A stretch of DNA of 52,231 nt from Planctomycetaceae bacterium (lineage in GTDB: Bacteria; Planctomycetota; Planctomycetia; Planctomycetales; Planctomycetaceae). The stretch covers positions 1 to 52,231 of the forward strand of contig PBMZ01000002.1 in NCBI GenBank assembly GCA_002722955.1, in the 5' to 3' direction. The notes beneath the pieces were generated by a model, which worked only from the letters and a program-made list of their open reading frames with translations, was not told the origin of the DNA and did no database searches. How positions within the stretch are numbered: position 1 is the stretch's first letter; every line of letters starts with the position of its first letter. The position numbers were made by a program, and so were the translations under genes. Positions 1 to 52,231 of the stretch are shown here, piece after piece.

Positions 1-163
1 GCGCGACGGGTGGTTTCTTCAGACTGGCCAAATATCCAAACGCGCCGCCTCCCACCAAGAGAGCCGATACGCACACGACCACGTTGATGAGGAAACGAAT
101 CTTCGTGCGGTTGGCTCGAGGAGGCACGGAGCTGGCCTGTTCGGAATTCTGATCAGATTGCAC
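1..163 (-). CDS. N-terminal fragment of a single-pass membrane protein, possibly an RND/HlyD-type periplasmic adaptor
   Basis: Only the first 54 codons are visible; the gene runs off the left edge. The start is GTG at 163, the first possible start after an in-frame TGA. I see no good ribosome binding site. The visible protein has a polar N-terminus rich in Ser, Gln and Arg (residues 1-23), one hydrophobic segment (about 24-46, including VVVCVSALLVGGGAF), then LASLKKPP. A short cytoplasmic tail, one anchor and a K/P-rich juxtamembrane stretch is how planctomycete efflux periplasmic adaptor (membrane fusion) proteins usually begin, but no diagnostic domain lies inside the window. The assignment is an inference; the presence of a membrane-anchored protein start is fairly firm. 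It is divergent from the PhyH-type gene to its right. Confidence 0.5.
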   Translation of the reverse strand, partial: MQSDQNSEQASSVPPRANRTKIRFLINVVVCVSALLVGGGAFGYLASLKKPPVA

Positions 164-288
164 GGTTGGGTGGGCTCACAAATGGAAATGGGAACGGTAT
201 ATTGGTTTCCGCGAATCTAACACGAGGACGTGACAACCTCGAACCGTGGACGTGGAATCGGTGGCTGGATTTCGATTGTCTCACGACG

Positions 289-1152
289 ATGGATTCACTC
301 GCAACCCAAATCGAGAAAACTCAGGTGCTTCCGACAACGACCTCAACAACAGATGAAACCAATAAACCGACACAGGAACCTGTGCGGCGGTTCGATCCGA
401 TCGAGCTCGAACAATTCCATCACGATGGTTACGTCATCGCGCGTGGATTGTTGTCAGAGAAGATGCGGCGAGAAATGCTCCAACTCGTGAAGTCGCACGT
501 TCGAGATGAAATCCAACCGATCGAGTACGAAGCTGAAGTCCAATATCCCGGAGCACCGCAATCACTCAATGCCGAGGGCGGACGGACGGCTCGCCGACTG
601 AAACAGGCACATTCGCGGCACTCGATCTTTACCGATTGGATTCAGCAACCCAGCCTGGTAGCGAGACTCAACCAACTACTAGGTCCCGAGATCGTGATGC
701 CACTGGCTCATCACAACTGCGTTATGACGAAACAGCCGCAGTTCAGCAGCGACACAGGTTGGCATCAGGACATTCGTTATTGGTCGTTCCAGCGACCGGA
801 ATTGGTTAGCGTTTGGGCAGCGTTGGGTTCAGAAAACCGCGACAACGGCTGTCTTCAGCTCATCCCAGGCTCTCATCGAGTTGACTTCCACGCCGATCAA
901 TTCGACGACGCGACGTTCTTTCGTAGCGATCTGCCGGAGAATGCTGACTTAATCCAATCAGCTGTGCCAGCTGAACTCGAAGCCGGCGACGTTTTATTTT
1001 TTCACAGCCGCACGTTGCATGCGGCGACTCGAAATCATTCCAAGCAAACAAAGTACTCCGTCGTGATGACATTTCGATCCATCGACAATCCGCCGATCGA
1101 GGGAACTCGGTCGTCATCGTTGCCCGAAATGTTGATCTCGCAGATTTCCTAA
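289..1152 (+). CDS. Phytanoyl-CoA dioxygenase (PhyH) family Fe(II)/2-oxoglutarate oxygenase
   Basis: A 287-aa protein, the usual length for PhyH-type non-heme iron oxygenases, which use Fe(II) and 2-oxoglutarate to hydroxylate small molecules. The iron-binding triad is visible: H159 and D161 in GWHQDIRYW and a distal His at about residue 244 in SRTLHAATRNHS, with a basic residue further on that would hold 2-oxoglutarate. The start FHHDGYVIARGLL near residue 42 is the typical family opening (the new residue enters as 'dGyvv'). The frame is open further upstream (to a TTG at 166), but that part has no family resemblance, so I chose the ATG at 289; there is no strong Shine-Dalgarno at either. 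No signal peptide, so cytoplasmic. The substrate cannot be told; planctomycetes carry many paralogues. Confidence 0.85.
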   Translation: MDSLATQIEKTQVLPTTTSTTDETNKPTQEPVRRFDPIELEQFHHDGYVIARGLLSEKMRREMLQLVKSHVRDEIQPIEYEAEVQYPGAPQSLNAEGGRTARRLKQAHSRHSIFTDWIQQPSLVARLNQLLGPEIVMPLAHHNCVMTKQPQFSSDTGWHQDIRYWSFQRPELVSVWAALGSENRDNGCLQLIPGSHRVDFHADQFDDATFFRSDLPENADLIQSAVPAELEAGDVLFFHSRTLHAATRNHSKQTKYSVVMTFRSIDNPPIEGTRSSSLPEMLISQIS

Positions 1153-1167
1153 CGCCTGGAGTCGCAT

Positions 1168-1234
1168 CTTCGTAGCTTGATTCTTGCTGTCGAGTCTCAC
1201 TTTGAAGATCGACTCAGAGAGTCAAGCTACGAAG
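1168..1234. repeat. REP-like inverted repeat between the PhyH and DUF1080 genes
   Basis: Two 13-base arms, 1168-1180 and 1222-1234, are exact reverse complements (cttcgtagcttga / tcaagctacgaag), and the pairing continues inward for four more positions with one mismatch. A second, weaker pair (gagtc/gactc) sits inside. The element can fold into a long hairpin and has no T-tract, so it looks like a dispersed palindromic element rather than a terminator. Confidence 0.7.
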
Positions 1235-1270
1235 GTGCGCATCCAAATCATCAAACATCGTGAGGTTGTC

Positions 1271-2047
1271 ATGAAAGCCACCACGTCCGTTGCCGTTGCC
1301 TTGCTGATTTCATTCTCGCTGCTGAACCTTTCGTTGGCTGGGAATCCGAATTCCTTGACGCCGAAAGAGAAAGCCGCCGGCTTTGCATTGTTGTTCAATG
1401 GCAAGGACTTCCAAGGATGGAAGCAAAGCGGAAATTGGATCGTTGACAAGGACGGCTCGATCTCTCGAGAGAAACTTGGCGGCAGCCTTGTCTATCAAGT
1501 GGCCAAGATACCGAACAATTTTGAACTACGCTTCCAATGGAAGGTCGCCAAGGGAAGCAACAGTGGCGTCTACTACCGACCGGGACAGTACGAATATCAA
1601 ATCCTCGACAACGCCGTTCATGTCGATGGCAAGAACCCGCGAACAAGCGCGGCTTCGTTGTATTTTTGCATGGCTCCCTCTCATGACGCGACCCGCCCTG
1701 TTGGCGAGTGGAATCATGGAGCCATCATCTGCAAAGGCAGCGTCATACAACATTGGCTCAATGGCAAGAAGGTCATCGGCTTCGACTACAAGGACAAGGA
1801 ATGGGCATGGAACGTCGACTTGCTGGATAAGCGCGGTGGTAAACTGGCAGCGCGAGGTGCTTTTCTTTCGTTACAAGATCACGGGGATCCAGTCTGGTAT
1901 CGTGGCATCAAGCTGCGTGAGTTGAAGGCTGACGATAAGATTGATGAGTCTTCAGTCAAGCCAGCAGAAATCTCCAAAGAAGTGCTTGAAGCCGAAGCCA
2001 AAAAGCTCGAGGGGATTTTGAAAAGGCGTAAAAAGGTGAAGAAGTAA
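1271..2047 (+). CDS. Secreted DUF1080 (3-keto-disaccharide hydrolase-type) protein
   Basis: A 258-aa protein. Residues 1-23 form a signal peptide ending in LSLA. The mature part opens with FALLFNGKDFQGWKQ (about 38-52), the hallmark of DUF1080 (PF06439), a concanavalin-like beta-sandwich whose characterised members cleave 3-keto-glycosides. Further family motifs are SNSGVYYRPG, YEYQILDN and a WNHGAIICKG segment. The C-terminus ends in a Lys-rich tail (LKRRKKVKK), common among planctomycete exported proteins. The ATG at 1271 is chosen because it starts the signal peptide and has GAGG about six bases upstream; the frame is open to 1184 but that part does not look coding. The enzyme would act outside the cytoplasm on oxidised sugars. 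Its neighbours include sulfatases and sugar-dehydrogenase-like genes, which fits. Confidence 0.9.
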   Translation: MKATTSVAVALLISFSLLNLSLAGNPNSLTPKEKAAGFALLFNGKDFQGWKQSGNWIVDKDGSISREKLGGSLVYQVAKIPNNFELRFQWKVAKGSNSGVYYRPGQYEYQILDNAVHVDGKNPRTSAASLYFCMAPSHDATRPVGEWNHGAIICKGSVIQHWLNGKKVIGFDYKDKEWAWNVDLLDKRGGKLAARGAFLSLQDHGDPVWYRGIKLRELKADDKIDESSVKPAEISKEVLEAEAKKLEGILKRRKKVKK

Positions 2048-2050
2048 CGG

Positions 2051-2436
2051 CTACCGATTTCCACGGCGTCGATTGAGTACTCGCAATCTTCTAGCGATCT
2101 GTTCAACCGATTCGACTGCGTGTGCCAATCCGGTTTCGTCGGCGGCGCGCGGCATGCCATGCACGACGCTCGATTCTGCGTCCTGGGCAACCACAGTTCC
2201 GCTCATCTGGATCACGGACCGTAAGCCGTCAACTCCGTCTCGGCCCATGCCCGTCATGATCAACGCCAACGTTTCCTCTTTGTAGACGCGAGCAATACGT
2301 TGCCGGAGGGACGGAAGCCGCCGACCTGTGGAGCGTCGATCAAGTGAATTCGCTTCTCATCACTGACTCCCAGATGAACGGCCTCGGGAGCTACGTAGAC
2401 CGTCCCGCCTGCGCGCGAATGGACCTTATTGGCCAC
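2051..2436 (-). pseudogene. cheB: Frameshifted C-terminal remnant of CheB-type protein-glutamate methylesterase
   Basis: Read on the minus strand, about 2436-2285 encodes AGGTVYVAPEAVHLGVS and a RPSGNVLLA segment, then the frame shifts and 2285-2051 continues with LALIMTGMGRDGVDGL, SGTVVAQDAESSVVHGMP and the normal end of the protein. These are the order and motifs of the CheB catalytic domain: the APxxxHL strand, the RPS segment, the TGMGxDG loop carrying the catalytic Asp, and the QDxxSSVVxGMP signature. An in-frame TAG stands immediately upstream at 2437-2439 and the receiver domain and catalytic Ser and His regions are missing. The remnant is therefore non-functional. It abuts a transposase fragment, which suggests an insertion/deletion event removed the rest. 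Confidence 0.8.
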
Positions 2437-2479
2437 CTAATTGGACCTCTTGTTCCTCAGTCATCTTTTCTAGACGTTA

Positions 2480-2575
2480 TCAGCTGAACTTCATGATCTT
2501 CCGCATCCCATGGATGATCACCTTGCGAACGGCTTCCAGCTTGAATTCCCGAGAAAAAGTTCGACGCTTGCTCAT
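2480..2575 (-). pseudogene. IS3-like transposase N-terminal remnant (31 aa)
   Basis: The ATG at 2575 has a GGAGAG ribosome binding site a few bases upstream on the minus strand. The first residues, MSKRRTFSREFKLEAVRKV, are the classic opening of the helix-turn-helix OrfA subunit of IS3/IS911-type elements (HTH_Tnp_1). After about 20 residues the match is lost (IIHGMRKIMKFS) and a TGA follows, so only the first recognition helix is left. Just upstream of the start, ctcct...gtca and tgac...aggag (about 2582-2610) form an imperfect inverted repeat that could be a trace of the element's end. Together with the adjacent cheB remnant it marks a deletion scar. Confidence 0.65.
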
Positions 2576-2657
2576 AGTTTCTCTCCTGTCACAATATCAT
2601 GACATAAGGAGATTCACTGTCCACCAATCTTGGGTAAGGCCAGAGTCGACAGTCTCG

Positions 2658-3038
2658 ATGTATAAGAGATACATCGGAAAGACGGACTACTTTGTTGGAG
2701 AACTCGAAATATCAACGCTGATCAGTATTGGGAATGAAGCCGTTGATATGGGGATCGTGATTAACAGTTACTCCGATGAACATAACTTTGAATACTCTAC
2801 GAAGGACCTGGGCGAGATGGTTCAAGTGTTCGTACAGGTTCCTGGTAAAGTGACACTTGAGTTTTTAAAGGGCGTCAAGGCCTTGTTTTCGCTACAGTTC
2901 AACGAAGATTCGTTTGTGTCTATGTATCAAAGTTTCAGTGGCAAAAAGGACTATCCTCTTGGTGAAATGCGTACGTCATCGCTAACCGAAATTCAGAAGA
3001 GAGCGGTCGAAATGGGGGGCGTAATCAAGGCCTTGTGA
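2658..3038 (+). CDS. Small protein with an internal duplication; probably 5'-truncated
   Basis: I do not recognise the family. The 126-aa frame contains two related stretches: residues 1-35 (MYKRYIGKTDYFVGEL...) and 89-123 (MYQSFSGKKDYPLGEM...), both ending in a helix like NEAVDMGIVI / KRAVEMGGVI. The similarity extends upstream of the chosen ATG (TVS before the first repeat, FVS before the second), so coding homology starts before the first Met. No ribosome binding site precedes 2658, and the DNA just upstream is transposase debris. The 5' end was therefore probably lost with the insertion, and the gene may be a remnant. The frame remains open from 2493, but that part reads antisense to the transposase fragment. 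Confidence 0.4.
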   Translation: MYKRYIGKTDYFVGELEISTLISIGNEAVDMGIVINSYSDEHNFEYSTKDLGEMVQVFVQVPGKVTLEFLKGVKALFSLQFNEDSFVSMYQSFSGKKDYPLGEMRTSSLTEIQKRAVEMGGVIKAL

Positions 3039-3091
3039 GCAGTAAGTCTTGCCGTAGCTACAACAGATCGAAAGAAATTGAAGGGTTCTTA

Positions 3092-4708
3092 ATGAGTTTT
3101 CGAAACATAACTTTAGCAATTCTGAGCCTGGCCATAGCCGCGAACGTAATCGGGCCGATCACTGCCGCTGCGAAAGACGATCGCCCAAACATCGTGTTGA
3201 TCATGGCCGATGATCTGGGCTTTGCGGACATTGGCTGTTATGGATCGGAAATCGATACTCCAAATCTCGACAAGCTTGCTTCGCAGGGGGTGAGATTCCG
3301 ACAGTTTTACAACACCGCCAAATGTCACTCGTCCCGCGTGTCGTTGTTGACGGGGCTTTACTGTGACCAAGCCGGTGGAGCGAAATTAAATCGTGGTGCA
3401 ACGATCGCTGAAGTGCTAGCGTCCGCGGGCTATTCAACTTCGATGGTTGGGAAATGGCACCTCAGCAAGCAGCCGACGGATTTTGGTTTTCAACTCTATT
3501 GGGGGCATCTCTCTGGTGCGACCAACTTTTTCACCGGTGATAGCTCGTTCCGCTTGAACGGTGAAAACTGGAAAGTCCCTGCTGAATTGAATGGACGACC
3601 GTTCTACACAACGCACGCGATTACTGATTTTGGCATTCAGTTCTTGGACGAAGTGACGAAAGAAGACAAACCGTTTCTACTATACATGGCATTCAACGCA
3701 CCGCACTATCCGCTGCAAGCTCGTGAACAAGACGTCAAAAAGTACGATGGGCGTTACGATGCAGGTTGGGACAGCTTGCGAGCCGAACGGCACAAACGCC
3801 AACTGAAGTCTGGCTTATTGCCCAAGAAATGGAATTTAAGTAAACGCCCCAAACACGTTCCCGCTTGGAAGAGCCTTGATACCAAGGAACAACAATGGGA
3901 AGCGGATCGCATGGAAGTATTCGCGGCGATGGTCGATGTGCTTGACCAAAACATTGGCCGCATGGTGGAACATTTGAAGAAGAAGGGCGTTTACGAGAAC
4001 ACGCTGATTATGTTCTGTTCGGATAATGGAGCCTGTCCGTTCGAGCGAACTCGCGGTCGGTATCTTAAGCCGTGGGATCCGAAATCCTATTGGACATACG
4101 ATTCCAGTTGGGCGTGGATGGGTAACACACCGTTTCGGCTCTACAAACAAAATCAACACGAAGGCGGCATTTCCTCGCCGATGATCGCTCATTGGCCCGC
4201 TGGGTTGAAAGCGAAAGCGGGCTCTGTCACCGATCAGCCTGGTCACTTGATCGATTTCATGGCCACGTTCATTGAACTTTCGGGAGCCAAATATCCCCAG
4301 CAAATCGGCGACCGCAAAATTGATCCATTACAAGGACGTTCACTGTTACCAATTCTTGAAGGCAAAGAACGCGATCCTCACGACACGCTTTACTTTCACT
4401 TCGGCATGGACCGAGCTTTACGGCAAGGACCGTGGAAATTGGTCTCCGCCAAACAGGGGAAGTGGGAGCTCTACAATTTGGACGAAGATCGCACGGAAAC
4501 AAACGATGTGTCGAGCAGTCACCCCGATCGCGTTGAGTCGATGGTGAAAGAGTGGTTTCGATTGGCTGCAGACGTCGATCGTCTGAGTGGCAGGCAACTG
4601 GCTCGCGTCAAAGACAAAGTCACTCAACTCAACTTCCGCAAGGACACGACTTCAGGCAACGCCGGATCCGGAAAAAACAAAAAAAAGAAAGGCTCACGGA
4701 AACCTTAG
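3092..4708 (+). CDS. Secreted sulfatase (arylsulfatase A type), CxSxR active site
   Basis: A 538-aa exported sulfatase. The signal peptide is residues 1-27; the ATG at 3092 follows GAAGG and is preferred over the longer frame from 3035. The catalytic domain starts with PNIVLIMADDLGFADIGCYG, giving the metal ligands D40 and D41. The maturation motif is C78-H-S-S-R followed by LLTG, so Cys78 would become formylglycine; it is the CxSxR variant rather than CxPxR. The CSDNGA segment supplies the second Asp/Asn pair of the Ca2+ site. The C-terminal sub-domain ends with a Lys-rich tail (KNKKKKGSRKP). It would release sulfate from glycans or other sulfate esters in the periplasm. It needs a formylglycine-generating enzyme, and none of catalytic type is present in this window. 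Confidence 0.93.
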   Translation: MSFRNITLAILSLAIAANVIGPITAAAKDDRPNIVLIMADDLGFADIGCYGSEIDTPNLDKLASQGVRFRQFYNTAKCHSSRVSLLTGLYCDQAGGAKLNRGATIAEVLASAGYSTSMVGKWHLSKQPTDFGFQLYWGHLSGATNFFTGDSSFRLNGENWKVPAELNGRPFYTTHAITDFGIQFLDEVTKEDKPFLLYMAFNAPHYPLQAREQDVKKYDGRYDAGWDSLRAERHKRQLKSGLLPKKWNLSKRPKHVPAWKSLDTKEQQWEADRMEVFAAMVDVLDQNIGRMVEHLKKKGVYENTLIMFCSDNGACPFERTRGRYLKPWDPKSYWTYDSSWAWMGNTPFRLYKQNQHEGGISSPMIAHWPAGLKAKAGSVTDQPGHLIDFMATFIELSGAKYPQQIGDRKIDPLQGRSLLPILEGKERDPHDTLYFHFGMDRALRQGPWKLVSAKQGKWELYNLDEDRTETNDVSSSHPDRVESMVKEWFRLAADVDRLSGRQLARVKDKVTQLNFRKDTTSGNAGSGKNKKKKGSRKP

Positions 4709-4969
4709 CTCCGCGGTTGATGGCCACAGACGTTGCATGTGCTTACTAGTTGCTTGGACGCTTGATGATTTGAGAACGTAAGTTTGAATCACTTGGACAG
4801 GTCGTTACGTATGGAACGCCACAGAAGAAGTCCGTAAGCGTCGCGAGTGCCAACGCGACGTCGTACAATGTTCAGCAAATCAATGTGATGCCGCATCGCG
4901 CGTTTGTCGGCGTGCGAATTTTGCTCAACGTCATTGAAGAATCTGATGTCATTCAGCCAACGGTTCACG

Positions 4970-6181
4970 ATGGACAATCAAATGTTTAATGCTTTTCGGC
5001 TAGCGATCCTCGTCACAATCATTTGTCTGACTTTCGGATCGATTTCTCGGGCGGATCAGGCTGACAAAGATTCTAATGCTACCTCGCGCCGTCCAGCTTG
5101 GACGACTTCGCGTGTAAAGGGGACTCCTGAGCCACCGCTGCCGTATCGTGCTCAACGCGTTTTTCCGAATCTTGGCTTTGAACAGCCGACGGTGCTCACC
5201 AGTGCTCCGGGTACGGATCGATTGTTTGTTGCCGAACAGAAAGGCCGAATCTATTCGATTCCAAACGACCGAGAATGCCGCGAGGCCGATCTGTTTGTTG
5301 ATATAAACGACCTTGTCGAGCATCTGAATTCCAAGTTGCCGGAAAAAGATCACGTTAGACCTGGCCCGGTCTACGGACTGACGTTTCATCCAGACTTCGC
5401 CGACAATCGGCACTGCTATATCTGTTATATTGTCAACCGCAAGAGTCGCGGCGACTCAGAATTCAATGGCACCCGTGTAGTCCGTGTCACAGTTGACGAT
5501 GCCGATCCGCCCAAAGTGATTCTTGATTCTGAAACCGAGATCATTTCCTGGTTGGCAGGTGGGCATAATGGAGGTTGCCTGAAGTTCGGTAAGGACGGGA
5601 TGCTCTATATTTCGACCGGCGATGGTGGCAACGCGTTTCCTCCAGACGGACGCACTTCGGGACAAGACGTCACGAATTTGTTGGCGGGCGTTCTGCGCAT
5701 TGATGTGAATCAACCCGCTAATGGTCGTGCTTATTCGGTTCCGCAAGACAATCCGTTTGTTGGCGTCAGTGCGACGAAGCTCGAATTGCCCGAAGGAACG
5801 CGGTCTGAAATCTGGGCGTATGGAATGCGTAATCCATGGAAGATGAGCATTGATCGAAAGACGGGTGACCTGTGGGTTGGCGATGTTGGTTGGGAATTGT
5901 GGGAGCTGGTCTACAGAGTCAAACCGGGTGACAATTTTGGCTGGAGCATCGTCGAGGGCCGGCAACCGGTGCGACCGGAACAAAAGCCCGGCCCGACACC
6001 CGTTGTATCTCCGACCGTTGAGATACCCCACACCGAAGCGGCTTCGATTACGGGTGGCTTCGTCTATCGAGGACCACGATTCCCAGAGCTACACGGACAG
6101 TACATTTTGGCGATTGGGAAACACGCCGCTTTTGGAGCATCGCAGTCGACGGTGACAAGATTGGACCACGACGTGAGCTAA
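4970..6181 (+). CDS. PQQ-dependent glucose/sorbosone dehydrogenase-like domain (5' part of a frameshifted gene)
   Basis: This is the beta-propeller half of a longer planctomycete protein. After a signal sequence (AFRLAILVTIICLTFGSISRA) come motifs of the GSDH family: FEQPTVLTSAPGTDRLFVAEQ, GLTFHPDFADN, AGGHNGGCLKFGKDG, YISTGDGG and YGMRNPWK. The frame then goes wrong: after HGQYI (about 6105) it reads ILAIGKHAAFG and stops at 6181, whereas the next frame reads GDWETRRFWSIAVDGDKIG, the expected family continuation. A single missing base in the tttt run at 6105-6108 explains this. The start is uncertain: ATG codons at 4946, 4970 and 4982 all give a signal peptide and none has a strong ribosome binding site. 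If intact, the protein would oxidise a sugar or aldose in the periplasm and pass electrons to the cytochrome part. Confidence 0.8.
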   Translation: MDNQMFNAFRLAILVTIICLTFGSISRADQADKDSNATSRRPAWTTSRVKGTPEPPLPYRAQRVFPNLGFEQPTVLTSAPGTDRLFVAEQKGRIYSIPNDRECREADLFVDINDLVEHLNSKLPEKDHVRPGPVYGLTFHPDFADNRHCYICYIVNRKSRGDSEFNGTRVVRVTVDDADPPKVILDSETEIISWLAGGHNGGCLKFGKDGMLYISTGDGGNAFPPDGRTSGQDVTNLLAGVLRIDVNQPANGRAYSVPQDNPFVGVSATKLELPEGTRSEIWAYGMRNPWKMSIDRKTGDLWVGDVGWELWELVYRVKPGDNFGWSIVEGRQPVRPEQKPGPTPVVSPTVEIPHTEAASITGGFVYRGPRFPELHGQYILAIGKHAAFGASQSTVTRLDHDVS

Positions 6182-6192
6182 TCGAACCGACC

Positions 6193-8190
6193 GTGAGAAT
6201 TGTTGGTTTCGCCGAACGCAACGATGGTGAGTTGCTTCTACTAGACTACGATGATGGTTCCATTCACGAGCTCATCAAGAATCCGGACGTGGGCTCAGTT
6301 GTCGAGTTTCCGACAAAACTGAGCGACACTGGGTTGTTCGAGTCAGTAAGCGAACACACGCCGGCTCGTGGAGTCGTCCCGTTTTCGATCAACGCGGCTC
6401 AGTGGTCGGATCATGCTCATGCTGATCGATGGATCGGACTACCGGGCGATGCTGCAGTCGGGATTCAGGCCAAGAAAGAACGGGTCAGCGGATCTATGTT
6501 CAGCCGGGTGATGGACTATCCCAAGAATGCGGTTCTGATGAAAACACTGTCGCTTGAACTGACCGAAGGTGATCCAACGACGAGCCGCCGTGTCGAAACT
6601 CAGCTATTGCATTTCAATGGTTACGACTGGCGCGGCTATAGCTATCGCTGGAATGAGGCCCAAACGGATGCGGAACTCGTTGGGGCGACAGGTTCATCAC
6701 AAACATTCGACATCGCCGATAGCAGTGCACTGGGTGGTCGACGACGCCAAACTTGGCGATTCCCATCGCGGACCGAGTGCATCCGCTGTCACAATCCGTG
6801 GGCCGAGTTCTCGTTGGCGTTTAACCCAGCTCAATTGAATCATCATGTTGGTGGACAGAACCAGCTGGAGCGTCTTTATGCGATGGGCGTCGTGCGTGAT
6901 GCCCAGCCAGAGCTTGATCCAAACGATAAGTTCGCCGTCGCATTGAAGCCGATGCCTATTGACGAACGACCTCGTCTCGTTAATCCGTTTGACGAATCTG
7001 TGGCGTTGGAGTCACGAGCCCGGTCTTACCTGCATGTGAATTGTGCTCATTGTCACCGCTTCAACGGTGGCGGCTCGGCTCGCATTTACCTACCGTTCGA
7101 CATGTCGATCTATAAAACCGAAGCACTCGACACGCGACCGTCTCAGGGAACGTTCGGTATCGAGAATGCTCGCATCATCGCGCCTGGACAACCATACGAT
7201 TCTGTTTTGTATTTCCGCATGGCCAAGAGTGGTTCGGGACACATGCCGCATCTTGGTTCTCGGATCGTTCACAACTCGGGACTGAAACTTGTCCATGACT
7301 GGATTCAACAACTGCCGCAAAACACTGACATTGGGAAGTTGATCGAGCAGTTAGCGGGGCTTGATGAGGAAACCGTGCTGGCCAATGAACAGCGTGAAGA
7401 ACCAGTAACTAAGTGGAAGGTTGCAGCTCGATTGGCAAGTGCGGCAAATCGTGAGTATGCAAATCAAGCCGACATTGATAAAGCGGCAGTTCAAGTTGCC
7501 AGCGACGCCAAGAGACGCGCGGCTTCACGGAGTCGGCAACGCCCTAAGTTGATCACCGAACTGTTGAGCAATTCTGAAGGTGCTGTCACGCTGAATCGAG
7601 CCCTGCGGGACGGTAGATTCCCCCAATCAATCAACGACCAGATCGTGAAACTCGCTACTCGTCACGACAACATCGCCGTGCGCGACTTGTTTGAATCATT
7701 TGTCCCCGCTGATCAACGCATCGCGAGACTCGGCGATTCCATCGACTCACAGGCACTGTTAAAAGTCAAAGGCGATGCCAAGCGTGGATTTGATCTGTAT
7801 CTCAACGCGCAGGGCGTGTCGTGTCGAAATTGTCACAAGGTACGCAATCAGGGCAGGGCGGTCGGTCCAAACTTAGACGGCATTGGAAAGAAACGCACGC
7901 GTGTCCAATTGCTTGACAGCCTGCTGACGCCGTCGAAAGAGATCGAACCAAAGTTTGCAGCATGGGTTGTGCGAACGGAATCGGGAAAAGCGTTTACCGG
8001 ATTGCTCGTTGAACGCAGTGACGAAAGAGTAGTGCTGCGTGATCCGCAAAACAAAGAGCATCAGATCGCTGCCGAGGAAATCGACGAGATGTTCCGGCAA
8101 CGGAAATCGCTGATGCCCGATCGTCTTTTGCGGGACCTCACGGCACAACAGGCTGCTGATTTATTGGCGTGGCTTGAGTCGCTTAAGTGA
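6193..8190 (+). CDS. Multi-haem c-type cytochrome/heme-binding domain (3' part of the same frameshifted gene)
   Basis: This frame continues the dehydrogenase at 4970-6181; its homology reaches back to about 6109, so the GTG at 6193 is only the first start-like codon and not a genuine start. It contains three c-type haem motifs: CIRCH (6778-6792), CAHCH (7042-7056) and CRNCH (7822-7836). The first two lie in a di-haem module of the type that follows GSDH propellers. The last begins the C-terminal planctomycete heme-binding domain, with GRAVGPNLDGIGKKRTR, LLDSLLTPSKEIEP, a TGLL strand and the DLTAQQAADLLAWLESL end helix. Joined in frame, the two halves give a protein of about 1070 aa. The gene is either a recent pseudogene or interrupted by a sequencing error; nothing else in it is damaged. 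Confidence 0.82.
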   Translation: MRIVGFAERNDGELLLLDYDDGSIHELIKNPDVGSVVEFPTKLSDTGLFESVSEHTPARGVVPFSINAAQWSDHAHADRWIGLPGDAAVGIQAKKERVSGSMFSRVMDYPKNAVLMKTLSLELTEGDPTTSRRVETQLLHFNGYDWRGYSYRWNEAQTDAELVGATGSSQTFDIADSSALGGRRRQTWRFPSRTECIRCHNPWAEFSLAFNPAQLNHHVGGQNQLERLYAMGVVRDAQPELDPNDKFAVALKPMPIDERPRLVNPFDESVALESRARSYLHVNCAHCHRFNGGGSARIYLPFDMSIYKTEALDTRPSQGTFGIENARIIAPGQPYDSVLYFRMAKSGSGHMPHLGSRIVHNSGLKLVHDWIQQLPQNTDIGKLIEQLAGLDEETVLANEQREEPVTKWKVAARLASAANREYANQADIDKAAVQVASDAKRRAASRSRQRPKLITELLSNSEGAVTLNRALRDGRFPQSINDQIVKLATRHDNIAVRDLFESFVPADQRIARLGDSIDSQALLKVKGDAKRGFDLYLNAQGVSCRNCHKVRNQGRAVGPNLDGIGKKRTRVQLLDSLLTPSKEIEPKFAAWVVRTESGKAFTGLLVERSDERVVLRDPQNKEHQIAAEEIDEMFRQRKSLMPDRLLRDLTAQQAADLLAWLESLK

Positions 8191-8485
8191 TCGGTTAATG
8201 CAGGAATCAGTATAAGATGCGTTCTAGGTGCGGCGATGGCCATCGCTTGGGGCACCAATAGCGTGTTCGCCGATGAGACGTCACCATCCCGCAAACAATT
8301 GTCGACCTCCGCTGGCCGAGTATGCGAAGTCGTTTGACCAACCGTAGAGGATTTAGAAAGACTACGTTCGATGATGCATTGTTTTTAGTAAGGTTTCGCT
8401 GCCTCTTTGCTTTTGTGGGATTTTGCGTCCTCTGGGAACGCAGAACGATCGCCTCAACTTTCTTCAACAGCCGAGAAACATCGCC
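8191..8485. other. Intergenic stretch upstream of the alpha/beta hydrolase gene
   Basis: About 295 bases without a convincing gene. A short plus-strand frame (8236 to about 8337) reads MAIAWGTNSVFADE..., which resembles the end of a signal peptide followed by a short polar stretch and a stop. It could be a gene remnant, but there is no ribosome binding site and no homologous body. I see no repeat or clear terminator. Confidence 0.35.
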
Positions 8486-9418
8486 ATGAAAAACGCCGCT
8501 ATTAGTAGCCTCGCCCTTTTCGTCGTTTGTCTTACTCAAACAACGCTGTGGAGTCAGTCAAATACCTTGCGCGAACGCGATGTAAGACTGGACGAGTCTG
8601 TTTCGTTGCACATGATCGAGCAGGGGACTGGTGAACCAATTGTCTTTATTCATGGGATATCGGGTGACTATCAGATTTGGCAGCGACAAGTCGCAGCATT
8701 TGCCCAACAGCGATTTCGCGCGATTTCGTACAGTCGACGATATAACTATCCCAACGATAACCCGCTGAAGCCGAATCACTCGGCGGTGGTGGAAGCCGAC
8801 GATCTCGATCGGTTGCTGACGAAGCTGGAAATTGACAAAGCCCACATCGTGGGGCATTCCTATGGCGGATATACAGCATTGATGTTTGCGCTCAAACATC
8901 CGAAACGGGTCAGAACATTGATATTGTGTGAGCCGCCTTTGGTTACGTGGTTGGATTCCATCACTGGAGAGAAGAAGGCTGCCGCCAAAGCGCATCGCGA
9001 GGGAACTTTCTCAAGATTTGTGAATCCCTCCAAAACGGCTTTTGAAATGAACGACACGGAAAAGGCCTGGGGCATCTTCTTTGACTTCTTTGTAGGCGAA
9101 GGTGCGCAAGAACGGATGCCGCCAGCGATCGTAGCCCGAGTCCGCCGCAATCCACGAGAAGTGCAGGCGCTCACTAGCTCGAAGAATATCTATCCCGAGG
9201 TCGCGCGCGATGACGTCAAACAGCTTTCCATGCCCGTCCTCATCATGTCCGGCAGTCGCACCACAGGCGTAGCCCAGTACACAGACGACGAACTCGAACG
9301 CCTACTTCCCGAAAGCACGACGCAAAGAGCGACGTTTGACACCACACACATGATGTGGCAGCAGCAGCCAGTGCAATGTCGCAACACCGTAGTGCGGTTC
9401 ATTCGAGAAGCAGAGTAG
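8486..9418 (+). CDS. Secreted alpha/beta hydrolase
   Basis: A 310-aa alpha/beta-hydrolase-fold protein. The start at 8486 (MKNAAISSLALFVVC) gives a clear signal peptide of about 23-25 residues; the longer frame from 8423 adds a non-signal extension. The fold is marked by the oxyanion strand PIVFIHGISGDYQIWQ, the nucleophile elbow G-H-S125-Y-G-G, a late acid strand (MPVLIMSGSRTTGV) and the catalytic His at about 288 (TTHMMWQQQP). The residue after the oxyanion HG differs from classical haloperoxidases. Substrate unknown: esterase, lactonase and C-C hydrolase activities all occur in this family. It lies between the cytochrome gene and sulfatase 2 on the same strand, with an 85-base gap to the latter. 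Confidence 0.88.
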   Translation: MKNAAISSLALFVVCLTQTTLWSQSNTLRERDVRLDESVSLHMIEQGTGEPIVFIHGISGDYQIWQRQVAAFAQQRFRAISYSRRYNYPNDNPLKPNHSAVVEADDLDRLLTKLEIDKAHIVGHSYGGYTALMFALKHPKRVRTLILCEPPLVTWLDSITGEKKAAAKAHREGTFSRFVNPSKTAFEMNDTEKAWGIFFDFFVGEGAQERMPPAIVARVRRNPREVQALTSSKNIYPEVARDDVKQLSMPVLIMSGSRTTGVAQYTDDELERLLPESTTQRATFDTTHMMWQQQPVQCRNTVVRFIREAE

Positions 9419-9503
9419 GCAAACATCAATGTATTTCTGATTGACCTGGGGCCCTTTCTTTGCCAGTCGATGGACAATACTTGCCAACAATTGAGGAAGA
9501 TGC

Positions 9504-10973
9504 ATGCTCTTTTCTCTTCGCGTTTTGCACGCTCGATATGCCAGCATTGTTTACGTCGCAATGATTCTTTCTGCACTTGGCATTCCGTCAATTGCCGCTG
9601 AATCGTCGCCACCGAACATTGTTCTGATTCTGGCCGATGATTTGGGCTACGGCGACTTGGGCTGCTTCGGACAGAAAACGTTGAAGACACCACGGTTGGA
9701 TGAAATGGCTCAGCAGGGCATGCGGTTCACACAGTTCTACGCTGGCTGCACGGTGTGTGCCCCTTCGCGGTGTGTCTTGATGACAGGCCAGCACATGGGA
9801 CGCACAGTGGTTCGAGGCAACTCGACGGCGCCGATTGTGATTCCGCCGGATCAAGAGACGGTTGCTTCGATCTTGAAGCAGGCTGGTTACCAAACCGCTT
9901 GTATTGGCAAGTGGGGCATTGGTACGCCCGACAATTTCACGAACCCAAATGATGTGGGCTTCGATCACTTCTTTGGCTACATCAACATGTGGCATGCGCA
10001 CAACTTCTATCCTGAATTTCTGATACGCAACGGCGAGGTTGTGAAATTGAACAACGTTGTGGCGGACAAGTGGAAACAGTGGCGCGATCCAAAACTGCCG
10101 ATGGCTGGTCGTGGCGTCGCTGTGAAGCGTGAAGAGTATGCTCCAGATTTGTTCACGGAAGATGCGCTGAGATTTATTCGATCCAACAAAGACAATCCAT
10201 TCTTCTTATACTTCGCGATGAATATTCCTCATGCAAACAACGAAGCCGGAAACGCCGGAATGGAAGTGCCAGATTTAGGGCCGTTTGCGGATAAAGAATG
10301 GCCGGCACCCGAAAAGGGGTTCGCGGCGATGATTCGCAATATCGATCGTGACTGTGGTCGCATCATCGATCTGCTTAACGAACTGAAAATCGCGGAGAAT
10401 ACACTCGTATTGTTTACATCAGACAACGGCCCACATCAGGAAGGTGGGCACCAAGCGGACTTCTTTGATTCAAACGGTAAGCTGCGCGGCATCAAACGCG
10501 ATTTGACCGAAGGCGGCATTCGCGTCCCCACCATTGCCTGGTGGCCGGGAACCGTCAAACAAGGAACAGTAGATGATGCGCATTGGTACTTTGGCGACGT
10601 GATGGCGACAGTCGCCGAACTTGCTGGAGTTGATCCGCCTGAAGGAATCGACAGCGATAGCTTCGTTGGCCCTTTACGAGGAATTCCGCGCGAGAAACGT
10701 TGGAAGCGGAAATCGAACATGTATTGGGAATTCTATTCAAAGCGTTCAGCACAGCGTTCGGCTCAAGCAGTTCGATTCGGAAAGTGGAAGGCGATTCGAA
10801 AGCCGATGTTCACAGGGCCGATCGAACTGTACGACATGTCGAATGATGCGAGCGAGAAACGAGATTACTCAAAGCGCCGTCCGGACCTTGCGCGGCATGC
10901 GACGAATTTGTTGAATAAGATGCACGAGCCGGATCCCAACTGGCAGATCGTTGGAGCGAAGACGCGGAAGTAG
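9504..10973 (+). CDS. Secreted sulfatase (arylsulfatase type), CxPxR active site
   Basis: A 489-aa sulfatase. The ATG at 9504 has GAGGAAG just upstream. Residues 1-32 form a signal peptide; then PNIVLILADDLGYGDLGC provides metal ligands D45 and D46. The maturation motif is C85-A-P-S-R followed by LMTGQHMGRT, the canonical CxPxR formylglycine site. FTSDNGPHQEGGH supplies the second metal-binding Asp/Asn and the His of the active site, and LRGIKRDLTEGGIRVP is a typical C-terminal family motif. It differs from the sulfatase at 3092 in the CxPxR motif and in its C-terminal region and lacks the Lys-rich tail, so the two are not recent duplicates. It would act in the periplasm on sulfated glycans. 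Confidence 0.94.
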   Translation: MLFSLRVLHARYASIVYVAMILSALGIPSIAAESSPPNIVLILADDLGYGDLGCFGQKTLKTPRLDEMAQQGMRFTQFYAGCTVCAPSRCVLMTGQHMGRTVVRGNSTAPIVIPPDQETVASILKQAGYQTACIGKWGIGTPDNFTNPNDVGFDHFFGYINMWHAHNFYPEFLIRNGEVVKLNNVVADKWKQWRDPKLPMAGRGVAVKREEYAPDLFTEDALRFIRSNKDNPFFLYFAMNIPHANNEAGNAGMEVPDLGPFADKEWPAPEKGFAAMIRNIDRDCGRIIDLLNELKIAENTLVLFTSDNGPHQEGGHQADFFDSNGKLRGIKRDLTEGGIRVPTIAWWPGTVKQGTVDDAHWYFGDVMATVAELAGVDPPEGIDSDSFVGPLRGIPREKRWKRKSNMYWEFYSKRSAQRSAQAVRFGKWKAIRKPMFTGPIELYDMSNDASEKRDYSKRRPDLARHATNLLNKMHEPDPNWQIVGAKTRK

Positions 10974-11035
10974 CCGTTCACAGCAATCCGCTTTCTTACG
11001 AAATCCACGACGCCCTGTGATTCCACGTTCGTGGT

Positions 11036-12064
11036 TTAATAGTTACCGATACGGGTTTCAAAGTGGGTCGGTTTCCCCAGAAGTTCTCCATCGTTCTTTA
11101 ACCAATCGGCCACCCAGTCGAGCATGTGGTCAATGCTGACTTGTGGTTTGCCGAACATCGCGTGAGATTTGGCTGCATTGTTGAGCCATGCGGTCGGTGA
11201 TTCCTTGCTAGTAAAGAAAGCCTCCCGATCAAAGCGTTTGGCGAATTCGGTGGCCAAATCGCGTACTCGTAACACGCCCGGTCCGGTCACGTTTAATGCC
11301 AACGGCGGCGACGCGACGTGTCCAAGGCTCTGGATCGTGTGCCGGATTGCATCGCCTTGCCAGATTACATTCACGTAACCAGTCGACAGGTCAATCGCTT
11401 CACCGTCGAGAACCTTGCGAGCCACGTCGACGAGCACTCCATACCGTAGATCGATGGAGTAGTTCAGCCGAATCAATGCTGACTTCGTGCCAAACTTTCC
11501 GGCAGCATCAACGAAGGCCTGTTCCCGCCCCTGGCACGACTTGGCGTAGTCGCCAGGTGGTTCGGTTTCGTCCGATTCGGTCGAACCACCGGATTCGGGA
11601 GTGACGAACGAATACACGCAACCTGTTGAGAGCGCCACAATGCTTGAATTGCGAAACTGCTCTGCGACTACTTGGGGCATGACAACGTTCATTCGGTTCA
11701 GAAGTGCGGGATCGTTCGCCGTCCCAAATTTTACTCCGGCTAGGAAGAATACATTTTCAGAATTCGGTAGCTGCTTGAGTTGATCTGGTTCGCTGAGGTC
11801 GGCTGCGAATACGTCACAACCGATGGCTTCGAACTCATTCCGTGCCCTGACCGAACCGAATCGCGAAATCGCGCGGACTCGCTGCTTACGCCCCAGAGCC
11901 TGTAATGCTTGCCGCAACATCAGGCAGACGTGAAATCCCATTTTTCCACCTGCGCCCAGAACAGCGAACTCGCCAGAGGAATGTCGAAGCGACTCGATCG
12001 TTGCTTCGTCAGGAGTCGAAATGAGTTGGTCGAGTTCTGCGGTGGTTGTAGGTGTTGAGCTCAT
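11036..12064 (-). CDS. NAD-dependent epimerase/dehydratase-like protein
   Basis: A 342-aa protein with an N-terminal Rossmann fold: FAVLGAGGKMGFH (about residues 33-45) is the nucleotide-binding glycine-rich loop, followed by VRAISRFG, DVFAADLSEP (adenine-pocket Asp) and NVFFLAG. The usual YxxxK catalytic pair is altered: the sequence is GDYAKSCQGREQ, with Cys at the Lys position, so classical short-chain dehydrogenase chemistry is doubtful. The later ALNVTGPGVLRV motif is typical of extended epimerases. No signal peptide, so cytoplasmic. I placed the start at the ATG at 12064; the frame is open to 12145 (alternative Met codons there), and none has a clear ribosome binding site. The gene converges with sulfatase 2 from the left, with about 60 bases between the stops. 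Confidence 0.75.
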   Translation of the reverse strand: MSSTPTTTAELDQLISTPDEATIESLRHSSGEFAVLGAGGKMGFHVCLMLRQALQALGRKQRVRAISRFGSVRARNEFEAIGCDVFAADLSEPDQLKQLPNSENVFFLAGVKFGTANDPALLNRMNVVMPQVVAEQFRNSSIVALSTGCVYSFVTPESGGSTESDETEPPGDYAKSCQGREQAFVDAAGKFGTKSALIRLNYSIDLRYGVLVDVARKVLDGEAIDLSTGYVNVIWQGDAIRHTIQSLGHVASPPLALNVTGPGVLRVRDLATEFAKRFDREAFFTSKESPTAWLNNAAKSHAMFGKPQVSIDHMLDWVADWLKNDGELLGKPTHFETRIGNY

Positions 12065-12680
12065 GGATTGATGATGGGACACATGCAGTGGTTTGTCCAT
12101 GCATGGGACACGATGAACTTCTGAAAACTTCAATGGTATAGGCATTTACATTGCGTGTCCTTGTGCAGTCTCCGAATATCTCGACGTGCTGATAAAGAAG
12201 TAACAGCCGATTGACAACGATACGAGCTGTTCTCGGCAGAAACATTCCGGTCGCTTCTGTCGCCGGCGGCGAGAATCTGATCATCCGTGCGAATATCACG
12301 AGTCGGGATCAAGCAGAGTGGAATTTCATATATCACTGCTAAGCCGGCGACGAGCGCGCCGGCGCAATCTGGCCGTCACGGCAAAACCAACAACCTTATG
12401 TTGTCGTCGAAGTGGGCGGTTAGCACTATTATTATAGAAACGGTTTCAAAATCATTCCCCGAACTCGTTAGCGTCCGGTTCGTGCGAAAAACCGCGGACT
12501 AATGCCGATAGGCTGATCAATCTTCAAACCGGCTCTAGCGAGCTCCGCCAGAATCTCAGACGGCTGGAATTTCTATCAAAGTCCACAACAGGCAGGTAAC
12601 TCCTGAACTGCCGACCGACTTTTTGTATCTTTACTCTGTCGTCGCCCAACTCTGTCTGTTTTTCGAGGATCATCAGCAAC
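12065..12680. other. Long intergenic region between divergent epimerase-like and ceramidase-like genes
   Basis: About 615 bases with no supportable gene. It must hold the promoters of both flanking genes. Visible items are a GC-rich partial palindrome near 12350-12366 (gccggcgacgagcgcgccggc), a short mirror gaaac-g-gtttc near 12438-12449 and a fragment gttagcgtccggttc near 12467-12481 that also occurs at about 26510-26524. The last shared fragment suggests a dispersed repeat. None can be assigned a role from the sequence alone. Confidence 0.5.
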
Positions 12681-14042
12681 ATGCGATTTCAATCACTCAT
12701 AACCTGTCTTGTCCTGGTGTGTTCCGCAACAACAGCATTTGCTGGCCAGTGGAAGGCGGGAGTGGCCAAGGTCAATATCTCTCCGACGAAGCCACTCCGG
12801 ATGGGCGGTTATGCTTCCCGGGATCGGCCAGCGGACGGCACATTGACGGACTTGTGGGCAAAGGCGCTGGTGTTACAGGACGACGCCGGAACACGGGCGG
12901 TGTTGATCACGATTGATGCCATTGCGATGTCGCGCAACCTTTCAGCCGGTGTCTGTCGTAGTCTGAACGAACAATTCGGCTTGGACCGCCGGTCAGTCGC
13001 TCTAAATGTTTCACACACACATTGCGGTCCTGCCATTGGGGACCTGTCCTTCTACAGAACGTTCACGGACAAGCAGAATCAGGACTTGACGGCTTATACT
13101 ACCGATCTGCAGCAGAAACTCGTCGGCGTGGTGGGCGAGGCTCTGAATCGTCTTGCCGCTGCCGAGTTGAGTTGGGGCACCGGCAAGGCAACATTTGCTG
13201 TGAACCGACGCAATAATCGTGAGGCGTCTGTTCCCAGCTTAAGGGCCGCGGGCCAGCTTCGCGGACCTGTGGATCACGACGTGCCCGTATTGTTCGTTCG
13301 ACACGTCGATGGTCGCATGATGGCGGTCGTGTGCGGGTACGCTTGTCATGCCACCACGCTGAGCGTGTATCAAATCTCGTCGGACTGGCCCGGTTACGCG
13401 CAGATCGAACTGGAAAAGAAGTATCCCGATGCAATCGCACTCACCTGGATCGGTTGTGGCGGCGACCAGAACCCGTTGCCACGACGCAAGGTTAAATACG
13501 CTCAGGATTATGGCCGTCAGTTGGCCGACGCCGTCGACAAAACGCAATCGGGCAAGACGCAATCGATTGAGGGCAAGCTGGTCTGCTCTTACGCTGAAAT
13601 CGACATGCCCTTCGCCAAGCTGCCCACACGCGAGGAATTGCGGCAAACTCTCAACAGCAAGAATCGTTACGAAGTCGCTCGCGCCACGACATTGCTCCAG
13701 CGTCTTGAACGCAACGGAAAGCTCGACTCATCGTATCCGTATCCCGTTCAGGTCTGGAAGCTCGGCGACGGTCTGACATTTGTGCTGCTTGGTGGTGAAG
13801 TCGTGGTTGATTACTCGCTACGATTGAAACACGAGCTGGGGTCAGACCGAACATGGGTGGCCAGTTATTCGAACGACGTGCTGGCCTACATCCCCTCACG
13901 CCGCGTGCTACGGGAAGGTGGTTACGAAGGTGGGGGCGCGATGTTGTATTTTGGTCGTCCAAGTCCCTGGGCAGATGGAATTGAACGGAAAATCGTTACA
14001 GAAGTGCATCGCCAGGTCGGGATGAAGACGCACGGGGAATAG
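12681..14042 (+). CDS. Secreted neutral/alkaline ceramidase-like protein
   Basis: A 453-aa protein with a signal peptide (residues 1-21) followed by QWKAGVAKVNISPTKPLRMGGYASR, the characteristic N-terminus of the neutral/alkaline non-lysosomal ceramidase family (PF04734). Zinc-ligand regions are visible: NVSHTHCGP with H112 and H114, and CGYACHATT with H223. GCGGDQNPLPRRK and the C-terminal LREGGYEGGGAM are strongly conserved among planctomycete paralogues. It is shorter than true ceramidases (about 650-700 aa) and lacks their C-terminal Ig-like domain, so hydrolysis of ceramide is not assured; the family is an amidase on lipid-like or other N-acyl substrates. Closely related to the protein at 23515-24900 (shared GGYASR, RRNNR and NPLPRR motifs). 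Confidence 0.88.
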   Translation: MRFQSLITCLVLVCSATTAFAGQWKAGVAKVNISPTKPLRMGGYASRDRPADGTLTDLWAKALVLQDDAGTRAVLITIDAIAMSRNLSAGVCRSLNEQFGLDRRSVALNVSHTHCGPAIGDLSFYRTFTDKQNQDLTAYTTDLQQKLVGVVGEALNRLAAAELSWGTGKATFAVNRRNNREASVPSLRAAGQLRGPVDHDVPVLFVRHVDGRMMAVVCGYACHATTLSVYQISSDWPGYAQIELEKKYPDAIALTWIGCGGDQNPLPRRKVKYAQDYGRQLADAVDKTQSGKTQSIEGKLVCSYAEIDMPFAKLPTREELRQTLNSKNRYEVARATTLLQRLERNGKLDSSYPYPVQVWKLGDGLTFVLLGGEVVVDYSLRLKHELGSDRTWVASYSNDVLAYIPSRRVLREGGYEGGGAMLYFGRPSPWADGIERKIVTEVHRQVGMKTHGE

Positions 14043-14168
14043 GGCACAAACACTTCAAAGAGCAATAACGCGAAGCAGTTCACTCACAATCGGCACACAA
14101 CTCAAAGCAACGTATTCCAAAGCCGTGATGGCAATGCCTGCCGGTATGACAATCAGAGGACACGCAAC

Positions 14169-15707
14169 ATGAAACTCCAATCGTTATTCATCTTCTGCGC
14201 CTGTATCAACTCGATGCTAATCGCTGTCAGCCGCGGCGCGGAACCCATCGACATCGGGAGTCGTCGCGAGCTGCTCGTCGATCATCATCTCATTGAACGT
14301 CTCGACGGCGTGAGATTAGAGCTGCATCGTCCGGTACGGCGTGAAGTCGTGTTCCGAACTGACGCCGCGTGGGAAGGAAACGGTAGCGGCTATCAAAGCG
14401 TACTCCAGGACGGCGATCGTTTCCGAATCTATTATCGTGGCGGCCATCATCCCAATTCGAAAGCCTACAAAACCATCAAGAACTCTTGGGAGACACTATG
14501 CGTCGCGGAGAGCAAAGACGGCATCAATTGGACGCGTCCTGAATTGGGAATCGTCGAGTTTCAGGGCTCTAAGAAAAACAACCTCATCCTCAACCGAGCC
14601 ATGGTACGCGAGATCGGTGGAAGTCCCGCGCACACTGCCGTATTCAAAGACACGAATCCCGATTGCCCGGATTCAGAACGCTACAAGATCGTGATCGTCG
14701 GCACCCGGCCGCGCGGACTGTACCTGCTGGTCTCGGCGAACGGAACGCACTTTCAATTGAAAAGCAATAAGCCGTTTGCCACCCAAGGCGCTTTCGATTC
14801 GCAGAACCTAATGTTTTGGGATTCCGTGAACGGCGTTTATCGCGAGTTTCACCGCGCATTCAGCGAAGGTGGATACAAGGGTGTACGCGGCATCATGACC
14901 GCCGTGTCGAAAACCCCGACCAGTTTCCCCGAGCCACAGTGGCTCGAGTATCCCGGGGCCGCCGAGCAGGCGTTGTATACCAACCAAATTCAACCGTACT
15001 TTCGAGCTCCCCACATTTTCATGGGTTTTCCGATGCGATACAACGACCGAGGTTGGTCACCGTCGATGACCAAACTGCCCGGTCTGGAAGAACGCCAGTT
15101 TCGCGCCAAACAAAACCCGCGATATGGCACGACGGTGACCGACGCGTCTTTCATGACCAGCCGCGACGGTCTCACCTTCCATCGCTGGGGTGAAGCCTTC
15201 ATTCGACCCGGTCCCGCTCGCAAAGACGCTTGGGTCTACGGCGACAATTTCATCTTCTGGGGCATGGTTCCCACGAAGTCGCATCTTGAAGGCGCGCCCG
15301 ACGAAATTTCACTGTACGCGACGGAAGGCTACTGGCAAGGAAACGCAACAAGCTTCCGCCGCTACACGCTTCGCATGGACGGATTCGTTTCAGCCCAAGC
15401 GCCGTTCAAAGGCGGTCAACTGCTTACCAAACCACTAAAATTCGACGGCTCGCAACTCGCAATCAATTTCTCGACATCCGCGGTCGGTAGCATTCGTGTG
15501 GAAATTCAAGACGCCGACGGCAAACCCATTCCCGGCTTCACGCTTGCCGAGTGCGACGAACAATTCGGCGACCAGCTCGAACGGGTTGTCTCCTGGAAAA
15601 ACGGAATGGATGTCAGTCAGCTATCTGGAAAGATCGTGCGGTTGCACTTTGAATTGAAAGACGCCGACCTGTTCACATTCCAATTCTCCAACGGAAATGG
15701 ACGATGA
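14169..15707 (+). CDS. Secreted five-bladed-propeller, glycosidase-like protein
   Basis: A 512-aa protein beginning at ATG 14169 with GAGGA about eight bases upstream. Residues 1-23 are a signal peptide. The body opens with IDIGSRRELLVDHHLIERLDG, a phrase shared by many planctomycete/Verrucomicrobia proteins related to GH43/GH32-type five-bladed beta-propellers. Repeated blade signatures are SVLQDGDRFRIYYRG, CVAESKDGINWTRPELG and MTSRDGLTFHRWGEAF. The C-terminal ~110 residues (PLKFDGSQLAINFSTSAVG...) form a beta-sandwich with VEIQDADGKPIPGF. Catalytic acids cannot be assigned with confidence, so a glycoside-hydrolase role is an inference from fold. It is 126 bases downstream of the ceramidase-like gene on the same strand and may share its transcript. 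Confidence 0.7.
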   Translation: MKLQSLFIFCACINSMLIAVSRGAEPIDIGSRRELLVDHHLIERLDGVRLELHRPVRREVVFRTDAAWEGNGSGYQSVLQDGDRFRIYYRGGHHPNSKAYKTIKNSWETLCVAESKDGINWTRPELGIVEFQGSKKNNLILNRAMVREIGGSPAHTAVFKDTNPDCPDSERYKIVIVGTRPRGLYLLVSANGTHFQLKSNKPFATQGAFDSQNLMFWDSVNGVYREFHRAFSEGGYKGVRGIMTAVSKTPTSFPEPQWLEYPGAAEQALYTNQIQPYFRAPHIFMGFPMRYNDRGWSPSMTKLPGLEERQFRAKQNPRYGTTVTDASFMTSRDGLTFHRWGEAFIRPGPARKDAWVYGDNFIFWGMVPTKSHLEGAPDEISLYATEGYWQGNATSFRRYTLRMDGFVSAQAPFKGGQLLTKPLKFDGSQLAINFSTSAVGSIRVEIQDADGKPIPGFTLAECDEQFGDQLERVVSWKNGMDVSQLSGKIVRLHFELKDADLFTFQFSNGNGR

Positions 15708-15918
15708 ATGAGGCAATACCGACGATCTGGCGAGGAAACGTTGATTTGAATTCCGATTCGCTGCTTGAGCCGCCACAGTCGTGACGGTTCGAGCGGGCGA
15801 CGTGCTGGCTGATCGGCAGAAGGCAATGATTGTTGATCTGTGGGTTCCCTGCTTCCCAGATTGGCCGAGGCAGTCGGATCCACAGTCGATGTTGCTGGAC
15901 TCCTGTTTCCAGGGCCGG

Positions 15919-17460
15919 TCATCCGATTGCCTTCCGCAGAATGTTCTCCGTGACCCTTTGCACGCGATCATCCGGTCCGTGTGGGCGTGACCAGTGGGAC
16001 CATGGGATGATGTGGCCGGGAGGTAGCGACAAGCCTTGCGACCAGAAGATTGTGGCAGCGTTGAATACAAAGTTGTTCTTCGGTCCGGGGAAGATGGTCG
16101 CCGTGTAGTGGCCTTCCCGAGTTCCGCCCGCCCAGACCGAGCCTTCGGCCAGCACTTCCAATCCCTGGCGGGCCAGGTCCGGTTCACCGTGGTGTTCCCA
16201 GCCGACCAGACCGGGAATGCTCTCGCCCTGCTGCATACCCGTGCCGGCGAAGACCCAGTGGTCCGGCTTGGTGCAAGTCCAGTCACCGCCGCCATTGAAA
16301 GGCACGACACTGCGAGCCCCAATGATGTTGCGTTCGTCCATACCCTTGTCTGTCAAACCGGCGAATAACGAGGCATAGGTCTGGATCTCGTCGTCCCGCA
16401 GCGGCCCGTAGCAGCCGGTGCGCGTGATGATGCGATTTCGATGGCCGCTGGAACTCGGTGTAAATGGCGAGACGATGAACACCGAATTCCCGCACAGCCA
16501 CAGGACGTTGACACCGGCATCGATGGCCGCCTGAGTCGCGCGGTACTGACGCAGGTCCCAGTACTCGTCATGGCCGACGCTGATAAAAGTCCGACAGCGA
16601 TTAATGAAGGCCTTGTCAATAGTGTCGCAATTCGAACCGTACGTGACATCAAATCCGTGCTGTTCCAGCCAGTAGCACAGTGGAAACTCCCACAGCAGGA
16701 ATTCGCCAGAACCGATCGACAGCGGGTGATCAAAGATTTGTGTGTACTTGCCGTACGGTCGATCGAAGCTGACAGCAACTCCCGGCGCATGTGCTCCGTC
16801 GGGATGCGTATAGAGTGACTCGGCCACCGGCCACTGGTTATACGCCTGCCACGTGTTGTCGCTGCACTGGAACAGCACGTCCGCCGGCCGATTGTCGCGC
16901 ACAATGAAGATGACGTAGCTTTGCCAGTACGGCTCGGACTTCGTTTTCGGGATCGTGGTGAGTTTGCCGAGATAGACGCCGCTCGGCCAGTCTTCGGGGA
17001 TCGTCAATTCGATGTTGGGCTCCCAGCGACATTCCCGCAGCCGCGCCGGTGCGGGCGTCATGTCCGGTACGGGTTGCGTCGACCCCGCGAGCGGTCCCAA
17101 CTGAGTCATATGCCGCGCGCCGGTTCCGCCATAGTAACCCATCCGATAGATGTCGATCGTGAACCGTCGCGCTGGTTCCGTACTTACGTGAATCCGCAAT
17201 GTCTCGCCGGATGAGATGGACTGATGGGAACAATAGCCCTCAATGAGCGATGTCCGGAATTTTGGCTTGTTGATCCGCACGCGCGTGAGTTGCCAGTCAC
17301 GTGCACCTGGTTTCGCGTTTTCTTCACGGATCAACGTTGAACGCGTTCGGCCGTCCTTCACACGTTCCTGTCCGTCTGCCGGAATCGCACCGCTCAATGA
17401 TGCTGCCGCCCCCGCGAGTGCCGCTCCTTTCAGCACGTCTCTTCGATTGAGTTCCGACAT
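15919..17460 (-). CDS. Tat-exported protein resembling the N,N-dimethylformamidase large subunit
   Basis: A 513-aa protein. The start at 17460 follows GAGGAG by eight bases. Its N-terminus MSELNRRDVLKGAALAGAAASL is a twin-arginine signal (R6 R7). The rest matches the DMFA2 C-terminal family: IEGYCSHQSISSGETLRIHVS, IDIYRMGYYGGTGAR, then a glutamine-amidotransferase-like core with FQCSDNTWQAYNQW, TYGSNCD, FISVGHDEYWD and WLCGNSVFI. In true DMFase the iron site is made of Tyr, Tyr and Glu; the GYY and HDEYW stretches could supply equivalents, but this is unproven. It would act after folding in the cytoplasm and export. A 210-base gap separates it from the convergent gene at 14169, and it starts the long run of minus-strand genes. 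Confidence 0.78.
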   Translation of the reverse strand: MSELNRRDVLKGAALAGAAASLSGAIPADGQERVKDGRTRSTLIREENAKPGARDWQLTRVRINKPKFRTSLIEGYCSHQSISSGETLRIHVSTEPARRFTIDIYRMGYYGGTGARHMTQLGPLAGSTQPVPDMTPAPARLRECRWEPNIELTIPEDWPSGVYLGKLTTIPKTKSEPYWQSYVIFIVRDNRPADVLFQCSDNTWQAYNQWPVAESLYTHPDGAHAPGVAVSFDRPYGKYTQIFDHPLSIGSGEFLLWEFPLCYWLEQHGFDVTYGSNCDTIDKAFINRCRTFISVGHDEYWDLRQYRATQAAIDAGVNVLWLCGNSVFIVSPFTPSSSGHRNRIITRTGCYGPLRDDEIQTYASLFAGLTDKGMDERNIIGARSVVPFNGGGDWTCTKPDHWVFAGTGMQQGESIPGLVGWEHHGEPDLARQGLEVLAEGSVWAGGTREGHYTATIFPGPKNNFVFNAATIFWSQGLSLPPGHIIPWSHWSRPHGPDDRVQRVTENILRKAIG

Positions 17461-17669
17461 GTCACGGCTCCTCGTTCAAGTGTGAAACGATCGTAATTCG
17501 TCGTGGCATCACGCCGAACTGACGATCATCATCCGTCGACTGACAGGCCCGTATTACCAACTTGAGAACTGTCGAAACCGCGCCGAGCGTGATGTTCGTG
17601 AATTTGTCGGTGTCGATCATTTCGCAGCAGACCTGCGCGGCCTTCGGGCAGCATAGACAACGATTTGGG

Positions 17670-19088
17670 TTACGGCTTGACCGTGTGATAGAGGTTCTTG
17701 CCGTTTTCGTCGAAGAACTCAAAGCGAATGCCTCCGTCCTTGGCCACGGTGACTTTGAGAAATCCACCGGAAGCTTTCTTTTGAGTATAAAGCTGTCGGA
17801 TCTTCGCGTTCGGGTCGGTCGACTTTGGATCGCCCGGATTCCTCCCGAGGCGTGAATTCGAGTCGACCAGCGCGCCGCTTGAAAACTCTTCGATTCCGGA
17901 TGGATCGATCGAGTGATACTGCCAATGCCGGTCACCGCAGATCAAATGAAAGCCTTTCTCGTCGAGACGTTGCTCTTTGATCCAATCGAAGAACGCGCGG
18001 CCTTCGTGGCGAAAGCCCTTGTGGTTGGTGTGATTGTCGATCTTGTAAGCATCGTCGGGACCAACCATCGGCGTAGGCGAGATCAGCAGCTTCCACGTGG
18101 CGTCGCTTTCCGTCAGAGTTCGCTTTAGCCAAGCAATTTGCTCGGCTCCCCACAGTGTTTTGTTCGGTCCGTCCGGCATTTTGTTGGGGCTGCGATAATC
18201 GCGGCCTTCGACCAGCCAGATCTGTAGATGCCGGTTGACACGATGCGTTCGATACGTCTTCGCTTTGGGGGCGAGCGGGTCAACGATCGGCACCTGTTCG
18301 CGAAAGGTCTGGATTCCCAGGTCACTCAGCGGCGCTCGCTTGCCTGCACAGTCACAGTCGTTGTAGCGGTGGTCGTGATCGTCCTTCTCCCAATAAGTGG
18401 GAACGTGACGAAAGAGTTCGACAAAACGCGGTTGCACGAACTGTTCGTGCCACTTGCGCCGCAGATCCTTCAGCTCGGTGGCCTCCCGATCGTCGTGGCT
18501 GTCGTAGTAAACGTTGTCGCCCGTACCGACAAAAAAGTCGGGCTTCATTTTGGCAATGGTCACAAGCGCCGGAAAACCGAGTTGTTTGTCGTCGCCCTGA
18601 TAGGCGCCGACCCCGGTTCGCTTCCCGCTTTTTACCTTTCCATAATGAAACGACATGTAGTTCATCCCAGTGACGACAACGAAGCTGGCCTCGTCAGTGC
18701 CACCGCTTCCTTGGAGCGTTCGAAATGAACACGTCTCGCCCGTTTGCACGGCGTCCTGATCCGCTCCGTAAATCAACCGGTAGTAGTACCGAGTCGCCGG
18801 TTTGAGATCTCCCACTTTGACTTTGACGATAAAATCGTTCTTCGCATCGGCCTTGAGCCAATCCGTCTTGCGCGAGGAACGAAATTTGTCATCTTCAGAT
18901 AACTCGAAACGGGCGGCTCCAGCGACACCGGGAACATCACCATCGGTCAGCTTCCGCGCAGACGTCAGGCGTGACTGAAGAATCACGCTTGTTGGCGTGA
19001 CCTCCCCGGCCATCTCTCCTTGAGCGTGAAAAACCTGAGGCTCGGCAGCCAGAAGTAAGGTGCCAAATAGAATGGTGAAGTTATCCAT
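17670..19088 (-). CDS. PhoD-like alkaline phosphatase/phosphodiesterase family protein
   Basis: A 472-aa protein; the ATG at 19088 has GAAGG upstream. A short hydrophobic N-terminus (MDNFTILFGTLLLAAEPQ) is a likely signal peptide. An N-terminal Fn3-like domain (about 20-125, ending in RYYYRLIYG and FRTLQG) precedes the metallophosphatase core. PhoD metal-site motifs are visible: FFVGTGDNVYYDSHDD, PTYWEKDDHDHRYNDCD and HLICGDRHWQYHS. The last supplies metal-binding His residues. The family hydrolyses phosphomono- and diesters, using Ca2+/Fe3+ in characterised members. It lies downstream of the 806-aa unknown gene, separated by about 130 bases that contain a REP-like hairpin, so it is probably transcribed independently or by read-through. 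Confidence 0.88.
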   Translation of the reverse strand: MDNFTILFGTLLLAAEPQVFHAQGEMAGEVTPTSVILQSRLTSARKLTDGDVPGVAGAARFELSEDDKFRSSRKTDWLKADAKNDFIVKVKVGDLKPATRYYYRLIYGADQDAVQTGETCSFRTLQGSGGTDEASFVVVTGMNYMSFHYGKVKSGKRTGVGAYQGDDKQLGFPALVTIAKMKPDFFVGTGDNVYYDSHDDREATELKDLRRKWHEQFVQPRFVELFRHVPTYWEKDDHDHRYNDCDCAGKRAPLSDLGIQTFREQVPIVDPLAPKAKTYRTHRVNRHLQIWLVEGRDYRSPNKMPDGPNKTLWGAEQIAWLKRTLTESDATWKLLISPTPMVGPDDAYKIDNHTNHKGFRHEGRAFFDWIKEQRLDEKGFHLICGDRHWQYHSIDPSGIEEFSSGALVDSNSRLGRNPGDPKSTDPNAKIRQLYTQKKASGGFLKVTVAKDGGIRFEFFDENGKNLYHTVKP

Positions 19089-19171
19089 GAATTAACCTTC
19101 AAGTGCAGGCAAGTAGACCAAGCCAAGTGAAACGCTGCTATCGATATAAACAGCTTCATTGCCGCATCCGA

Positions 19172-19191
19172 CTGAAGTCATACGACTTCAG
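19172..19191. repeat. Short REP-like hairpin (ctgaagtc/gacttcag)
   Basis: Eight-base perfect arms around an atac loop, followed by gctacg. The same theme, with small changes, recurs at 21671-21690 and 38647-38666, so it is a dispersed palindrome and not specific to this gene. Confidence 0.6.
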
Positions 19192-19217
19192 CTACGACAA
19201 TTATTTCTTGGCCAATG

Positions 19218-21638
19218 CTATGGTTCGAGGTAACGGTGCGGATTGTCGACTGGCAGATCATAAACCCAGTTGGCTGCTTCGTATAGGATGACTTCTTTGA
19301 TCTCGGGCCGGGCCAGAAGGTTGCGGATGATTTGCTCACGCCGTGATGTAGCGGCTGCCTTATCCTTCATGCGCAGAGTGTATTGCGCTTCGTAGAAGAA
19401 GCTCTTCGGGCCTTGGTAACTGGAGCCGTGGTTGTCTGACTGATTTTTTAGGTAGGCATCGACGAACAGGGAAATGGGGCCGTCGTCCGGCAAGTCGCGT
19501 AGGCCGAGGAGCATTGGTTGGGCTCGCAATCCGTCCAGGTCCAGCATACTCATGCCTTCTCCAATGGGCGGGATTTGATTGAGCCCGGAACAGAGGAAGC
19601 GGTAGTAGCGAGCGTCGTATTTTCCGCCCTTGGGATTGGACATCTTTTCCAAGGCCCGCTTGACAGCGTTTTCCACTGCAGCGCGTGGTGGAATCATGAC
19701 CCGGATACGCGTTTCGGGAAACTCCTGTTCCAAATCCTGCATCAGAAGACGCACGCCTTGAGCGACCTTGGCATTACGCGCGAAACGCCACGGATAACCA
19801 TCTGATTGGCTTTGGCAAGTGCCTTGCCATTCACCGGGTTGCCAGTCGGTGATCTTTGCGATGGCCGCGTTTGAAGCGTCCTTGAGCAGCGTTTGAATGG
19901 AGGGGCTTTGTGCGACGGAGAGCGGTGCGTAAGCACGATCGATGCCAAGGTGAAAATAGTTTTTTCCGCGACGGCGATGATGCGCGATCGTTTGCACGCC
20001 AAGTTCGCCGTCGCCGCTGGAGCCAGCCAACTGGGTGTGCGAACGCGTATTGATGACGATTTCGTCGAAGGCGGGAATCGCGAGCGCCGTTTTGATTTCG
20101 CTGATCGCCAGTCGCCGCGCGGCCTTGCGATTGTAGTCCATCATTTCAGGTGACCAGTCCGAACCGAAGTCGATCACAATCTCATCATTTCCGAGCGAAC
20201 GAAGCGGCTTCCCACTGCGCCGCACCAAGCGGAAGCTGTTTTCGATGGCCTGGAAATCCGTCCGATAACTGCCCGTTGCCGTGATGCCGCCGAGCCGAGT
20301 CGTCGCGTTTTCCGCGTTCGTTTCGGCGAGCGACCAATGGGCGTTGATTCGTCCAAGCGGTGAGCCGGCTCTTGAGCGAGCCGAAACCGGTAGCTCCACC
20401 GGCAATTGAAGTGACTCGGTCCCAGCATCACCGCGTCTGACGATCAGATAACGATGATCGTTGGGTCGTTTCAGATTGCCGATGTGAATGGAGCCGTCGT
20501 CCTGGACTTTGAGGGACCAGTCTTGAAGTTCGACTCGTTGCGCCTCAACCCGGTCGGCAATCTTCTCAAATCGCACCACTTGGAAAGTGCCGCTATTATC
20601 ACGTAGAAGGACAAACGATTTCCTGGCAATTGGCGGAGCCTGTGCGGCAAAGATGCGCAAGTGCTTCCGCTCGATCGCTTGTGGCTTGGATTCCGGTACG
20701 GCTGCGAAGGTGATGCTTTGCAGTTCTGCATGAGCGTGTTTTCCGCTTGCCTTCAAAATCTCGCGGTAATGAGTGAAGGCCACGTCTTGTGGCTCAGAGT
20801 TGACCTTCGGGTTGGCACCCGGCAGGAAGTTCCAAAGGAAGCGCCCTTTGGTGTCGAAGACGGGAATGACGTAATACTTCATCAGCGCGTGTTCGAAGGG
20901 GTGATGGCTGATGGTGAGCGCGACTCCGTGATCCGTGGCGCTCTGCGCATACATGCGGCCCCAGGCCGGATTCAATCGGAACCGCATCAACAATCCGTGC
21001 CACTCGTAGGGCGCAAAGGCGCGATCGTCGTACAGAACGCGATTGAGTTCCTCGCTTTCGAGGATCGCTCGAGCCTGTTTCTCGAACCGTGACCAATTTT
21101 CCACTCCGTAGTTCTTTGGATCACTGAGGATTGGAAACGCGCTAGGCCACACAATGATCCGCCGGACTCCATGCGACTGGAGCCGACGGAAATACTGGTC
21201 GAAGGCGTCGCGGGTCACTGGCTTCCATTTGCCCGTGCCCGAGTCGCGGAAGATTCGGATCAAGTCGTCCAGTTGATCCGAGAGATAAGTAATGGGTCGA
21301 TCCGGAGGCGCGGGCAAAAGTTTTAGTTTTTGTTTCGCTTGAATTCCATCCGGCCGATGAAGTTGAATGTCCAGATCCAACTTCTCCTGCAAGCCTGAAG
21401 ACGCTTTCACGGTTAATCGGCCGTTTCGATTCAATTGAACCTCTAGCCCATCCGGCAGAGTTGACGAGTGGGTCAACCGCTCGCCCGCAACAAGGGGCTG
21501 GTCCGTTAACTGCCACGAGCGTTCGCCGCCCGACAGGTAGGCAAAGGGAGCCTCGGTGTTGCGTCCGAAGAGTTCCGCCGCATCAAGCTTGCCGGCGACG
21601 AATATTAATCCTGCGAATACGATTAGCGAGTATTTCAT
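19218..21638 (-). CDS. Large secreted protein of unknown function (806 aa)
   Basis: I do not recognise the family with confidence. The start at 21638 (MKYSLIVFAGLIFVAGKLDA) gives a signal peptide; the frame is open to 21776 without coding character, and AAGG lies about 13 bases upstream of the chosen ATG. After a beta-rich N-terminal part (residues 20-110, including LNRNGRLTVKASSGLQEKL) there is a region that looks like a glycoside-hydrolase-type (beta/alpha) barrel: DQYFRRLQSHGVRRIIVWPSAF, LLMRFRLNPAWGRMYAQSATDHGVAL and the histidine-rich SHHPFEHALMKYY. The C-terminal third has HHRRRGKNYFHLGID and RIRVMIPPRAAVENAVK. It sits between a PhoD-like and a TolB-like gene on the same strand. A carbohydrate-active role is only an inference from context and fold impression. 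Confidence 0.55.
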   Translation of the reverse strand: MKYSLIVFAGLIFVAGKLDAAELFGRNTEAPFAYLSGGERSWQLTDQPLVAGERLTHSSTLPDGLEVQLNRNGRLTVKASSGLQEKLDLDIQLHRPDGIQAKQKLKLLPAPPDRPITYLSDQLDDLIRIFRDSGTGKWKPVTRDAFDQYFRRLQSHGVRRIIVWPSAFPILSDPKNYGVENWSRFEKQARAILESEELNRVLYDDRAFAPYEWHGLLMRFRLNPAWGRMYAQSATDHGVALTISHHPFEHALMKYYVIPVFDTKGRFLWNFLPGANPKVNSEPQDVAFTHYREILKASGKHAHAELQSITFAAVPESKPQAIERKHLRIFAAQAPPIARKSFVLLRDNSGTFQVVRFEKIADRVEAQRVELQDWSLKVQDDGSIHIGNLKRPNDHRYLIVRRGDAGTESLQLPVELPVSARSRAGSPLGRINAHWSLAETNAENATTRLGGITATGSYRTDFQAIENSFRLVRRSGKPLRSLGNDEIVIDFGSDWSPEMMDYNRKAARRLAISEIKTALAIPAFDEIVINTRSHTQLAGSSGDGELGVQTIAHHRRRGKNYFHLGIDRAYAPLSVAQSPSIQTLLKDASNAAIAKITDWQPGEWQGTCQSQSDGYPWRFARNAKVAQGVRLLMQDLEQEFPETRIRVMIPPRAAVENAVKRALEKMSNPKGGKYDARYYRFLCSGLNQIPPIGEGMSMLDLDGLRAQPMLLGLRDLPDDGPISLFVDAYLKNQSDNHGSSYQGPKSFFYEAQYTLRMKDKAAATSRREQIIRNLLARPEIKEVILYEAANWVYDLPVDNPHRYLEP

Positions 21639-21670
21639 TTCTTGGGAGCCTTGTTCAGAATCTGTTGTCG

Positions 21671-21690
21671 CCGAAGTCGTGAAACTTCGG
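21671..21690. repeat. REP-like hairpin with flanking T-tract
   Basis: ccgaagt and acttcgg pair around cgtgaa, and on the plus strand a run of five T follows (21691-21695). It lies just upstream of the 806-aa gene on the minus strand, so it is not that gene's terminator. It belongs to the same family as the hairpins at 19172 and 38647. Confidence 0.5.
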
Positions 21691-21820
21691 TTTTTACCGC
21701 TTCGTCTGAAGTTCAAGTAAGTCGGACCGAGCGCAGCGCCGCTGACGGCACTGTCAGCATAAACCAGCCATTCCACTCATTCCATTGTCAGAGGATCGTC
21801 GATACGCTTCGTGATCCGGC

Positions 21821-23518
21821 CTACTCAACCTTCGCGACGACGGCATTGCTGATCCGCGAATACGGGCTTGTCAGCCCTGAATGCTCTCTGGCGCGGACGG
21901 TGTAATAGTATTGTCGTTTGGGATCGGGAATTCTTGTGTCGATAAACTTCATCGCGGAAAGACTCCACACGCGAGCCCCGCTCCAGTGCATGGCTGATTC
22001 GCTGGATCCCTCGCCGCGCTTGCAGTTGAGGAATGTGGTTTCCGTCTTACCACCGTAGGTCAAGACTTCCAGTGCGGCCATGGAGTGATTGCCGGCGATC
22101 AGAAGTGAGCCGCTGTCGGGAAAGCCATCGGTGGATTCGACAGTCAGCGCCGTCGTTTTCGCGTCGAGATGTGCGCCGGTCAGGATGGTGTCGACAACGG
22201 GAACCACGCCGACCTCTTCAAAGACGCCCGTGCGGTCGAGCTTGACTCCCTGCAGATTTGGGCGGGGCGAAGAAACGCTGCGCATGATGACGTATTCCTT
22301 CGTTTCCGTGTGACGACTCGCGGGCCGCCATGTCAGCAAGGGTCCGTCGGCGCGGTTGTTGACAACATGCAACTGACGAGGCGTTTCCGGCCGTTTCACA
22401 ACCGAAAGGTACATGTCGCCTTTCTTCTTATCCGGCGAGTCCTTGTCGGAGATAAACAGCAGCTTGGTTCCGTCCGGGCTCCAGTGAACCGTCGGATGCG
22501 TGATGTGACCGGACTCCCACGAGGCGTGGTGATAACAAAGGACACGCAACGCAGCGGAGCCGTCCAGAGACACGATCACCACTGCGCCGGGATAACTGTG
22601 TCCGGCGTTGTCGGCGGCAACGAAGCGTCCGTCGGGACTGATTGCGGGATGACTTCCCAGCCACGTGAGTTCTTTCGTGACGTCTCGCCGCAATCCGGTT
22701 TCGAGGTTGTAGATTCCCGCGGAACACTGGCCGAGCCACTTCGACGGATCGCCGCCTTTCGGATCGCAGATCAGCATGTGTCGGCCGTCGGGAGTGAAGT
22801 ATTCGTGGCCGCCCTCACCAATAAGCCTCGCGCCAGAACCGTCCGGCTGAACGACGTACTGCCGCCGCGAGGATTTCATCCGGCGGATGTCCATGCGTCC
22901 GGGAATCCAGCCGATGCGGCCGTGTTTCGTCTCGCCCGTGAAGTCGAAGAAGCCCGTGCCGTCCATGTTCACAAACGACGACATCACGACGTCCTGCTTC
23001 TCGCCGCCCGGCTGTTTGATGACGCGCGTGAAGAGAACGCTTTCGCCATCAGGACTGACGCCCAGCTTGTTCATCTGCGATTTGAACGGACCGGCAATAC
23101 GGCGGGAAGCGAATGTGTTGACGTCGATCACGTGCAACTCGTACTTGTCGTCCACCAGCGGCGTACAAACGACTTCTTGGCCAGACCGAGACCACACGCC
23201 GTAGACTGCAGGCCCCTTTCGATCGGTAACGCGAGTCATCTTCGATCCATCCGCCGCCATCACGAACAGATGCCACGCTCCCGTCCGCTTCGACCGAAAC
23301 AGAATCTGCGAGCCGTCCGGCGACCATGGATCTTTGATGCGATCCGGAATGATCTCGACCTCGGGGTTTGTCGTCAGCCGCCACACTTCCGCGCCAGTGA
23401 CTTTGTCTTGGTAGTTGCTTCGTTCCGACTTCCAGACCCGCTCGTCGGCGTTGGTGAAACAGGCAACCATCATCCCTGTCAGGAAGGCAAGTAAAGCGTT
23501 GATTCTCATGGTCGTCAT
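21821..23518 (-). CDS. Secreted TolB/PD40-type beta-propeller protein with C-terminal Fn3-like domain
   Basis: A 565-aa protein. Its ATG at 23518 overlaps the stop of the ceramidase-like gene (ATGA, 23515-23518), indicating translational coupling. A signal peptide covers about residues 1-24. The body shows WD40-like (PD40) repeats: DPWSPDGSQILFRSKRTG, GVSPDGESVLFTRV, EYFTPDGRHMLIC, PAISPDGRFVAADN and VHWSPDGTKLLFISDKD. Similar propellers form oligogalacturonate lyases and TolB, but I see no catalytic His/metal motif that would make it a lyase. The C-terminal ~90 residues (RQYYYTVRAREHSGLTSPYS) look like a fibronectin type III domain. Likely a periplasmic or surface binding protein working with the coupled ceramidase-like enzyme. 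A half copy of the gtaggccggatc-type repeat overlaps its 3' end (21811-21822). Confidence 0.78.
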   Translation of the reverse strand: MTTMRINALLAFLTGMMVACFTNADERVWKSERSNYQDKVTGAEVWRLTTNPEVEIIPDRIKDPWSPDGSQILFRSKRTGAWHLFVMAADGSKMTRVTDRKGPAVYGVWSRSGQEVVCTPLVDDKYELHVIDVNTFASRRIAGPFKSQMNKLGVSPDGESVLFTRVIKQPGGEKQDVVMSSFVNMDGTGFFDFTGETKHGRIGWIPGRMDIRRMKSSRRQYVVQPDGSGARLIGEGGHEYFTPDGRHMLICDPKGGDPSKWLGQCSAGIYNLETGLRRDVTKELTWLGSHPAISPDGRFVAADNAGHSYPGAVVIVSLDGSAALRVLCYHHASWESGHITHPTVHWSPDGTKLLFISDKDSPDKKKGDMYLSVVKRPETPRQLHVVNNRADGPLLTWRPASRHTETKEYVIMRSVSSPRPNLQGVKLDRTGVFEEVGVVPVVDTILTGAHLDAKTTALTVESTDGFPDSGSLLIAGNHSMAALEVLTYGGKTETTFLNCKRGEGSSESAMHWSGARVWSLSAMKFIDTRIPDPKRQYYYTVRAREHSGLTSPYSRISNAVVAKVE

Positions 23519-24900
23519 TTCACCTCTTCGACAAGACGCTCGATCGTTTCGAATACGCGTTTCTCGACTGTTTTGGTGAATGGTCCGGGAAACTTGGTGT
23601 AGACCATATGGCCGCCGCCTTCGTAGCCGCCCTCTTTCAGAACGCGAAGCGTCGGAAGGTAACCGAAGACGTCGTTCGAGTAACCCGCGACCCAGATGGC
23701 CGGACCGTCAGCGCTGGAATACTGAGTTTTGGTTCGCAATGAATAATCGACAACGCATTCGCCGCCAATAGCGACAAGCAACAGATCGTCGCCGAACCGG
23801 ATGGCCTGAACGGGAAGCCCGTACTTGCGTGAAACGGTCCTGCCTGCGTTCAACTCGCCCAAAAGGTAGTTGGCCTTCCAGCGTTCGTATTTATTCGTCG
23901 ACTTGGCCTGCTTCTCAAGAGTTTCACGATCGGCGTGGGGCTGGAATTCCAACGGAGCTTTCGCGAGTGCGGTGCGGAGAGAACCCGTGACGCTGCGCTG
24001 CTTGCCGGCCAGTGCTGCTTCTACAGCGTCGGCCAGCGCACGACCGTGCTCGTGCAGGTATTTGACCTCGCGACGCGGCAGCGGGTTCTGATCTCCACCA
24101 GCGCCCATCACGAACATGGCGATTGTTTCGGGATGTTTCTCTTCGATGTATTGCTGTGCAAAACCCGCGTAGTCCCCCGACGTCTGATAGAACGACATCA
24201 CCGTGTTGTGGCAGGCGTAGCCAAACAGGATCGCCAGCATACGGCCTTTTCTGTCGGCTACTTTCAGAACGGGAACGGAGTGGTCAACGGGACCGATCAG
24301 CTTGCCTTCCTTCCGCAGACGCGACACGTCGGCCGCCCGGTTGTTGCGGCGATTGACAGCGAACGACGCTTTCTGCTGACTGAAATCCAACCTGGCGGGA
24401 ACCTGCGTGGCGATTGCTTTCCCCACAAGATCCACCAGTTGGTTTTCAAGTCGTTTGACGTACTCGTGCATTCGGCGAGCGAACTCAGGCGGAATGTTAT
24501 GCAGCGATTCACGATACAACCGAAGTTCCGGTCCGCAATGGGTGTGCGAGCAATTCAGCAGCAGACGTGATGCGGGAAGTTTGTATTTTTCGAAGACTCG
24601 CTGTTTCACGGCCTCGCCCAGTTCGCGATTGATCACGAGCAAATCCGAGGTGACGATCACGACTCGCGAGCCGTCCGTATCGTCGATGGCGATGGCTTTC
24701 GCGTACAGATCCTGAAGCGTTCCCTCGGAAGGCCGCGTGCGGCTCGCGTAACCTCCCATCCAATAGGGGCCATTGGGAGTAATTTTCGTCCGGGCCACGC
24801 CGGCTCGCCATGATTCTGCAGCCATGCCGATCGAAGTGACGCCGATGAGCAGCCACAGGATGAGTGTGATGTATCGTAATGCGTAGTGGTTATTCAACAT
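23515..24900 (-). CDS. Secreted neutral/alkaline ceramidase-like protein
   Basis: A 461-aa paralogue of the protein at 12681-14042. After a signal peptide (residues 1-28, ending GMAAES) it has WRAGVARTKITPNGPYWMGGYASR, LNCSHTHCGPEL (two His zinc-ligand candidates), FGYACHNTVMS (third His), GAGGDQNPLPRREVKYL and LKEGGYEGGGHMVY. These match PF04734, in a shortened planctomycete form without the C-terminal Ig-like domain. It is probably an extracytoplasmic N-acyl amidase. It is first in a two-gene unit: its stop overlaps the start of the TolB-like gene. The ribosome binding site upstream of 24900 is weak (AAAGAAA). Confidence 0.88.
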   Translation of the reverse strand: MLNNHYALRYITLILWLLIGVTSIGMAAESWRAGVARTKITPNGPYWMGGYASRTRPSEGTLQDLYAKAIAIDDTDGSRVVIVTSDLLVINRELGEAVKQRVFEKYKLPASRLLLNCSHTHCGPELRLYRESLHNIPPEFARRMHEYVKRLENQLVDLVGKAIATQVPARLDFSQQKASFAVNRRNNRAADVSRLRKEGKLIGPVDHSVPVLKVADRKGRMLAILFGYACHNTVMSFYQTSGDYAGFAQQYIEEKHPETIAMFVMGAGGDQNPLPRREVKYLHEHGRALADAVEAALAGKQRSVTGSLRTALAKAPLEFQPHADRETLEKQAKSTNKYERWKANYLLGELNAGRTVSRKYGLPVQAIRFGDDLLLVAIGGECVVDYSLRTKTQYSSADGPAIWVAGYSNDVFGYLPTLRVLKEGGYEGGGHMVYTKFPGPFTKTVEKRVFETIERLVEEVK

Positions 24901-24983
24901 TTTGACGTTTCTTTAGTAGATAGACTCGTGAGAGTTCCGTTTCACTTGTGAGTCTGTTCCCACATTCTCATCTGTATATGCCG

Positions 24984-25255
24984 CTAATCATTGGCCAGCG
25001 ACATCAACAGCGCCGTCGCAGCCCAACTTGTTGCGTAGGCCGCAACGAGTTGATCTTCTTCGTAGGGAAATCAGGTTTCGCCGTGATCTGTCGAGTGATA
25101 GACATCCCTGTGGTCTATACGCTTGGTGATTTTCTCGCCATCTAATTGCAAGGGACCGCCGTAAATGGGCATCAACATCACACCGTCTGGCGGTCGTCCA
25201 CGGGCGAATCGTTGACCACGACAGGTTTGGACAAAGTCTGACCCTCGTCCCCTGA
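24984..25255 (-). pseudogene. Degraded fragment of a BNR/sialidase-like gene
   Basis: Between the ceramidase-like gene and the intact BNR gene, three minus-strand frames hold pieces that look like one broken gene. About 25250-25185 reads DEGQTLSKPVVVNDSP; the next frame, about 25185-25075, reads DGVMLMPIYGGPLQLDGEK and DVYHSTDHGET, an Asp-box; a third, ending with a stop at 24984-24986, reads EEDQLVAAYATSW. Asp-box motifs and the 'pVvvNdsP' phrase are typical of sialidase-like propellers. At least two frameshifts separate the pieces and most of the gene is missing. It fills most of the 475-base gap 24901-25375; I see nothing else there. Confidence 0.45.
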
Positions 25256-25375
25256 AAATAGCATGTCGACTGATTGACGCGCACCTTGTGCAACGATCAA
25301 TTGCGATGCATGAACGTACCAGTTCAGTCTCCGCCAGTCTTTCAACTGGAAACAAACGACTCTGATTTGAGCCTC

Positions 25376-26473
25376 TCAATTGCCAGAACGATTATCTTTA
25401 CCGTGCTCGATCTTGACTTGCCAAATTTGCAGAGCTCGTTTTTTCTTGTTGTATCCGCTGTAAACCAATTGGCCGGGTGACACTTCGACGACGGATGCGT
25501 AGCCCTTGCCGCCTTCGGCGATCAAGGTTTGTGACGTCCACGTTTCGCCGCGACCATCGGGACTGACCCAGAGATAGTAGTTCGCCGGTCGTCCTCGACC
25601 AACGGCGACAACGAGCATGCCGTTGGACAGCAAACACGGCGTGGGCCAGACTCCTGTCGCGGGCAATTTTTGTGGCTTGCTCCATGTCCGTCCACCGTCC
25701 TTCGAGCGTGTTTGAAAAATGGGCTCTCCCCATTCACCGTTGCGAAGCACCATCAGCAGGTCGCCGTTGGCCAATTCCGTCATGCCGGGCTCGCCCATGC
25801 CTTCCGGTCCCAATTCCGGCCAGTAACCTGGCGTTCCCAGCGTTTGCCAAGTCTTACCGTGGTCTCGCGAAGAGATGACCCACACGCGTGTCTTGTACAT
25901 ATTCATTTCGGGGACGTACTTTTCGAGCATTGAATACTCCTCGTCTCCCTTCCACCAGCCGTAGACAGACGCGATCAGCGTGCCGTCTCTTCTTTCAATC
26001 AAGCTGTGTTCGACAAGCGCGGCGCCGTGGTACTCGCCGGTCTCGGAACGCCCGCCTGTGCCCAACGGAATGTCGAGCACAGCGTCCGTCGGACCAACAG
26101 CCGTTTGTAGGTTGTCTTTCGATCGGTATACCTTAAGGATGCGTTGATCGAGTCGCGTGAACTCTGGCCTTGATCCCAAGCCCAGGAATGTGCCGTCACG
26201 AAGCATGCAACCTGCGGTTTGACGCCACTTGTCGTGAAACCCAGCCCGAACCGGAGCCGGTGATTGCGTCCACGTCTTGCCGCCATCCGTTGAGCGATTT
26301 CCTTGGACGAACAGCGAACCATCGGCCAATTTTTGGACAACCGAGTCGAATCGCGCCGAGACAAATGCTGACGACCCGACCGTCACTTTGATTCTCGGAT
26401 CGCTGGGCGTTTCGTCTGCGACGGCGTTCGAGTACCCGAACAGTAACGTCAGTGAGGCAATAACGTGTCGCAT
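25376..26473 (-). CDS. Secreted BNR (sialidase-like) beta-propeller protein
   Basis: A 365-aa protein starting at 26473 after AGGAA. Signal peptide about residues 1-19 (ending AVA). It carries repeated Asp-boxes (SxDxGxTW): NRSTDGGKTW, SSRDHGKTW, RSKDGGRTW and SPDGRGETW, the blades of a six-bladed sialidase-type propeller. Other blade motifs are MLRDGTFLGLGSR and MTELANGDLLMVLRNGEWGEP. The sialidase catalytic RIP arginine triad cannot be confirmed, so the sialic-acid substrate is not supported; many planctomycete members are simply named exo-alpha-sialidase by fold. It is followed 74 bases upstream (on this strand) by another BNR gene, so the two may be co-transcribed. Confidence 0.8.
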   Translation of the reverse strand: MRHVIASLTLLFGYSNAVADETPSDPRIKVTVGSSAFVSARFDSVVQKLADGSLFVQGNRSTDGGKTWTQSPAPVRAGFHDKWRQTAGCMLRDGTFLGLGSRPEFTRLDQRILKVYRSKDNLQTAVGPTDAVLDIPLGTGGRSETGEYHGAALVEHSLIERRDGTLIASVYGWWKGDEEYSMLEKYVPEMNMYKTRVWVISSRDHGKTWQTLGTPGYWPELGPEGMGEPGMTELANGDLLMVLRNGEWGEPIFQTRSKDGGRTWSKPQKLPATGVWPTPCLLSNGMLVVAVGRGRPANYYLWVSPDGRGETWTSQTLIAEGGKGYASVVEVSPGQLVYSGYNKKKRALQIWQVKIEHGKDNRSGN

Positions 26474-26546
26474 GTTTCATTCCTATGGGTGATTGCATCA
26501 GCCGGAACGCGTTAGCGTCCGGTTCTGTACTGGTCTTCAACCGGGG

Positions 26547-27656
26547 CTAACGCCCTGCGGCTGACGAGTCGGTGATTGTAAGCACGCGTGCATGCAGGTC
26601 GAGTACGTCGTTATAGACGCATACAACTTTGCCGGGCGACGCCTCGACGAGTGTTACTCGGCCGGTGAATGCTTGGCCCGTTCTTGTTCCGATGCCCATC
26701 TTTCTCTTGTAGTCCCAGGTTCTTCCGCCATCGCTGCTGGCCATGACGTACAGCGGTTTCCCATAAGCCAGTAGGAGTTTACCGTCGGAAAGAACTAACA
26801 ACTGACTGTAAACTGACGGCGCATCAATCTTCGTTGGTTTCTCCCATTGCTTAAAGTCCCCACGCGATCGACTTAGCCACAATGGCTTGCCGCCGTCGCC
26901 ATTGCGCATCAAACACAGAAGCTCGCCATCGGGTAAAAGTCCCAGGCTTGGCAAACGGAAACCTTCTGGTCCGGCATCTGGATCGGAAGCGATTGTTGTT
27001 ACGTAGTGCCACGTGTCACCGCGATCCTTGGAGCGAACAAGCAGCGTACGCGACTTTCTGAGTCGCCATTTTTCCCAGCGATCTGGATAGTCGGAAGGCG
27101 TTTTGTCACTCTCAAACCAGCCCCACATGCATGCCAGCAAATCGCCGCCGGGGAGTTCGACGATGGACTGCTCGAAGAAAGGCCCGGCGACTGGCATCCC
27201 ATACTCGTCCGTCCCAGGCACCACGTTGGGTATGTGAATCCGTGCACGTTTCGGCCCTGTGTAACCAGCGAAGTGGTTGCGTGATCGATAGGTTTCCGCA
27301 ACGTAGACGTCGGCGTCACGCTCGTGTTTTCGCGTGTAGCGTCCTACCAGCAGCAGTTCGCCATCCTTCAAGGACGTGATCGCTCCACGACAAGGCCGCG
27401 TAGCATCGGATAGTGGAAAGCCAAATTCCCGATACCGACTCCAGGTCCGGCCGCCGTCCTGCGAAGCCATGTCGTAGCAAAGCAACTTACCATTCCCGAG
27501 CCGCACAAGAGACGGGAACGTTGAGTACGCTCGCACATGGATCCCTTTGCGATCCTTGTATTCGCCGCCGCCAGTGATCGTCACCTGCGCGACACTGGTC
27601 TCTGCAAGGCTAAGCAAGACCGTACTAATTAACAGAAGAAGCTTAACGTTGCGCAT
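26547..27656 (-). CDS. Secreted BNR (sialidase-like) beta-propeller protein
   Basis: A 369-aa protein. The start at 27656 has AAGGAG eight bases upstream. Residues 1-23 are a signal peptide (LLLLISTVLLSLAETSVA). Asp-boxes include MASQDGGRTW, RSKDRGDTW and ASSDGGRTW; other propeller features are AITSLKDGELLLVGRYTRKHE, FFEQSIVELPGGDLLACMWGWF and RLPSLGLLPDGELLCLMRNGDGG. It is related to, but not a close duplicate of, the BNR protein just downstream. A likely exported carbohydrate-binding or glycosidase-type protein; no catalytic triad can be assigned. The gap to the next gene contains gttagcgtccggttc-type repeat sequence. Confidence 0.8.
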   Translation of the reverse strand: MRNVKLLLLISTVLLSLAETSVAQVTITGGGEYKDRKGIHVRAYSTFPSLVRLGNGKLLCYDMASQDGGRTWSRYREFGFPLSDATRPCRGAITSLKDGELLLVGRYTRKHERDADVYVAETYRSRNHFAGYTGPKRARIHIPNVVPGTDEYGMPVAGPFFEQSIVELPGGDLLACMWGWFESDKTPSDYPDRWEKWRLRKSRTLLVRSKDRGDTWHYVTTIASDPDAGPEGFRLPSLGLLPDGELLCLMRNGDGGKPLWLSRSRGDFKQWEKPTKIDAPSVYSQLLVLSDGKLLLAYGKPLYVMASSDGGRTWDYKRKMGIGTRTGQAFTGRVTLVEASPGKVVCVYNDVLDLHARVLTITDSSAAGR

Positions 27657-27844
27657 CGATCGCGCTCCTTATCTCTTCCAGGGGCGGTGAAGTTACAAAC
27701 ACTTGAGTCCAGCAGGCTAGCCAACACACGATTGAATAAGCGGCATCTTACATTAATTCAACAGTCCAAGTGTACTTGGGCAAGCCCTTACGTTGACGTC
27801 CTGGACGCTAGCCAATCATCCGATGAGTGTTATCCGTAGTTTGT

Positions 27845-27995
27845 CAATTCGTGCCTCAAAGGCAAAGCAAACAATTTTAAGTCGACAGGATTTACAAGAT
27901 TGACATGATCAAAGGACGAATTCGAAGTCCCGCAATTATCCTGTCCATCTTGTAAATCCTGTCAATTCTACGCGGGCGACGATTAACACATGACT
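27845..27995. repeat. Copy 1 of a ~151-bp direct repeat with internal inverted repeat
   Basis: This unit is repeated, with about 90% identity, at 28048-28199. Inside it are 26-base arms, 27884-27909 and 27938-27963, that are reverse complements with two mismatches (gacaggatttacaagat...). The gap 27657-28212 holds only this pair of repeats and no gene. The arms resemble the widespread 'acaggatttacaggatgaacaggat' type of intergenic repeat. Confidence 0.85.
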
Positions 27996-28047
27996 GTGGA
28001 CTGCGTGATGCCTCTACGATTTCTCCACGCATTGGACGCTGCAGTCG

Positions 28048-28199
28048 CAATTCGTGCCTCAAAGACAAAGCGAACAGTTTTAAGTTGACAGGATTTACAA
28101 GATTGACATGATCAAAGGACGAATTCGAAGTCACACAATCATCCTGTCCATCTTTTAAATCCTGTCAAACTCTACGCGGGCGACGATTAACACATGACT
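28048..28199. repeat. Copy 2 of the ~151-bp direct repeat
   Basis: Near-identical to 27845-27995 and separated from it by 52 unrelated bases. The internal arms are 28087-28112 and 28141-28166. It ends 14 bases before the stop of the CocE-type gene. Two copies with long spacing do not make a CRISPR array; a small non-autonomous mobile element (MITE-like) or duplicated intergenic repeat is more likely. Confidence 0.85.
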
Positions 28200-28212
28200 T
28201 CGGAGTGCTTAG

Positions 28213-29898
28213 TTATTCCGATGTCTTCGGAATCGGTGCGATCACGCGCGAACGGAATTTGCGATCATGATGCACTCGGTTGGTTGCGACGACGGCGTTG
28301 TTCGGGAACTTGATTGTCAGTGCCTCGCCCGTGTTGGGATTCGGTTCGTAATAGGGCGCGGCCGTACTGGCGACGGTTATACGAATACGATGACCTTTGT
28401 TGAAAATCTGGCTCATCCAACCGACGTCAAAGGCGACTTTCACGACCTTGCCGGGGGTGAGCAGGACTTGCTTGTCGAAGCCCTCGCGATAACGGACGCG
28501 GCGAATGAAATCAATGATGAGTATCGAGCGGCCATCCGGATAGACGTCACTGACCCGCACGATCAGATCGGTGTCGCGAGCGGTCGACGAGAAGAACATC
28601 TCGGCCTTTACTTTGCCCGTCCACTCGGTCGGCTTGGTCAGGACGTCTGTCGTGAAGGTGCGAACCTCGGCTTGCTTCTCGAACGGTCTTGCGTCTCGCG
28701 CGCCGGGGAAACTCGTATTGGGAACCGTAGCTGGATGGAACGGGTCGGCCAAGAATTTGGTGGCGGCCTGCGACGCGTTGGCTGGTTCGGTTTTCAGTAC
28801 TGCATCAGGATGCAGGTAATACGACCGTTCGACGGCGGGAATCGGAAAGTCGTCGGCAGTTCGCCACTTGTTGCCGGGAGCGTTCTTTTCACCCACGGCG
28901 CCCATCACGTAATACCTGACATTGGGAAGATCGAGTACACCGTTCTGCTTTCCCTTCAACCAATAGTCGGCCCAGCGGAGCGTTTCGGTGTTGATGTCGA
29001 AGGCGGCGTTTTCAGGATAAGTCAGCTCACCGACCACATTGCTTTTCGATCCGCCGTGGAGCCAAGGGCCGATGACCAGCTTCTGCTTGCCTCGTGAATT
29101 CTTCCCGCCGGAATGCTGGCGTCCGATGAAACTTTCGATCGAGCCAATGTTCATAAAGTCGTACCAACTGCCCAGTGTCAGGCAGGGAACGTTCATCTTG
29201 TCGAAATGTAGGGTGGCGTCTTCATCACGCCAGTATTCGTCGTAATTGGGGTGACGAAACCATTCCTCAAGCATCAGGCGGTTATGGTCGGCCACGCGAC
29301 ACTGTGCCGCCATGCTGTGGAAGCGATTGGGCCGAGTCGTTCCGCCGATCCGGTACCCTTCGTGAAACAGACTCAAGCCCGTGTCGCGCATGAACTGGCA
29401 GGCCAGATTCGGAGGTTGCGTGACGGCCAGATAGTTCTGTGCATAACCGCCTTGTGATCCGCCGACCGTGCCGATCTTCCCCGTTGACCAAGGCTGTTTG
29501 GCTAACCACTGGACCGTGTCGTATCCGTCACGTTTTTCACCCCACTGCAAGGCGCGGTAGCCCACGTATTTTCCCTCGGAGGCTTGAGTCCCACGAAAGT
29601 TGACGGCAGCGGCCACATATCCGCCGGCCGCCAGACGGGCGTAGCGTTTTCGCGCTCCCGTACTGCGAAAGCTGGCGTAACGCTGTTCCATCAGCACCGG
29701 CCACGGTCCCTTGCCAGGCGGAAAAAAGAGGTACGCCGAAAGCCGCACACCATCGCGCATTGGAATCCAATGGTGCTCGACACGGATCGCTCCAATCTTG
29801 CCATCAGGCAACGGTTTGTCGACTGCCTGAGCGAAAACCATATTGGCGTTCGCGAAAACGACACTGCAAACGCAGACAATCAAAGTGCGACCGAACAT
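28213..29898 (-). CDS. Secreted CocE/NonD family (X-Pro dipeptidyl-peptidase S15-type) serine hydrolase
   Basis: A 561-aa protein. The ATG at 29898 follows GGGAG and starts a signal peptide (MFGRTLIVCVCSVVFANANMVFAQA); the frame is open to 29910. The N-terminal alpha/beta hydrolase domain shows VEHHWIPMRDGVRLSAYLFFP, AAVNFRGTQASEG and the nucleophile elbow TVGGSQGGY with Ser at about 148. The Asp and His of the triad lie in the WYDFMNIGS region and LVIGPWLHGGS. The C-terminal jelly-roll domain (TWxGK..., VRVSDVYPDGRSILI, HRIRITVASTAAPYYEPNPNTG) is typical of the CocE/S15 family. It cleaves esters or peptide-like amides; the exact substrate is unknown. Confidence 0.88.
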   Translation of the reverse strand: MFGRTLIVCVCSVVFANANMVFAQAVDKPLPDGKIGAIRVEHHWIPMRDGVRLSAYLFFPPGKGPWPVLMEQRYASFRSTGARKRYARLAAGGYVAAAVNFRGTQASEGKYVGYRALQWGEKRDGYDTVQWLAKQPWSTGKIGTVGGSQGGYAQNYLAVTQPPNLACQFMRDTGLSLFHEGYRIGGTTRPNRFHSMAAQCRVADHNRLMLEEWFRHPNYDEYWRDEDATLHFDKMNVPCLTLGSWYDFMNIGSIESFIGRQHSGGKNSRGKQKLVIGPWLHGGSKSNVVGELTYPENAAFDINTETLRWADYWLKGKQNGVLDLPNVRYYVMGAVGEKNAPGNKWRTADDFPIPAVERSYYLHPDAVLKTEPANASQAATKFLADPFHPATVPNTSFPGARDARPFEKQAEVRTFTTDVLTKPTEWTGKVKAEMFFSSTARDTDLIVRVSDVYPDGRSILIIDFIRRVRYREGFDKQVLLTPGKVVKVAFDVGWMSQIFNKGHRIRITVASTAAPYYEPNPNTGEALTIKFPNNAVVATNRVHHDRKFRSRVIAPIPKTSE

Positions 29899-29945
29899 GC
29901 TGTCTCCCAAAAGTTATGCTACCTGCGTTCAGGTTTGATGCGAAT

Positions 29946-30013
29946 ATAAGCACGGCGCGCAAGCGAGTGTGACCGCTACACTCAAACTCGCTCGTTTGCG
30001 CGTCGTGCTTGTA
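29946..30013. repeat. Long imperfect inverted repeat (REP-like) upstream of the CocE-type gene
   Basis: The left arm (about 29948-29972, starting aagcacggcgcgcaagcgag) and right arm (about 29982-30013) are reverse complements with a few mismatches and one short insertion. The wording (aagcacgacgcgcaa.cgag) is a common planctomycete intergenic palindrome. It sits between two minus-strand genes and could act as a transcript-stabilising hairpin. Confidence 0.65.
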
Positions 30014-30071
30014 TCAAAACGTTCCATTCTTAACCGCGTGAAGCACACGAAACCGGAGTTCACCGGTACCC

Positions 30072-32645
30072 TCATTTGTGATTCTTAAGTTCTTTGAATT
30101 CGGTCAACTTGGCGCGCGGTAAGTCGTTCTCAAGAAACGAGCGTTCGAAATAGTGAAGGACCGCGCCGTGTGGCGAGTCCGATGGGCATTCGGCGCTGAG
30201 CACGAGATCCAGACGACCATCGCCGTTCCAGTCGGCGGCGTCGATCGAACCGGCATGGAAAAACGTGTGGAGCGGTTCGCCGCCCGCGCTGAAGCGACCG
30301 TGGGAACGGAACTTAGGCTGCGTCTTCGAACCGACATTCTCGTAATACCAGACGGCGAACAGTGACCCGTTAATCAGATCGAGATCGCCGTCATTATCCC
30401 AATCGACCAGCAGACTGTGATTGTCGCCATTGTTGTTTTGACCGCCGTACCAGCCTTTGATGGGATCGCCGTTTTCGAGTTTCAGAGGTTGCCCGCGTTT
30501 CAGATTCACCTGTGCGGATTCCGCGTTGTTAGGTTGCTGCTCGTAGATGTAAAAGACGCGGTCTTCGTTGGAAGTTACGACGAGTTCCATCGTGCCATCC
30601 CCGTCGATGTCGCCGAGCGAGACTTTCGAACGCCACGAGAATTCGTAGCGGTTTCCGTCAACGACGACTTCACTCCCTCGTGCCAACTTTGATTTCGTGC
30701 GGCTGCCAACGTTTTCGAAGAATGCGGTTTGCCAACGTTGACCGGTCAGAAATAGATCCAGATCGCCGTCTCCATCCCAGTCGGCGATGGCGGGATTGAC
30801 CCACCCGTGGTTCGGTTCGCTTGGTCCTTGCGGTCCGAAGTGGCTGGAGAGATCGGTCGTTTGGTCGAGCCAGTTCGGAAAGTAGATCGGCTTGCCAGCC
30901 GACTGAAGCTGCACGCCGCGTTCGAAGACTGGATCGAGCAGCGTCCCGCGGTTGCGGTAGAACAGAACATGACTTTGATGTCCGCGAATCATATCCAGCA
31001 CGCCGTCTCCGTCCCAATCCACGGACACTCCGAAATACGAAACCATTGGCGGATTGACTTGCCGGGCAAAACCTCGTGAGACAAGTCGAGGATGATTCGC
31101 ATCCAGGGAGCGGCGGGAGCCCGCGCGTGTTCGCGGCGACGCGCGACCATCGATGGGAGTCTTGTTGATGTTCTCGAAGAAATTGCTCCCGGCGATCAGG
31201 TCCGGAAATCCGTCGCTGTTCCAGTCCACAACAAACGGCGAATCGTCTACCGGCAGGATGGGAATCGGCATGGAAAACAACGGCTTCGTGCGCGTTCCGC
31301 GGTTCTCGGCAAACATGAGCCTGCCGCCTTCGAGTGGCCGATTCGTCAAGTCGTGGTAGAGCAGATCGTGATCGCCGTCACCTTCCCAGTCGACGTATTC
31401 GGCGCAACCGGTCGCCACGCTGAACGCATTGATTGGCAGGCCGCGTTCCTCGCGGATGACAAATGGTTTGGCATACACCGGTTTCGTGTCTGGCCCGGCC
31501 GTGTTCTCTAACACTTCGAACACCATCAGGCCAGTGCCGTAAGGAATGATCCCCTGCTTTGGGTCGACTGGCCACAAGCGGTTGACTCGACGCATAGCCG
31601 TCAGCAAATCCCAATCGCCATCGCCGTCCCAATCGACACGCCTGATGCCGCGATAACTGAACCTTGACGGCCGATCCACCATGGCCGGAAACTCGTCGCG
31701 AAACTTGGAACTCTGGCCGAGCACTCCTTCGTTTCGCGCGGTCTTCAGCATCCACAGGCCATTGGGATCTCGCTTGCCGGTGTTCTCCCAGACGAGAAGT
31801 GCGTTGCCGCGTCCAACACCAAAAAAGTCCAGATCGCCATCCTCATCCCAATCCGCGGGAACCATATTCTGCGGCAACAGATCACTGCGCAGGTAAGTTC
31901 CGTCGGCCGCCTGCACACGCTGCCGTGGCGCGAACAATGGCTTGTTGTTGGTACCGATGTTCTTGTGAAAGTAGACAGCGTTACCCAGCGCGGGTTGCAC
32001 CTTTCGCCACCAATCCGGACCGTCCGTACCGGGGAACTTCGGGCGCTGGGGACCAAACTCATAAGGCCGATACGCGAAACCAATCAAATCGCGCAGGCCA
32101 TCTCCGTCAAAATCCACGTGCCAGAATTGCGAATGCAAAGCCACGGCATTGGCGAAGCCCGGCGCACCGTCGTTGTAGTGGAAGTAATCGCCGACTCCGA
32201 TCAATCCCAACTGTTCGGGCCGCTCGTGCGGTCCATTCTTAAGCGTATCGAAATAGAGCTGAAAGTCGGTCGCTTCGGCATCCTTCATCCGCCACCAAAT
32301 CATGCCGTGCTGCCGATTGAAGAAATCGCCCGTCGTCTGATGCGGACACACGATCTGAGCGTCGTTGTAACGGATCGGAGTTCTCGTCCGAGGATCAACA
32401 CGAACCACGCGAATCGAATTCTGATCGAAGCGTCCCGAAATCTGCTTCTTTTGAAGCAAATCGCCAAAATCAATCTCGATACCAACCGGAGCATTTGCCC
32501 GCGAAGATTTTCCTGGATCGACGCGGATCGAAATCCGGTAACGTTGCGTCAGTGATTGATCCGCGAATCCGTGGCTGCCTGGAGCCAACGTCAAACATGT
32601 GACGACCGCTATGAGAAAGACGCGTAGACCCGCTGAGTTCACCAT
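30072..32645 (-). CDS. Secreted FG-GAP/VCBS repeat protein
   Basis: An 857-aa exported protein. The start at 32645 (MVNSAGLRVFLIAVVTCLTLAPG) gives a signal peptide and has GGAA upstream; the frame reaches a GTG at 32660. The body contains about ten Ca2+-binding DxDxDGxxD loops of FG-GAP/VCBS type: DFDGDGLRD, DWDEDGDLD, DWDGDGDWD, DWEGDGDHD, DWNSDGFPD, DWDGDGVLD, DWDGDGDLD, DIDGDGTME, DWDNDGDLD and DWNGDGRLD. Between loops are the characteristic 'lfexxGtxxxP' turns (FAENRGTRTKPLF). It would form an integrin-alpha-like beta-propeller stabilised by Ca2+, for adhesion or glycan binding at the surface. The N-terminal 130 residues form an extra domain of unknown role. Confidence 0.85.
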   Translation of the reverse strand: MVNSAGLRVFLIAVVTCLTLAPGSHGFADQSLTQRYRISIRVDPGKSSRANAPVGIEIDFGDLLQKKQISGRFDQNSIRVVRVDPRTRTPIRYNDAQIVCPHQTTGDFFNRQHGMIWWRMKDAEATDFQLYFDTLKNGPHERPEQLGLIGVGDYFHYNDGAPGFANAVALHSQFWHVDFDGDGLRDLIGFAYRPYEFGPQRPKFPGTDGPDWWRKVQPALGNAVYFHKNIGTNNKPLFAPRQRVQAADGTYLRSDLLPQNMVPADWDEDGDLDFFGVGRGNALLVWENTGKRDPNGLWMLKTARNEGVLGQSSKFRDEFPAMVDRPSRFSYRGIRRVDWDGDGDWDLLTAMRRVNRLWPVDPKQGIIPYGTGLMVFEVLENTAGPDTKPVYAKPFVIREERGLPINAFSVATGCAEYVDWEGDGDHDLLYHDLTNRPLEGGRLMFAENRGTRTKPLFSMPIPILPVDDSPFVVDWNSDGFPDLIAGSNFFENINKTPIDGRASPRTRAGSRRSLDANHPRLVSRGFARQVNPPMVSYFGVSVDWDGDGVLDMIRGHQSHVLFYRNRGTLLDPVFERGVQLQSAGKPIYFPNWLDQTTDLSSHFGPQGPSEPNHGWVNPAIADWDGDGDLDLFLTGQRWQTAFFENVGSRTKSKLARGSEVVVDGNRYEFSWRSKVSLGDIDGDGTMELVVTSNEDRVFYIYEQQPNNAESAQVNLKRGQPLKLENGDPIKGWYGGQNNNGDNHSLLVDWDNDGDLDLINGSLFAVWYYENVGSKTQPKFRSHGRFSAGGEPLHTFFHAGSIDAADWNGDGRLDLVLSAECPSDSPHGAVLHYFERSFLENDLPRAKLTEFKELKNHK

Positions 32646-32771
32646 TTGGTAAGATTCCACTCGAAGAAGAGGCGACTGAATTCATGGTTGATAAACACTG
32701 ATTTTAACTCGATCGAGTCTCACTGTCATAGTGCCGGCTCGAGATGCAGGATGCGGTTTTCGCGTTCCAAC

Positions 32772-33980
32772 TCAGCGAGAGACTTTCAACCGAAACGTGT
32801 CCAATTTGATGGATTGATCCACCGAGCCGTATGCGTTGTCGCCGCCCACGTGTGCGGAAATATAGATTTTCCCATCGGGCCCCTGCAGGCTGTCGGGATA
32901 GTAATAAGTCGCTGGCGCGTTTAAGCGATGCCAAGAGCGTCCCTCGTCGGTGGTCCAATGAATCCCCGTGGTAGCGATGTGTAAGACAGGACCTTCGCGA
33001 GTCGCCAATAAGTTGGGATGTCCACTATGAGGAAACGGAGCCGGTCCAACTTGTTTGGGAACCCAAGTGTCATCCTGCTTTGCCAAGATCCCCTGCCAGC
33101 GAACGTCTCGACGTTTGGCGGAATTTGGATCTCTGCGTCGATAGACACACAAAAGATCGCCGTTTGCCAATTCAGCCACATCGAATTCCTCGCCGCCCCA
33201 GTTCTTAGCGTGATCCGGCGGCACGACCGCGATGGGCTCGCTCCATGTCTTTGCGTTATCGTGAGAGACAATCAGTCCTGGATACTGTTTGGTGCTCAAC
33301 TGAGCCCGTGTGAGTTTGTTGTCTGCCGGAAGGTCTGCGATTCCTCCAATCGCCAAGATTCGACCATCGCGGAGTCGTTTTAACCTGGTGACGAGCATTG
33401 TGTACTTTTTAGGGTTAAGAATGACCTTGTGCGATTGCCAGGTCTTAGACCGGTCGTCGGACCGCTGCAACAGTCCCGTTTGAGGAAGCGGCGGATTTTC
33501 GTAAGGAAGATACCGACCCCAAACACAACGTATGATCGTTCCATTGGCTAATGCCAACTGAGCACGATGGTAAGCGGCACCATTCATGCATGTGCGAAAA
33601 TGATCTTCGCCGACCTTCTTCCAACTCGTCCCGTGATCCGTCGATTGAAGATAGACATTACTGAGATCTAGCCCCGTCATGTCATAATTCTGCCGCCCCG
33701 ACGGCGGCCAGTCGAGTCTACGCAGTACCTCCGGCGGCGCCTTAGGACGTCCTTTCAGCGGCCCCGTCGCCTGAGTGAAGGCCAGCATCACGGTCTTATC
33801 AGGCATAGCCCAAAGCCCGGTCCAACAAGTAAACCCAGGAGTTTGCGGAGAATGGTAGACCGTGCGCCGCTCGTGCTCGACGACAGTAACCGACGTTTCG
33901 GCGCTGAGTTCCGCGCAACCCAATTCCAAGATGACTGCGACCAAAATGGCTTGGATTCCATGGGGTTGTAGTTTTCGCAT
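32772..33980 (-). CDS. Secreted BNR (sialidase-like) beta-propeller protein
   Basis: A 402-aa protein starting at 33980 after AGAAAG. Signal peptide about 1-27 (AILVAVILELGCAELSA). Asp-boxes: LQSTDHGTSWKKV, RSDDRSKTWQSH, VSHDNAKTWSEP and WTTDEGRSWHRL. Other blade motifs are RLKRLRDGRILAIGGIAD, DVAELANGDLLCVYRRRDP and YYYPDSLQGPDGKIYISAHVGGD. Longer than the other BNR genes here, with a distinctive N-terminal part (YHSPQTPGFTCWTGLWAMPD). The family is annotated as exo-alpha-sialidase by fold; substrate not known. About 110 bases separate it from the FG-GAP gene that follows on this strand. Confidence 0.8.
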   Translation of the reverse strand: MRKLQPHGIQAILVAVILELGCAELSAETSVTVVEHERRTVYHSPQTPGFTCWTGLWAMPDKTVMLAFTQATGPLKGRPKAPPEVLRRLDWPPSGRQNYDMTGLDLSNVYLQSTDHGTSWKKVGEDHFRTCMNGAAYHRAQLALANGTIIRCVWGRYLPYENPPLPQTGLLQRSDDRSKTWQSHKVILNPKKYTMLVTRLKRLRDGRILAIGGIADLPADNKLTRAQLSTKQYPGLIVSHDNAKTWSEPIAVVPPDHAKNWGGEEFDVAELANGDLLCVYRRRDPNSAKRRDVRWQGILAKQDDTWVPKQVGPAPFPHSGHPNLLATREGPVLHIATTGIHWTTDEGRSWHRLNAPATYYYPDSLQGPDGKIYISAHVGGDNAYGSVDQSIKLDTFRLKVSR

Positions 33981-34137
33981 TTGGCTTTCTGTCTTTCCGT
34001 TGAGTGTGCATCGTAGAGTCTAGCCGTTTTCGGCAAGCACGTAACTCAAGTGAGATGCAATGCGTTCTAGCCGTGGTGGTTGACAGATTTATGATACTAG
34101 TTTCGCGAATATATCGTTGGCTAGAGCCCAGTGCTGT

Positions 34138-36657
34138 TTACCGTGTGGGATTCTCGTACCAAAATACTCCCAGGTTGTGGACTTCTTCGCAGGTCAGCAG
34201 GTCGAGATCTCCATCGCCGTCCAAGTCCAACATTTCGACACGATCGAATTTCCTTCCGTGCTTGTCGCTGATTGCGTGATCGACCCAGCCGCTGGATGTG
34301 TTTTCTTTCCAAGCGACCGCAACCATGTCGTCGGCTTCGCGCTGTGCTTCGGAAGTCGTAACGATATCGGGGCGACCGTCCAAATTAACATCGGCAATCT
34401 CAACCGCTTTGCCAGCTTTCAAGCCGAAGGGCAGCGGAATCAAGCTTTCGTTCCAGCTACCATTCTTGTCACGCTTGCAATAAAGCAAATCGCCGCCCAA
34501 CGTCGGGCAAATCACATTCCGCGCGTTTTTCCCATGCAGATCACCCAGACTCAGAAACATGACTTGGTGGCCTTTCCCGCCGATGAGTCGTCGCTTCCAA
34601 TTCGCTTGCTGACGGCCGGGATTCTCAAGCCAAAAGATGCCTGGCTCAGAACCGAAGCGATCAGAAAACACAATGTCTTTGTCTCCATCGCCATCAAGAT
34701 CGGACACTCGAAGCGACATGATCCAACTGGCCGGACAGAGCTGGTGAAGCTTCCACTTCGTGGTATCGCGTGCATCTTTCGGATTCTCGAGCCAACCCAC
34801 AATGGCGTTTGTATTCTTTGACCCAATGACCAAATCGATGCGACCATCCTGATTCATATCCAACGGCACGGCGAACATCCAGCGTCGGCCTTCGGTTGCG
34901 GGAAAGGCTTCTGTTTTCCAAGCATTGGGTGTGAGGTACTTGGCCTTCGACTTGGGAGCCCAATGAACAAAGACGTTATTTACTTTTCCTTCTGCACAAG
35001 AAACAACGTCGACCGCACCGTCCGCGTCCAGGTCCACAAAAACGGCATCTTCCACACCTCGAACTGAACCGACGGTTACGGAAGGCCAGGCGTTTTTCGC
35101 CTTGTCGGGGCCGGGATTAAGATAGGCAACCACCGCCCCGCCTTCTTCCCAACCAGTAGCAATGTCCAAGCGTCCGTCTCCGTTCACATCCGCCAAACGC
35201 ACGCCATCGGCACCGCGTTTCCCTGCCGTCCTATCGCTCGGATCGATCGTGTGCCGCTTCCACGGTTTGGCGTCGTTACGCGAAGATTTCACCTCTAACA
35301 ACTCGCGCATTGCGTCGGTCAATACTTTCTCCACGGTCGGAGCCACGCGCGAGACAATGCCTGTTTCGTAGCCGCCTTGGCTGTAAGCGATCTTCGTACC
35401 GATATAGCCCGGACCGTAATCGCCATAAGCGGCCATCGCTACGAACTCGGCGGGACGCATTTGTTGAGCGGCCAATTGATACTCCACAAACAACTCGCCC
35501 GGCATGTGCAGGATGCGCGCAGCTCCCAGCTTGAGGCAGGAAACCGGAATGCCGTGTCCATTGTTCATCCGTCGGACAAAGACAAGGTCACGAGCCGCTC
35601 GCATGCGAACCCGTTTGGTCGCGGACTCGTCGGTGAGTTTCTTCGCGAGTTCTGCTTCGACCAGTGTTTTACGTACCGGCAGCGAAACACGTTGGACGCG
35701 CCAACCAACATCCGCAGCCGTCACCGGCGTTTTCTTCTGCGACTCCCAAGCCCGCCGCATGCCATCGGCCAAGCGGCCCGCGAGCAACGGGCGTTTGTCC
35801 TTCTTGCCGTCGTTGTACTTGCCTGCCGCGACGTTCCCGCCAGCTCCGTTAAAGTGGATATGCGGCAAGCCGGGCAAGGCTTTTTCACGAGTCTCGCGAG
35901 CGATGCCGACGAAGTCCCAGTTGACGCCGCCTTTGCCGTAGTAGCTTTGCGGGTGCGTGGCGTAGTACGTCAGCACGCCGAGCGCCCGGTCGCCTTGCCA
36001 AAACGACACCAGCCGAACCAAGGGATCGATCACGCCTTCCGGAGCCGCCGCGGCCTTCGGGCTCCTGCCGCCGGAACTTTGACGCTGGATGGCGACGCGG
36101 CCATCCGATCCGAGTATGCGACGATTCGACGCAACCTTCTCGACTTTGGCCGAGCCGAAACCAAGGTGCGTCACTTTTTGCCCCTTGCTTAAAGCTTCTC
36201 TTGTCGCACCAGCGAGTCGCTGCATCACTTGGGCGTCCAAGTCGGGATTCGAGAATTGTTTCGCAAGTCCCTGCCCGGTCAGCAAACGCTCGGTGGCAAG
36301 ATCGCTACCCGGCGCGTCGTGTTGATGCAGCGTATGCAAAGCCACCCGGTCGGCAGTCGTGCCGGTCGCCTTGGCAATCGCGGCTCGGAAGGCGTCGTAG
36401 CTTTCGTTGCCGATCCCCACCCAATCCACGGCGCACAACACAATCGGTTTGTCCGCCGTGAGCAAGATAACGCCCCTCGCGGTCAATGGCGACACGATTT
36501 GCATCGCCGGTGTGACATTCCCATTGCACAGCGGCGAGCCAAGCGGCGGCGTGGCGTCAACTTGAAACGTTGCAATGCGCAGTGAGGATTCGGCGGTTGC
36601 AGCCGATGCTGCAAAACCAGATAGCAAACTGAAAATGGCAACGATTATACATCTCAT
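34138..36657 (-). CDS. Fusion of ceramidase-like domain and FG-GAP/VCBS repeats
   Basis: An 839-aa exported protein. The start at 36657 (MRCIIVAIFSLLSGFAASAATA) gives a signal peptide; an earlier in-frame ATG at 36681 is less convincing. Residues about 30-440 are neutral-ceramidase-like: RIATFQVDATPPLGSPLCNG, ALHTLHQHDAPG (the counterpart of SHTHCGP), VLTYYATHPQSYYGKG, IHFNGAGGNVAAGKY and CLKLGAARILHMPGELFVEYQ. Residues about 460-839 carry six DxDxDGxxD FG-GAP loops (DVNGDGRLD, DLDADGAVD, DMNQDGRID, DLDGDGDKD, DVNLDGRPD, DLDGDGDLD), each followed by WLENP-type phrases. The FG-GAP half probably anchors or targets the amidase half to a polymer or the cell surface. The fusion is typical for the phylum but not otherwise common. 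Confidence 0.82.
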   Translation of the reverse strand: MRCIIVAIFSLLSGFAASAATAESSLRIATFQVDATPPLGSPLCNGNVTPAMQIVSPLTARGVILLTADKPIVLCAVDWVGIGNESYDAFRAAIAKATGTTADRVALHTLHQHDAPGSDLATERLLTGQGLAKQFSNPDLDAQVMQRLAGATREALSKGQKVTHLGFGSAKVEKVASNRRILGSDGRVAIQRQSSGGRSPKAAAAPEGVIDPLVRLVSFWQGDRALGVLTYYATHPQSYYGKGGVNWDFVGIARETREKALPGLPHIHFNGAGGNVAAGKYNDGKKDKRPLLAGRLADGMRRAWESQKKTPVTAADVGWRVQRVSLPVRKTLVEAELAKKLTDESATKRVRMRAARDLVFVRRMNNGHGIPVSCLKLGAARILHMPGELFVEYQLAAQQMRPAEFVAMAAYGDYGPGYIGTKIAYSQGGYETGIVSRVAPTVEKVLTDAMRELLEVKSSRNDAKPWKRHTIDPSDRTAGKRGADGVRLADVNGDGRLDIATGWEEGGAVVAYLNPGPDKAKNAWPSVTVGSVRGVEDAVFVDLDADGAVDVVSCAEGKVNNVFVHWAPKSKAKYLTPNAWKTEAFPATEGRRWMFAVPLDMNQDGRIDLVIGSKNTNAIVGWLENPKDARDTTKWKLHQLCPASWIMSLRVSDLDGDGDKDIVFSDRFGSEPGIFWLENPGRQQANWKRRLIGGKGHQVMFLSLGDLHGKNARNVICPTLGGDLLYCKRDKNGSWNESLIPLPFGLKAGKAVEIADVNLDGRPDIVTTSEAQREADDMVAVAWKENTSSGWVDHAISDKHGRKFDRVEMLDLDGDGDLDLLTCEEVHNLGVFWYENPTR

Positions 36658-37033
36658 GGCGAAGTCTCGATTCTGGATCATTTCATTGATTAGCGGTCTT
36701 CATTTTTGAGTGTGAATTAAAATGAGTATACATCGACGTCCTTCATCATGATCCTCAGTCGGACAGGTTTGCCAGCCAGAGGATGTTGATGGGTTCGTCA
36801 GCGCGCAAAAGTGAAACGGAATAGATCAAGACGAACCCGAGGATCGGCGTCAAATGCTGTCTATTGATCACAATGGTCCTTAAATTCAGGTGGACGGTAT
36901 CAAGCGAGAAAGCCACAGTCGAACGCTCCTAACGCGGCAAGCCTATCCTACGAACTTCTCTGCGAAACACACTGAAGTTCACGAGAACAAACTAAGTTGA
37001 GTTTTGAAACCAAGTCATCATCCGGGGTGGTTC
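36658..37033. other. Intergenic region, no gene seen
   Basis: About 375 bases between two minus-strand genes. It must contain the promoter of the ceramidase/FG-GAP gene. I find no convincing ORF, RNA gene or strong palindrome in it. Confidence 0.4.
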
Positions 37034-38560
37034 TCATGGTAATTGAAATTCCTGACTCCTCGTTGCAGGAGACACGCGTCCTGTTGCATCCACCGCTGCA
37101 ACATCAAAAGCGTAGACGCTGCCGAGCAAAAGCTGGCGGGAGAGGTGCAAGCTGGTGGAATTATCGATTGTTTGGATCGCGGCATAGGGTTGGATTTGAG
37201 TCGTGGGCCAAAGGTCGCCGGGTTTGATCAGTACAGGAGTGACGCGATAGGCCACTGCGCCAGTTGATGCGGTCCAGGTGAGCGTGCCTTTTTTGAAATT
37301 CAGGTTGGTCGGCGGGGTGAGGTTGTTTGACCTCGTGGGCTCAGTTCCCACGCGCAGATGCCAGGCGTCAATTCTGCGGTTCGCGGGGCTGGTGATGAGG
37401 AGCTTGTCTTCGCCGGTGACGACCGCTCCGACGTTTCCGCCTGTCAAGCTGCTGACGACAAAGGCGCGGCTCCAGCTTCGGCCCGTCCCATCGGCCGAGA
37501 GATACACGCGGCAGTGGTTACGGCTCAACGCGGTCGTGAGGGTGAGGACTCCGTTGGGCAGCAGATGCAACGTGGGCAGCTTGCCGGCAAACGAAAGAAC
37601 TTGCGGTTGCTGCCAGGTCTTGCCGTTATCCGTTGATCGCACTGAAACAAGGTTAGATTTCACCGTACTGCCGGTGCGAACGATGGCCAGCATCTCGCCG
37701 TCTTTGGTGGGGGAAACGGATGCTTCCAACCACGGCGTTCGAACGTTGCCTCCCGCCTGGAGCATCGCAATTGCGGTCGTGATGACTGAGCGGACTTTCC
37801 ACGCGCGACCGCCGTCTTCGCTTTGTAATAAGACAACCTTGTTTCCGCGTTTGCTCCAAGTATAAGCGGGCATCAGCAACAAACCGTTTTCATCTTCTAT
37901 GATGTGCGGCAAAGGGCGAGCGATGCCGCCGATTTCCGCCGGGCACTCGATCGTGGCCGTTTCAAGCTTCCAACTTTGGCCTTGATCCTTGGAAATGGCG
38001 ATTTGGTAAGCGTCGGCTGGCACGACCGGGAGTTTGGCTTCACGCCGTTTCGCTGGATCGGGCAGCCAGTGGATTCCGAACGCGAACAAATTGCCGTTCT
38101 TCAGACGCTCCGGCCACATGGCGATCATCCCCGACATCGGCCAGTTGTCTCGGCCTTTCGTCCAACTCAAACCGCGGTCCGTCGAGATCGCCGACGCCAT
38201 TCCGGCCGAGCCGCCAAAGTCGTCCGGGTGATTCGCATAGAAATTCAGCACGCGATTTCCGACAACCACCGGCTGGCCACCGCCGGTAATGCCTTTGCGC
38301 TCGACGACAGTGACTCGCGGACTGACCACGACTTCCAATTCCGCCATTGCGGTCGCAGGCATGCATGCAATAGCGACGAAGAAGATAAAACTCGTATTGG
38401 GAATCGCCAGAATTCCACTACACCCAACTCGGCGAGACCAGAGACATAAAAGTTTGTTCGAAGTGGACGACGTCGCGTGTCGTTGTGGCGGACAACCGTT
38501 TTGCGACTCGTAACTTCGTCCGCTACGAAGTTCTTGCCCAGTTCGCTCCTTGAAGTTCAT
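37034..38560 (-). CDS. BNR (sialidase-like) protein with C-terminal Fn3-like domain
   Basis: A 508-aa protein; the ATG at 38560 has GGAG about ten bases upstream. The hydrophobic export signal (TSFIFFVAIACMPATAMA) is unusually far in, at about residues 56-74, so either the N-terminus is extended or the true start is an internal GTG/TTG. Asp-boxes: ISTDRGLSWTKG, SKDQGQSWKLE, SEDGGRAWKV, RSTDNGKTWQQP and SADGTGRSWSR. Blade phrases PVVVGNRVLNFYANHPDD and LHLLPNGVLTLTTAL follow the sialidase-type propeller. The C-terminal ~110 residues (NLTPPTNLNFKKGTLTWTAS, GSVYAFDVAAVDATG) form a fibronectin type III domain. Exported and probably glycan-directed; no catalytic arginine triad is assured. It is divergent from the 1225-aa gene. 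Confidence 0.75.
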   Translation of the reverse strand: MNFKERTGQELRSGRSYESQNGCPPQRHATSSTSNKLLCLWSRRVGCSGILAIPNTSFIFFVAIACMPATAMAELEVVVSPRVTVVERKGITGGGQPVVVGNRVLNFYANHPDDFGGSAGMASAISTDRGLSWTKGRDNWPMSGMIAMWPERLKNGNLFAFGIHWLPDPAKRREAKLPVVPADAYQIAISKDQGQSWKLETATIECPAEIGGIARPLPHIIEDENGLLLMPAYTWSKRGNKVVLLQSEDGGRAWKVRSVITTAIAMLQAGGNVRTPWLEASVSPTKDGEMLAIVRTGSTVKSNLVSVRSTDNGKTWQQPQVLSFAGKLPTLHLLPNGVLTLTTALSRNHCRVYLSADGTGRSWSRAFVVSSLTGGNVGAVVTGEDKLLITSPANRRIDAWHLRVGTEPTRSNNLTPPTNLNFKKGTLTWTASTGAVAYRVTPVLIKPGDLWPTTQIQPYAAIQTIDNSTSLHLSRQLLLGSVYAFDVAAVDATGRVSPATRSQEFQLP

Positions 38561-38913
38561 GATCGCGCCACTCCAATTCGTATCGTGCTCTTTTTGTTTA
38601 AATCTACCAGCTTGATTATACCGAAACGTTGCACCAATCTCCGTAGCTGGAGTCGTGAGACTTCAGAGAACATGGGCAAACGCGTCCATTTCGCGAAGGA
38701 CATTGAACCTCATCAACGGTGAACTCTTGAAGTAAGTCGTATCCCCGTTCGCACGTCAAATAACTGAAGTTTCGCGACTCTATTCGCGAGCCTTTGATTG
38801 ATTTCTAGCTGACGCATATTTGTCAGAACCGTGATGGCGAAGAAATCGTTGCGACGGACGCTATAATCAACCTTTACTCTGAAAAGACAAATTCTTCACA
38901 TGCGAGCACGTTC
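38561..38913. other. Intergenic region between divergent genes with REP-like hairpins
   Basis: About 350 bases separating the BNR/Fn3 gene and the 1225-aa gene; both promoters should lie here. It contains the REP-like hairpin ctggagt-cgtgag-acttcag at 38647-38666 (same family as 19172 and 21671) and, near 38767-38800, a related ctgaagtttcgcgactc stretch. No gene seen. Confidence 0.5.
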
Positions 38914-41900
38914 GTGAAATATCCGATTCTCAATTTGTTTGTTGCGTTGATCGCGTTTTCGGCGTTCGCCGGTCGAGCTGAGGCTCAGTGGTACGGCGAA
39001 AACGTCGAATCCGGCGCGGACGTTATCATGATGGATATCCGCTGGCCTTGGTGGGCTGAGTCGACTTACAGCGCGAACTTCAACATGGCCACCGTGCCCG
39101 GCGGAGTGAGTGCTTATGGCGGATTTGCCGGATCGGTGGAGACGATCGGCAAGAACCATCGGCCGAATCTCGACGCCGTGGCGCAGTCTTCATTCCGCCC
39201 TGGATCGGTTTGGTCGTTTTGGGGCAGCAATTCCGAGGGTGAACCAGTCCGTGTTGTCACGGCCTCCGAACACACGTTTGCTTATCAGTACATCGGCGAA
39301 GGCGCGAGCGGAGCGTTGTTTGGCACTTGGCCGGTGATTAGACAAAACCGCTGGTACACCATGTTGATGCGAATCTGGAGCCCGGCGGGCGAGACGAATC
39401 CGAAGACGGCTTATGTCGGTCGTTGGGTCAAGGACGTCGCAGACGATCGCTGGTATTTGTATGGAGTGATGCGTTTGCCGATTCACGCAACGGGCTTCAC
39501 CGGTAACGCAGGCTTCCTGGAAGACTTTGGGCACAGCGGCCGATCCGCAAGATCGATTCATCGGCGGTTTGGTTACTACCGCAAGGACGGCAAGTGGCGA
39601 AAGTCGAACGAAGTCCACATCGAAGTGCACCCGAAAGGCCGAGCCGTCGACGATCATTGGATCGTGAACAAACTTGAAGGAGACACTGTTCTGGCGATGG
39701 AAGTCAGTCAGAATCGAAAGCTTGTCCCGCAATTGCTCAAGGGCGAACCGCTTGAATACGGCAAGAAGCATTTCTTTACGACCAAGCAGCCTGATTTGCC
39801 AGTGCTTGATTCGCCAGCGGTAACGAACTTGCAAGCCAAGTCGAACGGAAAGCAGGTCTGGGTGTCGTGGCAAGTTCCCGATTCCGCATCGCCTCAGTGG
39901 TCGTACAAGATCGAGGTCTTCGACACCCCGAAGTGTCAGGGCGAGCCTATTGCCGTTCGCGGGCAGCGAATGCCGATTACGCGAAACGTGATTGTCGGGG
40001 CGGTTGCGGAAAATCCGACCGTGCGATTCTCGCTGGTCGATATCTTTGACCAGCCGATCAAGCCAATCGTCGTTTCGGCTAAAACGGCCTTGTCGCCGAG
40101 TAGGCCGGATCAAGCGAAGCGCCGCTCCGGCAACAATAATTCAACGCCGGAACGTCGTCGCTCCGCTCCTCGGTCCGGCCTACAATACGAGTTGTGGGTG
40201 AAAGAAAAGGACCGGCATGTCAACGTGACTTATCCACCATCGAAAGCTGCTCACAGCCAGAACGAACGACATCTTTGGCTTTCGCTGGACGAAATCAAAA
40301 CGGGAAAGCTGGTCCAGCGAGGCGTTTGTCGAGGCTTGGACATTGAGCTGCGCGGCAAGCGTCGCGAAGGTTACGCATTTCGCTTTCGTGGGCTGCTGCG
40401 TGTTCCCCAACCGGGCTTTTACTTGTTGTACATGAAAGGCACGGACGGCTATCGAATTCGAATCGACCAGCGAGATGCTTTGGCTTGGGACGGGCTTCAC
40501 GGGCCGGAAGAGAAGTCGGCTGGCGTGCATCTTGCCGCAGGCGATCACCCGATTGCGATCGACTATTTCGTTGACCGGAACAAACCGTTCTTTCTATTCG
40601 AATGGGAAGGGCCAGGGCTTGCGCGTCAAGCGATTCCGGCGTCTGCTTTCTTTCATCGCGTGGACGATGCATTGCCAGCGGCTCAAGTGAAAGTCGCGAC
40701 TTCGGAATCTGGCCGTGTTGACGCGGAAGTGATCGTCGAGCCGAACGGCCACAAGATTGAACGGATCGAGTTCTACTTTGACAAGATGCAGATCAGCTCG
40801 GCGAAGACTGATCGACTGGCGTACTCGGGCGTGCTGCCCGGCGGCGAGCACCGCGTTTGGGCGCGCGTCTTTTACGACGGCAATCATACGCTCGACACCG
40901 AATTCACTCCCATCACGGTCGCCAGCAAATCACCGTCGGGTTGGAATTTAGGCATCGCGGGCGAGAAGAATCTCGGCTTTAACATTTTGCAGACCGCACC
41001 GAACGTATTCTCGTTTGTCGGCGAGGGCGAGTACGTGATTAGCCGTCCTGTCGAAGGTGACTTTACCCTGACCTGTAAGGTTGTTCATTGCGCCGGGATG
41101 AAAGGCGAACCCGTCAACGGCAGCTCGTGGGTCGGTCTTTCCGTTCGCGAGCATCCCGAGCGGAACAATTATCGTTGGGGGCAGGAGTTCGGCGTGATGA
41201 GAGTCGCTAAGAACGGCGTTCGCACCACGCCCGATCATGGCGACGGCGCGGGAACTCGGCAAAGCTACCAGCGGTTGCCGGATGGCCATTCGTGGCTGAG
41301 AGTTGTCCGTCAAGGAAAGTCATGGAGCGCGTGGACATCAGCAGACGGAAAACGTTGGCGGTTTGGTAGCGTGCATTACAAACGCATTCCGCCCAAGGTC
41401 GGCGCTGGCGTGGTCTTTCGAGCCTTGCCGCAAGATGCCCAGATGTATTTCCGAGCATCCGTCTCGAACGTCACGCTGACAAAAGGTGTGCCCGACGGCT
41501 TTGCGATCGATTCAACTCCCGCGACGGGAATCCAATCCGTCGGCATCACGGGCGCGGTTGTCGCTCCGTCGAATCCGAAGGTCGTTGTTGTTCGAACGAC
41601 GTATCGCGGCTTGCTGAAGTCGCTGGATGGCGGGAAGACTTGGAAGCGAGCGAACGGTTCGCTCACGGGCAAAGCGAACTTGGTGCGCAGCATCGCAATT
41701 CATCCAACCAGTCCTCAAGTGATGATGCGGGCAACAAGCGACGGTATTTATCGTACCGGCGACGGCGGGCAGAGTTGGCAAAAGCTGTCGTTGGATTGCG
41801 ATTTTGACGGAGCCGGTCCCACTGCTGTCTGCGGAGAAGTTGTCGCGTTTGTTCCAAGTAAACCCAAGATGGTTTTCGCAGCGGGTGAAACCAAGGGATT

Positions 41901-42591
41901 GTTTCGCAGCGACGATGGCGGTGATACCTGGACGCGAGTTATCGGCGCTGGACATCGATTCACAGCGATCGACATCAATCCGTACTTTCGAAACCAGTTT
42001 GGCGACACGGTGATACACGCGGTGACTTGCCCCGATCGATTCGTCGGCTTGTTGGGACGCGGTAAATCTTCGTTCAAAGCGATGCAACAAATGGCTTTCG
42101 ACTTCGTGTCATTCGACGACGGCAAGTCTTTTAAAACACACGTCGAGCGAGCCGAGCTGGGCTACTTGAACACGGTATCGTTACGTTGCAACCAAAGCGT
42201 GCAGCTTTACGGAACAACACACGGCTTGATCCACACGTTCTCGTTCGGCATGGACAACTGCCTGTACGCCACATCGCTGCCACTGGAGTCGATGCGTCCG
42301 TTCACAGCCATCGGTGGAAGCGTCGCGGGACAACAATTCTGCACTCGCAAGTTTGTCCAGGCAATCGATCCGGCAACGCCTACTCGCCTTTCGCGAAGCG
42401 ACCTTGGAGGCGATGTCTGGTCCTGGACGCAAGCGAAAGGCGAGTTTCCTCAGCGAGTTTTGAAGATTGTCCCCGCAGACCCGACGAATTCCTCAACCGG
42501 AAAAAGTTGGTGGCTCGTCGGCGAAGACGGCTTGTATCGTTCGGACGACAACTGCGAGACATTCCGTAACGTACCAATCGATGAAAAGTGA
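38914..42591 (+). CDS. Very large secreted multidomain protein: DUF3472, PA14/GLEYA-like, concanavalin-like and propeller domains
   Basis: A 1225-aa protein. The start is taken as GTG at 38914 because it begins the signal peptide (KYPILNLFVALIAFSAFAG); the ribosome binding site is weak. Order of domains: DUF3472 (about 35-270; MMDIRWPWW, SVWSFWG, WYTMLMRIWSP, FGYYRKDGKWRKSNEVH); an Fn3-like module (about 300-395); a low-complexity linker (396-424) that coincides with an inserted REP-like element; a PA14/GLEYA-type lectin domain (about 425-585; RVPQPGFYLLYMKGTDGYRIRIDQ); an Ig-like module; a DUF1349/concanavalin-like domain (about 680-855; GSSWVGLSVREHPERNN, WSAWTSADGKRWRFGS); and a C-terminal Asp-box propeller (about 860-1225; KSLDGGKTWKRANG, TGDGGQSWQKL, SDDGGDTWTRV). 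It probably binds polysaccharide at the cell surface. It is the last host-type gene before the DGR-bearing region. Confidence 0.78.
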   Translation: MKYPILNLFVALIAFSAFAGRAEAQWYGENVESGADVIMMDIRWPWWAESTYSANFNMATVPGGVSAYGGFAGSVETIGKNHRPNLDAVAQSSFRPGSVWSFWGSNSEGEPVRVVTASEHTFAYQYIGEGASGALFGTWPVIRQNRWYTMLMRIWSPAGETNPKTAYVGRWVKDVADDRWYLYGVMRLPIHATGFTGNAGFLEDFGHSGRSARSIHRRFGYYRKDGKWRKSNEVHIEVHPKGRAVDDHWIVNKLEGDTVLAMEVSQNRKLVPQLLKGEPLEYGKKHFFTTKQPDLPVLDSPAVTNLQAKSNGKQVWVSWQVPDSASPQWSYKIEVFDTPKCQGEPIAVRGQRMPITRNVIVGAVAENPTVRFSLVDIFDQPIKPIVVSAKTALSPSRPDQAKRRSGNNNSTPERRRSAPRSGLQYELWVKEKDRHVNVTYPPSKAAHSQNERHLWLSLDEIKTGKLVQRGVCRGLDIELRGKRREGYAFRFRGLLRVPQPGFYLLYMKGTDGYRIRIDQRDALAWDGLHGPEEKSAGVHLAAGDHPIAIDYFVDRNKPFFLFEWEGPGLARQAIPASAFFHRVDDALPAAQVKVATSESGRVDAEVIVEPNGHKIERIEFYFDKMQISSAKTDRLAYSGVLPGGEHRVWARVFYDGNHTLDTEFTPITVASKSPSGWNLGIAGEKNLGFNILQTAPNVFSFVGEGEYVISRPVEGDFTLTCKVVHCAGMKGEPVNGSSWVGLSVREHPERNNYRWGQEFGVMRVAKNGVRTTPDHGDGAGTRQSYQRLPDGHSWLRVVRQGKSWSAWTSADGKRWRFGSVHYKRIPPKVGAGVVFRALPQDAQMYFRASVSNVTLTKGVPDGFAIDSTPATGIQSVGITGAVVAPSNPKVVVVRTTYRGLLKSLDGGKTWKRANGSLTGKANLVRSIAIHPTSPQVMMRATSDGIYRTGDGGQSWQKLSLDCDFDGAGPTAVCGEVVAFVPSKPKMVFAAGETKGLFRSDDGGDTWTRVIGAGHRFTAIDINPYFRNQFGDTVIHAVTCPDRFVGLLGRGKSSFKAMQQMAFDFVSFDDGKSFKTHVERAELGYLNTVSLRCNQSVQLYGTTHGLIHTFSFGMDNCLYATSLPLESMRPFTAIGGSVAGQQFCTRKFVQAIDPATPTRLSRSDLGGDVWSWTQAKGEFPQRVLKIVPADPTNSSTGKSWWLVGEDGLYRSDDNCETFRNVPIDEK
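40100..40183. repeat. REP-like palindromic element inserted in frame inside a coding sequence
   Basis: Arms gtaggccgga (40100-40109) and tccggcctac (40174-40183) are exact reverse complements; an inner pair (ctccggc/gccggaa) strengthens the fold. The unit is 84 bases, a multiple of three, and is translated as a polar linker (SRPDQAKRRSGNNNSTPERR...) between two domains of the 1225-aa protein. A half copy of the same sequence occurs at 21811-21822 at the 3' end of another gene. Confidence 0.75.
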
Positions 42592-42643
42592 ACTGCGTCC
42601 CTGCGTCCCGTTTATTTGAGCAACGTTCGTTGGTACATCTTGC

Positions 42644-43147
42644 TTATCCTATTGCCAAAGTAATGACGCCGCCGACCATTAGACAGGCAGCGACGATCTC
42701 ATCAAGCTCCTGACGGTTTGGCAGATCGTGTTCCATCACGACAAACATCTTTTCCAGTTCTGTGGGGATCTGCACAACGGGCGACAGCACAACCACGATG
42801 GTACGGTTCTGCTTGCCGGTGATGATCTGTCGGGCCAGTGCCTGGACGACCTCAGCTGACTGCAAAAAGCGATGGAAGTTTTGCAGTATCAGAATCGCCG
42901 TGCCGTCCGGCGTAGCAAGTGCGTTGATTGACCGGATCGCAGCCAACGGATCGTTACTGCTGGCATCCTGCTCGGTTTGGCCGGAAACGCTCAGCCCGGC
43001 CTCGATGTCCCAGGTGGCCAGTTGCCACTGCTCGTCGCGGCAGAGCTGGGCGATTTCAGTGAGGGCGTCCTGGTGTTCGTGGGACTCGATCCAGATGCCT
43101 GTAAAACATGCTCGCACGTATTCGGAGAGACGAGTATTGATTTTCAA
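42644..43147 (-). CDS. Truncated Ycf46-like AAA ATPase (N-terminal part only)
   Basis: A 167-aa frame that overlaps the DUF2997 stop and starts at TTG 43147, eight bases after an excellent AGGAG. The N-terminus (INTRLSEYVRACFTGIWIESHEHQDALTEIAQLC, then WQLATWDIEAGL, AILILQNFHRFLQS and NRTIVVVLSPVVQIPTELEKMFVVMEHDLP) matches the first, catalytically inactive domain of Ycf46-type AAA proteins, which are normally about 450-520 aa. After PNRQELDEIVA the match stops and a short unrelated tail (CLMVGGVITLAIG) leads to a stop. The Walker A and B ATPase domain is missing. The gene is therefore truncated, exactly at the boundary with the host-type 1225-aa gene. Function is probably lost. Confidence 0.75.
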   Translation of the reverse strand: MKINTRLSEYVRACFTGIWIESHEHQDALTEIAQLCRDEQWQLATWDIEAGLSVSGQTEQDASSNDPLAAIRSINALATPDGTAILILQNFHRFLQSAEVVQALARQIITGKQNRTIVVVLSPVVQIPTELEKMFVVMEHDLPNRQELDEIVAACLMVGGVITLAIG

Positions 43148-43356
43148 GGTTGATCTCCTGTTGAGTGACGTTGTTGGTTGGATTGCTGCTGACTGGCCTG
43201 CTGATGAAACTCAGTCGTCAGCTGTTCTTGAGTTCGCTCACCCAGTGCCTGTTCGATGAACTGACTGGCCGCCCGGCATTCGCTGCCGATGAAGCCCCTG
43301 GTCTGCACCTGGGTTTGTCCCGTCGGCGTGACGACGATCTCGATGGTCTTGCTCAT
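43144..43356 (-). CDS. DUF2997 family small protein
   Basis: A 70-aa protein, MSKTIEIVVTPTGQTQVQTRGF..., matching DUF2997 (a short beta-hairpin 'eivispdGev.vet.GF.G..C' family). Residues 25-45 (GSECRAASQFIEQALGE) hold the conserved GxxC and helix. The C-terminal 25 residues are Gln/Ser-rich and probably disordered. Its ATG overlaps the DUF1257 stop by four bases (ATGA), and its own stop overlaps the start of the AAA gene, so the three are translationally coupled. The DUF1257-DUF2997-AAA trio is a recurrent module in bacteria and phages; the biochemical role is not known. Confidence 0.82.
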   Translation of the reverse strand: MSKTIEIVVTPTGQTQVQTRGFIGSECRAASQFIEQALGERTQEQLTTEFHQQASQQQSNQQRHSTGDQP

Positions 43357-43721
43357 GCGGCACCTCCCACCGTGACCGTCAACTTGATAGAGCCGTCGGC
43401 CAGTGACTGCTCGGTGACCGTGTGCCCCTTCCTGCGAGATTCGAGTTTCGCTTTCTCGACTGCATACCCCTGAAGGAAGCGATCCAGTTGTGCCTGCTTG
43501 CCCCAGCGACCGTTGTAATTGTCGTAGCGGGCCTGGCCGGATTCCGTGTCGAACACGGCCGGGTATTTCCAGCCGGGCAGCTTGACGATCACACCAGTGG
43601 CCTCGCCGCTGAACAGTTTCACGGTGTCGTGCGTCGGTGCTTCCAGCTTGAGACGCTGACACGCGGCACCAACCGCGGCTGCGTCCCGGACTTCGGTTTT
43701 GATTTTCACAATGTGGCTCAT
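43353..43721 (-). CDS. DUF1257 family protein (Ycf35-like)
   Basis: A 122-aa protein beginning MSHIVKIKTEVRDAAAVGAACQRL, the signature opening of DUF1257 (Ycf35-like). The start at 43721 is set by GGAGAAA about seven bases upstream; the frame is open to 43784 but has no earlier ribosome binding site. Later motifs are KLPGWKYPAVFDTESGQARYDNYNG and LDRFLQGYAVEKAKLESRRKG, then a C-terminal beta-strand (SIKLTVTVGG). It is 28 bases after the stop of the lipoprotein gene and overlaps DUF2997 by four bases. In chloroplasts and cyanobacteria Ycf35 and Ycf46 occur together, and here relatives of both are adjacent, which supports a shared function. That function is unknown. Confidence 0.85.
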   Translation of the reverse strand: MSHIVKIKTEVRDAAAVGAACQRLKLEAPTHDTVKLFSGEATGVIVKLPGWKYPAVFDTESGQARYDNYNGRWGKQAQLDRFLQGYAVEKAKLESRRKGHTVTEQSLADGSIKLTVTVGGAA

Positions 43722-43749
43722 GGGATTTCTCCTTGTGTTGAGTGAATGG

Positions 43750-44382
43750 TTAGGACGGCGGCTCGACAGCATTGGTCGAGTCACCTGTGATCAATGCGTG
43801 CTGGGCGGACTCATCCTCGTGTGTCAGCTTTCGAGGACGCAGTTGCGGGCCGGGCAACAGCCGTGGCTCGTCACTCGTCACTTCCAGCACCAGCATTTCA
43901 GCCACCGCGGCATGGTCCGGATCCTGCGATTGCATTTGCCGGATGACATAGACCGCGACGATCAGCGGCAGCAGGCAGGCCAGAGTCAGGCCAATGTTCT
44001 GAATCGCTGTGGCCACGATGGGATCCCTGTGGCGTTGTTCCGCGATCTCACGCCGATCCTGTTCCAGCTGCTCCCGCCCGGCATCGACCGTTGCCTGCTG
44101 GTCGTTGACCTGTGATGTCAGCTCCTGCTGGGCCGCGATCAATTCACGCCGAGCTTCGGCATCACTTTCGACCAGTTCCTTCGCCGTTTGGGCCAGTTGA
44201 TGGCTCTCTTCGACGATCGCCTGGGACTGATCCGCCATGCGGTCATTTTGTCGGGCCTGTTCTTTGACGGCCTGCTGGGCAAATTCCGCCAGTCGCTGGT
44301 CACGCATGTCGGGTGTGTCACTGCATCCGATCACTGTCAGTAGCAGCAGGATGGGGACGATCGCGATCTGGGTTCGTTTCAT
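43750..44382 (-). CDS. Lipoprotein with long coiled coil and a C-terminal transmembrane segment
   Basis: A 210-aa protein. The ATG at 44382 has GGAG eight bases upstream; a second ATG at 44388 is too close to that site. The N-terminus is a lipoprotein signal with lipobox LTVIG-C20. Residues about 25-118 are rich in Gln, Glu, Ala and Arg with a heptad character (AEFAQQAVKEQARQNDRMADQS..., REQLEQDRREIAEQRHR), a long coiled coil. Residues about 124-145 (AIQNIGLTLACLLPLIVAVYVI) form a transmembrane helix, followed by an acidic tail. A protein with a lipid anchor at one end and a membrane helix at the other could bridge two membranes or span one. Family not recognised. Its 5' end overlaps the 65-aa membrane-protein gene by 65 bases. 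Confidence 0.75.
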   Translation of the reverse strand: MKRTQIAIVPILLLLTVIGCSDTPDMRDQRLAEFAQQAVKEQARQNDRMADQSQAIVEESHQLAQTAKELVESDAEARRELIAAQQELTSQVNDQQATVDAGREQLEQDRREIAEQRHRDPIVATAIQNIGLTLACLLPLIVAVYVIRQMQSQDPDHAAVAEMLVLEVTSDEPRLLPGPQLRPRKLTHEDESAQHALITGDSTNAVEPPS

Positions 44383-44515
44383 CGGCATTTCTCCAGTGGT
44401 CAAAAACGCGGGCCAGGAGCGATTGCAGAGCACGTCGCAGTCGAAACTCCCTGGCCCAGCCAAGGGTGAGCAGCACGGCCAGCACACTGCTGGCCGCAAC
44501 GAGAGCGAATGTCAT
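44318..44515 (-). CDS. Small membrane protein, first gene of the minus-strand operon
   Basis: A 65-aa protein starting at 44515, five bases after AAGGAGAAA, a very strong ribosome binding site. Residues 2-20 (TFALVAASSVLAVLLTLGW) form one transmembrane helix; the rest is basic (REFRLRRALQSLLARVFDHWR) then Asp/Pro-rich. It overlaps the following lipoprotein gene by 65 bases in another frame. No family is recognised. The arrangement of a small N-anchored protein overlapping a lipoprotein gene recalls phage Rz/Rz1 spanin pairs, but that is an analogy only, since the lipoprotein here is larger and itself coiled-coil. Confidence 0.6.
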   Translation of the reverse strand: MTFALVAASSVLAVLLTLGWAREFRLRRALQSLLARVFDHWRNADETNPDRDRPHPAATDSDRMQ

Positions 44516-44550
44516 TGGTTTCTCCTTCTGAATGAGGGTGAACGGAAACG

Positions 44551-44586
44551 AAAAAAGCCCCGCAACTCGGTGTGAGTCACGGGGCT
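44551..44586 (-). terminator. Strong intrinsic terminator facing the minus-strand operon (leader position)
   Basis: On the minus strand agccccg (44586-44580) pairs with cggggct (44562-44556), an inner gactc/gagtt pair extends the stem, and a run of six T follows (44556-44551). The hairpin is about 13 bp with a 5-base loop. It lies only 36 bases upstream of the start codon at 44515, so it sits in the operon's leader. Either it stops transcription entering from the right, or it acts as an attenuator of the operon. I see no gene on the minus strand to its right that would need it. Confidence 0.7.
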
Positions 44587-44997
44587 GGTGGTGTTGAACG
44601 GTGGGGGACGCAGGCCTGGTTTAAAACCCGGAATTTAGAAGCGGGTTACGCCAAGGGGTTGGAGCGACTGAAAACGCGGTCTCGATGGCACCTGGAAATG
44701 CTAAGCGTCCGCTTCATGGAATTATGACTCCGAAATGCACGGAATTTAGCACGTTCTGACTGCCCGCATGTCCGGAATACGCTGTGCTCGAGGTCGCTGC
44801 TGTAACTCAGACCATGGCACACGCCGCGATGACCAGAGGCCGCCTGATTCCCCCGTTTTCCGCCTCGAACTCGGCCATTGTCGTGGTTTTTCGCAGTCCT
44901 CAGCACTCCGTGTTACGCCCGTCCGAGAAATTGGGGTGTAAGACAAAAACAAAGTCAACAACACAACTTTTCAAGCAACTTTCAAAAGGAGTCAACG
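44587..44997. other. Divergent regulatory region between the minus-strand operon and the lipoprotein gene
   Basis: About 410 bases without a supportable gene. It must contain the promoters for the two divergent units. Minus-strand frames here (for example 44746-44964) have no ribosome binding site or family resemblance. Besides the terminator at its left end I see no clear palindrome. Confidence 0.45.
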
Positions 44998-45318
44998 ATG
45001 TCCCGTCTCACTACAGATTCGAAACAGATTTCCCTTCTTCGTCTGGCTGGCCGTACGGTCGCCGCACTGTCCCTGACGTTTCTGCTTGTCGGATGCGAAG
45101 GAGTTCATTCGCCCGACGAGTCAGAAGAGCACGGCAAAGTGGACCAGACGGAAAGTCAGCCTGATGAAACCGAACCGATTGAATGGGAGTTAGCTGTGCA
45201 TGCAGAAAGCAACGACGAACTAAACGACAAGACTTCTGGATCGCCGGATGATCAGGACACCGTAATCACTGCTAAGCAGTCGTCTGAACTCAACGCCCTC
45301 GTCATTCAACAGCCTTGA
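44998..45318 (+). CDS. Small acidic lipoprotein
   Basis: A 106-aa protein. The ATG at 44998 is set by AAAAGGAG seven bases upstream; the frame is open from 44878 but only this start gives a signal. Residues 1-32 form a lipoprotein signal peptide ending in the lipobox LLVG-C33. The mature part is short, strongly acidic and low in complexity (SPDESEEHGKVDQTESQPDE), and probably disordered. No family recognised. First plus-strand gene of the set that leads towards the DGR target gene. Acidic lipoprotein tails of this kind may serve as spacers at the outer surface. Confidence 0.7.
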   Translation: MSRLTTDSKQISLLRLAGRTVAALSLTFLLVGCEGVHSPDESEEHGKVDQTESQPDETEPIEWELAVHAESNDELNDKTSGSPDDQDTVITAKQSSELNALVIQQP

Positions 45319-45495
45319 CAGTTCGATGATTCACACTGGCCCAGCCTGCTTCGACATTGATAGCGAACATGGTCGGATCATTCAGGAATGGCTGTTATGA
45401 AATTGCACGACACCCTGTACATCGTCACAGCCAATGTCGCAAAACAAACAGATTCAACACGCAGTTTAAACACACTTATTTGAAAGGACATATCC

Positions 45496-46137
45496 ATGAA
45501 TCGTCTTCTTGCATCTTCACTTATCGCCATTCTGTTCGCAGCAGCAGGTGGAGTCGCTGTGTACTTCGCCCTTGCTCAGGAAACAAAAGAACCTGTGATT
45601 GTTATCGAGAGCATGCCGACAGTAGAACGGGTTACCGAGATTGGAGAGCTATGTGTGCTGAAAGTTCAGGTGACGGATATGCTCCAGGCAACAACTCCTT
45701 CGCTCAAAGCTTCATGGCTGATCACAGGAGACGCCTTGATTTCGGTCGACCTGGAAGATGTTCGGATTAACCGCCTGGATCGTGACGGCAAGAGGCTCGT
45801 CCTCAGCATGCCTCCTCTGCAATTGCTTTCCCCTCGAGTGAATCACGAGAAAACAAGGCACTGGGATACGAAGAGCGTGTGCTGGCACAATGGATGGTTC
45901 ACATACGACAAAATTGGGAAAAGTTCTCGCATGCAACAGGCAGCAATGAGGAAAGCACAGCAGACCATTTCACTTGTCAGTCAGGATTCCGAATACGTGG
46001 AACAGGCTCGGCAATCAGCGGAGCAAATCATCTCAGCCCTGTACACAGAAACGGGTTACTCAGTCAGTTTTGACTGGCCTGACAAGCCGGGCTACGAACC
46101 AGAGGCACGCGGCACGCTTCTCTCAGCGGCCAGGTAG
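45496..46137 (+). CDS. DUF4230-like membrane-anchored protein
   Basis: A 213-aa protein preceded by GAAAGGA about nine bases upstream of the ATG. Residues 5-27 form an N-terminal membrane anchor (LLASSLIAILFAAAGGVAVYFALA). The exported part begins ESMPTVERVTEIGELCVLKVQVTD, the characteristic first strand pair of DUF4230, followed by ALISVDLEDVRINRLDRDGKRLVLSMPP, LLSPRVNHEKTRHWD and the C-terminal helix-rich part with YVEQARQSAEQIISALYTETGYSV. DUF4230 proteins are small membrane-tethered proteins of unknown role. The gene sits between the small lipoprotein and DUF6508, and the 177-base gap before it contains only a possible 28-codon leader frame. Confidence 0.72.
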   Translation: MNRLLASSLIAILFAAAGGVAVYFALAQETKEPVIVIESMPTVERVTEIGELCVLKVQVTDMLQATTPSLKASWLITGDALISVDLEDVRINRLDRDGKRLVLSMPPLQLLSPRVNHEKTRHWDTKSVCWHNGWFTYDKIGKSSRMQQAAMRKAQQTISLVSQDSEYVEQARQSAEQIISALYTETGYSVSFDWPDKPGYEPEARGTLLSAAR

Positions 46138-46262
46138 AACCGTATCGATCAGGACCGGCAATTGCCGCGACACTCGCTCCGGCACTGACATTGCCCTTCG
46201 CTTCGAAACCCGGATGCAGATGATCCTGAAGCGGATCAGAGATATGCGAGACCGCAAAAGCC

Positions 46263-46284
46263 ATCTTTACCATTTGGTAAAGAT
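46263..46284. repeat. 10-bp perfect palindrome (operator or AT-rich terminator)
   Basis: atctttacca and tggtaaagat pair perfectly around tt. It lies 125 bases after the DUF4230 stop and about 208 bases before the next start; the region 46138-46491 holds nothing else I can name. A ctttttg run follows four bases later on the plus strand, so a weak terminator is possible, but the symmetry also suits a dimeric repressor site. Confidence 0.55.
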
Positions 46285-46491
46285 TGCTTTTTGTACGTTA
46301 TTCAGGTCATTATCTGGCGTGTCGTTAAGGCACTTTCCGCCTCGGTTTCGCCCGACTTACCAGGCCTGTGCCCGATAGCAGTGAGGGCATCTCAACGACC
46401 GATCAGAATTGCCAACTTAATTGACAGACCGAAAGCGTAAATGCATCTTGTTCCACTGCGTTAAGTCTTAATCGTTCGAGGAGTTTCCATC

Positions 46492-46575
46492 ATGGCTGCG
46501 TCTGGGATTCGTCTGCCGCGGGACATCGAGAAGTGGCTGATCTGGTTTGTGCTGGCGATGTCGCTGTTCGTGTAG
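46492..46575 (+). CDS. Very short membrane peptide frame (27 aa), possibly a truncated gene
   Basis: The ATG at 46492 follows a cgaggag ribosome binding site by seven bases. The peptide MAASGIRLPRDIEKWLIWFVLAMSLFV has one hydrophobic helix and ends directly after it. The sequence overlaps the DUF6508 frame by 43 bases. It may be a real small membrane peptide coupled to DUF6508, the relic of a longer protein, or chance. No homologue recognised. Confidence 0.3.
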   Translation: MAASGIRLPRDIEKWLIWFVLAMSLFV

Positions 46576-47009
46576 GCACGTCCCTGGAAAGTGTTGAACA
46601 GGTTGCAGAAGTGAAGCCCATCAAGCCAGAACCGATCGATGCCCTCATACCTTTCCTGGACAAGTTCGAGGAAGCAGGGTTTTCTGCTGGTGATTGGCAA
46701 GTTGAAGAAGGACCTTTTGTGCCGTGGTTCAACTTTGACGAAATCGTGATGGAGTTCATCCAAGTCCTCTATGACAACGATTGGGTCACGCCTGAATTTG
46801 ACTGGGGCGAATGGCAGGAGTCTGCCAGGCGATACATCGAGTCCCGTGAAATGGTCGAGTCCGCCGATGCCGTGACGATCCAGAAGCTGCTGACAACACA
46901 CGTTCGGGCGGATCGCTTCTGCGAAGGCCATCTCGCCTCGATGTTCGAGAACGGACATATCGTCGCGATTCTGAGGCGTTTGAAGGTGATTCGAAATGGC
47001 GTTGAGTAA
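46533..47009 (+). CDS. DUF6508 family protein
   Basis: Up to 158 aa. The conserved part is IDALIPFLDKFEEAGFSAGDW, PFVPWFNFDEIVMEFIQVLYDNDWV, FDWGEWQESARRYIE and IQKLLTTHVRADRFCEGHLASMFENGHIVAILRRLK, which is the DUF6508 pattern (an all-alpha domain seen next to defence and regulatory genes). The start is uncertain: GTG at 46533 is the first available, GTG at 46611 (VKPIKPEPIDAL) fits family length better, and neither has a strong ribosome binding site. The 5' end overlaps the short membrane frame at 46492. The gene lies 235 bases upstream of the DGR target. Confidence 0.75.
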   Translation: MADLVCAGDVAVRVGTSLESVEQVAEVKPIKPEPIDALIPFLDKFEEAGFSAGDWQVEEGPFVPWFNFDEIVMEFIQVLYDNDWVTPEFDWGEWQESARRYIESREMVESADAVTIQKLLTTHVRADRFCEGHLASMFENGHIVAILRRLKVIRNGVE

Positions 47010-47244
47010 CGCCAGAGTGAGTGCCCCGCCCCGCTGAACAGCGACTGGTTCCAGACTTCATCACAACGCTCCCCTCGCAGCCAGCCCACGTGTTGATTTC
47101 GGCGTCCGACAGGACCGCGTGCAAACCCGTCGTGCTAAGTATCCCGGCAACAGGCACAAGTTGTATTGTGTATCCGGCTTTCGCATGATGTGAGCTGCTG
47201 TCCAGAAGTTCAAAGGGCGAATCGGATCGGATGTAAGGCCGGAG

Positions 47245-50200
47245 ATGAAAGCAGAACTGACAGAGCAATTTGAATCTCTGTGGGATTCTGGAGACTCGCC
47301 TCCCGATCTGGTCTCGTTTCTGGAGCAGCACGATGCGTCCGCTGCCGATGATGTGGTCGCCGTTGTGCTTCTGGACCAGCAGCGTCGCTGGAAAACTGAC
47401 TCTCCGCTGAAGGTCGAGGAATATCTGTCTTTTATTCCCGGGCTGGCAGGTCAGGCTGACATCCAGCTGCGGCTGGCTGTGGGCGAGTTTGAGGCCCGGC
47501 AGGGATCGGAGACAGTCCCGAATATCCATGAATTCACAGAGCGGTTCGGTGCAATCAGTGACTCGCTCCGCATCCGGCTGTCGGAACTGACTGGTGAAAC
47601 ACTGGTGTACGATCCGCAGACGGACTGCCTGCGGATCGGCCGTTACCGCTTGGGCCAGATCCTGGGAGAAGGGGCGTTTGGACGGGTTTACCTGGCGTTT
47701 GACGAGGAGCTCGAGCGACAGGTGGCAATCAAGGTTCCCACCGCAGAGCGGCTGCGGAACACCGAACATGCGAACGAGTACCTGACCGAAGCCCGCACGG
47801 TGGCGAGCCTGAATCATCCGAACATTGTGCCAGTGCATGATGTGGGGAGAACCCCGGAAGGTGCGATCTATGTGGTTTCGAAGTTCATCGAAGGCCGTAC
47901 GCTGGGCGACCAGATCAAACAGGACCGCCCCGGTCCTGAGCAGGCTGCGAACCTGCTGGCAACGATCGCCCTGGCTCTGCACCACGCTCATGAACGACGA
48001 CTGGTTCACCGGGACGTCAAACCGGGAAATATCCTGCTGGAAGACCCGCAGGCAACCCCGTACGTCGCCGATTTCGGACTGGCCATTCGGGAAGAGGATT
48101 ACCTGAAGGACAGCCGCCGGGCAGGCACCCCGTCGTACATGAGCCCCGAGCAGGCCCGTGGTGAAGGACATCGGCTCGATGGTCGCAGCGACATCTTTTC
48201 TCTGGGCGTGATCCTGTATGAAATGCTGACCGGTCAGAAGCCTTTTCGCGGCAGCACACCCAACGAACTGTTCCATCAGTTGATCTCGGTGGATCCGACA
48301 CCTCCGCGTGAACTGGATGACACGATTGCCCCGGAACTGGAACGTATCTGCCTGAAGGCCCTTTCCAGGCGGGTTTCCGACCGCTACGCCACCGCTGCGG
48401 AATTTGCGGACGACCTGCGGCACTGGAATCAGTCACCGCAGCAGAAACAGCAGGTACAGCAGATCGTTCCCAAAGGATTGCGATCGTTCGACAGCAATGA
48501 TGCGGACTTTTTCCTGGACCTGCTGCCGGGGCAGCGGAATCGGGACGGCCTGCCGGAAAGCATCCAGTTCTGGAAAGCAAGGATTGAAGAAGCCGATCCC
48601 GACAGGACATTCAGTGTCGGCCTGATCTATGGACCCTCGGGGTGTGGTAAGTCGTCGCTGGTCAAAGCGGGATTACTGCCGCACCTGTCTGACAGCGTAA
48701 TCGCGGTGTATGTCGAGGCCACACCGGACGAGACGGAAACGCGTATCCTGCGAGGGCTGAGAAAACGGCTACCGGACCTGCCGGAAGATGCCGGACTGGC
48801 GGATACGCTGGCGGCTGTACGACGTGCTCAGTGCCAGAAGGTTGTGATCATCCTTGACCAGTTCGAACAGTGGCTGCATGCCCACTCAGCGGCACCGGAC
48901 GCGGAGCTGGTGAACGCATTGCGGCAGTGTGATGGTGGACAGCTACAGGCCATCGTGATGGTGCGTGACGACTTTTCGATGGCGGCCGCTCGGTTTATGG
49001 ACTGGGTTGATGTTCCCATTGTCCAGGGGCACAACTTTGCGACAGTCGATCTGTTCGATCTGGACCACGCCCGGCAAGTACTCATCAAATTCGGGCAGGG
49101 ATTCGGCAAATTACCGGCCAACACGGGCAACCTGTCTGATGTGGAACGGCAGTTTGTTGACGACGTAGCGTCCGGTCTGTCGCAGGATGACAAAGTTGTC
49201 TCGGTACGTCTGGCTCTGTTTGCCGAAATGGTCAAAGGCAAGCCCTGGATTCCTGCCACACTGGAAGACGTGGGTGGTACAGCAGGTGTGGGTGTTAATT
49301 TTCTGGAAGAGACATTCAGCAGTCGCACGGCGAATCCGAAACACCGTCAACATCAGCAGGCCGCACGGGAAGTGCTGAAGGCCCTGCTGCCTGAAGTTGG
49401 CTCTGACATTAAGGGCCACATGAAGTCGCATGCGGAACTGCTGGAAGTGTCTGGGTACGGCAACCGCCCCAATGACTTCCATACCTTGCTGCGAATCCTG
49501 GACGGCGAACTGCGGCTGATTACACCTACCGACCCCGAAGGATTCCAGACGGAATCCGGCAGTGATCCCGGCTCGAAGTTCTACCAGTTGACGCACGACT
49601 ATCTGGTGCCCTCGTTACAGACCTGGCTGACTCGCAAACAGCAGGAAACCCGCAAGGGCCGGGCGGAACTGAAGCTGACTGAACGGTCTGCTCTGTGGAC
49701 CGCCAAACCGGAGAACCGGCATCTGCCGTCTCTGTTGGAATGGGCCAGTATCAGAACGCTGACCGACAAGCAGAAGTGGTCCAGACCGCAGCGGAAGATG
49801 ATGGGCCAGGCAGGACGAGTGCATGGACTGCGTTCGGCTCTGGTCATGGTAGGGCTGGCAGCCGTGGTGTTTGCTGGCGTGACCATCAGGAATGCCGTCG
49901 AAACAGGACGCCTGGAACTTGCAGCCCAGAATAAGGAACAACAGAACGCCAATTACGCTAAAGCCCTTGTCGAGTCATTGTCGGCGGCGAATACCGCCGA
50001 TGTGAAAGATCTGGTTGTCGAGATTTCGGCGTATCAGCAATGGGCAACTCCGCTGTTGAAAGAAATCGTTGCCAACGAAAACAGCAGCCCCACGGCGAAG
50101 CTCCACGCCAGTCTGGCTCTCGTCAGGAATGATCCTTCGCGGGTCGATTTCCTGTTGCAGCAACTGCTGGCGGCAAGTCCTGACGATGTGCCGATCATCG

Positions 50201-51867
50201 TGGCGTTCCTGGAACCGTACAGGGAGCAGGTGAAGAATCAACTGTGGAATACGATTCAGACCGGCAGCAACAGTCAGCGTATCCGAGCGGCAGCGGCGTT
50301 GGCTGAATATAGTGCGGAAGACAAACAGTGGGAGCAGGAACGTGAGGATGTCGTCACCGCACTCGTGTCGGTTCCCGCTTCGGAGTCCGACGAATGGATC
50401 GAAATGCTGCGTCCTGTGGGCACTCTTCTGGCTGATCCCCTGAAACAGCGATTTCAAGAGCACAGTGACGGGCGTAGCAATGAACGCCCCATTGTCGCTG
50501 CCGCATTGTCTGTTTTTCTCAAGGACAAGCCCGAAACTCTGACTCCTCTGATCCTGCTGGCCGACAACGACCGTGAGTTTCAGCCATTGCTGGCGGCTCT
50601 ACGCAATCACACGCAGGCGGTAATTCCCGAACTTCAAACAAGGACAAAACAATCGCCACCCGTAGGAGCCGAACCTGCTGAACGGGATTCGTTTTTGAAA
50701 AAGCAGGCCAATGCAGCGGCTTGTCTGCTGGAGTTGGGTGAAACGGAGTCGGTCTGGCCCCTGTTCCAGCAGACCCCTGATCCGTCTCTTCGCAGTTTTC
50801 TCATTGACCGGCTCGCTCGTTTGGGAGCCACCCCGGATGCTCTCGCCGCAAAGATAAAACAAGAGTCTGATCCGGCGAGCCGTTACGCTCTCATTCTGGC
50901 TTTGGGGCATTTTGATGCACAGAACTTGTCGAGTGAACAACGCCAGTCGTCCACAGAACAACTGGCGACACTCTACCGGGACGACCCTGATCCGGGGGTA
51001 CATTCGGCATCGAGGCGGACGCTGCGAAAGTGGCGGCAGGCTGATCTTTGCAAACAGATCGACATTGAAGTGGGTAAAGCGGGGCGACAGAGACGGCAAT
51101 GGTTTGTCAATTCACAAGGGCAGACCTTCGCAGTGATCAATGGCCCGGTGGAGTTCCTGATGGGCGAAAAGACTGAAACAAGGGAGCCGAAGAAATTGAC
51201 TCTGTCGCACACCTTCGCCGTGGCGAATTACGAAGTGACGGTGGAGCAGTTCCAGAAATTCCGCAGGGAGCACAAGCACGACGCTGGATATGCACAGCAG
51301 ACGGATAGTCCGGTCAACGTGGTAACGTGGTTTGACGCCGTGGCCTACTGCAACTGGCTGAACGCACAGGAAGGCATCCCGAAAGATCAGTGGTGTTACG
51401 AGCCGAACGATAAAGGCGAGTATGCGGAAGGTATGAAGATCGCCGCTGATTTTCTGTCACGCACCGGCTATCGTGTGCCCACCGACGAGGAGTGGGAGTT
51501 TATGTGTCGTGCCGGATCGACCAGCACCTATGGATTCGGGGAACCCTTCGAATTGCTCCGCCGTTATGCATGGTATAACGACAACAGCGAGTCGCACTTG
51601 TGGTCTGTGGGAATGCAGTTGCCGAACCGCTATGGGGTGTTCGATATGCACGGCAACGCTGTGGAGTGGTGCCATAGCTTGTATTCATCGTCAGCAGGTC
51701 AAGGCGACGTGGAAGTAAAACGATCAGATAGGCGTGTGTTGCGTGGCGGCTCGTTCCGCTATCGCTCGTCGGTCGTCCGTTCCGCCGCCCGTCTCAGCTA
51801 CCAGCCGGTCAACCGTACCGTCGATCTCGGTTTCCGTCCGGCCAGAACTTACCACTTATCTCCTTAA
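47245..51867 (+). CDS. DGR target: Ser/Thr kinase - STAND-type NTPase - transmembrane - SUMF1/C-type-lectin-fold protein
   Basis: A 1540-aa protein. Residues 1-130: helical N-terminal region. Residues about 133-392: Hanks-type Ser/Thr kinase with G-loop GEGAFG (141-146), VAIK (K163), HRDVKPGN (D257), DFG (276-278) and the SPEQ of the activation segment; all catalytic residues are present. Residues about 410-860: P-loop NTPase with GPSGCGKSS (463-471) and Walker B VIILDQFEQW (D538), of the STAND type (nSTAND1-like). Residues about 862-883: one membrane helix (ALVMVGLAAVVFAGV). Residues about 884-1285: helical HEAT-like repeats. Residues about 1290-1540: SUMF1/FGE-type C-type-lectin fold. Kinase and NTPase would be cytoplasmic and the C-terminal domain outside. 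The FGE cysteine pair is absent (Y1506, V1511), so it is not a sulfatase maturase. The last ~40 codons look like a DGR variable region. The ATG at 47245 is preceded by GGAG almost directly, so the ribosome binding site is poor. Confidence 0.9.
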   Translation: MKAELTEQFESLWDSGDSPPDLVSFLEQHDASAADDVVAVVLLDQQRRWKTDSPLKVEEYLSFIPGLAGQADIQLRLAVGEFEARQGSETVPNIHEFTERFGAISDSLRIRLSELTGETLVYDPQTDCLRIGRYRLGQILGEGAFGRVYLAFDEELERQVAIKVPTAERLRNTEHANEYLTEARTVASLNHPNIVPVHDVGRTPEGAIYVVSKFIEGRTLGDQIKQDRPGPEQAANLLATIALALHHAHERRLVHRDVKPGNILLEDPQATPYVADFGLAIREEDYLKDSRRAGTPSYMSPEQARGEGHRLDGRSDIFSLGVILYEMLTGQKPFRGSTPNELFHQLISVDPTPPRELDDTIAPELERICLKALSRRVSDRYATAAEFADDLRHWNQSPQQKQQVQQIVPKGLRSFDSNDADFFLDLLPGQRNRDGLPESIQFWKARIEEADPDRTFSVGLIYGPSGCGKSSLVKAGLLPHLSDSVIAVYVEATPDETETRILRGLRKRLPDLPEDAGLADTLAAVRRAQCQKVVIILDQFEQWLHAHSAAPDAELVNALRQCDGGQLQAIVMVRDDFSMAAARFMDWVDVPIVQGHNFATVDLFDLDHARQVLIKFGQGFGKLPANTGNLSDVERQFVDDVASGLSQDDKVVSVRLALFAEMVKGKPWIPATLEDVGGTAGVGVNFLEETFSSRTANPKHRQHQQAAREVLKALLPEVGSDIKGHMKSHAELLEVSGYGNRPNDFHTLLRILDGELRLITPTDPEGFQTESGSDPGSKFYQLTHDYLVPSLQTWLTRKQQETRKGRAELKLTERSALWTAKPENRHLPSLLEWASIRTLTDKQKWSRPQRKMMGQAGRVHGLRSALVMVGLAAVVFAGVTIRNAVETGRLELAAQNKEQQNANYAKALVESLSAANTADVKDLVVEISAYQQWATPLLKEIVANENSSPTAKLHASLALVRNDPSRVDFLLQQLLAASPDDVPIIVAFLEPYREQVKNQLWNTIQTGSNSQRIRAAAALAEYSAEDKQWEQEREDVVTALVSVPASESDEWIEMLRPVGTLLADPLKQRFQEHSDGRSNERPIVAAALSVFLKDKPETLTPLILLADNDREFQPLLAALRNHTQAVIPELQTRTKQSPPVGAEPAERDSFLKKQANAAACLLELGETESVWPLFQQTPDPSLRSFLIDRLARLGATPDALAAKIKQESDPASRYALILALGHFDAQNLSSEQRQSSTEQLATLYRDDPDPGVHSASRRTLRKWRQADLCKQIDIEVGKAGRQRRQWFVNSQGQTFAVINGPVEFLMGEKTETREPKKLTLSHTFAVANYEVTVEQFQKFRREHKHDAGYAQQTDSPVNVVTWFDAVAYCNWLNAQEGIPKDQWCYEPNDKGEYAEGMKIAADFLSRTGYRVPTDEEWEFMCRAGSTSTYGFGEPFELLRRYAWYNDNSESHLWSVGMQLPNRYGVFDMHGNAVEWCHSLYSSSAGQGDVEVKRSDRRVLRGGSFRYRSSVVRSAARLSYQPVNRTVDLGFRPARTYHLSP
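51733..51850 (+). other. Predicted DGR variable region (VR) at the 3' end of the target gene
   Basis: This stretch encodes RVLRGGSF (residues 1497-1504), then a run of varied residues, then GFRPART, the frame in which DGR variable regions of SUMF1/CLec type are set. Between 51731 and 51840 only 8 of 110 bases are A, against about 20 of 70 in the preceding stretch, as expected if template adenines have been replaced. Many codons in the varied part end in C or T (CGC, TAT, GTC, CTC, AGC, TAC, GAT), as if derived from AAC/AAT in a template. The true VR ends and its template repeat cannot be seen in this window. Confidence 0.75.
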
Positions 51868-51896
51868 CCACTTTACCCCTTATCCTTTACCCTCAT

Positions 51897-51911
51897 ACCG
51901 CCGAAGGCGGT
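51897..51911 (+). promoter_or_regulatory. GC-rich hairpin just downstream of the VR (candidate DGR cis element next to the IMH)
   Basis: accgcc (51897-51902) and ggcggt (51906-51911) form a perfect 6-bp stem with a gaa loop, 30 bases after the target stop. Several DGRs have such a GC-rich stem with a GA-rich loop beside the initiation-of-mutagenic-homology (IMH) end of the variable region, where it is required for homing. No T-tract follows, so a terminator is less likely. Confidence 0.6.
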
Positions 51912-51990
51912 CGACATTTGAAAATCGCCATCTGTCATACTGGCAGTTTGAGATTCGGCCTTCTGTTGGCAAAAAACAACGGAGGCCACG

Positions 51991-52231
51991 ATGAAGAGGC
52001 AGGACGAACTGGTCATCATCACGAAGACCTACGACCTGATTTTGTGGAGTTGCAATCACACAGGCCGGTTTCCAAGACAGCATCGTTTCGTGTTAGGCGA
52101 GCGACTGGAACGCAGCCTGTATGACCTGCTGGAAACACTGATTCAGGCCAAATACAGCCGAGAGCGAACGCCCCTCTTGAACGACGCCAACCTGAAACTG
52201 GAAATCCTCCGCTTCCAGGTGCGACTGGCAA
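51991..52231 (+). CDS. avd: Avd, DGR accessory variability determinant (partial, cut by right edge)
   Basis: Eighty codons are visible, running off the window without a stop. The ATG at 51991 follows a perfect GGAGG (51981-51985) by five bases. The protein (MKRQDELVIITKTYDLILW, RFPRQHRFVLGERLERSLYDLLETLIQAKY, LLNDANLKLEILRFQVRLA) has the pattern of Avd/four-helix-bundle family proteins: a D/E-L-x-I-x-x-K-x-Y-D opening helix, the F-P-R-x-x-R-F-x-L-G-x-R turn and long amphipathic helices. Avd forms a pentameric barrel that binds the reverse transcriptase and template RNA and is essential for mutagenic homing. Full-length members are about 110-130 aa, so only about two thirds is present. It lies 123 bases downstream of the predicted target gene, as in many DGRs. 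Confidence 0.85.
   Translation, partial: MKRQDELVIITKTYDLILWSCNHTGRFPRQHRFVLGERLERSLYDLLETLIQAKYSRERTPLLNDANLKLEILRFQVRLA

Follow-up and report, generated by a model that had tools for sequence, protein, structure and literature searches.

The end of the DNA analysed here very likely holds the left-hand portion of a cellular diversity-generating retroelement (DGR), with its reverse transcriptase (RT) and template repeat (TR) likely lying within about 1.3 kb past the contig end, and the predicted role of the system is to rewrite the tip of a putative membrane-anchored kinase-STAND receptor. The window, by which we mean the whole 52,231-nt stretch, is the entire contig C2, and its sequence stops at 52231, within the avd gene. 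The locus occupies the last 5 kb and consists of a long target gene, which carries the variable region (VR), and the opening 80 codons of avd:

47245-51867, + strand: DGR target gene, ATG start, intact ORF of 1540 aa.
51733-51848, + strand: VR, in the 3'-terminal part of the target, with adenine-biased differences from seven related TRs.
51897-51911, + strand: inverted repeat ACCGCC-GAA-GGCGGT, 48 nt after the VR, a predicted DNA hairpin or cruciform with a C(GNA)G triloop.
51981-51985, + strand: GGAGG, the avd ribosome-binding site; 5 nt separate it from the ATG.
51991-52231, + strand: 5' part of avd, 80 aa (51991-52230), open at the contig end.

Elsewhere in the window, the short genes at 42644-44499 on the minus strand are presumably a pair like DUF1257/DUF2997 beside a possible shortened AAA ATPase gene. 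We likewise take 3035-4708 and 9504-10973 to be a pair of genes resembling sulfatases, with frames like those of a sialidase and a ceramidase further along.

The target protein combines three domains recognized by Pfam profiles: a Ser/Thr kinase (Pkinase, residues 134-382, 2.4e-45), an nSTAND1 NTPase (residues 411-822, 2.3e-19), which has the P-loop GPSGCGKS at 463, and an FGE-sulfatase/CLec domain (PF03781, residues 1303-1534, 1.6e-37). The kinase motifs GEGAFGRV, VAIK, HRDVKPGN and DFG are retained. The C-terminal end of the protein reads RVLRGGSF...GFRPARTYHLSP, so that the frame on which the earlier note had based its reading does lie at the end of the ORF 47245-51867. The same note had labelled this end as SUMF1/CLec, which was correct, as indicated by the PF03781 match and by the match to TvpA of Treponema denticola (PDB 2y3c), the closest solved sequence to the FGE domain of the target (6.9e-21). 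Hydropathy predicts one transmembrane (TM) helix at residues ~864-882, after nSTAND1; a similar peak is present in 12 of 17 targets inspected and absent in the other five. In a PADLOC search, the best 25 of the 33 matches to the target all lay over the kinase (residues 122-480), and none of them over the tip. A fold prediction made from 15 sequences was of low confidence (mean pLDDT 53) and no conclusion uses it. The target has an N-terminal putative effector (the kinase), a central STAND NTPase and a C-terminal putative sensor (the FGE domain with the VR) in one chain, which is the layout of the antiviral STAND (Avs/NLR-like) receptors.

The differences between the VR and the templates of related loci are confined to adenines where those templates agree. 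In columns invariant among seven related TRs, which are not fully independent since those of L012 and L016 come from one genome, 14 of 23 adenines and none of 46 other positions are different in the VR (Fisher p = 5e-9). All 23 invariant adenine columns fall at codon positions 1 and 2, and of those that differ in the VR seven are at position 1 and seven at position 2. As these adenines lie in AAY codons, residues would change and no stops would arise. When the seven TRs are taken singly, 12-16 of 84-91 non-adenine positions also differ from the VR, which is expected because the templates are foreign, and the Fisher p ranges from 3e-8 to 9e-6; compared with the L099 TR, the VR is different at 20 of the 29 template adenines and at 12 of the 87 remaining bases. 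The program used for finding TR/VR pairs requires at least 75% of the mismatches to be on adenine, so its counts are no test, and the column and L099 comparisons serve instead. A VR had previously been placed at 51733-51850, close to the limits obtained here, and the adenine bias supports its being one. The 116-base VR in the window ends in AGAAC and the related TRs end in AGCAC or AGTAC, which resembles an IMH. In the six ungapped VR/TR pairs inspected, all of them from relatives (L099, L011, L014, L015, L016 and L020), the VR ends in AGAAC or AGGAC and the TR in AGCAC or AGTAC.

It could be argued that the window carries an ordinary kinase-STAND-FGE protein followed by a generic four-helix protein of the 23S-intervening-sequence type, with no DGR, as FGE domains without DGRs share an RGGS...GFR-like end. 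The genome itself encodes two such proteins of kinase-nSTAND1-FGE composition, on contigs C141 and C138. However, these paralogs have no VR-like end and match the L011 TR at 44 and 38 of 84 non-adenine positions, against 72 of 84 for the window VR, and the restriction of the invariant-column differences to adenines (14/23 versus 0/46) in practice refutes this explanation.

The avd frame at 51991 is as the earlier note described it, including the ORF, the ribosome-binding site and the 123 bases between the stop of the target and the avd ATG, and the profile search that the note had proposed from this position gave 53.2 bits with PF22296 (bAvd; cut-off 40). The NCBIfam profile DivGenRetAVD gave 76.9 bits over 74 of its 104 positions, missing its cut-off of 80 by 3.1 bits, the gene being cut by the contig end. 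The dN/dS values of 0.02-0.07 against the five closest relatives indicate strong purifying selection on the window avd, whose frame is intact up to the contig end. In viral contigs, no relative of this avd was confirmed with peptide patterns of the one 80-aa query, eight stretches having matched a pattern.

Matches to the avd profile of any strength (E <= 1e-3) occur in 70 of the 170 genomes of the family, and such common weak matches speak in favor of a generic four-helix protein. The matches form two groups, the strong one comprising all 26 places besides the window with at least 67.6 bits, and the weak one represented by 14 nearly full-length places picked at 46.2 to 30.4 bits (weak fragments, which may include true avd remnants, were skipped). 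The window avd scored 76.5 bits in the family search, within the strong range, versus at most 46.2 bits in the weak group. Moreover, an RT match lies within the stretch fetched at 21 of the 26 strong loci, one of which (L115) has a partial RT, and at none of the 14 weak loci; four of the five strong loci without RT have 17-622 bases after avd, and the fifth, L113, has 7.9 kb. The frame at 51991 was therefore rejected as a generic four-helix protein, and a locus without any DGR is extremely improbable.

Since avd starts right after the target at the contig end, the RT and template of the proposed DGR are likely to be found just past 52231. The assembly, of 7.10 Mb in 220 contigs and 79.28% completeness, has no DGR-type RT among the RT profile matches inspected and no second avd, and a DNA search of it with 51640-51990, which could miss a TR, returned this segment itself and a 31-base match. 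The absence of an RT is weakly informative, given that the assembly is only 79% complete and that the contig stops inside avd. Two contigs were rejected as sources of the missing RT: C44, which bears a group II intron maturase with an HNH domain on a stretch of 35% GC, and C166, with an endonuclease-RT-RNase H frame. The C44 stretch (L160) is likely a foreign contig in the bin, its GC content contrasting with the 53-57% of the window, C141 and C138 stretches. The C166 frame (L161), with 1386 aa, is likely contamination as well; we take it to resemble a eukaryotic non-LTR element.

As the RT and TR of the window itself would lie beyond the contig end, the right half was examined on relatives. 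The nearest complete locus, L099, lies on a 1.24-Mb contig of genome G162 and has, in this order, the target with its VR, the hairpin, avd, RT and TR. Its RT has 355 aa with the motifs IGNQTSQ and YVDD, and its TR begins 2 nt past the RT stop. The VR and TR of L099 differ at 13 of 116 bases; TR adenines account for 12 of these, and the remaining one falls in the AGAAC/AGCAC end. The TR also follows the RT in L011, L012, L014, L015, L016 and L020. With the spacing of L099, the RT of the window would start near 52338 and the TR would lie near 53407-53522. The right half that the earlier note expected past avd is thus present in related loci such as L099, in the order avd, RT, TR. Further relatives have other orders, with the RT upstream of avd or the TR between avd and RT, so the order expected in the window rests on its nearest relatives.

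The RT is upstream of avd in L097, L100, L027, L028, L030, L031 and L033-L035. In a second avd group of ~67-81 bits (L117 and L119-L122, with a TR also in L114 and L118), the TR comes directly after avd (+13 to +53) and the RT, where seen, after the TR, so the order is avd-TR-RT and not avd-RT-TR. At L104, L105, L107 and L020 one TR pairs with two VRs per locus, which flank avd-RT in L104, L107 and L020 and are both upstream in L105. Positions 2965-3180 of L011 and the segment past the TR of L099, about 200-300 bases, look alike by eye and contain inverted repeats, possibly being part of the DGR RNA.

The presence of a VR and avd does not guarantee that of an RT, and a VR or avd can outlive it. 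Among 28 named relatives' loci, an RT match was observed in 18 and none in ten, avd being broken or cut in eight of these ten and intact in L009 and L017, with no RT match in 10.0 kb and 5.0 kb downstream, respectively. None of the four loci of this set with an avd at least 91% identical to that of the window is a clean complete DGR: besides L009, L008 has a truncated RT and its TR was not found, L010 has a shifted avd end and 664 nt remaining after it, and L011 has a stop in avd and only a fragment of the target, with RT and TR present. Frames of avd that are broken or cut occur in L010, L011, L022, L025, L026, L029 and L032. These seven loci, together with L008, L009, L017 and the lack of a DGR RT in the assembly, are what would be expected if the window held a decayed DGR, in which the VR and avd are left, the RT and/or TR have been lost, and the tip is frozen or served by a TR or RT elsewhere in the genome. 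Nevertheless, neither the target ORF nor the window avd, as far as it extends, is disrupted, avd shows strong purifying selection against its relatives, and an assembly of 79% completeness that stops in avd gives the missing RT little weight; therefore, we consider decay unlikely. With several near relatives lacking an RT or having a broken avd, a working RT and TR next door to the window avd is, in our judgement, probable with some uncertainty.

The inverted repeat at 51897-51911 is the sole C(GNA)G hairpin with a stem of at least 6 in the 52-kb window, and its stem by itself is not significant compared with shuffled sequences (p 0.057). Of the 51 distinct avd loci, 47 have 130 nt of upstream sequence, and in 20 of these the 130 nt contain such a triloop with a stem of at least 5, against 0 of 14 loci with weak avd matches and 62 of 12163 random stretches. 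The 32 loci inspected at first, hand-picked from the 51, gave it in 17, and the loop motif was chosen after looking at them; a wider search added 17 loci, of which 16 were checked and three had the motif. The stems vary in sequence among loci yet remain paired. The hairpin downstream of the VR is a predicted target-site feature of the DGR in the window.

The avd gene is far more similar among some planctomycetes than RpoB, being 93-97% identical among three genomes (G000, which is that of the window, G162 and G431) whose RpoB parts are 68-77% identical. The window avd shows 94% identity and dS 0.65 to that of G162, with 77% and dS 2.28 for the RpoB part, and 94% and dS 1.10 to that of G431, which belongs to another family, with 68% and saturation for the RpoB part. 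For G044, where the evidence for transfer is weaker because its contig has 4 kb, the values are 93% and dS 0.51, with 62% for the L2 part. The receptor bodies have diverged as well: between the window and L099, the kinase is 67% identical with saturated synonymous sites, nSTAND1 75% with dS 2.9, and the FGE domain excluding the VR 48%, also saturated, against 94% and dS 0.65 for avd. This contrast is seen within single contigs and is thus independent of binning. The L099 RT has dS 0.73 to L008 and 1.11 to L011, the L011 avd being at dS 2.02. Among 294 pairs of 26 avd copies with usable RpoB (G102, with six aligned RpoB residues, was left out), avd is the better conserved of the two in 39, with a margin of at least 0.15 in three, precisely those among G000, G162 and G431, and the difference has a median of -0.29.

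As avd is far less diverged than RpoB and the receptor bodies, the simplest reading is that a cassette with the VR end, the hairpin, avd and probably RT-TR has moved horizontally between planctomycetes and joined a resident FGE receptor, which these sequence comparisons suggest as probable. Alternatively, a special constraint on the synonymous sites of avd could possibly account for its conservation, as could the use of a more conserved N-terminal part, since the comparison covers the first 74-80 avd residues. A broader view may be tentatively proposed, toward which we are about evenly disposed with a slight lean to doubt: that planctomycetes carry a mobile cassette (VR end, hairpin, avd, RT and TR) which attaches to the 3' ends of resident FGE-tipped receptors of kinase-STAND, TIR-STAND, SIR2-NACHT and caspase- or trypsin-type, making fixed sensors hypervariable. 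The window would then be a fresh case, and the two undiversified paralogs the state before attachment.

Sixteen target proteins from relatives, chosen for a VR-type end, all have an FGE domain. A kinase is present in nine and nSTAND1 in six (four of them with a kinase); TIR was found in two, both from one genome, NACHT in two (one with SIR2), a trypsin-like and a caspase-like domain in one each, and FGE alone in one. We infer that the TR RNA would be copied by the RT with Avd, adenines being misread, and that the mutated cDNA would replace the VR at a target marked by the AGAAC end and the hairpin. With the single TM helix predicted by hydropathy, the kinase and STAND domains would be cytoplasmic, and the FGE/CLec tip would lie beyond the inner membrane. 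Binding of a ligand to the variable tip would then trip the STAND switch and the kinase, and selection would favor variants whose tip fits a ligand from a phage or another foreign source, giving a predicted heritable repertoire of antigen sensors like the one that Dore et al. suggested for other bacteria.

A variable tip might instead set the substrate of the kinase or tune signalling within the cell itself. The kinase is the commonest partner in the relatives scanned (9/16), as it also is in cyanobacteria according to the portion of PMC7517822 available. Yet related cassettes serve TIR-nSTAND1, SIR2-NACHT, caspase-like and trypsin-like proteins, to which no phosphorylation substrate applies, and the predicted TM helix would part the tip from the kinase; this role is somewhat unlikely, and we favor antigen sensing.

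The type of locus is already known, and the transfer of the cassette onto differing receptors is the part worth following. With the window, the immune-type receptors diversified by DGRs gain a receptor kinase that has a STAND switch and whose diversified tip is placed across a predicted membrane helix. If the RT and template lie past the contig end, they would go on altering the predicted sensor tip of this immune-type receptor. Moreover, one diversified protein and two fixed paralogs make a natural comparison in one genome, and the mismatch between the divergence of avd and that of the receptor body makes the question of how DGRs gain new targets directly testable.

Concerning known systems, the FGE domain of the window aligns with TvpA, which we take to be a DGR protein, as its name fits, through the RVLRGGS...LGFR stretch; the solved chain has 294 residues and the match is limited to the FGE part. 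The part of PMC5006420 available is consistent with TvpA being a DGR protein. Conversion of adenines during TR-to-VR retrotransposition is described in the section consulted of Guo et al. (2011, PMC3240598). The same source reports for the target site of Bordetella phage BPP-1 a GC-rich hairpin downstream of the VR, as in the window; the phage hairpins have stems of 7-10 bp, 4-nt GRNA loops and a distance of 4-34 bp from the VR, versus 6 bp, the 3-nt GAA loop and 48 nt here. GRA triloops have been noted in archaeal DUSEL4 DGRs (excerpt of Paul et al. 2015, PMC4372165).

As regards the receptors, the DGRs of Thiohalocapsa PB-PSB1 and relatives likewise have a STAND target (nSTAND1/NACHT) with a C-terminal CLec/FGE domain holding the VR, as stated in the text available from Dore et al. 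(2024, PMC10907252), where the legend to a target figure includes Pkinase in its list of abbreviated domains. In comparison, the window is from a planctomycete, its locus is cut, and a single chain unites the kinase, nSTAND1, FGE and the predicted TM helix. The idea that STAND receptors sense antigens with their diversified CLec tip is, in the same excerpt, a hypothesis which its authors regard as yet to be tested. DGR-linked conflict systems are also discussed in a part of PMC7159879. A text search for kinase gave no match in Roux et al. (2021) nor in PMC10053308. For cyanobacterial DGR targets, the available portion of Vallota-Eastman et al. (2020, PMC7517822) describes a Ser/Thr kinase likewise fused to a diversified C-terminal CLec, with paralogs in the same genomes, and offers both autoinhibition and substrate-recognition versions of its action. 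That portion makes no mention of STAND, whereas the target in the window has nSTAND1 and a predicted TM helix between the kinase and the CLec domain.
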